A stretch of 34,414 nucleotides of DNA from Hansschlegelia zhihuaiae (GTDB lineage: Bacteria; Pseudomonadota; Alphaproteobacteria; Rhizobiales; Methylopilaceae): positions 110,542 to 144,955 of the forward strand of contig NZ_RYFI01000008.1 of the NCBI RefSeq assembly GCF_004103825.1, read 5' to 3'. Position numbers and translations under genes: made by a program. Below, piece after piece: positions 1-34,414 of this stretch; the stretch's first letter is position 1, and every line of letters begins with the position of its first letter. The notes beneath the pieces were generated by a model. That model ran no database searches, was not told where the DNA came from, and worked only from the letters and a program-made list of their open reading frames with translations.

Positions 1-47
1 GGCTCGACGAAGTTCTCTACGGCGCGGAGACGGACGGGCGGTGGTGA
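1..47 (+). CDS. Possible 3' end of a CDS cut by the window edge
   Basis: Frame 3 is open from the left edge to a TGA at 45-47 and would encode the last 14 residues of a protein, LDEVLYGAETDGRW. The composition is plausible for a soluble C-terminus. The frame ends just before an inverted repeat, which fits a gene converging on the minus-strand reductase gene. The piece is too short to identify, and an open frame of this length can occur by chance in GC-rich DNA. Confidence 0.3.
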   Translation, partial: LDEVLYGAETDGRW

Positions 48-56
48 CGCTCCCCC

Positions 57-176
57 GATGTCCCGGCTTTCAGCCGGGACCCGGTTGCTCCGCGCTTACG
101 GAATTTGATCGGACGCGCGGATGATTCGTCGGGAGGACGAAGCGTCGAATGGGTTCCGGCTCAAGGCCGGGACATG
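57..176. repeat. Large inverted repeat between convergent gene ends
   Basis: The arms at 57-82 and 151-176 are 26 nt each and match at about 22 positions when one is reverse-complemented. Each arm has a CCGGC...GCCGG core. The spacer holds a small hairpin, TTCGTC at 125-130 and GACGAA at 136-141. The element lies downstream of the minus-strand reductase gene, so it could form a cruciform or act as a two-way terminator. There is no T-tract, so the terminator role is inference. Confidence 0.6.
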
Positions 177-190
177 GCGGCGGCGGCGCC

Positions 191-1171
191 TCAGCCCAAT
201 CGCTCTCGCCCGTGCGGCGCTTCGAGGTCGAGCTCCGGACCCTCGGGGATGATCCGGGTCGGATTGATGGTCGGATGCGACCAGTAATAGTGCGTCTTGA
301 TATGCGCGAAGTTCACCGTCTCGCCGATCCCCGGCGTCTGGAAAAGGTCGCGCAGATAGCCCGACAGATGTTCGTAGTCCGCGATGCGCCGCCGGTTGCA
401 CTTGAAGTGGCCGACATAGACGGCGTCGAAGCGCACGAGCGTCGTGAAGAGGCGGATATCGGCCTCGGTGATCTCGGGACCCATCAGGAAGCGCCGATCG
501 GCGAGCCTTGCGTCGAGAGTGTCGAGCTCGTCGAACAGCGCTCGGAAGGCTTCGGCATAGGCGTCCTGCGAGGTCGCGAAGCCCGCCCGGTAGACGCCGT
601 TGTTGACGCGCTCATAGACGCGGGCGTTGAGGGCGTCGATCTCGGCGCGGAGCGGCTCGGGATAGAAATCGCTGCGCTCGTCGGTCAGGCCGTCGAAGGC
701 CGAGTTGAACATGCGGATGATCTCGGCGGACTCGTTCGAGACGATCGTCCCGCGCTCCTTGTCCCACAGCGCCGGCACCGTGACGCGCGTGGTCACGCCC
801 GGTTTCGCCTTGAGGTAGACTTCATAGAGCCGCCTGGCGCCGTTCGCCCCATCCGGGGTCGCGCCCGGAAAATCTCCGAAGACCCAGCCTTCCTCGCCCA
901 TGCGCGGGTCGACGACGAAGACGTCGATAAGGCCTTCGAGCCGCTTCAGCCTGCGGAAGATCAGCGTCCTGTGCGCCCAGGGACAGGCCAGCGACACGTA
1001 GAGGCAATAGCGTCCCGCCCCGGCTTTGAAGCCGCCTTCGCCGGTCGGACCCGGCGATCCGTCCGCCGTGATCCAGTTGCGGAACTGCGACGCCTGCCGT
1101 TCGAACCGGCCGCCGGACTTCGACGTGTCGTACCATTTGTCCTGCCAGTTTCCGTCGACCAGAAGTCCCAT
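191..1171 (-). CDS. yqjG: Glutathionyl-hydroquinone reductase (YqjG/ECM4-type GST)
   Basis: The 326-residue protein matches the usual length of S-glutathionyl-(chloro)hydroquinone reductases. It has the family's catalytic CPWAHRT motif with the nucleophilic cysteine at residue 63, followed by a thioredoxin-fold region and a helical C-terminal GST domain. Members of this Xi-class family remove glutathione from glutathionylated hydroquinones and act in the cytoplasm. The start MGLLVDGNWQ is typical, since homologues begin with a similar segment before a W-rich stretch. The gene is single, diverging from the Tudor-like gene across about 215 bp. The physiological substrate cannot be read from the sequence. 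A plain omega-type GST is the alternative, but the extended N-terminus and CPWAHR favour the reductase. Confidence 0.9.
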   Translation of the reverse strand: MGLLVDGNWQDKWYDTSKSGGRFERQASQFRNWITADGSPGPTGEGGFKAGAGRYCLYVSLACPWAHRTLIFRRLKRLEGLIDVFVVDPRMGEEGWVFGDFPGATPDGANGARRLYEVYLKAKPGVTTRVTVPALWDKERGTIVSNESAEIIRMFNSAFDGLTDERSDFYPEPLRAEIDALNARVYERVNNGVYRAGFATSQDAYAEAFRALFDELDTLDARLADRRFLMGPEITEADIRLFTTLVRFDAVYVGHFKCNRRRIADYEHLSGYLRDLFQTPGIGETVNFAHIKTHYYWSHPTINPTRIIPEGPELDLEAPHGRERLG

Positions 1172-1387
1172 GACGCCTCTCCAACCGATCCCGCCTGGCG
1201 AGATAGCGCGATCTGCGTGGAGGGATCGAGGGTCGCGACGGCGTCACGTGGGCGCGGTGCAACAGCGGAAGTAATATGATCAACAGATAAAAATAAATCC
1301 GCTCCCGGTGAATCTTGACTTGCTCGCGAGCCAAAATGACAAGTCGATCTTCGGACGCGGCTGTCGCGTCCGACGGGGGAAACAAGA

Positions 1388-1753
1388 ATGCGTGGCATGA
1401 TCTTCGGTCTTGCGCTCGCGGCAGCGACCGCGGCGCCGTCTCTGGCCTTCGAACAGGGCGACTGGGTGCTGGGTCAGTGGAAGGGCGGCGAGTATTGGTA
1501 TCCGGGCGTGGTCGAGAACGCCTCGAAATCCAAGGTGACGATCCGATATGACGACGGAGACGTCGACACCCGCCCGATCAACCAGGTCAAGGAGTACGAC
1601 TGGTCGGTCGGCGACAAAGTCGAGTGCAACTACCGCGGCGGCGGGACCTGGTACAAGGGCCGGATCGCCGCGCTCAATGGCGGCTCGATCCGGATCGACT
1701 ACAATGACGGCGACAAGGAAAAGACCAAGACCGGCATGTGCAGGTCTCGCTGA
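1388..1753 (+). CDS. Secreted protein with two tandem Tudor/SH3-like repeats
   Basis: The 121-residue product starts with a signal peptide of about 20 residues (MRGMIFGLALAAATAAPSLA). The mature part is two consecutive units of roughly 45-50 residues. Each has the pattern GD-x-V...GG..WY.G.V...(V/I).I.Y.DGD, the signature of a Tudor/Agenet-like beta barrel. Such barrels bind ligands in eukaryotic chromatin proteins, but the role of secreted bacterial versions is unknown. Two cysteines (in VECNY and GMCRSR) could form a disulfide in the periplasm. The gene stands alone, with an AT-rich region upstream and no gene for about 225 bp downstream. Function is not assigned. Confidence 0.85.
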   Translation: MRGMIFGLALAAATAAPSLAFEQGDWVLGQWKGGEYWYPGVVENASKSKVTIRYDDGDVDTRPINQVKEYDWSVGDKVECNYRGGGTWYKGRIAALNGGSIRIDYNDGDKEKTKTGMCRSR

Positions 1754-1979
1754 CCTTGGCTCAGCGGCGCGGCGGACGCACGGCGTCCCACTTGCTGCCG
1801 TGTCCCTGGGGACGCTGGCGCCATGTGACGCGCCATGGTATCGGGCCGTCATGACGATCGGATCCACGATCAATTCGCGACGAAGCTCCGCGCGGCGCCC
1901 CCTGGCGCCGGACCTTCGCGGCTGACTTCGCGCGACGGCGCGCGGGGCGGCTTCTCCGGCCTGATCTCCCGAGCGTCCC

Positions 1980-2483
1980 ATGACCTCCCTTCCGCTGACG
2001 ATCCTCCACGAGCAGCCCGACGATGGGCCGGCCGTCGAACGCCTGCAGGAGCGGGCCTTCGGGCCCGGCCGCTACGCCCGCTCCGCCTACCGCCTGCGGG
2101 AGGGCGTCGATCCCGCACGGGAGCTCTGCTTCACGGCGCGGGTCGGGACGTTCCTGGTCGGGTCGAACCGGATGACCCGGATCGTGATCGGTTCGCAGGA
2201 GGCGCTGCTGCTCGGTCCTCTGGTCGTCGACCCGGCGTTCTGGAGCCGCGGCATCGGCGAGGCGCTGCTCAAGGCATCGCTCGACGCGGCCGTGGCGGCC
2301 GGCCATCGGCTCGTGCTCCTGGTCGGCGACGAGCCCTATTACGCCCGTGTCGGCTTCCGTCGGGTCCCGGCGGGCATGGTGACGCTGCCGGGGCCGGTCG
2401 ATCCCGACCGGGTGCTCTGGCGCTCGCTCGTCGACGGCGCCGATCTCGGAGCGGGCGGCAAGGCGCGCCGCTCGTGGGGGTGA
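1980..2483 (+). CDS. GNAT family N-acetyltransferase
   Basis: The 167-residue protein has the GNAT fold order. An N-terminal segment with ERAFGPGRYARSAYRLRE is followed by a central strand (ALLLGPLVVDPAFWSRG) and the acetyl-CoA pyrophosphate loop SRGIGEALL, which fits the R-x-x-G-x-G/A pattern. The ending EPYYARVGFRRVPAG is typical of the C-terminal strand in YhbS-like members. Such enzymes transfer an acetyl group from acetyl-CoA to an amine, and the substrate here cannot be predicted. The ATG at 1980 directly precedes the conserved region. The next gene converges 7 nt downstream. Confidence 0.88.
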   Translation: MTSLPLTILHEQPDDGPAVERLQERAFGPGRYARSAYRLREGVDPARELCFTARVGTFLVGSNRMTRIVIGSQEALLLGPLVVDPAFWSRGIGEALLKASLDAAVAAGHRLVLLVGDEPYYARVGFRRVPAGMVTLPGPVDPDRVLWRSLVDGADLGAGGKARRSWG

Positions 2484-2490
2484 CGCGCCC

Positions 2491-2802
2491 TCAGCAGGCC
2501 ACCGACTCGACCGCCTGAAGGACCGCCCCGACCACGACGAGGAAGAAGCCGACCGGGATGATGAACAGCCCGATGAGGTATTTCAGCGTCGAGACGCCGA
2601 AGTCGACCACCTTCCAGCCGAACTCCTTGGTGGCCTTGCCGCGTCCGCAGCTCTCCTCCTTCTCCTCCGCTGCAGGCGTGGCCGAGACGGAATAGCTGGC
2701 CGGTCTCAGCGGCGCGCCGGCGGCGCCCGCGGGGCCGGGGGCGGCGAGGCAGAGCAGGCAGGCGAACAGGCGCAACGCGGCCAATCCTCGGGCGAACGGC
2801 AT
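2491..2802 (-). CDS. Small membrane protein, function unknown
   Basis: The 103-residue protein has a cleavable-looking signal peptide (residues 1-27, ending AGA) and a short linker with an EEKEESCGRG segment. Near the C-terminus is one strongly hydrophobic helix (YLIGLFIIPVGFFLVVVGAVLQ). It ends with VESVAC, so there are cysteines at the terminus and in the linker. A clear GGAG ribosome binding site precedes the ATG. It lies 78 nt downstream of marC on the same strand and may be co-transcribed with it. I do not recognise the family. Confidence 0.7.
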   Translation of the reverse strand: MPFARGLAALRLFACLLCLAAPGPAGAAGAPLRPASYSVSATPAAEEKEESCGRGKATKEFGWKVVDFGVSTLKYLIGLFIIPVGFFLVVVGAVLQAVESVAC

Positions 2803-2880
2803 CGAGGTCTCCTTCGTCGTACGCGGTCTTAAACCGGAGATCGGCCGCGCGAATCAACCCGCGGAGCCCAATGCGCCCTC

Positions 2881-3555
2881 TCAGGCGGGATGTCCGATCC
2901 CGGCGATGCGGAACACGTCCAGCACGCCGTTCAGCGTGATCTGCACCCCGACGCAGAGCAGGATGAAGGCGGCGAACCGCGCGATGATCCGCACGCCGCT
3001 TGGTCCGATCAGTCCGGTGATCCAGTCCGCCCAGCTATAGGAAAGCCAGATCGCCGCCGAGATCGCCGCCGTCGCGGCCGACACCCCGATCGCGAAGGCC
3101 GCGAGCGCCGCGCCCTCCGCCGGACGGTTGGCGCCGAGCGCGATCGCGACCGAGATCGTGCCGGGCCCGGTGGTGAGCGGCATGGTGAGAGGGAAGAAGG
3201 CGATGTCGTCGCTGTCCTTCGCGCCCTCGGCCTGCTGCTGCTTGCGTTGCTCCTGAGCTTCGGGCGCGGAGAGCAGCCGCCATCCGGTGGTCGCGACCAC
3301 CAGCCCGCCGGCGATCCTCAGCGCCGCGATCGTGATGCCGAAGAAGGCGAGCAGATAGGCGCCGAGCCAGAGCGCTCCCAGCATCACGATCGCCGAATAG
3401 ATCCCGACGCGGCGGGCGAGCGTCACCCGCTCGGCATGCGTGCGGCCGCCGGTGACCTGCGCGAACAGCAGCGCGCCGCCGATCGGGTTGACGATCGAGA
3501 ACAGCGCGGAGCCCGCGAGCAGGAAGCTCTGAAGGACGTCGACCCACCAGCCCAA
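2881..3555 (-). CDS. marC: MarC family integral membrane protein
   Basis: The 224-residue, very hydrophobic protein has about six membrane helices. The N-terminal motif SIVNPIGGALLFAQ corresponds to the (I/V)-(D/N)-P-(I/L)-G signature of MarC/UPF0056, and PLTTGPGTISVAIALG matches the family's second conserved block. The transport role of MarC is unsettled, and E. coli MarC is not a proven drug transporter. The start is a TTG at 3555. An in-frame TGA lies four codons upstream, no ATG or GTG lies between, and a GAGG sequence sits at a suitable distance. It follows the VWA-like membrane gene by 47 nt, so it may be the last cistron of the moxR operon. Confidence 0.88.
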   Translation of the reverse strand: MGWWVDVLQSFLLAGSALFSIVNPIGGALLFAQVTGGRTHAERVTLARRVGIYSAIVMLGALWLGAYLLAFFGITIAALRIAGGLVVATTGWRLLSAPEAQEQRKQQQAEGAKDSDDIAFFPLTMPLTTGPGTISVAIALGANRPAEGAALAAFAIGVSAATAAISAAIWLSYSWADWITGLIGPSGVRIIARFAAFILLCVGVQITLNGVLDVFRIAGIGHPA

Positions 3556-3602
3556 GGCGCCGCCTCAGCTTTGCGGGACGGCGGGACGGGACGTGCGCCG
3601 CG

Positions 3603-5678
3603 TCATCGGCCCTCGCGCGCCCATGTCACGGCGAAGGCGCCGATCAGCAGCAGGAGCCCGAGGACGCCGGCGAAGACGGGCAGGATGCCGATGCCCCGCA
3701 CCACGCTCGCCTCCGCCTCGCGCACGCCGATCCAGTCCGAGCCGAAGGCGCGCGCGCCCGCGCTGACCTGGACGATGCGCGGGACGTCGATCGTCGCGCC
3801 CGGCTCCGGCTCGACGCGCCGGACCGAGCCCCCGGTCGCGGCCGCGATCGGTCCGAGCCTGCGGTCGGTGCTCGCGACCTCGGTGAACTCCCGCGGGTTC
3901 GGCGGCCCGACATTGACCAGCGTCGAGAAAGTCCCGTCGGCGGCGCGGTGCAGCCCGAGCTCGGGCGTCTCGAAGGTCGCGCGCCAGAGGCCGGGCTCCT
4001 CGCGGTTCAACTGGACCTCGCGCGTGGAGCCGCCCGGCAGGGTGACGGTGACGGGCGCGGCCTCATGCTTCAGCGTCTGGCGCTCCAGCGTGACGGTCTT
4101 GCCGACGGCCTTGGCCCTCAGCGCCTCCTCCTCGAGGTCGGGCTCCTTCATCAGCCAGTGGGAGAGCCGGCGCAGCAGGTCGACATGCGGGCCGCCGCCG
4201 TCGAAGCCGCGCGCCCAGAGCCACGCGTGGTCGGACAGCAGCAGCGCGACCCGCCCCTTCTCCTCGCGGGCGAGCACGAGAAGGGGGCGCTCCTCCGGCC
4301 CCTGCAGCACCGCCTCGCCCTCGCGCAGGCGCGAGTCGACCATGCGGAACCAGGGCGCCCAGTTGGGCGGGTTCTGCTCGGAGCCCGGCAGGCCGCGCGT
4401 CACCGGGTGCTTGCGGCCGACTTCTGACAGCTCGGCCTTGAACGCCCGCTCGATCACGCCGCCCATCGGCTCGGCCGGAAGCACCGGCGCGAGCGGCGTC
4501 TCGTAGAGCGAGCCCGGCTCCGAATAGTCCGGCCCACCGGCGACCAAAACCGCGCCGCCGTCGCGGACATAGCGGGCGATGTTGTCGAAATAGATGATCG
4601 GCAGGATGCCCTGGCGCGCGTAGCGGTCGAAGATGATGAGGTCGAACTCGTTGATCTTCTGGGAGAACAGCTCGCGCGTCGGAAAGGCGATCAGCGACAG
4701 CTCGTTGATCGGCGTGCCGTCCTGCTTCTCGGGCGGCCTGAGAATGGTGAAATGCACGAGGTCCACCGAAGCGTCGGCCTTGAGGAGGTTCCGCCAGGTG
4801 CGCTCGCCGGCGTGCGGTTCGCCCGAGACCAGCAGCACGCGCAGCTTCTCGCGCACGCCGTCGATCGGCACGACGGCGCGGTTGTTGACGGTCGTGATCT
4901 CCTGGCCCGCGTCCTCCGCCTCGATCTCTATGAAGTTGACGCCGGGATGGGCGATCGGCGCCTCGATGGTCGTGACCTGGCCGGGCACGACCTCGATCCG
5001 CTCGATCGCCTCGCCGTCGCGACGCACCGTCACGGGCACGGGCCGACCCAGCCCGGCCCCGACCTCGTCGACCCGGAAACCGATCCGCTGGCTCTGGCCG
5101 ACGATCCCGAAGCGCGGGGACAGCGTCAGCGCCACCCGCCGATCGCGCTCGTCCGGCCGGCCGGTGATCAGACCGTGGACCGGCGCCTGGAAGCCGAGGT
5201 CGCGGGCGCTCGCCGGCAGGTCATGGATCACGCCATCGGTGACGAAGAGCGCGCCAGCGACCCGCTCGGGCGGCACGTCGGCGAGCCCGTTGCGGAGCGC
5301 TGCGAAGAGCTCGGTTCCATCGGTCGCCGTGCCGTCCTGACCGGCTTCGATCCAGCGGATCTCGGTGTCCTTGAGCCCCGAGAGCCGCGCCTCCAATTGC
5401 TTGCGGACCTCGTCGGTCTGGACATTGCGACGGTCGAGCGTCTGGCTGCCGGAGCGGTCGATGACGACAGGCAGGACGTTGGTCAGCGTCTCCCGATCCT
5501 CGCGGGTGAAGGAGGGGTTCGCGAGAGCGAGCAGCAGGCAGGCGATCGCCCCGGTCCGCAGCCACGCGCCGCGCGTGCGTCCGACGACGCAAAGGGCCGC
5601 CGCCGCGGCGCCCGCCAGCCCGAGCGCGATCAGCGCCCAGAGCGGGATCAGGGGCGCGAAGGCGACGTCGATGCTCAT
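3603..5678 (-). CDS. VWA-like/GATase-like membrane protein of the moxR operon
   Basis: The 691-residue protein has N-terminal membrane helices (about residues 9-33 and 40-55). A periplasmic-type region follows with DRSGS at 74-78, matching the DxSxS metal-site motif of von Willebrand A domains. Further on is a segment resembling a class I glutamine-amidotransferase fold (VRDGGAVLVAGGPDYSEP) without an obvious catalytic cysteine. One membrane helix lies near the C-terminus. This architecture is common as the last gene of alphaproteobacterial MoxR-DUF58-DUF4159 operons, where the proteins are thought to assist assembly or stress responses at the membrane. An ATG seven codons earlier (5699) would overlap the previous gene. 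The start at 5678 leaves a 10-nt gap and gives a normal membrane N-terminus. Confidence 0.82.
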   Translation of the reverse strand: MSIDVAFAPLIPLWALIALGLAGAAAAALCVVGRTRGAWLRTGAIACLLLALANPSFTREDRETLTNVLPVVIDRSGSQTLDRRNVQTDEVRKQLEARLSGLKDTEIRWIEAGQDGTATDGTELFAALRNGLADVPPERVAGALFVTDGVIHDLPASARDLGFQAPVHGLITGRPDERDRRVALTLSPRFGIVGQSQRIGFRVDEVGAGLGRPVPVTVRRDGEAIERIEVVPGQVTTIEAPIAHPGVNFIEIEAEDAGQEITTVNNRAVVPIDGVREKLRVLLVSGEPHAGERTWRNLLKADASVDLVHFTILRPPEKQDGTPINELSLIAFPTRELFSQKINEFDLIIFDRYARQGILPIIYFDNIARYVRDGGAVLVAGGPDYSEPGSLYETPLAPVLPAEPMGGVIERAFKAELSEVGRKHPVTRGLPGSEQNPPNWAPWFRMVDSRLREGEAVLQGPEERPLLVLAREEKGRVALLLSDHAWLWARGFDGGGPHVDLLRRLSHWLMKEPDLEEEALRAKAVGKTVTLERQTLKHEAAPVTVTLPGGSTREVQLNREEPGLWRATFETPELGLHRAADGTFSTLVNVGPPNPREFTEVASTDRRLGPIAAATGGSVRRVEPEPGATIDVPRIVQVSAGARAFGSDWIGVREAEASVVRGIGILPVFAGVLGLLLLIGAFAVTWAREGR

Positions 5679-5688
5679 GCCCCGCGCC

Positions 5689-8559
5689 TCACTGCCCAAG
5701 CCTCTCGAGCAGAGCAGGCACGTGCACTTGGTCGGCCTTGTAGTTGCCGGTCAGCGTGTACATCACGATGTTGACCCCGACCCGGTAGGCCATCTCGCGC
5801 TGGCGCTCGTCCGACGAGGTCGGGAACAGCGGCTGGCCGTCGGAGCCCACCGCCCAGGCGCCGGCGAAATCCGCCGAGGTGATCAGGATCGGCGAGACGC
5901 CGTCGCCGGCGCGGGCCGGGCGGTCCTCGCCCTCGTCGGCCGGCGGCAGGGCCTCGACCCAGAGCGGGCTCCCGGAATAGCGGCCCGGGAAATCGTCGAG
6001 CAGGTAGAAGGCCTTGGTCAGCACGTGATCCGGCGGGGCCTTTTCGAGCGCGGGCACGTCGAGCCCGGCGAGCAGGCGCTTCAGGGCGTCGCCCTGGGGG
6101 CCGGCGCCGGTCATCACCGCGTCCCGGGTGTCGAACAGGATCGTGCCGCCCTGTTTCATGTAGGCGTCGATGCGCGCCAGCGTCTCGGGCGAGGGCTGTT
6201 GAGCGTTCTCCAATACCGGCCAATAGAGCAGCGGGAAATAAGAGAGCTCGTCGCGAGACGGATCGACGGCCATCGGCGCCCCCGGCTCGAGCGCGGTTCG
6301 CTCGCCGAGCGTCTGGGTGAGGCCCTCGAGGCCCGCCTTGGAAATCCGATCGACCTCGAAGTCGCCCGTCGCCACATAGGCGAGTCGGGTGGACAGCGTG
6401 GCCTCCAGCGCGAAGCGTTCGTCGATCGGCTGCTTCTGCGGAGTCGGTTCCGGCGGCGTCTGGGCGAAGCCGGGCGACGATGACAGCGCGATCGTCAGGC
6501 CGACCGCGGCGACGAGCCAGACGGCTACCCGTGGCCGCCTCGCGATCAGCGCCGCGCCGCCAGCCAGCAGGAACACGATCAGGCTGTCGACGATGGCCGC
6601 GATCGCCGCGACGGTGAAAAGCCAGGGCGCGACGGGCGTCGGTTCGGCGGCCACGATCGGCGCCACCTTGGCGTCGACGCCTGCGAGGTCGAGACGGACG
6701 AGCGCCGCGTCGGCGGGCAGCAGGTTGACCGCGATCCCGGCGTCGACCGGTCCATAGAATCCCGGCGGATTGTCCGGCGTTGCGAAAGGACGGCCTTCGA
6801 CGGGAGCCGGCCTGGCGGTCGCGGGCGGCGACCGGAAGGCGCCGAAACCGTCGAGCGTGCGGGTCGGCGGCAGCGTGGCCGGGCGTTGGCCGGGCGGCGG
6901 CGCGGCCTCGCCCGCGGCCGGCTTGCCCCCTGCCTCGTTGGTCTTGGCCGTCTCGGCCTCCTGCTTCTGCGCCGGGTTGGAGCCCGCGAGATCGACGATC
7001 CGGCGCAGCATGTCCACAAACGCGCCGGAGAGCGGCAGGTTCGACCAGCGCGTGTCAGCCGTGACGTGGAACAGCACCGAGAGGCCCTTGTCCTGCTTCA
7101 CGCCGGTGACGAGCGGCGTCCCGTCGCCGAGCGTCGCCCAAACACGATCGGGCAGGTCGGCGTCGGGTTCGGCGAGCACCTGGCGGGAGACCGTCACGTC
7201 CTTCGGGGGAACGAGAGGGGCGAACGGTCCTTCGGCCGAAAAGCTCGACAGCGGCTGCGGCGTCTCCCAGGCGAGCGCGCCGCCGAGGATGCGGCCTCCC
7301 TGGCGGAGCCGGACCGGCGACAGCTCGTCCTGCGGCGCGGCGGCGAGCCGCGGCCCGGCGAACCGGATCAGCACGCCGCCGGCGCGCACCCAGGCGGAGA
7401 GCTTGTCCTGCGCCTCTCGGCTCAGCGCGCCGACGTCGGCGAGCACGATCGCCGGAAGCTTGTCGGTGACGAACTGCTCGACCGCCTGGCTCGCGCCCTG
7501 TCCGCGCGCCTCGCGCACGTCGGCGAAGGGTCTCAGCGCCCGTGACAGATAGTAGGTCGGCGACAGAAGCGGCTGCGCGACGTCCGCCGAAGCGCCGCTC
7601 ACCACGCCGATAGAGCGTCGTTTCGAGCGCTGGTCGAGGAGCTGGACGGCGCCGGCGGTCTTGGCCCCGACGAGTTCGAGGCGTGCGATGTCGTTGCGCA
7701 GCTCGACCGGCAGGTCGAAGGACGCGACGGCGTCGCGGGCGCCGAGCGGAAACGCCCCGTCCACCTCTGCGAGCGGCCGGCCGCGAAGATCGGAGGCGCG
7801 CACGCGGAATGGCTCCGGACCGGCGGCCTCGCCGCGAAGAGCCTTGACGGTCAGCGCCCCCGGAGAATTCTCGGCCGCCGCAAGGCCGCGGGCGGAGCCG
7901 GTCGGATCGATCCTGACGGCGAGGGAGCGGCCGCCGAGCGCGGCCTTCAGGCCGTCGGCGAAGGCGCGCGCCTCGCCGCCCGCGAGGCCGTCCGCGATCC
8001 AGACGGCGTCCGCGGAGGGGTTTGTCCTGAGAAAGGCCTCGATCGGCCCCAGCAGCGGCCTGCGGTCGACCGCGAAGGGCTCGGGCGACAGCACCCTCAG
8101 CCGCTCGACGGCGGCCTCGGCGGTCCCGAGGCCGATCTCGCGCGGCGGCTCGGCGCTCGCGACCAGTGCGACCGGCCGTCCGGCGTCGCCGGCCGACTGG
8201 ATCGCGACTTCGGCGGCTGCGACACGGGCGTCCCAGTCCGGCGCCGCCGCCCAGCCATTGTCGAGAACCAGCAGCAGCGGGCCGGAGCCCTGGCTCGCGG
8301 CGGGCGGCGGGTTCCAGATCGGCTTGGCGAGCGCGACGATGATGAGCGCGGCCAGCGTCAGCCGGAGCAGCAGAAGCCACCAGGGCGTGCGGACGGGCGT
8401 CTCGCGCTTCGCCACCACGTCGAGCAGGAGGCGGAGCGGCGGGAAGTCGATCTTGCGCGGGCGCGGCGGGGTGAGGCGCAGCAGCAGCCAGAGCGCCGGC
8501 AGCGCGAGCAGCGCCGTCAGCATCCAGGGGCTCAGGAAGGCGAGCGGCAGCGCGCTCAT
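5689..8559 (-). CDS. BatA-type N-terminal, DUF4159 C-terminal membrane protein
   Basis: The 956-residue protein begins with the N-terminal BatA/aerotolerance-type membrane segment (FLSPWMLTALLALPALWLLL, with RPRKIDFPPLRLL just after). A second helix follows near residue 65, then a degenerate VWA-like domain. Around residue 700 are hydrophobic segments, and the last 230 residues match DUF4159, with the motif (S/T)YFPLLYWPV and the TGNYKADQVH ending. It overlaps the DUF58 gene by 4 nt (ATGA at 8556-8559), which fixes the start by translational coupling. The frame stays open much further upstream, but that part lies antisense-like over DUF58 and is not coding. The likely role is partner of the MoxR chaperone in a membrane complex. 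Confidence 0.85.
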   Translation of the reverse strand: MSALPLAFLSPWMLTALLALPALWLLLRLTPPRPRKIDFPPLRLLLDVVAKRETPVRTPWWLLLLRLTLAALIIVALAKPIWNPPPAASQGSGPLLLVLDNGWAAAPDWDARVAAAEVAIQSAGDAGRPVALVASAEPPREIGLGTAEAAVERLRVLSPEPFAVDRRPLLGPIEAFLRTNPSADAVWIADGLAGGEARAFADGLKAALGGRSLAVRIDPTGSARGLAAAENSPGALTVKALRGEAAGPEPFRVRASDLRGRPLAEVDGAFPLGARDAVASFDLPVELRNDIARLELVGAKTAGAVQLLDQRSKRRSIGVVSGASADVAQPLLSPTYYLSRALRPFADVREARGQGASQAVEQFVTDKLPAIVLADVGALSREAQDKLSAWVRAGGVLIRFAGPRLAAAPQDELSPVRLRQGGRILGGALAWETPQPLSSFSAEGPFAPLVPPKDVTVSRQVLAEPDADLPDRVWATLGDGTPLVTGVKQDKGLSVLFHVTADTRWSNLPLSGAFVDMLRRIVDLAGSNPAQKQEAETAKTNEAGGKPAAGEAAPPPGQRPATLPPTRTLDGFGAFRSPPATARPAPVEGRPFATPDNPPGFYGPVDAGIAVNLLPADAALVRLDLAGVDAKVAPIVAAEPTPVAPWLFTVAAIAAIVDSLIVFLLAGGAALIARRPRVAVWLVAAVGLTIALSSSPGFAQTPPEPTPQKQPIDERFALEATLSTRLAYVATGDFEVDRISKAGLEGLTQTLGERTALEPGAPMAVDPSRDELSYFPLLYWPVLENAQQPSPETLARIDAYMKQGGTILFDTRDAVMTGAGPQGDALKRLLAGLDVPALEKAPPDHVLTKAFYLLDDFPGRYSGSPLWVEALPPADEGEDRPARAGDGVSPILITSADFAGAWAVGSDGQPLFPTSSDERQREMAYRVGVNIVMYTLTGNYKADQVHVPALLERLGQ

Positions 8560-9467
8560 CGGTCGGCCTCGCCCAGGCGGCCATGGAGCGCGAGAAGCGG
8601 CTCGGTGGCGGGCCGGTCGGTGCGATGGATGGTGAAGCTCCAGCCGTGGCGTCGGGCGACCTCGGCGAGCGCGGCGCGGTGCCGGGCGAGCCGCTCGACA
8701 TAGCCCTCGCGCCAGTCCTCGGCGCGGCCGGCCACGAGCTTCAGGGAGGCGTCGGGATCGAGGAACTCGGTGCGGCCAGAGAAGGGGAAGGTCTCTTCCA
8801 CGGGATCTACGATCATCACCATGTGGCCGCGCCCACCGCGGGCCGCGAGGCGCGCCACGGCGGCCGCGATCTCCTCCTCCGGCGCCAGGAGGTCGCCGAT
8901 CAGCACCGCCTCGGCGAGCCGCGCGATCGGCGCGCTCGCGGGCGGCAGGTGGCCGGCGTCGTCTTCGGCATGCGCCAGCGCTTCGGCGAGCTTTTCGATG
9001 GCGAGGCGGCTCGCGGTCGGCCGGGTCAGTCCGAGCAGGCCGACGCGTTCGCCGCCGCGCACCAGCAGGTCGCCGAGCGCGAGCCCGAGCACCACGGCGC
9101 GTTCGAGCTTCGAGACCTCGGATAGGCTTGACCGGAAGGCCATCGACCGGGAGCGGTCGATCCAGAGCCAGACCGTGTGGGCCGCCTCCCATTCCTGCTC
9201 GCGGATATAGACGTGCTCGTCGCGCGCCGAGCGGCGCCAGTCGATCCGGGTGGTGGCGTCGCCCTCGGTAAAGCGGCGGAACTGCCAGAAGTTCTCGCCG
9301 ACGCCGGAGCGCCGGCGGCCGTGCAGCCCGTGCACGACGGTCGCCGAGGCGCGGCGGGCCGCGACAAGCAGGCGGGGAAGCGACGCCGCGAGCCCGAGCG
9401 CAGCCTCCTCGTGGCGGACGCCGATCCGCGCTTCGGAGGGCTCGACCAGCTCGGCGCGAACCGCCAT
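8556..9467 (-). CDS. DUF58 domain-containing protein
   Basis: The 303-residue protein contains the DUF58 signature FWQFRRFTEGD...RIDWRRSAR at residues 60-82. A VWA-type metal site, DRSRS at 104-108 (DxSxS), lies in the strand VWLWIDRSRSM. DUF58 proteins are regular partners of MoxR AAA+ ATPases, which are thought to remodel or insert metal into VWA-like substrates. Most DUF58 proteins carry membrane helices, and this one appears soluble. It starts 5 nt after the moxR stop and overlaps the next gene by 4 nt, so the three are one transcription unit. Confidence 0.9.
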   Translation of the reverse strand: MAVRAELVEPSEARIGVRHEEAALGLAASLPRLLVAARRASATVVHGLHGRRRSGVGENFWQFRRFTEGDATTRIDWRRSARDEHVYIREQEWEAAHTVWLWIDRSRSMAFRSSLSEVSKLERAVVLGLALGDLLVRGGERVGLLGLTRPTASRLAIEKLAEALAHAEDDAGHLPPASAPIARLAEAVLIGDLLAPEEEIAAAVARLAARGGRGHMVMIVDPVEETFPFSGRTEFLDPDASLKLVAGRAEDWREGYVERLARHRAALAEVARRHGWSFTIHRTDRPATEPLLALHGRLGEADR

Positions 9468-9472
9468 CCGGG

Positions 9473-10477
<1,005 letters not shown>

Positions 10478-10686
10478 CGGCTGTCTCCTGCGCTCGCGCT
10501 CATCGGACGACTGTCTCGCCCCCAATGCAACCCTCGGGCCGCCGCTGGAAGCTCGCGCGGCGGGGACTGTCCGACATGGCAACACTTATCCGCCGCCACG
10601 GCGAGACTTAGATTGACCGCGACGGCATGAAAGGGGCGAGAGAAAGGCCCCGCCGCGAATCGCATGAGAGGCGGCGAGCGAAAGTG

Positions 10687-11262
10687 ATGGCTGACGACCG
10701 ATCGCCGCAGACCGCAGCAGCAGCCCGCATGCAGGCCCTGGCCGAGGCCGCGGAGGCTTGTTCGCGCGGGCCAGCGCCCGTCGAGACGTGGAACCCGGCG
10801 CATTGCGGAGAGATCGACATCGTCATCAAGGCCGACGGAGAGTGGCGCTACAAGGGCTCGCCCATCGCCCGGCCGGCGCTCGTGAAGCTGTTCTCGACGG
10901 TGCTGCGCCGCGATCCCGACGGCTTCGTTCTGGTGACGCCGGCCGAGAAGCTCTCGATCTCGGTCGAGGACGCGCCCTTCGTGGCGGTCGAGATGGCGAG
11001 CGACGGCGAGGGGAGGGAACGGCGATTGCGCTTCCGCACGAATGTCGACGAGGTCGTGGACGCCGGCCCCGACCATCCGCTGCGGTTCGGGGAGGCCGCG
11101 GATGGCGGCTTCAAGCCCTATGTGCGGGTTCGCGGCGATCTCTGGGCGCTGGTCGCGCGCTCGGCGGTCTATGACCTCGTCGATCTCGCGGAGGAGAAGG
11201 ACGGCGCCCTCGGCGTATGGTCGGGCGGCGCGTTTTATCCGATGAGCGGAGCGACGACTTGA
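10687..11262 (+). CDS. DUF1285 domain-containing protein
   Basis: The 191-residue protein carries the DUF1285 pattern. ...GEIDIVIKADGEWRYKGSPI is followed by RPALVKLFSTVLRRDPDGFVLVTPAEK and then VRVRGDLWALVARSAVYDLV. The domain has no known enzymatic role. In alphaproteobacteria it usually sits upstream of a CoA pyrophosphatase and a CCA-adding enzyme, as here. I chose the ATG at 10687. A GTG at 10684 and an earlier ATG at 10627 are in frame, but the extra sequence is Arg-rich and unlike the family. Confidence 0.85.
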   Translation: MADDRSPQTAAAARMQALAEAAEACSRGPAPVETWNPAHCGEIDIVIKADGEWRYKGSPIARPALVKLFSTVLRRDPDGFVLVTPAEKLSISVEDAPFVAVEMASDGEGRERRLRFRTNVDEVVDAGPDHPLRFGEAADGGFKPYVRVRGDLWALVARSAVYDLVDLAEEKDGALGVWSGGAFYPMSGATT

Positions 11263-11286
11263 CGATCACGGCGCGACGGTTCCGAT

Positions 11287-11394
11287 CCCCTCTCCCGCTT
11301 GCGGGAGAGGGCAAGGGTGGGGGCCTGTCTTATGGTTCGTCTCGTCCTGACGCCCCCTCATCCTTACCTTCTGCCGCTTGCGGGAGAAGGGGGC
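11287..11394. repeat. Inverted repeat with Cys-free CCCTCTCCCGC-type arms
   Basis: The left arm (11287-11324) contains a perfect hairpin, CCCTCTCCCGC and GCGGGAGAGGG separated by TT, followed by AAGGGTGGGGGC. The right arm (11352-11394) is its imperfect reverse complement. Elements of this CTCCCGCTTGCGGGAG type are common intergenic repeats in GC-rich proteobacteria. It fills the gap between the DUF1285 stop and the Nudix start, so it may attenuate read-through between them. Confidence 0.7.
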
Positions 11395-11416
11395 GGCCGG
11401 CGGCGAGCTTTCGTCG

Positions 11417-12046
11417 ATGACGGTCGCCGACGCCCTGTCGCTTGACGACTTCCGCTTGCGCGCGGCGGAACGTCTGCTCGGCGCGCCGCCGGATCCCGAC
11501 GATCCGGAGACCGTCCCGATCGGCGAGCACGCGCTGCTTGCGCCCGACCGGACGCCGCGTGCGGCCGCGGTGCTGATCGGAATCGTGGCGCGGGAGGAGC
11601 CCCAGTTGCTCTTCACGCAGCGCGCCAAGGACCTGCCGGTCCATGCCGGGCAGATCTCGTTTCCGGGAGGCAAGCGCGAGCCGGCCGATCCAACGCCGCT
11701 CGCCACCGCGCTTCGGGAGGCGCATGAGGAGGTCGGGCTCGATCCCGCGCTCGTGACCCCGCTCGGCTATCTCGACCTTTACGTCACAAATTCGGGCTTC
11801 GGCATCGTGGGCTGCGTGGCCGAGATCGACCCCGGCTACCGGCTGATCTTGTCTCCCGACGAGGTGGAGGACGCCTTCGAGGCGCCGCTCGGCTTCCTGA
11901 TGCGGGCCGAGAACCACCGCGTCGAGATGCGCGAATGGACGGGCGGCTTGCGCGAGATCCACCATATGCCGTGGGAGGATCGCCACATCTGGGGGGTCAC
12001 CGCTGGGCTCCTCAAGAACCTTTACGAGAGGCTCTACGCCGGATGA
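11417..12046 (+). CDS. CoA pyrophosphatase, Nudix hydrolase (NudL-like)
   Basis: The 209-residue protein has the UPF0035/CoA-pyrophosphatase signature LLFTQRAKDLPVHAGQISF just before a Nudix box at about 84-107 (GGKREPADP...REAHEEVGL). The Nudix box supplies the REAHEE metal ligands. Known members split CoA and its derivatives into phosphopantetheine and 3',5'-ADP, which points to CoA turnover or housecleaning. The ATG at 11417 follows the repeat and begins the domain properly. An in-frame ATG at 11378 lies within the repeat arm. Its stop overlaps the next start (ATGA at 12043-12046). Confidence 0.9.
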   Translation: MTVADALSLDDFRLRAAERLLGAPPDPDDPETVPIGEHALLAPDRTPRAAAVLIGIVAREEPQLLFTQRAKDLPVHAGQISFPGGKREPADPTPLATALREAHEEVGLDPALVTPLGYLDLYVTNSGFGIVGCVAEIDPGYRLILSPDEVEDAFEAPLGFLMRAENHRVEMREWTGGLREIHHMPWEDRHIWGVTAGLLKNLYERLYAG

Positions 12047-12321
12047 CCCGGATTGCGTTTCACGCGCTGCTGGCCCTGCTGCCCTTCGCGGCCTATGCGC
12101 TGTGGCTGCATTTCACCAAGCGCGGCTGGCGCGCGCCGGAGCGCTGGCGCGGCGTCCCTCTGGTCTGGCTGGTGGTGAGCGCCGTCGGCCTCACGCTCGG
12201 AAGCCTCGCCGCGCTCGCCTTGACCACGGGCGGCTCCAGGAAGGCGCTCTATGTCCCGGCGCATATGGAGAACGGCGTGTTCGTGCCCGGCCGCATCGTC
12301 GAGCCTGACGAGAAGAAATGA
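12043..12321 (+). CDS. DUF6111-like small membrane protein
   Basis: The 92-residue protein has two membrane helices, about residues 5-20 (FHALLALLPFAAYALWL) and 37-62 (VPLVWLVVSAVGLTLGSLAALAL). A polar C-terminal tail with YVPAHMENGVFVPGR follows. That tail and the position between a CoA pyrophosphatase and a CCA-adding enzyme match the alphaproteobacterial DUF6111 family of unknown function. It is joined to both neighbours by 4-nt overlaps, so it is almost certainly translated from the same mRNA. Confidence 0.85.
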   Translation: MTRIAFHALLALLPFAAYALWLHFTKRGWRAPERWRGVPLVWLVVSAVGLTLGSLAALALTTGGSRKALYVPAHMENGVFVPGRIVEPDEKK

Positions 12322-13550
12322 GCGCCGAGACCTTCGAGCTTCAGGGCGCCGGCTGGCTGAAGCGGCGGCCGCTCGCCGACCTGCTCGCCGCACTCGACCG
12401 CGACGGAGAGGAGGCCCGCGTCAATGGCGGCGCGGTGCGCGACGCTTTGCTCGGGCTCACGCCTCTTGATGTCGACATCGCGACCACGGCGCTTCCGGAG
12501 GAAACCGTCCGGCGCGTCGAGGCGGCGGGCTGGAAGGCGGTCCCGACCGGCCTCGCGCACGGCACGGTCACGGCGGTGGTGGACCGCCGGCCGTTCGAAG
12601 TCACGACGCTGCGCCGCGACGTCGAGACCGACGGACGGCGCGCCGTCGTGGCCTTCACCCGCGACTGGGCGGAAGACGCGATGCGGCGCGATCTGACGAT
12701 CAACGGCCTCTATTTGTCGCGCGACGGACAAGTGCACGACCATGTGGGCGGTCTGGCGGATCTGCGCGCGGGCCGGGTCCGCTTCATCGGCTCGGCGCGC
12801 GACCGGATCCGCGAGGACTATCTCAGGACGCTGCGCTTCTTCCGGTTCCATGCCCGTTTCGCCAGGGGTCCGATCGACCCGGAGGGCTTCGCCGCGGCGA
12901 TCGCCGAGCGCGACGGCCTCGCGCGGCTTTCGGCCGAACGCGTGCGCGCCGAGCTCCTGAAGCTGCTCGTCGCGCCCCGCGCTCCCGAAACCGTCGCGGT
13001 GATGGCCGGCGCCGGGCTGTTCGCGCCGCTGATCGGCGGCGTGCCGCGGCCCTCGCGACTCGCCCGGCTCGCTGCGCTCGACGCCGACGCGCCGGATGCG
13101 CTGCTCCGGCTCGCTGCGCTCAATCAGGTGGTCCGCGAAGACGCCGAGCGGCTGAAATCGAGGCTGAGGCTGTCCCGTCGGGAGGCCGACCGGCTGGCGG
13201 CGATCGGCGATGGCGGCGGGCCGGATCCCGCGGATGGCGAACAGGCCGCCCGACTTGCGCTCTACTGTCTCGGCCGCGAGGCCTTCCGGGACCGGCTGAC
13301 GCTCGCCTGGGCGGAGTCCGGCGCGCCGCCGGATTCCGCCGGATGGCGCTCCCTGCTGACCCTTGCAGATCGCTGGACCCCGCCGAAATTCCCGGTCACG
13401 GCCCGGGAGCTGCTCGCGCTTGGGACGCCGGAGGGGCCTCTTGTCGGCGAGACTCTGCGGTGCCTCGAAGAGCTCTGGCTTCTTGGTGATTTCTCGCTAC
13501 CTGGCAACTGGCGGTCTCTCTTGCCAGACCTTTGCTCCAGAGCCCGATGA
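12318..13550 (+). CDS. cca: CCA tRNA nucleotidyltransferase / poly(A) polymerase family
   Basis: The 410-residue class II nucleotidyltransferase has GGAVRD at 37-42 and the metal-binding DVD at 51-53. These are followed by the motif RRDLTINGLY, the IGSARDRIREDYLRTLRFFRFHARF block and a helical C-terminal region. It adds or repairs the 3' CCA end of tRNAs. The start overlaps the DUF6111 stop (ATGA at 12318-12321). The last about 20 residues (PGNWRSLLPDLCSRAR) run into a less GC-rich segment and overlap the opposite-strand broken gene by 155 nt. The extreme C-terminus may therefore have been replaced at a junction, with the catalytic part intact. Confidence 0.92.
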   Translation: MSAETFELQGAGWLKRRPLADLLAALDRDGEEARVNGGAVRDALLGLTPLDVDIATTALPEETVRRVEAAGWKAVPTGLAHGTVTAVVDRRPFEVTTLRRDVETDGRRAVVAFTRDWAEDAMRRDLTINGLYLSRDGQVHDHVGGLADLRAGRVRFIGSARDRIREDYLRTLRFFRFHARFARGPIDPEGFAAAIAERDGLARLSAERVRAELLKLLVAPRAPETVAVMAGAGLFAPLIGGVPRPSRLARLAALDADAPDALLRLAALNQVVREDAERLKSRLRLSRREADRLAAIGDGGGPDPADGEQAARLALYCLGREAFRDRLTLAWAESGAPPDSAGWRSLLTLADRWTPPKFPVTARELLALGTPEGPLVGETLRCLEELWLLGDFSLPGNWRSLLPDLCSRAR

Positions 13551-14271
13551 AGGTCGCGAGGTCGTCGGTGATCTTCTCGTTGTAGTTGCAGAGCGCGCGC
13601 TTCAACGCCTCCTGCCGGAAGATCACCATATTGTGGTAGCTCGTCTCATAGATTCGCAGGAACGCGTCGATTTCCGGGGTCTGCGGTTCTCCCTTGCGAT
13701 AGATGAGCTTGCCGCTCACGAAGGCTTCGAGTGTGTCGCTGACCTTCCCGAAGCAGTGGTCGAACGCCTTCGGATAGAAACGGATGAGGTTCCAGCGGGC
13801 GTCGGCTCCGTTGTCGCCTTCGAAGGCTGCGCCGCAATCGACGTCTTTCCAGTTCTCGTAGGAGACGGACAGTTCTTGCGGGTTGAAATTCGCCCTGTCC
13901 TCGAAGAACGGCCGGTCGACCAGCGTCTCGAATTGCTTGATGTAGGTGTCGATCTTGAAGTTCCATTCGTAGATCAAGTCGGAGAGCAGCTTCTTCCGTT
14001 CATCGCTGACCGATCCGGTCTCCAGCATCGACCGCCAGGCTGAGTTCACGGCGTAGAAGCGTTTGTGATAGAGTTCTGAAAAATCGATAATCGTCTGATA
14101 GGATTTGTTGTATTGATCCTTCGCGGTCGCGAGCTTCTCCTGTTCGTACTACCATTTGTACTGGAAAATGAACGAGCAGAGGCCGCCCACGACGGCGGCC
14201 AGAACATATTTCTGGACGTCGCGCAGGAAGCTCAGGAACGTCGAGGAATCTTCACCGTCGCCGGACGCCAT
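13396..14271 (-). pseudogene. Membrane-anchored protein gene interrupted by an in-frame TAG
   Basis: Reading from an ATG at 14271, the frame encodes MASGDGEDSSTFLSFL and a membrane helix (about residues 23-38, VLAAVVGGLCSFIFQY). A TAG follows at codon 41 (14149-14151). The same frame then continues without a break for about 250 codons (YEQEKLATAKDQ..., then NSAWRSMLETGSVSDERKK). The downstream part looks like a soluble helical domain with an NWKDVDCG segment. The continuous frame and the lower GC of the segment show this was one gene. It is a nonsense mutant, a sequencing error or, less likely, a read-through gene. A GTG at 14049 could start only the soluble part. The C-terminal 50 residues are Arg/Ala-rich and lie antisense to cca, so the original 3' end may be lost. 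Family not recognised. Confidence 0.65.
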
Positions 14272-14363
14272 CGCCCCTCGCCCCAGAGACGCTGAAGTCA
14301 TCAGGCTAGACCGGTTTCGGCGCGCCGCGCAAAGGCCTGCGGCGGCGACGGTTGTTCAAGTCT

Positions 14364-15245
14364 TTACGGCCAAGCCGCATGGGGTGGCAGCGACGACAGA
14401 ATGGACGCGACGTTGCCGCCCGTCTTCAGCCCGAAGATCGTGCCGCGGTCGTAGAGCAGGTTGAACTCGACATAGCGGCCGCGCCGCACGAGTTGCTCGG
14501 CGCGGTCCGCTTCGGTCCAGGGCGCACCGAGATTGGCGCGCACGATCTTCGGGTAAATGTCGAGGAAGGCCTCGCCGACCGACCGGGTGAAGGCGAAATC
14601 GGCGGCGAAATCACCCGAGTCGAGCCAGTCGTAGAAGATCCCGCCGATTCCTCGGGCCTCGCCGCGGTGCTTCAGGAAGAAATACTCGTCGCACCAGGAC
14701 TTGAACTTCGCGTAGTCAGCGACCGCGTGGCCCGAACAGGCCTCCGCCATCGCCGCGTGGAACGCCTTCGCGTCGGCGTCCTCCTGGCTGCGCCTGCGAT
14801 CAAGCACGGGGGTGAGGTCCGCGCCGCCGCCGAACCACGCCTTGCCGGTCACGACGAAGCGGGTGTTCATGTGGACGGTCGGAACGTTGGGGCTCCATGG
14901 ATGGGCGATCAGGGAGATGCCCGACGCCCAGAAGTCCGGCGCCTCCATCGCGCCCGGGATGTCCTTGCGGAACTCCGGCGCGAACTCCCCGAACACCGTC
15001 GAGACGTGCACGCCGACCTTCTCGAACACGCGGCCCTTCATCAGCCCCATCACGCCGCCGCCCCCGTCGCCTCCGGCATGGTCGGTCCGCGACCACGGCG
15101 TGCGTTCGAAGCGCCCGGCGGGGCCGTCGCCCTCCGCCTCGTCCTCGATCGCCTCGAGCGCGGCGTGGATGCGGTCGCGAAGCGCTTCGAACCAGGCGCG
15201 CGTCTCGGCCTTGCGGGCGTCGATGTCGGAGGGAAGGGGGCTCAT
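14364..15245 (-). CDS. hemF: Oxygen-dependent coproporphyrinogen III oxidase
   Basis: The 293-residue protein matches the aerobic CPO family throughout. Visible blocks are [68 protein letters not shown] and a C-terminal [18 protein letters not shown]. It converts coproporphyrinogen III to protoporphyrinogen IX with two decarboxylations that use O2, in haem synthesis in the cytoplasm. The start at 15245 gives a normal N-terminus. It lies downstream of trmL on the same strand. The bc1 genes nearby need haem, but no direct link is implied. Confidence 0.96.
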
Positions 15246-15271
15246 GTGCGGGTTCCTTTTCGGCGCCCCTC

Positions 15272-15745
15272 TTAGGCCGGCGCGGCGCGCGGAGGGAAGC
15301 CGCTCGTCTGACGCAACGCCTCCGAGAGAACCATGGCCGCCGCGACCGCGACGTTGAGCGAGCGCAGCCGGGGACGAATCGGGATCGCGACCCTGATGTC
15401 GGCCGCGGCGTGGACATCGTCAGGCGCGCCCGACGATTCGCGCCCGACCATCAGCACGTCGTCGGGGCGGAAGACGGCGTCGAGATAGGAGACCTCGGCC
15501 TTCGTGGTCAGCAAAGCGAGTCGCCGGCCGGCAGCGCGCCGCGCCGCCTCGAAGGTCGCGAAGGAGACATGACGTTCGATCTCGACATGGTCGAGATAGT
15601 CGAGTCCCGCTCTTCGAAAGGCGCGGTCGGAGACCGGAAATCCCGCGGGCTCCACGATGTCGACGGCGACGCCGAGGCAGGCCGCGAGCCGCAGCATCGT
15701 GCCGGCGTTCTGCGGAATGTCCGGCTGGAGCAATGCGAGCCTCAT
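15272..15745 (-). CDS. trmL: tRNA (cytidine(34)-2'-O)-methyltransferase, SPOUT family
   Basis: The 157-residue protein is the compact SPOUT methyltransferase of the TrmL/YibK type. It has [21 protein letters not shown] at the N-terminus, a central [16 protein letters not shown] loop and the knot-forming [22 protein letters not shown] at the C-terminus. The family methylates the wobble ribose of tRNA-Leu isoacceptors using S-adenosylmethionine. The ATG at 15745 fits the family start (MRLALLQPD). The frame is open upstream, but the extra residues do not belong to the fold. It precedes hemF by 26 nt, so the two are probably one operon. Confidence 0.93.
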
Positions 15746-15833
15746 CGGGCCTCCTTCACGGCGCACGCGACATGCATGGGCTCCATGACGCGCCCGCGGA
15801 TGCGACAAGGTGTCGTGGCGCCCCAGCCGGGGT

Positions 15834-15848
15834 TGGACAGATTGTCCA
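15834..15848. promoter_or_regulatory. Palindromic site upstream of petA
   Basis: TGGACA and TGTCCA form a perfect inverted repeat around GAT, about 120 nt before the petA start and 89 nt before trmL. It is in the right place for a regulator of the divergent petABC and trmL transcripts, but I cannot name a protein that binds it. Confidence 0.25.
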
Positions 15849-15968
15849 CCCGTGGCACATAGCCCCTCGTCTTGAGAGCCATTCCAATTGGAGCCGCTCC
15901 CGGACCGGCCGCGTGGGGTTCTCCAATCCAGTCTCGGCCAGCAAGCACGAGCGGCGGAGACTGACCAC

Positions 15969-16553
15969 GTGACAGCCACCCATGACGCGCACGACCCCCA
16001 ACCAGTAAGGGCTGAGCCCAACCGGCGCGATTTCCTTTACCTGACGACCGGCGCGGCCGGCGCGATCGGCGCCGGGTTCCTGGCGTGGCCGTTCATCGCA
16101 CAGATGAATCCGGACGCGGCTTCGCTCGCGCTCGCCTCGACGGAGGTCGACGTGAGCCAGATCGCCGAGGGGCAGGCCGTCACTGTGAAGTGGCGTGGAA
16201 AACCGGTCTTCGTGTGGAACCGCACCAAGGCGCAGGTCGAGGAGGCCAAGAAGGTCGAGCTCGCCCAGCTCCCGGACAAGAGCGCCCGTAACGAGAACCT
16301 GCCATCCGATGCGCCGGCGACCGACGTCAACCGCGCCGCCAAGGACAAGGAGAACTGGCTGATCGTGGTCGGCGTGTGCACGCATCTCGGTTGCGTGCCG
16401 ATCAGCAATTCCGGCGATTTCGGCGGCTTCCTCTGCCCCTGCCACGGCTCGCATTACGACAGCGCCGGCCGCATCCGCCGCGGCCCTGCGCCCGAGAACC
16501 TGCACGTCCCGCCCTACGCCTTCGAAGGCGACACCAAGATCAAGATCGGCTGA
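15969..16553 (+). CDS. petA: Ubiquinol-cytochrome c reductase Rieske iron-sulfur subunit
   Basis: The 194-residue protein has a twin-arginine signal-anchor ([20 protein letters not shown]). A Rieske domain follows with CTHLGC (Cys137, His139, Cys142) and CPCHGSHYD (Cys156, His159), which bind the [2Fe-2S] cluster. It takes electrons from ubiquinol at the Qo site and passes them to cytochrome c1. The start is a GTG at 15969 with GGAGA about nine nt upstream. The frame stays open 27 codons further, but those residues do not belong to the family. It is the first gene of petABC, 41 nt before petB. Confidence 0.96.
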
Positions 16554-16594
16554 GCCGGATCGCCCGGGCGCCCGCAAGGCAGCGAGAGACCGTC

Positions 16595-17887
16595 ATGCAA
16601 GGACATTCGACCTACGAGCCCAAAGGCGGTTTCGCGAAGTGGCTCGAGGACCGGCTGCCGATCGTCGGCCTGGTGCACTCCAGCGCCGTCGCCTACCCGG
16701 TGCCGCGCAACCTGAACTACTTCTGGACCTTCGGCGGCATCCTGACCTTCATGCTGGTCGCCCAGATCCTGACCGGCGTGGTGCTCGTGATGCACTACAC
16801 GCCTTCGGCCTCGATGGCGTTCGAGTCGGTCGAGAAGATCATGCGCGACGTCAACTATGGCTGGCTGCTGCGCTACCTGCACGCCAACGGCGCATCGATG
16901 TTCTTCATCGCCGTCTTCATCCACATCTTCCGCGGCATGTATTACGGCTCCTACAAGGCCCCCCGCGAGGTGCTGTGGATCCTGGGCGTCATCATCTATC
17001 TGCTGATGATGGCGACGGCCTTCATGGGCTACGTGCTGCCTTGGGGCCAGATGTCGTTCTGGGGCGCGACTGTCATCACCAACCTGTTCTCGGCGCTCCC
17101 CGTGGTCGGCCCGTCCATCGTGACCTGGCTCTGGGGCGGCTTCTCGGTCGACGACGCGACGCTGAAGCACTTCTTCTCGCTGCACTACCTGCTGCCGTTC
17201 ATGATCGCGGGCGTCGTCGGCCTGCATATCTGGGCGCTGCACCATGTCGGGCAGAACAATCCGACGGGCGTCGAGGTGAAAGACATCCGTAAGGACACGG
17301 TCCCGTTCACCCCCTACGCGACGATGAAGGACGCCTTCGCGCTGGTCTGCTTCCTGGCGTTCTTCTCCTATTTCGCCTTCTTCATCCCGAACTATCTCGG
17401 CCACGCCGACAACTACATCAAGGCGAACCCGCTGGTGACGCCTGCGCACATCGTGCCGGAATGGTACTTCCTGCCGTTCTACGCGATCCTGCGCGCGATC
17501 CCCTCGAAGCTAGGCGGCGTCATCGCGATGTTCGGGGCGATCGCCGTGCTGTTCTTCCTGCCCTGGCTGGACTCGTCGAAGGTGCGCTCGGGCAAGTACC
17601 GGCCGCTGTTCAAGCAGTTCTTCTGGGTGTTCGTCGGCGTCTGCATCCTGCTCGGCTGGCTCGGCTCCAAGCCGCCGGAGGGCTGGTACGTCACGGTCTC
17701 GCGGATCGCGACCTTCTACTATTTCGCGCACTTCCTGATCATCCTGCCGCTGCTCGGCCGGATCGAGAAGACCAAGCCGCTACCGGCCTCCATCGCGGAG
17801 TCGGTGCTCGGACCGGCGCGCGACCGGCTGCCCGGCGACCCCGGCCTCGCCCCGCCCGCAGCGGCGGCGCCCGAGACGCGAGGGTGA
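16595..17887 (+). CDS. petB: Cytochrome b subunit of the bc1 complex
   Basis: The 430-residue integral membrane protein has the expected eight-helix layout. Haem-ligand histidines lie in the helix with [20 protein letters not shown] and in [17 protein letters not shown]. The Qo-site motif [11 protein letters not shown] is present, as is the conserved [16 protein letters not shown]. It carries both b haems and the quinone sites. The ATG at 16595 is preceded by a GCGAGAGA sequence. The C-terminal Pro/Ala-rich tail ([18 protein letters not shown]) is an alphaproteobacterial extension. It is followed by petC after 35 nt. Confidence 0.97.
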
Positions 17888-17922
17888 GCGGCGTGAGCGC
17901 ACAGCGGATCAAGGACGTCACC

Positions 17923-18795
17923 ATGAGCATCCGGTCGACCCTTCGCGGAGCCCGCGTCGCGGCGATAATCATCGCCATCGGCCTGGGCTTCGTGTCCGCC
18001 GACGTCGACCGGGCGAGCGCCGCCGAGCAGACGCACCCGCCACGCCAGAGCTGGTCCTTCGCCGGTCCCTTCGGCCGATACGACCAGGCGCAGCTGCAGC
18101 GCGGCTTCAAGATCTACCGCGAGGTTTGCGCGAGCTGCCACGCGCTGTCGATGGTCGCGTTCCGCAACCTCGCGGACGAGGGTGGGCTCGGCTACAGCAA
18201 GGAGCAGGCCGAGACGATCGCGGCCGAGTACCAGGTCAAGGACCCCGCGCCGGACGACAAGGGCGAGTTCCCGGACCGGCCGGGCCGGCTGTCGGATTAC
18301 TTCCCGAGCCCGTTCCCGAACGAGGAGGCGGCGCGCGCCGCGAATGGCGGCGCCTATCCGCCGGACTTCTCGACGCTCGCCAAGGCCCGCACCTATGAGC
18401 GCGGCTTCCCCTGGTTCCTGATCGACATCCTCGGCCAGTACCAGGAGAACGGGCAGGACTACATTCACGCCTTGCTCGGAGGCTACGAGGAGCCGCCCCA
18501 CGGCGCGACGCCTCCCAAGGACGGGCTGCACTACAACAAATATTTCCCCGGCCACTGGATCGCGATGGCGAAGCCGATCCAGGACGGCCAGGTCGAGTAC
18601 GCCGACGGCACGCCCACCACGATCGACCAGTACGGCAAGGACGTCGCGGCCTTCATGACCTGGGCCGCCGAGCCGCATTTGATGGCCCGCAAGCAGATGG
18701 GCATCGTGGTGATGTTCTTCCTGATCGTGTTCGCCGGCCTGCTCTACTTCACCAAGAAGAGCATCTGGCACGGCCTGAAGGAGCGGACGGCCTGA
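17923..18795 (+). CDS. petC: Cytochrome c1 subunit of the bc1 complex
   Basis: The 290-residue protein has a signal peptide (about residues 1-34), then the haem c site CASCH at 69-73. FPGHWIAMAKPI near residue 211 carries the methionine region that provides the sixth ligand. A C-terminal membrane anchor (MGIVVMFFLIVFAGLLYF) is followed by a short positive tail. It hands electrons from the Rieske centre to soluble cytochrome c in the periplasm. AAGGA lies about eight nt before the ATG at 17923. A GTG at 17893 is a possible but less likely start. It ends petABC. Confidence 0.96.
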   Translation: MSIRSTLRGARVAAIIIAIGLGFVSADVDRASAAEQTHPPRQSWSFAGPFGRYDQAQLQRGFKIYREVCASCHALSMVAFRNLADEGGLGYSKEQAETIAAEYQVKDPAPDDKGEFPDRPGRLSDYFPSPFPNEEAARAANGGAYPPDFSTLAKARTYERGFPWFLIDILGQYQENGQDYIHALLGGYEEPPHGATPPKDGLHYNKYFPGHWIAMAKPIQDGQVEYADGTPTTIDQYGKDVAAFMTWAAEPHLMARKQMGIVVMFFLIVFAGLLYFTKKSIWHGLKERTA

Positions 18796-18826
18796 CGGGC
18801 CGCTCGACGCAGACGTGATTTTTCGA

Positions 18827-18850
18827 CGGCGGGCGTTGAGGCGTCCGCCG
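18827..18850 (+). terminator. Hairpin after petC, possible terminator
   Basis: A nine-pair stem (CGGCGGGCG with CGTCCGCCG, including one G-U pair) closes a six-base loop, 32 nt after the petC stop. The T-run lies before the stem rather than after it, so intrinsic termination is not clear. It could instead protect the mRNA 3' end or form part of the mtnP leader. Confidence 0.35.
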
Positions 18851-18870
18851 TTCGCTTGTCGGGAGCGGCG

Positions 18871-19752
18871 ATGGGACGGGCCACGCTTGGGGTGATCGGC
18901 GGGTCGGGCGTCTACGACCTGTCGCTGCTGACCGACGTCCGCGAGCTCGACGACGCGAGCCCCTGGGGGACGCCTTCCGCGAAGCCGATCGAAGGCTTCA
19001 TCGGCGATACGCGGGTGGTGTTCCTACCCCGGCACGGCGCGGGGCACCGGCTTTCGCCGTCCGACATCAACTACCGCGCCAATGTCGACGTGCTGAAGCG
19101 GGCGGGCGTCACCGACCTTGTCTCGCTTTCGGCCTGCGGCTCCTATCGGGAGGAGTTGCCGCCCGGGACCTTCGTGTTCGTCGACCAGTTCATCGACCGC
19201 ACCTTCCGCCGCGAGGCCTCGTTCTTCGGCGCGGGCTGCGTGGCGCATGTCTCGTTCTCGGACCCCGTCGCCCCCAACCTCGTGGCGCGGCTCGCGCGGG
19301 CGGCCGCGGCCGAAGACATCCCGCACATCGTCGGCGGGGCCTATGTCTGCATGGAAGGGCCGCAATTCTCGACCCGCGCGGAATCCGGCGCTTACAAGGC
19401 GATGGGCGCGTCCGTGGTCGGCATGACCAACATGCCGGAGGCGAAGCTCGCCCGCGAAGCCGAGCTGCCCTACGCGACCGTCGCCATGGTCACGGACTAC
19501 GACGCATGGCGGCCGCAGGAGGAGGGCGCCGAGGTGTCGGCGATCCTGGCGGTGATGCGGGAGAACGGCGACAAGGCGCGCCGGCTGCTGATGCGCCTCG
19601 CCGACGAGTTTCCCGAGGAGCATGAGGCCTGCCCGATCGGCTCGGACAGGGCGCTCGACTTCGCGATCGTGACCGCGCCCGAGCAGCGCGACCCGGCGCT
19701 CCTCGCCAAGCTCGACGCCGTGGCGGGCCGGGCGCTGCGCACCCAAGGCTAA
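18871..19752 (+). CDS. mtnP: S-methyl-5'-thioadenosine phosphorylase
   Basis: The 293-residue protein has the MTAP phosphate-binding start GVIGGSGVYDL and the motif FLPRHGAGHRLSPSDINYRAN. The substrate pocket is seen as CMEGPQFSTRAES and VVGMTNMPEAKLAREAELPYA, and DYDAW supplies the late catalytic region. It cleaves methylthioadenosine to adenine and methylthioribose-1-phosphate in the methionine salvage pathway. The ATG at 18871 has GGGAG upstream. An in-frame TTG at 18856 would add five residues and is less likely. It is downstream of petC with a hairpin between them. Confidence 0.95.
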   Translation: MGRATLGVIGGSGVYDLSLLTDVRELDDASPWGTPSAKPIEGFIGDTRVVFLPRHGAGHRLSPSDINYRANVDVLKRAGVTDLVSLSACGSYREELPPGTFVFVDQFIDRTFRREASFFGAGCVAHVSFSDPVAPNLVARLARAAAAEDIPHIVGGAYVCMEGPQFSTRAESGAYKAMGASVVGMTNMPEAKLAREAELPYATVAMVTDYDAWRPQEEGAEVSAILAVMRENGDKARRLLMRLADEFPEEHEACPIGSDRALDFAIVTAPEQRDPALLAKLDAVAGRALRTQG

Positions 19753-19891
19753 ACCCAATCGGCGCCCTCACTAGGACGTCGGCTAACAATAACGTCAGCC
19801 TAAATCTGCGGACAAACGATCGCGCCGCGATTTCTTACTGTTGAAATTCGAAATATGCAAGCAACGTTGTCGTGCGCCTAACAATTCTGAA

Positions 19892-19909
19892 GCGTCACTT
19901 CTTTGTCAG
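19892..19909 (+). promoter_or_regulatory. Pho-box-like direct repeat upstream of the glycerophosphodiesterase
   Basis: Two seven-base half sites, GCGTCAC (19892-19898) and TTGTCAG (19903-19909), share GTCA and are separated by four bases, giving the 11-bp period of PhoB sites (consensus CTGTCAT-N4-CTGTCAT). The match is 4 of 7 and 5 of 7. It lies about 63 nt before the start codon. Phosphate-starvation control of a periplasmic glycerophosphodiesterase would make sense, but this is inference. Confidence 0.35.
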
Positions 19910-19971
19910 GACCCGCCGATACGGTCCCGCCGATATCGGGATGATCCCGCTATCGCCCAACGGGGATCACC

Positions 19972-21246
19972 ATGCGCAAGCAGATTGCCACACTCGGCCT
20001 CGCCGTCGCCATCGGCGCGTCGGCGCTGGCCTTCGCCGACAAGGCGGCCGCCAACGACGAAGGCGCGCAGGCCGCAAAGCAGGAAAAAATCAACGTCCAG
20101 CTCGGACCGCGCCCGTTCTTTCTGATCAACGACATGGACAACAGCCCGCTGAAGCGGAAGCTGAAGCAATGCGAGAACAAGACCTTCAAGCCGAGCAGCT
20201 TCTCGATCGGCCATCGCGGCGCGCCGCTGCAGTTCCCCGAGCACACTGTCGAGTCCTATGAGGCGGCCGCTCGCATGGGCGCCGGCGTCCTCGAATGCGA
20301 CGTCGCCTTCACCAAGGACCTCGAGCTGGTCTGCCGGCATGCGCAGAACGACCTGCACACCACCACCAACATCCTGCTGACGCCGCTCGCCAAGAAGTGC
20401 ACCAAGCCGTTCACCCCGGCCGTGCTGGACGAGAACGGCGCGGTCGTCACGCCGGCGAGCGCCGAATGCCGCACCAGCGACATCACGCTCGCGGAGTTCA
20501 AGACGCTGCGCGGCAAGATGGACGCGTCCAACCGCGCCGCGAAGACGGTCGAGGAATATCAGGGCGGCACTCCGGACTTCCGCACCGACCTCTACGCTGG
20601 CCCGACCAGCGGCCATCTGCTGACGCATGCCGAGAGCATCGAGCTGTTCAAGAAGCTCGGCGTGAAGATGACGCCAGAACTTAAGAGCCCGGTCGTCCCG
20701 ATGCCGTTCCGCGGCTTCACGCAAGCCGAATACGCGCAGAAGCTGGTCGACGAGTACAGGGCCGCGGGCGTGAAGGCGAAAGACGTGTTCCCGCAGTCCT
20801 TCGACAAGAACGACGTGATCTATTGGGTCCAGAACGAGCCGGCCTTCGGCCGTCAGGCCGTCTATCTGGACGACGCGAACACGGTGGCTGACCTGCCGAC
20901 CGCCGCCGAGCTCGAAGGCTATCGTCAGGAAGGCATCCGAATTTGGGCGCCCCCGAGCTTCGCGCTGCTCGACGTGAACGCGAAGAACGAGATCGTCGCG
21001 TCGCAGGCCGCCAAGAACGCCAAGGCCGCAGGCCTCGACATCATCACCTGGTCGCTCGAGCGCTCGGGCGTCCTTGCGAACCTCAACGGCGATTTCTACT
21101 ACCAGACGGTCGAGAACGCGATCACCCGCGAGGGCGACCTGATGACCGTCATCGACGTGCTGGCTCGGGACGTCGGCGTGCGCGCCATCTTCTCCGACTG
21201 GGCGGCGCCGGTTAGCTACTACGCCAACTGCATGAACATTAAGTAG
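19972..21246 (+). CDS. Periplasmic glycerophosphodiester phosphodiesterase
   Basis: The 424-residue protein has a signal peptide (residues 1 to about 27, ending AAA/ND). A GDPD TIM-barrel follows with [13 protein letters not shown] at the first strand, the acidic pair in [12 protein letters not shown] and the catalytic-region histidine in [23 protein letters not shown] near the C-terminus corresponds to the usual late WTVN-type block. It releases glycerol-3-phosphate from deacylated phospholipids. Several cysteines suggest disulfides. The length exceeds minimal GDPDs (about 250) because of insertions after the catalytic histidine, as in the GlpQ-like group. It has its own upstream region with a Pho-box-like site and ends at a strong terminator, so it is probably monocistronic. 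Confidence 0.92.
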
Positions 21247-21272
21247 GTCGTCGATCTATCGATGACTTGGAA

Positions 21273-21297
21273 GGGGCCGGCGCGCCGGCCCCTTTTT
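21273..21297 (+). terminator. Rho-independent terminator
   Basis: GGGGCCGGCG and CGCCGGCCCC form a perfect 20-nt palindrome (8-pair stem with a four-base loop), followed directly by five T. It lies 27 nt after the glycerophosphodiesterase stop and between two convergent genes, so it may also stop the lipase transcript, although no T-run exists on that side. Confidence 0.9.
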
Positions 21298-21346
21298 CAT
21301 TTGCGGTTTCGGGTCTTGGCCGCCGGGGCGCGGTCCTGGCGCGGGC

Positions 21347-22702
21347 CTAGATAAGGTCGATGTTTCCGGCCTTCAGGCTGTCCGGGCCGTCCCTTAGCGT
21401 CGCGACCAGAAGGGCGTCGTCTCCCCCGCGGCCGTCAGCGTCGAAGAAAACGTTTCCACTGCTGCGGGCGTACAGGACCGCGGGCCCATCGCCGCGCGCG
21501 TCAGGCTGCGTGCGGCCGTTGAAGACGTCGAAGTCGCCCGTGGCGTCGCCCCCGAAAGCGCTGACGTCGATCACCAGCGTGTCGTTGTGGCCTCGATGGA
21601 AATCGCGGACGACGTCCGCCTGGCCCTGCGCCTTGTCGAACACGAAGTCGTCCGCGCCCTTGCCGCCGAACAGCGAGTCGCGCCCGGCGCCGCCCCACAG
21701 CCGGTCCCCGCCGCTTCCGCCGTTCAGGCTGTCGGCCCCGACGCCGCCGATCAGCCGGTCCGCGCCGGCCCGGCCGATCAGCTCGTCGGCGCCGCGCATG
21801 CCGTCGATCCAGTCCTTCCCCGCCTCGTCGCGTCCGATGATGACGTCCGAGACGTCGATCTCGTCCCGGTCTTCGCCGGGCAGCCGGCCGTCGACGCCGA
21901 GGATGACGACGCTTCCGCCGAAATCGTCGGTGATGCTGACCCGACCATGGTCGCCGACAATGACGACCTGCTGGTCGAGCGAGAGGCCGCGGCGGTCCTG
22001 CAGGCCGAAGTCCGGCCGGAAAACGTCGGCGTCGATCATCCGCTGCAAGCCTTCGACGTGGTTCTCGATGGCGTGCAGCGGTTCGTTGTCGTCGTCCTCG
22101 GCGTCGGGCTGCTGGGTGCCGACCTCGTCGGTGTAGTAAAAGACCTCCTTGACGAAGGGCGGTCCGCCGTCGTCGTCGAGGCCGTAGATGGCGTCGTTGG
22201 CGTGGCCGTAGGACGCGACCTGGTCTCCGTCCTTGAAGATCGGCGACGCGAAGGAGAAGTAGTCGGCGTTCCGGACCGCCGCGCTGAAGTCGCCGCGCTC
22301 CTCGTGCAGCAGATGCGAGGCCGCGCCGCCGAGGCTGTGGCCGGTGACGAACAGCTTGCCGTCGAACTTGCCTGTCGTGGAGATCGACGACAACAGGTCG
22401 TCGAACTTGTCGATGTAGTCGTCCTGGTCCGCGATGAAGTCGAGCAGGTCCTCGGTCGAATCCGTGCCGCGGAACGACAGGTACCAGTCGCCGCCGCGCG
22501 ACATCAGCCGCGCCGCGGCGCCGTCGTTCTCGAAGAACTTGCCGTCGATATTGTCGGATGCGACCCCGATCGACTCCAGGTCGACGTCCTTGAAGCCCTT
22601 GGGCTTGTCCCCGTCGTCATAGGCCGCCGCCGCGAGCTCGGCCTGGAGCTTCAGCTCCTGAAGGATGCTCACGTTCAGGAACTGTGGAAGTGCGTTCGCC
22701 AT
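21347..22702 (-). CDS. Class 3 lipase with C-terminal RTX calcium-binding repeats
   Basis: The 451-residue protein joins an alpha/beta-hydrolase of the fungal-type class 3 lipase family to a calcium-binding RTX block. The lipase part has DWYLSFRGTDS and the nucleophile elbow GHSLGG with Ser123. Candidate catalytic His is H215 in ENHVEG. The RTX block at about 301-355 consists of GGxGxD-like nonapeptides such as RAGADRLIGG, VGADSLNGG and GGAGRDSLFGG. There is no N-terminal signal peptide, so export by a type I secretion system through the C-terminus is expected. No such transporter lies in the window. It may act on extracellular lipids. Four to five repeats is few for an RTX protein. Confidence 0.9.
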   Translation of the reverse strand: MANALPQFLNVSILQELKLQAELAAAAYDDGDKPKGFKDVDLESIGVASDNIDGKFFENDGAAARLMSRGGDWYLSFRGTDSTEDLLDFIADQDDYIDKFDDLLSSISTTGKFDGKLFVTGHSLGGAASHLLHEERGDFSAAVRNADYFSFASPIFKDGDQVASYGHANDAIYGLDDDGGPPFVKEVFYYTDEVGTQQPDAEDDDNEPLHAIENHVEGLQRMIDADVFRPDFGLQDRRGLSLDQQVVIVGDHGRVSITDDFGGSVVILGVDGRLPGEDRDEIDVSDVIIGRDEAGKDWIDGMRGADELIGRAGADRLIGGVGADSLNGGSGGDRLWGGAGRDSLFGGKGADDFVFDKAQGQADVVRDFHRGHNDTLVIDVSAFGGDATGDFDVFNGRTQPDARGDGPAVLYARSSGNVFFDADGRGGDDALLVATLRDGPDSLKAGNIDLI

Positions 22703-22832
22703 AGTCCAGCCTCCAGCGGCGAGGCCCCTCGGATCGCCGGATCAGCCAGAAGGGTAGGGGAGCACGCCGCTTCGCCAACCGGCCAGCCGGCAAATTTGTC
22801 GTGTGATAAGGGTGCGGGCCGGGGCGGGAAGG

Positions 22833-23132
22833 TCAGTTCTTGCGGTCGCCGTCGGGGCGGACGTCGTCGCCTTTCTGGGACGCGTCATCGTCATCGTCTT
22901 CATCGACGCCCATATCCATGTCGTCGAAGTCGTCATCCTCGCTTGCAGCGGCGTCGTCCTCGTCGTCCTTGCGGTCATCCGCGGCGCGGTCCTTGCCCTG
23001 GTTCTGGGCCATCACCAGCCGTTCGGCCGGGCCGCCGACGCCCGACGCCGTTCCCGCGAAGGCCGTCTGATTGAGCCCGGGAACGAGGGCCAGAGCAGCG
23101 AGCAGCGGCAAGGCGGATTTCGGCGAAGCCAT
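22833..23132 (-). CDS. Small secreted acidic protein, function unknown
   Basis: The 99-residue product has a signal peptide (about residues 1-26, ending TAFA). The mature chain is extremely acidic in its second half, where runs of D and E alternate with M and S (EDDDFDDMDMGVDEDDDDD). No fold is expected from this composition. It could bind calcium or other cations. AGGA lies upstream of the ATG at 23132. An overlapping plus-strand frame is much longer but has the composition of an antisense shadow. The coding potential rests mainly on the good signal peptide. Confidence 0.6.
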   Translation of the reverse strand: MASPKSALPLLAALALVPGLNQTAFAGTASGVGGPAERLVMAQNQGKDRAADDRKDDEDDAAASEDDDFDDMDMGVDEDDDDDASQKGDDVRPDGDRKN

Positions 23133-23204
23133 CAGGCGCGATCCTCGGTCTGCCGTTCGCCCGGTCCGAGCCGAGCCCCGGTTCGATCGACGTTTAACGC
23201 ATCG

Positions 23205-23222
23205 GGGAGGCCGCGCCCTCCC
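23205..23222 (-). terminator. Hairpin at the end of the rplY-maoC cluster
   Basis: GGGAGG and CCTCCC can pair across a six-base loop 16 nt downstream of the second MaoC stop on the minus strand. No T-run follows, so intrinsic termination is weakly supported. Confidence 0.25.
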
Positions 23223-23237
23223 AAGGTCACGCAAGCG

Positions 23238-23714
23238 TTACCGCGCCGGGCGCCGCTCCACGAAGACATGGCTCTTGAAGCGGAGCGCCTCGACGCCGTG
23301 CTGGTTGACCGCGGTGTTGAGGGCCTTGAGCAGGCCCCATTCGGGCCGGCTCGCGCTCGGCCGCGTAGCCAGCGCCTCGCTGAAATAGGTCAGCGTGTCG
23401 CCGGCCATGACGGGAACGCTCCAACGCAGCGCCTCGAAGCCCGGCGAGGGGCCGGCCCGGCCGACCGGGAGCCCTGCCGCCAGCCGCTCCCTCGCGACGC
23501 GGCGCTGATAGGCGATCATCAGCTTCATCCAGACCGCGCATGTGTGCCAGCCGGAGGCCGCGAGCCCCTTGAAGGGGCCGGCGAGCCCGGCGGCCTCGGA
23601 GAGGTGGAAGGGCTGCGGATCGTATTTCTCGGCGAAGCGTACGATCTCCTTCGTCGTGAAGAGATAAGAGCCGAGCTCGGCCCTGGCGCCGACCTCATAA
23701 TCCTCGAGATGCAT
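23238..23714 (-). CDS. MaoC-like dehydratase, second copy
   Basis: The 158-residue protein has a hot-dog MaoC layout. YEVGARAELGSYLFTTKEIVRFAEKYDPQPFH carries the Asp-Pro-(Gln-Pro-Phe)-His hydratase motif, then LAASGWHTCAVWMKL follows. The family hydrates 2-enoyl-CoA thioesters or related substrates. It overlaps the upstream MaoC gene by one base (TGATG). Sequence similarity between the two suggests duplication, and they probably form a heterodimer or pseudo-dimer, as seen for split MaoC pairs. Confidence 0.88.
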   Translation of the reverse strand: MHLEDYEVGARAELGSYLFTTKEIVRFAEKYDPQPFHLSEAAGLAGPFKGLAASGWHTCAVWMKLMIAYQRRVARERLAAGLPVGRAGPSPGFEALRWSVPVMAGDTLTYFSEALATRPSASRPEWGLLKALNTAVNQHGVEALRFKSHVFVERRPAR

Positions 23715-24172
23715 CAGGCGGCCTCCGCGCGCCGGCCGATGAGCTTCTGGCTCACCTGCCGCATCACGACGGCGCCGTCCTGGTTGACGACGTCGAACCT
23801 GAACTTGACGAGCCCCGCCTCGGGGCGGCCCGGAACCCTGCGCGCCGACAGCACCTCGCGGCGCACGGTCAGCCGGTCGCCGGCGCGCACCGGCGCGCGC
23901 CACTCGAGGCTGTCGACGCCGGGCGAGCCGAGCGAGCGCGCGTCGAGCAGGAATTCGTCGCAGTTCATCCGCATCAGCAGCGCGGCCGTGTACCAGCCCG
24001 AGGCGATCAGCTCGCCCAGCATCGAGCCGCGCGCGGCCTCCTCGGAGACATGCATCGGCTGCGGATCGAATTCGCGCGCGAAGTCCAGCATGTCCGCGCG
24101 GTCGACCACGAGGTCGCCATATTCGGCGACGTCACCGGGCCGGAAGTCTTCGAAGGCGAGACCCGCCGGCAT
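23714..24172 (-). CDS. MaoC-like dehydratase, first copy
   Basis: The 152-residue protein contains the MaoC pattern FEDFRPGDVAEYGDLVVDRADMLDFAREFDPQPMH, with the same D-P-Q-P-x-H motif as its neighbour. IASGWYTAALLMRM and RAPVRAGDRLTVRREVL follow. Its substrate is unknown. In Hyphomicrobiales a MaoC pair commonly follows ychF, and here the start lies 3 nt after the ychF stop, which argues for co-translation. It could be an enoyl-CoA hydratase for fatty acid or polyhydroxyalkanoate metabolism, but this is not testable from the sequence. Confidence 0.9.
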   Translation of the reverse strand: MPAGLAFEDFRPGDVAEYGDLVVDRADMLDFAREFDPQPMHVSEEAARGSMLGELIASGWYTAALLMRMNCDEFLLDARSLGSPGVDSLEWRAPVRAGDRLTVRREVLSARRVPGRPEAGLVKFRFDVVNQDGAVVMRQVSQKLIGRRAEAA

Positions 24173-24175
24173 CGC

Positions 24176-25273
24176 TCAGTTCGCGAAGCGGAAATGCAGG
24201 ACGTCGCCGTCCGCGACCACATAGTCCTTGCCCTCGAGGCGCATCCGGCCCGCCTCCTTGGCCCCGGCCTCGCCCTTCAGCGCGACATAGTCCGCATAGG
24301 CGATCGTTTCGGAGCGGATGAAGCCCTTCTCGAAGTCCGAATGGATGACGCCCGCGGCCTGCGGCGCCTTGGTGCCGCGCTCGATCGTCCAGGCGCGCGC
24401 CTCCTTGGGACCGACCGTGAAATAGGTCACGAGGCCGAGCAGCCGGTAGCCGGCGTTGATCAGGCGGTCGAGGCCGGTCTCATGCAAGCCGAGCGCGTCG
24501 AGATACTCCGCGCGCTCCTCCGGCGGCAGCGTCGCGATCTCGCTCTCGATCTTCGCCGAGATCACCACCGCGACAGCGCCTTCCTGCTTCGCGCGCTCCT
24601 CGACCTTCGCCGAATAGGCGTTGCCTTCCGAGGCCGAGGCCTCGTCGACATTCGCGACATAGAGCACGGGCTTCGAGGTCAGCAGATTGAGCGCGTCGAA
24701 GGCCGGCCGCTCCTCGTCCGAGACCTTTGTGAGCCGCGCGGGCTTGCCGTCGCGCAGCAGCGGCAGCACGCGGTTGACGAGCTCGAGCTGCTCCTTGGCC
24801 TCCTTGTCGTTCCCGCGGGCTCGCTTCTCGAGCGCGACGACGCGCTTCTCGAGGCTCTCGAGGTCGGCGATCATCAGCTCGGTCTCGACCGTGTCGGCGT
24901 CGGAAAGCGGGTCGACCCGGCCCTCGACATGGGTGACGTCGTCATCCTCGAAGCAGCGCAGCACATAGGCGATGGCGTCGACCTCGCGGATATGCGCGAG
25001 GAACTGGTTGCCGAGGCCCTCGCCCTTCGACGCCCCGCGCACCAGCCCCGCGATGTCGACGAATGTCAGCCGCGTCGGGATGATCTGCGCCGACTTGCCG
25101 ACCTCGGCGAGCGCGTCGAGCCGCGGATCCGGCACCGCGACCTCGCCGACATTCGGCTCGATCGTGCAGAACGGATAGTTCGCCGCCTGCGCGGCCGCGG
25201 TCTGCGTCAGCGCGTTGAACAGCGTCGACTTGCCGACATTCGGCAGCCCGACGATGCCGCATTTGAAACCCAT
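24176..25273 (-). CDS. ychF: Redox-regulated ATPase YchF (Obg-family)
   Basis: The 365-residue protein has the G1 motif GLPNVGKST (9-17), [20 protein letters not shown] (switch/G3) and a C-terminal TGS domain with [25 protein letters not shown]. YchF/OLA1 proteins prefer ATP over GTP and bind ribosomes. They are tied to stress response. It lies 1 nt after pth, as in many proteobacteria. Confidence 0.97.
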
Positions 25274-25274
25274 C

Positions 25275-25889
25275 TCAGGCGTCCTTCCGTTCGCCGACCC
25301 GCGCCACCTCGGCGAAGCCGGCGGCCTCCATGCGTAGGTGGACCTTGTTCTGGAAGCTCGCGTCCTCGCCCCGCGCGAGCAGGTCCGCGGCTTCGGCCGT
25401 TGCGTCGATCAAGGTCTCGACCCAGGGCTGCTCGGACTTCGCGAAGTCATTCAGCACGTAGGGGTGCACGAGCTCCTTGACGCCCGGATGCCCGATGCCG
25501 AGACGGACGCGCTTGTAGTCGTTGCCCATATGGGCCGTGATCGAGCGCAGACCGTTGTGGCCGGCGTTGCCGCCCCCGACCTTCACGCGCAGCTTTCCGG
25601 GCGCGAGGTCGAGCTCGTCGTGAAACACGGCGACGTCGCCGAGCGCGATCTTGAAGAAGCGCGCGGCCTCGGCGACCGCGCGGCCGCTCTCGTTCATGTA
25701 AGTCCCGGGCTTCAGCAGCAGCGTCTTGACGCCGCCGAGCGTCCCTTCGGCCACAAGGCCCTGAAAGCGCGCCCGCCAGGGCGAAAAGCCGTGGCGGGCG
25801 GCGATCCGGTCGACGGCCATGAAGCCGATATTGTGCCGGTTGCCGGCATATTTCGGCCCCGGATTGCCGAGGCCGACCAGCAGCAGCAT
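25275..25889 (-). CDS. pth: Peptidyl-tRNA hydrolase
   Basis: The 204-residue protein has the Pth1 signature [19 protein letters not shown] with the catalytic His19, then [11 protein letters not shown] and [28 protein letters not shown] completes the active site. It releases tRNA from prematurely dropped peptidyl-tRNA. It lies 24 nt after rplY, and the rplY-pth-ychF order is conserved. Confidence 0.97.
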
Positions 25890-25913
25890 CGCTTCTCGCT
25901 CCCGGGAGCCGGA

Positions 25914-26636
25914 TCAGTCCTCGGACGGCTTCTTCTCGTCCGAAGCCTCGGCGCCAGCCTCGCCCTCGGAGGCCTCGCCCTCGGGCGTCTCCTCCTCGGT
26001 CTCGCCCGAAGCCTCGGCGGCCTTCTCGGCCTCGGTCTCGGCCTGCTCCTCGGCCTGCTGCTCGGCCACCACGGTCGGGGCCGCGATCGTCGCGATGGTG
26101 AAGTCGCGCTCGTCGATCGCGAACTCGACGCCCTGCGGCAGCTTGACCGCCGAGGCGTGCACGATGTCGCCGATCTCGAGGCCCGTCAGGTCGACCTCGA
26201 TGTTCTCCGGCAGGTGGTCGACGCCCGCCTTCACCTCGACGGTGTGGCGCACGACGTTGAGGACGCCCCCGCGGACAAGACCCGGCGCCTTCTCCTCGTT
26301 GAGGAAATGCACCGGCACCTCGACCTCGACCACGGACGTCGCCGTGACGCGGAAGAAGTCGACATGCAGCAGCGTGTCCTTGACCACGTCGCGCTGGTAG
26401 TCGCGCGGGATCGCCCGCTCCTTGGCGCCGCCGGCGTCGATCTCGAACACCGTGGTCTTGAAGCCGCCGGCGTGCAGCAGCTTGAACATCTCGTGGCCGT
26501 CGAGCGTGATCGCCACGGGGGGCTTCTTGCCGCCATAGATGACGGCCGGGATCTTGCCTGCGCGGCGGAGAGCGCGGGCGGCCCCCTTGCCGGCCTTCTC
26601 GCGCGTCTCGGCCTTCAGGGCCTTGGGAGCGGACAT
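25914..26636 (-). CDS. rplY: 50S ribosomal protein L25/general stress protein Ctc
   Basis: The 240-residue long-form L25 has an N-terminal 5S rRNA-binding domain (LKAETREKAGKGAARALRRAG...PAVIYGG) and the TL5-type beta domain. A Glu/Ala-rich acidic tail of about 45 residues follows (from AEEQAETEAEK on), which alphaproteobacterial L25 often carries. GAGGAAAA precedes the ATG at 26636. The frame is open 34 codons further without family sequence. A short leader with a hairpin lies upstream. Confidence 0.96.
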   Translation of the reverse strand: MSAPKALKAETREKAGKGAARALRRAGKIPAVIYGGKKPPVAITLDGHEMFKLLHAGGFKTTVFEIDAGGAKERAIPRDYQRDVVKDTLLHVDFFRVTATSVVEVEVPVHFLNEEKAPGLVRGGVLNVVRHTVEVKAGVDHLPENIEVDLTGLEIGDIVHASAVKLPQGVEFAIDERDFTIATIAAPTVVAEQQAEEQAETEAEKAAEASGETEEETPEGEASEGEAGAEASDEKKPSED

Positions 26637-26664
26637 GGTTTTCCTCGTTGTCTTCAAATGAAAC

Positions 26665-26685
26665 GGCCGCCCTCTGCGGACGGCC
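26665..26685 (-). promoter_or_regulatory. Leader hairpin upstream of rplY
   Basis: On the minus strand GGCCGTCC and GGGCGGCC form an eight-pair stem (one T-G pair) around GCAGA, about 30 nt before the rplY start. It is followed by GTTTCATTT, so it resembles an attenuator. L25 is not known for autogenous control by such a hairpin, so the role is open. Confidence 0.35.
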
Positions 26686-26792
26686 TTCGCGTCGTCTGAA
26701 AGCGCGGGCGAACCCCTCCAGGGGTGTGGGACGCCCATGCGGACGCGCGTATAGCCGAAAGGGCGAGGCGACGCAACGAGGGGCCTTTTCCG

Positions 26793-26816
26793 TACCCTTT
26801 GAAAGGGGAGGGAGAG
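26793..26816. repeat. CCCTTTGAAAGGGG-type palindromic repeat
   Basis: The palindromic core is ACCCTTTGAAAGGGGAGGG. Its reverse complement resembles the unit at 34371-34393 within midA (CTCCCTCCCCTT-x-CAAAGGG). A relative with CCTCCCTCACGGGGGAAGGTGAGG is at 27950-27973. The window thus holds several members of one short family. Confidence 0.5.
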
Positions 26817-26839
26817 AAGCCGCCGCGGCGATCCAATCC

Positions 26840-26946
26840 TCCACCGTCATGCCCGCCGAAGGCGGGTATCCACGACTTGGGCGTGGACAGCTACGACCTC
26901 AGAAAGTCGTGGATGCCCGCGCTGCCGCGCGGGCATGACGGGTGGA
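26840..26946. repeat. Large inverted repeat, GTCATGCCCG family
   Basis: The left arm 26840-26878 and right arm 26904-26946 are reverse complements with a few indels. Each arm begins TCCACC(C)GTCATGCCCG and ends CACGACTT at the inner side. The spacer is 25 nt. The same CGTCATGCCCG...CGGGCATCC arm design occurs at 31468-31545. It lies downstream of the minus-strand 145-residue gene and upstream of rplY. Confidence 0.8.
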
Positions 26947-26955
26947 GCAGCCCGC

Positions 26956-27393
26956 TTACTCCTCCATCTCCTCCGGCCCCATCTCCGCCGCCCGCGCCTT
27001 CACCAGCGCCAGCACCGGCTGCAGGCGCGCCTTGTGGTCGGCGAGGCAGACGCAGCCGCCGACGCCGCGGCAGCTTCGGGCGCGGCGGCAGGAGGCGACG
27101 AGGCAGACCTCCGCCATGAAGGCTGCGTCCGCGAGCTTCATCCGCACCGACAGCAGCTCCGGCCGCGGATCGGCCAGAAAGCTCCGCCGGTGGCGCCGGA
27201 GCGCCCGGCCGTCGACCACGGAGGCGGCGGGCCGCGCCGCGGCGGGCGGTTCGGGCCGGGTCACCTCCACCGGCTCCGGGACCTCGGCCGGCGCGGGCTC
27301 AGGCGCTGGCGGCCGGGGCGGACGCACGGCTTGAGCCTTCCGCACGGGCTCCCGCCGGAACAGCGGGACGAGACCGGTGGCGAACTCGATCAT
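26956..27393 (-). CDS. Hypothetical protein with a five-cysteine motif
   Basis: The 145-residue protein starts MIEFATGLVPLFRREP, then has a Pro/Glu/Ala-rich linker of about 50 residues. A C-terminal helical part follows with the spacing C-x4-C-x5-C-x5-C-x-C (from VCLVASC to GGCVC). The order suggests a metal site or a structural cysteine cluster. Similar short proteins with a conserved Cys/Arg motif are found in methylotrophic and related Hyphomicrobiales, but I do not know a function. The 3' end abuts the inverted repeat. The frame could start at 27393 or a little downstream. Confidence 0.65.
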   Translation of the reverse strand: MIEFATGLVPLFRREPVRKAQAVRPPRPPAPEPAPAEVPEPVEVTRPEPPAAARPAASVVDGRALRRHRRSFLADPRPELLSVRMKLADAAFMAEVCLVASCRRARSCRGVGGCVCLADHKARLQPVLALVKARAAEMGPEEMEE

Positions 27394-28236
27394 GGCGGCT
27401 CTCCTGATGGGGGTGGGGCGCGGAAGCGGAGCGCCGGTCCTCCGGACCCGAATCCGGGACGCGCCAAAACCGCTCGCCGCGGAAAACCCGCGCGAAGTTT
27501 TGGGGCATGCGGTCGGGAGGCGGGGACGCCGGGCGACCGTTCGAGCCGTAGCAGCGGCAAACCGGTCGCCCGGCGCCCCACGCGCGGCGATTTTGCGTCG
27601 GTCGCGGAAGCCGCTGCTCCGGCGGCGGAGACCCTTTGGATGCGGCCGCGAGGCCGGACCCGGTCGGGCCGGGAGCCTCGTGGTCCGCCGGCTCCCGGGC
27701 GCGTCGGGCGCGAGGCCCGGGACCCGAAGAGACAGCGGGACGAGGCCCGCTCCGCCGCCTTAGGGCGCCTCGATGGCGCGGCCCCGTCTTAGTGCGGGAC
27801 GGGCGGCATTTCTGGGGAGTCTGGCGTCGGGCCTTGCGGCCCTCGACCCGCCTTCCCCATCCGTGACAGACGTCCCGGGACGCGGACCGCCGGAGGCCCG
27901 CGGCGCAGGCGCCGCCCTAACCCCCGCGCGGTCGGCCGGTCCGGCCACGCCTCCCTCACGGGGGAAGGTGAGGGGAGAGTGGCATGGAGCGGGGCGGATG
28001 TCAAGAAAAAATTCCTATACCAGGCGAGGCTCGGGATTTTCTGGCGCGTCGCGCCCCTGTGGATGTTGGCACGCCGCTCGGAAACGGACAGTGAGTGCAG
28101 CTATCAGCTTCCGAAACGAATGCCATGATCCGCTTCGGCCTGGCAGGCCTTGATGCATTGCCCTTCATCAGAGCCGTGCCGTCGTTGTCGGATCCCTAGG
28201 CCTCATTTATACTCGTATCGAAAATCGGGCGACCCA
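27394..28236. other. Gene-poor, hairpin-rich GC-rich spacer ending in a composition shift
   Basis: No frame here has family-like sequence, and the several short open frames have shadow composition. The stretch 27440-27580 is packed with inverted repeats. Examples are CCAAAAC/GTTTTGG at 27464-27470 and 27497-27503, and an arm of about 17 bp at 27522-27539 pairing with 27563-27579 with one bulged base. At about 28000 the base composition drops from very GC-rich to mixed. A perfect palindrome GGCCT-GGC-AGGCC lies at 28137-28149 near the start of the HARE gene. No tRNA or integrase was found. Confidence 0.6.
27522..27579. repeat. Long stem-loop in a non-coding region
   Basis: The arms 27522-27539 and 27563-27579 (GGGG-A-CGCCGGGCGACCG against CGGTCGCCCGGCGCCCC) pair for 17 bp with a single bulged A and a 23-nt loop. 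It is much more stable than nearby hairpins. It lies about 130 nt upstream of the minus-strand 145-residue gene, so on that strand it would be a leader structure. No known RNA family is recognised. Confidence 0.6.
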
Positions 28237-29196
28237 GTGGATGCATACCTCGAAATCGCGAGAACTGTCCTAAGGTCCGAACGGCGGCCGCTGACGCCCC
28301 GCGCCATCCTGACCATTGCCTACAAGTCCGGCATCGTCTCTCACCAACTGCACGGGAAGACTCAGCACAAGACGCTCGGCGCTCGCCTCAGTGAGGACTT
28401 GGTGCAGCGGAACGACCGGAGCATGTTTTTTAGGCCGGAGCCGGGAAAATTTTTCCTGCGCGAGTTCCTGACGGACACTTCGCTGCCTGAGGAATATAGG
28501 CATCCTGTACCGACGCGCCGTCGCTTCCGGGACCTGGTCATGGGCGCGGCCCTGGCAGTGGACGACGACGCCCTTGCTCGGTTCGCCCGCGACAAGCCCA
28601 TCGATCCGAGAGCAATCCTCGACCTGCTCCAATCGGACAAATGCCGTTACGAGGACCCCCGTCATCGGTCGGGAAACAGCGTGTTCTTCCGCGCCTTCGT
28701 CTGCGTGCAGCGGGGTCCGCAGGTTCTGACATACCGTTTGGGGCGTTATCGTGAGGACCGCGACGCCTTCATGCACAAGCGGTGCATCGGGTTCGCTACA
28801 CTGGTTCACGACTTCGAGCACACCCTCTTCAACCAGGGCGATTTCGGCATCGTTGATTCTGGCGTCCACGCCACCAAGGTCGACCTCGACATACCGGACG
28901 TCGCGGAAGAGAACGCCGAGGCTGGGAAAGGTGGCAGCTTATCGCATTTCATCTGGGTATCGGAGCAAGGTGGCGGCGACTTGCTTGCCGTCATCTGCTA
29001 CGAATGTCCGACTTGGTTCGAGCCAACGAAAAGAAGATTGGCGTTAAACGACATCAGGTGGCTCGACGATCCTTCGTCCATTAACGACATGGATGATTTC
29101 GACCCTTGGTCGCAGCGGGTATTGCTGAGCGCCGTGGAGGGCCCGCTCTGCCGGGGGAGACGACGTGCGGAGGCAGACGAGGCTTATTCTAGATAG
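28237..29196 (+). CDS. HARE-HTH protein with a degenerate Nudix-like C-terminal domain
   Basis: The 319-residue protein (from GTG 28237) begins with a HARE-HTH winged-helix domain, roughly residues 3-75. EIARTVLRSERRPLTPRAIL is followed by HGKTQHKTLGARLSEDL and SMFFRPEPGKFFLREF. HARE-HTH (from HB1, ASXL1 and restriction endonucleases) links DNA or modification recognition to nucleases or effectors. The rest holds VFFRAFVCVQRG...LTYRLGRYREDRDAF, IGFATLVHDFEHTLF and FGIVDSGVHATKVDLDI. This layout recalls a Nudix-fold protein whose RExxEE residues are missing, so catalysis is doubtful. Upstream ATG 28153 would add a Cys-rich 28-residue stretch unlike the family, so the GTG is preferred although no clear ribosome site precedes either. 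It is followed and overlapped by the HEAT gene. Confidence 0.72.
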   Translation: MDAYLEIARTVLRSERRPLTPRAILTIAYKSGIVSHQLHGKTQHKTLGARLSEDLVQRNDRSMFFRPEPGKFFLREFLTDTSLPEEYRHPVPTRRRFRDLVMGAALAVDDDALARFARDKPIDPRAILDLLQSDKCRYEDPRHRSGNSVFFRAFVCVQRGPQVLTYRLGRYREDRDAFMHKRCIGFATLVHDFEHTLFNQGDFGIVDSGVHATKVDLDIPDVAEENAEAGKGGSLSHFIWVSEQGGGDLLAVICYECPTWFEPTKRRLALNDIRWLDDPSSINDMDDFDPWSQRVLLSAVEGPLCRGRRRAEADEAYSR

Positions 29197-30628
29197 GGTG
29201 GAGACCGAGTACATTCGGTCCCAGATCGATTCCGGCGACAATGTCCGCATCAAGGGCGCGCTCCAAGCCCTGAGCAAGTCGTACCGGCGCGGCGTGACGG
29301 TGCATCCCAACCAACTGATCGGCGTCGTCAATTCGGTCACCGCGACGGCCTTTCGCCCGACCATCGACGAGAAGGTTCGACGATGGGTTCTCAACGCGCT
29401 TGCCCGCGTCGGGAACGAGGGGACCTGCATCCCGGCCGTCCTCCATCTGATCAAGAACCACCCCCAAGAGCCGCAGACCATCGCGTCGGGAATCGCGGCG
29501 GTCTACAAGCTCTGCACCAGGTCCGATCCCGAGGCCGCCTTAGCCGGCATCAGCTTCGATCCGCAGATGCGGACGCTCGCCGCCCTTCAGCACGTTCCGG
29601 CGTCGAAGCTCAACCTCAAGGACCTGCCCCTCAACGTCGAACGCGCGACACCGGACCTACTCAAGCTGGCGCTGCTGGTCGTCGGCTTGGACCGGTCGCC
29701 CGACAACCTACTAAACCCTCGCCACAGCGACGCCGAGATGGTTAAGGCGCTCGGCCGGCATCATGATCCCATCGTTTCGCAGTACTCGGTCTGGGCGATC
29801 ACGGAGAACGACAAGCTCCGTCTCATCCATCTCGGCTTTGACCTGAAAGACATCGAGAGCCATCCTGACAACGTCCGAGGCTGGCTGTTCCAGTTGCTCG
29901 CCATCGAGGCCACCGACGCAGAGCCGCACTGGGAATTTGTGAGCCTCGGCATGGGGGATCCCGCGACGGAAGCCCGCAAGGGATTGGCCCTCGGGCTCCG
30001 GAACACGTTCATCGACGTCTTCGAGCCGCTGGTGATGGAGTGGGTAGCGAAGGAGCCCGATCCCGACGTCCGGCAGCACATAATGGACCACATCGTGCGC
30101 CAGGCCGCGCGCAGCCCAAAGTATGAGCGGTACGCCATCGACATCTTTGATGGCGAGCCGGCGGGATCGGTGCTGCGCCAGAGTATGGAAGCCAGCGCTG
30201 TCCAGACGCCAATCTACATCAAGTTTAGGCAAATCGGGGCCGGCGCCCCCGACCTTTTCGGAGGAGACATCGTCATGGGCGACAAGACCACCAACATCGG
30301 GAACGTTAACGCGGGCGCGGTGGCGTTCGACGGCTCCACCGCCACGAACCAAGGGGAGACGAAGATCCAGGTTCTCTCCCAGATGCAGGTCCAGCAGATT
30401 CAGTCAGAACTCGCGAAGCTGGAGGCCGCCCTACACGCGGCTACCGCGCTGCCGGAGGACAAGAAGCGCGAGGCATTGTCCTACGTGACGGCCGCGAAAG
30501 CCGATCCGTCGCCGTCCAATGTCGGAAAGGTCATCGAGTTCATCGGTCACCTTGGAACGCTCGCCGAGGCCGGCACCGCCCTAGCGCCCTATGCGGCCGC
30601 GCTCGGCAACGCTATTGGTCTCGGGTGA
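29165..30628 (+). CDS. HEAT-like helical repeat protein with linker and hydrophobic tail
   Basis: The 487-residue protein starts at GTG 29165, 32 nt inside the preceding gene, with a strong GGGGGAGA ribosome site about seven nt upstream. A second GTG at 29198 has a weaker site. Residues 20 to about 345 are alpha-helical repeats of HEAT/ARM type. Residues 372-397 form a Gly/Asn/Thr linker (GDKTTNIGNVNAGAVAFDGS). A short coiled-coil or amphipathic helix (about 398-430) follows, and the last 36 residues end in a Gly/Ala hydrophobic segment (GTALAPYAAALGNAIGLG). Linkers of this GD..NIGN type are seen in bacterial conflict proteins between sensor and effector parts. Function is not assigned. It probably works with the HARE protein, given coupled translation. 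Confidence 0.72.
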   Translation: MRRQTRLILDRVETEYIRSQIDSGDNVRIKGALQALSKSYRRGVTVHPNQLIGVVNSVTATAFRPTIDEKVRRWVLNALARVGNEGTCIPAVLHLIKNHPQEPQTIASGIAAVYKLCTRSDPEAALAGISFDPQMRTLAALQHVPASKLNLKDLPLNVERATPDLLKLALLVVGLDRSPDNLLNPRHSDAEMVKALGRHHDPIVSQYSVWAITENDKLRLIHLGFDLKDIESHPDNVRGWLFQLLAIEATDAEPHWEFVSLGMGDPATEARKGLALGLRNTFIDVFEPLVMEWVAKEPDPDVRQHIMDHIVRQAARSPKYERYAIDIFDGEPAGSVLRQSMEASAVQTPIYIKFRQIGAGAPDLFGGDIVMGDKTTNIGNVNAGAVAFDGSTATNQGETKIQVLSQMQVQQIQSELAKLEAALHAATALPEDKKREALSYVTAAKADPSPSNVGKVIEFIGHLGTLAEAGTALAPYAAALGNAIGLG

Positions 30629-31012
30629 AATCCACCGCTCCATCGAGCCGCCCCAGGCAACCGCGTCCTAGCGATGACGCGGTCGACGATGGAATAAGCG
30701 ACTGTATCCTACCCGGCTCCGGCCGCCGCCTTCTTCGACATTGCCGCACGCCGTCGCGGTAGCAGTAACCCTGCTCGCAGGTGGTGGTCTCCTCGTCCGT
30801 GAGGGTGCGGGCGTTGACCTGAAGGAACACGCCCTTGAGGCGCGGGGCGACGCGCTCGAAATCGAAAGAGCGCCGGCGTCGACCTTCGCGCCGGTCTCAT
30901 GCCGCTCGCTTCGGCGCCCGACGGAAATGTGCCCCCCTCTGTCGGCTCCCCGCCCTCCCGCTCGTCCTAAGCTCGGAACCGGCCGTTCGCGGCCCTTGAG
31001 AGGAGACCGACC
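30629..31012. other. Spacer with a possible gene remnant on the minus strand
   Basis: About 384 bp without a convincing gene. On the minus strand a frame through about 30735-30855 reads DFERVAPRLKGVFLQVNAR and then TLTDEETTTCEQGYCYRDG, which looks protein-like, but no start, ribosome site or family is apparent. It degrades to Arg-rich sequence downstream. It may be the end of a truncated gene at the right boundary of the accessory segment. The last 30 nt carry the GAGAGGAGA ribosome site of the YCII gene. Confidence 0.35.
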
Positions 31013-31435
31013 ATGCGCGTGATGGTGATCGTGAAGGCGACCGCGGAGAGCGAGGCGGGGGAGATGCCCTCGACCGAGCTGTTCGAGGCGATGGGCAAAT
31101 ATAACGAGCTGCTGGTCGACGCCGGGATCATGCAGGCGGGCGAGGGGCTGAAGCCGTCCTCGCAGGGCAAGCGCGTCGCTTTCGACGGCGCGTCGCGGAC
31201 CGTGATCGACGGACCCTTCACCGAGACCAAGGAGCTGATCGCCGGCTACTGGCTCTGGACCGTGAAGGACATGGACGAGGCGGTCGCCTGGGTGAAGCGC
31301 TGCCCGAACCCGATGCCCGGCCCGAGCGAGATCGAGATCCGCCCGATCTACGAGGAGGCGGATTTCGGCGAGACCTTCACCCCCGAGCTCGCCGAGCAGG
31401 AGCGGCGGTTGAGGGAGAAGATCGCCGGGCAGTGA
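31013..31435 (+). CDS. YCII-related (DGPF) domain protein
   Basis: The 140-residue protein is a ferredoxin-like YCII/DGPF domain. MRVMVIVKAT starts strand one, with LFEAMGKYNELLVDAGIM as helix one and GEGLKPSSQGKRVAF after it. The DGPF motif is in VIDGPFTETKELIAGYWLW. These proteins are small, often paired with ECF sigma factors of the SigI/SigJ-like type, and their activity is poorly defined. None is near here. An excellent GAGAGGAGA precedes the ATG. Confidence 0.92.
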   Translation: MRVMVIVKATAESEAGEMPSTELFEAMGKYNELLVDAGIMQAGEGLKPSSQGKRVAFDGASRTVIDGPFTETKELIAGYWLWTVKDMDEAVAWVKRCPNPMPGPSEIEIRPIYEEADFGETFTPELAEQERRLREKIAGQ

Positions 31436-31467
31436 GGGGCTTTTCCCGACCGGCGCTGCGCCGCCTT

Positions 31468-31545
31468 CGTCATCGCCGGGCTTGACCCGGCGATCCATCT
31501 CCTAAGCCAAGACGAGGGATGCCCGGGTCAAGCCCGGGCATGACG
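31468..31545. repeat. Large inverted repeat, GTCATGCCCG family
   Basis: The 29-nt arms at 31468-31496 and 31517-31545 match at 25 positions after reverse complement. Each arm is itself near-palindromic (CCGGGCTTGACCCGG). It shares the CGTCATGCCCGGGC / GCCCGGGCATGACG design with the repeat at 26840-26946. It separates the YCII gene and prs, which converge. Confidence 0.8.
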
Positions 31546-31607
31546 GGCGAGGCTAATGGGGACGCGCGCCTTCCTCCTCCCGCCGAGGGAGAGGTGGACC
31601 CGCCGCC

Positions 31608-32540
<933 letters not shown>

Positions 32541-32905
32541 GGCGGTGTCCGTTGGGAAGGAGGGGGAGGCGCCCTTTGGGTCTTGCGAGGCGTCGGCTCT
32601 TAACAGCGATTCAAAGGCGCCTCAACCGACCGTGAGCGCGCGGCGGCGCGATGCGACAATTGCGTGACGGCAGGGTTAAGGCGGGGGCGGCGTCGTTGGG
32701 TCGGGATCGACTGCTCTGCGTGCTTCGAGACGCCCGCTCCGCGGGCTCCTCAGCATGAGGACCGTGGAGGACGCCGGGGCGGCGAAGCGCGCGCCGACCC
32801 ATGATCCGAGGACCCGAGGACGCCGGGCGCCTGCCTCCTCATGCTGAGGAGCGGCCCGCAGGGCCGCGTCTCGAAGCACGCAGCACGTTCGAGCGAGGCA
32901 GCCGC
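32541..32905. other. Spacer between pgeF and prs, largely a repeat
   Basis: The 365-bp spacer holds the prs upstream region (next to the prs ATG is a purine-rich stretch on the minus strand) and the inverted repeat at 32717-32882. No gene-like frame remains. Confidence 0.6.
32717..32882. repeat. Large inverted repeat, GCTTCGAGACG family
   Basis: The left arm 32717-32760 and the right arm 32837-32882 are near-perfect reverse complements, about 44 nt each. They read from TGCGTGCTTCGAGACG to CTCCTCAGCATGAGG, differing by two small indels in the central hairpin. The spacer is 76 nt. Similar TTCGAGACG...CTCAGCATGAGG elements are widespread between genes of Hyphomicrobiales. Confidence 0.85.
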
Positions 32906-33715
32906 TCAGACGAGCGCGATGGCGGCGATCAGGCGGCCGTAATCCGGCTCGGCCCGGTGGGTGGTCCGGCGGAAGGAGAAGAACCGCGCCTCGTCCGAAT
33001 AGGTGTCGAGACCGAGATCGTCGACATGGGCGAGCCCTGCGCGCCTCAGTCGCGCGACCACATAGAAGCCGAGGTCGAACATCGCGTGGCCCGGGCGCTC
33101 GGCGGGCGCGAAGAAGCGGGCGTTGTCGGCGTCCTCGGCCGTGAAGCGGGCGGCGAATTCCGGGCCGACCTCATAGGATTGCTGGCGGATGCACGGGCCG
33201 AGCGCGGCCGTGACGTCGCCGCGGCGGGCGCCGAGCTCCTCCATGCGGGCGAGCGTCGCCTCGATGACGCCGCCGATCGCGCCTTTCCAGCCGGCATGGG
33301 CGGCGCCGACCACCCGCGCCTTCGGGTCGCAGAAGAGGATCGGGCAGCAATCCGCGATGGTGACGGCGACCGCGAGGCCAGGCGTCTTCGTGGCGACCCC
33401 GTCGACATGCGGGCTCGCCTCGCGCGCCCAGGGCGCGTCGGTCGCGACGGCCTCGGCCGAATGGACCTGCCACGGCACGGCGAGCCGGCCCGGCGCGACC
33501 CCGAGCGCCGCGGTCATGCGGCGGCGGTTCTCCTGCACGGAAGCCGGATCGTCCTGCGAGCCGAGGCCGCCGTTCAGGCTGTCATAGATGCCGGAGGACG
33601 CGCCGCCCTCGCGGGTGAAGAAGGCGTGCGCGACGCCGGGCAGGAGGCTGAGCGCCGGCGAGGCGACGAAACCGGCCGAGGTCGCGTCCGGGGCGATGAT
33701 CGGGGCGTCGTTCAA
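32906..33715 (-). CDS. pgeF: Peptidoglycan editing factor PgeF (laccase-domain protein)
   Basis: The 269-residue protein has the zinc-binding residues of the family in VHSAEAV, IADCCPILF and GAAHAGWKG. C-terminal RFFSFRRTTHRAEPDYGR closes the fold. In E. coli PgeF removes wrongly placed residues from muropeptides, and its relatives are also called purine nucleoside or polyphenol oxidoreductases. The start is a TTG at 33715, overlapping the midA stop (TTGA), with no better start downstream. The frame is open far upstream, but that part is the midA shadow. Confidence 0.92.
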   Translation of the reverse strand: MNDAPIIAPDATSAGFVASPALSLLPGVAHAFFTREGGASSGIYDSLNGGLGSQDDPASVQENRRRMTAALGVAPGRLAVPWQVHSAEAVATDAPWAREASPHVDGVATKTPGLAVAVTIADCCPILFCDPKARVVGAAHAGWKGAIGGVIEATLARMEELGARRGDVTAALGPCIRQQSYEVGPEFAARFTAEDADNARFFAPAERPGHAMFDLGFYVVARLRRAGLAHVDDLGLDTYSDEARFFSFRRTTHRAEPDYGRLIAAIALV

Positions 33716-34413
33716 CGGGCGGCTCCATCGGGTTCGAAGGCCGGAAGCGGCCCGAGCAGCGGGTCGGCGAAGGCGAACGCCTTGAACAGAGCGCCCATGC
33801 CCCGCGGCGAGCGGTCGGTCAAGCGGGCGGCCGCCGCGGCTATCGCGTCGCGCTTGTCCGGCGCCGCGCGCGACAGCGCCTCGACGCGCAGGCACAAGCC
33901 CAGCCGCTCGAGGAAGTCCGCCTGGGGGATAAGGGTTGTGGTCGCGGCGCCGGCGCCCCGGGCCGCGAAGGCGAGCGCGCCGAAATCCACATGAGCGGTG
34001 AGGTCGGCCTCGCCCGGCGCCGCGAGCGGGTCGGCGAAGGCGTGGCCGCGGAGCGCCTGCAGCGTGTCGCCGAACCCGGTCGCGTAGCCATAGTCGATCG
34101 CCAGCGACGCCCCGCCATTGTCGACGAGATACGCGGCGATCCGGGCCGTGACGGCGATCGCCTCGGGCGAGATCTCGCGGACCGCGCCTTCGGGGGCGTC
34201 GGGGAGCGAGAGGTCCGGCGGTTCCGCGGCGAGCCCGAAGGCCAGGCCGCCGTTTTGGCCCAGCCCGACCAGCCGCTCGCGCCAGCCCTGCGCGGTCCGG
34301 ATGAACTGGCGGATGGGGAGCGCGTCGAATAACTCGTTGGACACGACGATGGCGGGGACGGCGCGGTTCTCCCTCCCCTTGCAAAGGGGAGGGTGGACTT
34401 GGCCGAAGGCCAA
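33712..34413 (-). CDS. midA: MidA-family methyltransferase (NDUFAF7-like), partial
   Basis: The C-terminal 233 residues of a SAM-dependent arginine methyltransferase-like protein remain, and the N-terminus is beyond the window edge. Visible motifs are VVSNELFDALPIRQF, LAIDYGYATGFGDTLQALRGH and TAHVDFGALAFAARG. In mitochondria the homologue methylates an NDUFS2 arginine during complex I assembly. The bacterial role is less clear. The first about 16 residues (AFGQVHPPLCKGREN) come from a palindromic repeat inserted in the frame before AVPAIVVSNE. Whether the frame continues upstream of the repeat cannot be seen. Confidence 0.85.
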   Translation of the reverse strand: MAFGQVHPPLCKGRENRAVPAIVVSNELFDALPIRQFIRTAQGWRERLVGLGQNGGLAFGLAAEPPDLSLPDAPEGAVREISPEAIAVTARIAAYLVDNGGASLAIDYGYATGFGDTLQALRGHAFADPLAAPGEADLTAHVDFGALAFAARGAGAATTTLIPQADFLERLGLCLRVEALSRAAPDKRDAIAAAAARLTDRSPRGMGALFKAFAFADPLLGPLPAFEPDGAAR

Positions 34414-34414
34414 G
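34371..34414. repeat. Two consecutive palindromes inside midA
   Basis: The stems are CCCTCCCCTT/AAGGGGAGGG at 34371-34393 and CTTGGCC/GGCCAAG at 34398-34414 (cut at the window edge). The type is usually intergenic, but here it is translated as part of the midA frame. Confidence 0.75.

Follow-up and report, generated by a model that had tools for sequence, protein, structure and literature searches.

A two-gene cassette of a HARE–Nudix protein and a HEAT-repeat protein with exchangeable C-terminal domains, probably an undescribed bacterial defense system

Introduction

Caspase-superfamily proteases and nucleoside phosphorylases serve as effector domains in conflict systems, according to excerpts of two reports (PMC8195603, PMC7159879). 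The same excerpts describe conflict systems of multicellular prokaryotes whose effectors are exchangeable, such as vWA-MoxR, EACC1-caspase and bDLD3 fusions (PMC7159879, PMC8195603). NLR and BELL-BASS proteins form two-gene amyloid signaling pairs, and the available part of the source also names CHAT as a BASS partner (PMC7889193); sequences of BASS-BELL peptides are given in a section of PMC8086366. HARE-HTH domains occur fused to restriction endonucleases (extracts of PMC10853773 and PMC12839542). Recognition of modified DNA has been proposed for HARE domains (extracts of PMC10853773 and PMC11037411), with reading of N6-methyladenine unproven and cytosine modification likelier in the extract of the latter (PMC11037411).

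Here, we describe a pair of genes, designated A and B, in a 34,414-nt stretch of Hansschlegelia zhihuaiae DNA that was analyzed as a whole and is referred to as the window. As far as the excerpts go, the pair shares with the conflict systems of multicellular prokaryotes a modular layout and effectors of the caspase-type protease and phosphorylase kinds, and HEAT repeats occur in those systems too; it differs from them in that neither an NTPase nor an EAD was detected. Neither PMC7159879 nor PMC8195603 mentions HARE, and PMC7159879 names Nudix a single time, as a candidate effector domain. With the HARE-containing restriction enzymes, judged from the same extracts, the pair has in common a HARE-HTH domain in a putative conflict setting, but no nuclease is present, and the HARE domain is instead accompanied by a Nudix fold and a HEAT protein. 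Its likeness to the NLR and BELL-BASS pairs, within the sections available, lies in two adjacent or overlapping genes, a low-complexity motif next to a helical bundle, and CHAT as an alternative. Unlike them, it has no NLR or NTPase, the linker of B precedes the bundle and lies on the solenoid protein itself, the motif's Gln is missing from the window linker, and the window tail has no clear transmembrane helix. A further parallel is provided by NrtR-type regulators, which consist of a degenerate Nudix domain and a winged helix. Protein A likewise joins a dead Nudix domain to a winged helix, but the domain order is reversed, the winged helix is of the HARE type, and an effector protein is co-encoded.

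Domain organization of A and B

Both genes, their parts and the promoter-like site are on the forward strand. Gene A (28237–29196, GTG start) codes for a 319-residue protein with a HARE winged helix and a Nudix fold. The sole promoter-like site that a motif scan found 5' of the gene (TTGTCG-17-TATACT, 28185–28213) is preceded by an alternative start, TTG at 28150. GTG at 28237 is likely the true start because homologs begin with MDxYL at the same point. We consider the promoter-like site weak, since one such motif was observed and 0.6 are expected by chance, as judged from shuffled sequences. The HARE-HTH domain (28249–28467) matched PF05066 with an E-value of 1.1e-10 (residues 34–106 when numbered from 28150) and 42.1 bits against a Pfam cut-off of 25.9, which places A in this family. 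Outside this domain, no family was matched in Pfam, PADLOC, NCBIfam or PHROGs. A structure model built with 14 homologs (pLDDT 83.4) was compared with PDB by Foldseek, and all seven chains with E <0.001 were Nudix, RppH, MutT or ADP-ribose pyrophosphatase structures, the best being 3e57_B (E 5.5e-6). By predicted fold, A belongs to the Nudix superfamily, with the Nudix-fold domain at approximately 28642–29136. A preliminary description made from the DNA letters had read the first protein as a HARE domain joined to a Nudix-like region and had proposed a check by structure prediction; both parts were recovered.

In an alignment of 32 proteins, the region equivalent to the Nudix box (28789–28893) has HATKVD in place of the catalytic REXXEE, so window A does not carry the signature of an active Nudix hydrolase. 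REXXEE was found in none of the 22 alignable A proteins that are paired with HEAT proteins (n=23, L012 being not alignable there). Among the nine A relatives without B, RELxEEL was kept in L007, L043, L044 and L047 and the box was partly altered in L042 and L045; L006 is cut in this region, and L018 and L046 are non-homologous there. It seems likely that a hydrolase turned into a binding domain upon gaining a HEAT partner, a direction of change that we infer. By analogy with NrtR, ligands of the dead Nudix domain could be nucleotides, NAD or ADP-ribose.

Gene B (29165–30628, GTG start) codes for 487 residues that comprise a HEAT solenoid, a linker and a helical tail. Its start codon follows a ribosome-binding sequence, GGGGGAG (29153–29159, direct reading), after five bases, and the gene overlaps A at 29165–29196; the 32-nt overlap behind a strong ribosome site, as first reported, is thus correct. 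The model of B (12 homologs, pLDDT 83.7) shows a helical solenoid in the N-terminal part, which is of the HEAT/ARM-like type and conserved with all partners (residues 11–359, 29195–30241). HEAT_2 scored marginally below the Pfam cut-off in window B (26.3 versus 27.7) and above it in two relatives, L003 (28.9) and L005 (32.4). The top Foldseek matches of the model were ARM/HEAT-type proteins with low query TM-scores (0.18–0.31 among the matches listed), so the likeness concerns the general solenoid type only. The predicted solenoid and the HEAT_2 scores of relatives identify B as a HEAT-repeat protein.

The solenoid is followed by a disordered, Gly/Asn-containing linker (30245–30370; pLDDT <50 at residues 361–402) and by a four-helix C-terminal tail in the model (residues 406–483, 30380–30613), in whose place relatives have CHAT or phosphorylase. 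The best 19-residue Kyte-Doolittle mean within the last 60 residues was 1.15 in the window, and the same measure ranged from 0.07 to 1.74 across the 12 tail-type B proteins. The tail is four moderately hydrophobic helices without a clear transmembrane helix. Therefore, the HEAT-like repeats and the Gly/Asn linker of the preliminary description stand, but its hydrophobic tail is only moderately so. Gln is absent at the core of the window linker. A Q-x-G-type pattern, picked post hoc from sight of the linkers, was present in 5 of the 12 tail-type linkers, a number reached in none of 2000 shuffles, and is missing from that of the window.

The closest homolog of B (L019:2443–4095) is encoded on a viral contig. 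It matches the window protein into the tail and then turns into unrelated Arg/Ser-rich sequence, as if frameshifted, which is either real or a sequencing error.

A and B form one unit

Relatives of A were collected from genome contigs (7 loci), plasmids (8 records), viral contigs (7 loci) and whole-genome samples. A was detected in 2 of 18 genomes of the family, 3 of 385 of the class, 11 of 397 of the order and 4 of 398 of the phylum, in samples that overlap and each contain the window's own genome; the phylum sample also holds many genomes of the same order, and among its four matches the Nudix part was covered only in the window's own genome and G585. After deduplication, 32 A-like proteins remained, the window among them.

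B adjoins A at 23 of these 32 loci (window counted). The pair therefore recurs at 22 further loci, one of which (L011) keeps only a B fragment beside an ISL3 transposase. The loci without B were varied. One ends at the contig edge (L006) and two have a different second gene (L007, L042); in two more, the protein runs on into a P-loop kinase-like part (L043, L044). The next protein looks membrane-type and has no Pfam match in L047, no same-strand ORF of more than 150 aa is close by in L045, and similarity is confined to the HARE part in L018 and L046.

A reverse search of the same 397 genomes with the HEAT part of B found six positive genomes, all of which had A, adjacent to B. On plasmids, B was present in seven records, all within the eight A-positive ones and all adjacent to A by coordinates, although four of the seven are Agrobacterium plasmids of ~220 kb with equal scores and are probably near-copies. 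The co-occurrence proposed earlier as a check was thus found, and the homologs are not always apart, the outcome that had been named as counterevidence. Distances between A proteins correlated with those between the HEAT parts of B (r 0.86, 22 pairs; none of 5000 permutations as high), and the correlation was 0.85 after removal of the aberrant L012. If the first possible start codon is assumed for each gene, 17 of 22 pairs have overlapping genes, and the other five have a spacing of 1–48 nt. Compared with L019, A differs at 92/77/193 first, second and third codon positions (311 codons; dS not computable) and B at 158/108/229 (437 codons; dN 0.39, dS 1.22). The 22 other loci and the predominance of third-position differences from L019 argue that the pair is more than chance. 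Comparative sequence analysis establishes A and B as one unit.

The C-terminus of B is exchangeable

The C-terminus is a linker with helices in 12 of the 23 B proteins, that of the window among them; eight end in CHAT and two in phosphorylase, and one lacks this part. Because types were called by motif, with HFSGHG standing for CHAT, the presence of this motif is built into the counts. A Cys motif, sought independently, was found in all eight CHAT-type proteins. Pfam confirmed the assignment in 4 of 4 proteins tested (phosphorylase in L003 and L005, CHAT in L009 and L021), and L010 is CHAT by record annotation.

In a phylogenetic tree of A with 28 rows (L006, L011, L018 and L046 omitted), the CHAT-type members form a single clade (100/99), which implies one switch to CHAT among the tree rows, and, with the exception of L012, all HEAT-paired rows (21) fall to the same side of one branch (95/98). 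The four labels require five changes, with a possible minimum of three, on a tree with 9 weak inner branches out of 25, poor resolution between phosphorylase and tail types, and an uncertain root. From sequence comparison, B is established as a constant HEAT part with an exchangeable C-terminal, putatively effector, domain. Searches of plasmids with two queries found no other fusions of the tail domain. The linker-tail form of B recalls, by analogy, the BASS-BELL pairs.

Genomic location and mobility

The composition drop near 28000 noted previously was observed as a GC fall from 0.767 (27001–28000) to 0.598 (28001–29000), but it is due in part to the exceptionally GC-rich 27–28 kb segment. 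The neighbors had been described as core genes. Indeed, pth, rplY, prs and pgeF are conserved across the family, but a gene with a YCII domain and a small ORF intervene between core genes and the pair. The prs-rplY interval of the window (26739–31607, ~4.9 kb) contains the cassette, the YCII-domain gene and the small ORF. In 10 of 17 relatives the gap is below 0.75 kb, too tight for the pair, and in G008, G009, G012 and G016 it is 5–7 kb with differing contents; G017 (prs beyond the retrieved stretch), G011 and G015 (contig ends) were unscored. By eye, the large gaps hold GGDEF/EAL proteins, M20-type peptidases, a phosphoesterase and an HNH-like gene. In this genus, the interval is a variable gene-insertion site. 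Its candidacy as a defense hotspot is not supported, as the gaps in relatives contain mostly non-defense genes. In G003, of the same family, the pair is elsewhere in the genome and the prs-rplY gap is ~0.1 kb. A housekeeping operon was rejected because A occurs in just 2 of 18 family genomes; a housekeeping context throughout had been named in the preliminary description as counterevidence.

The small ORF (26956–27393), beside rplY, is Cys/Arg-rich and by eye resembles L085:6422–6871 in G017; it had no significant Pfam match. Repeats flanking the cassette were short and imperfect only, the window had no match in Rfam, and no paralog was found in the window's own genome.

Several copies reside on mobile elements, and chromosomal copies of the pair exist too. 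A Leisingera plasmid (L010) carries the pair next to RepABC. In one phage-like contig (L022), a terminase lies ~1.2 kb upstream of A, and in another (L023) a portal match is located beside B, with an integrase and an anti-repressor also present. No structural phage gene was found among the ORFs scanned in the other five, putatively viral contigs (two in L020, one in L021, five in L024, one in L025 and none in L019). Among 50,697 phage records, none matched A, and a search of viral contigs with the HEAT part of window B found no relative. All hosts named to class are Alphaproteobacteria; that of L002 is named as Proteobacteria only. The cassette is rare, sporadic and apparently mobile, with copies on plasmids and at least two phage-like contigs.

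Defense neighborhood and database searches

Within 12 kb of one copy, on a Ti plasmid, are genes for TIR, caspase, CHAT and S8 peptidase proteins. PADLOC matched none of 10 chosen flanking proteins from six other loci. A broader flank sample comprised 135 ORFs at 17 loci, selected after removal of those above 900 aa; the 114 of them that were scanned gave scattered PADLOC hits of at most two members per family (among 25 of 33 families listed, without a control set), and 2 of the 114 had CHAT by Pfam. The suggested location in defense islands is therefore clear at the Ti-plasmid copy, but neither the PADLOC result for the chosen neighbors nor the window site supports it.

PADLOC-DB 2.0.0 (5027 models, a release of 2023) contained no family matching A or B at E-values up to 5. 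Pfam detected no STAND, NACHT, NB-ARC or other NTPase family in A or B, and no nuclease domain in A, B or the CHAT and phosphorylase variants tested. Judged by titles and the opening of abstracts, the open-licence papers listed by our searches contained no account of the pair, a later or closed-access one being possible. To this extent, the earlier statement that the pair had not been described agrees with our searches.

Proposed function and alternatives

The existence of the modular cassette is well supported, and a role in conflict is likely. We consider it reasonably probable that the pair is an abortive-infection-type two-gene conflict cassette in which A is the sensor and B the killer, a function that we infer. 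The HARE winged helix of A would bind DNA, perhaps modified or foreign, and the catalytically dead Nudix domain would offer a pocket for a nucleotide or a NAD/ADP-ribose-type ligand. Until a phage-derived signal frees B, its HEAT solenoid would be kept inactive by A; once freed, B would assemble and fire its effector. This effector would act by proteolysis in CHAT-type B proteins and by nucleoside or nucleotide breakdown in phosphorylase-type ones; in window B, the linker would make the helical tail assemble, with the membrane as the most likely target.

We counted in favor of the conflict reading the dead Nudix box, the effector exchange, the unity of the pair and the sporadic, mobile spread, as well as the TIR, caspase, CHAT and S8 peptidase setting of one copy. 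Counted against it were the silence of PADLOC on A, B and all 10 chosen neighbors, the window site, which is no proven defense island, together with the lack of matches in the phage records, and a tail that is not clearly membrane-seeking. Overall, judged from sequence data, the pair is probably an undescribed bacterial defense system. The candidate put forward in the preliminary description holds with regard to co-occurrence, non-housekeeping context, plasmid and phage-like homes and relatives with effector domains, but only partly with regard to defense islands.

A minority possibility is a toxin-antitoxin or maintenance module that would benefit the plasmid or prophage and not serve phage defense, with A as antitoxin and operon repressor and B as toxin. 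The overlapping two-gene order with a DNA-binding type of protein encoded first would fit such a module, as would the plasmid and prophage homes and the CcdAB genes near one plasmid copy. However, the proteins of usual type II toxin-antitoxin modules are far smaller than A and B, CHAT or phosphorylase behind a HEAT solenoid is more like a regulated immune effector than a constitutive toxin, and chromosomal copies of the pair occur.

We think it rather unlikely that the pair serves regulation or stress signaling with no link to invaders, A being an NrtR-type ligand-responsive transcription factor and B a downstream regulator. Although a winged helix with a catalytically dead Nudix domain is what such a factor would have, the sporadic spread, mobile homes and exchangeable CHAT or phosphorylase ends of the pair do not suit this role, and no recurrent metabolic neighbor was seen among the loci inspected. 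Modification-dependent restriction, in which A would bring a nuclease to modified DNA, is highly improbable: HARE-HTH has been proposed as a modified-DNA reader in nuclease fusions (extracts of PMC10853773 and PMC11037411), but no nuclease domain was found in A, B or the CHAT and phosphorylase variants tested.

A bolder reading, which we regard as doubtful, is a new class of NTPase-free bacterial immune receptor, in which a HARE-pseudoNudix protein would read invader DNA and a nucleotide-type ligand and pass the signal to a HEAT adaptor with a plug-in effector at its C-terminus. Here, the Gly/Asn linker of window B would nucleate an amyloid-like assembly that pushes the helical tail into the membrane, resulting in necroptosis-like death without an NLR. 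If the conflict reading is true, the cassette would give the known bacterial immune switches a further type of sensor, in which a HARE winged helix sits on a dead Nudix domain, and would represent three effector outcomes on one chassis, the effector being swappable and the sensor constant. Bacterial HARE domains would also gain a setting other than restriction in which the reading of modified DNA could be tested.

The Ti-plasmid stretch L009:1–24891 contains TIR, caspase, three CHAT proteins, S8 peptidases and HipA around the cassette, and is a possible protease-rich conflict island.

Relatives of A with other partners

Two A relatives, L043:9247–10920 and L044:8585–10273, are single proteins in which HARE and Nudix domains, the latter with an intact-looking box, are fused with a P-loop kinase-like domain (AAA_17 above the Pfam cut-off in L043, recognized by eye in L044). 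Every part of these proteins points to nucleotides. In two other loci, L007:7995–10831 and L042:335–3057, the product of the second gene has a phosphorylase domain, assigned by Pfam in L007 and by eye in L042, behind a further N-terminal region. The A-type sensor may cooperate with more than a single family of partners. Another relative, in L047:964–2819, has an intact Nudix box; the product of the next gene contains long hydrophobic stretches, is without a Pfam match and is possibly a membrane effector.
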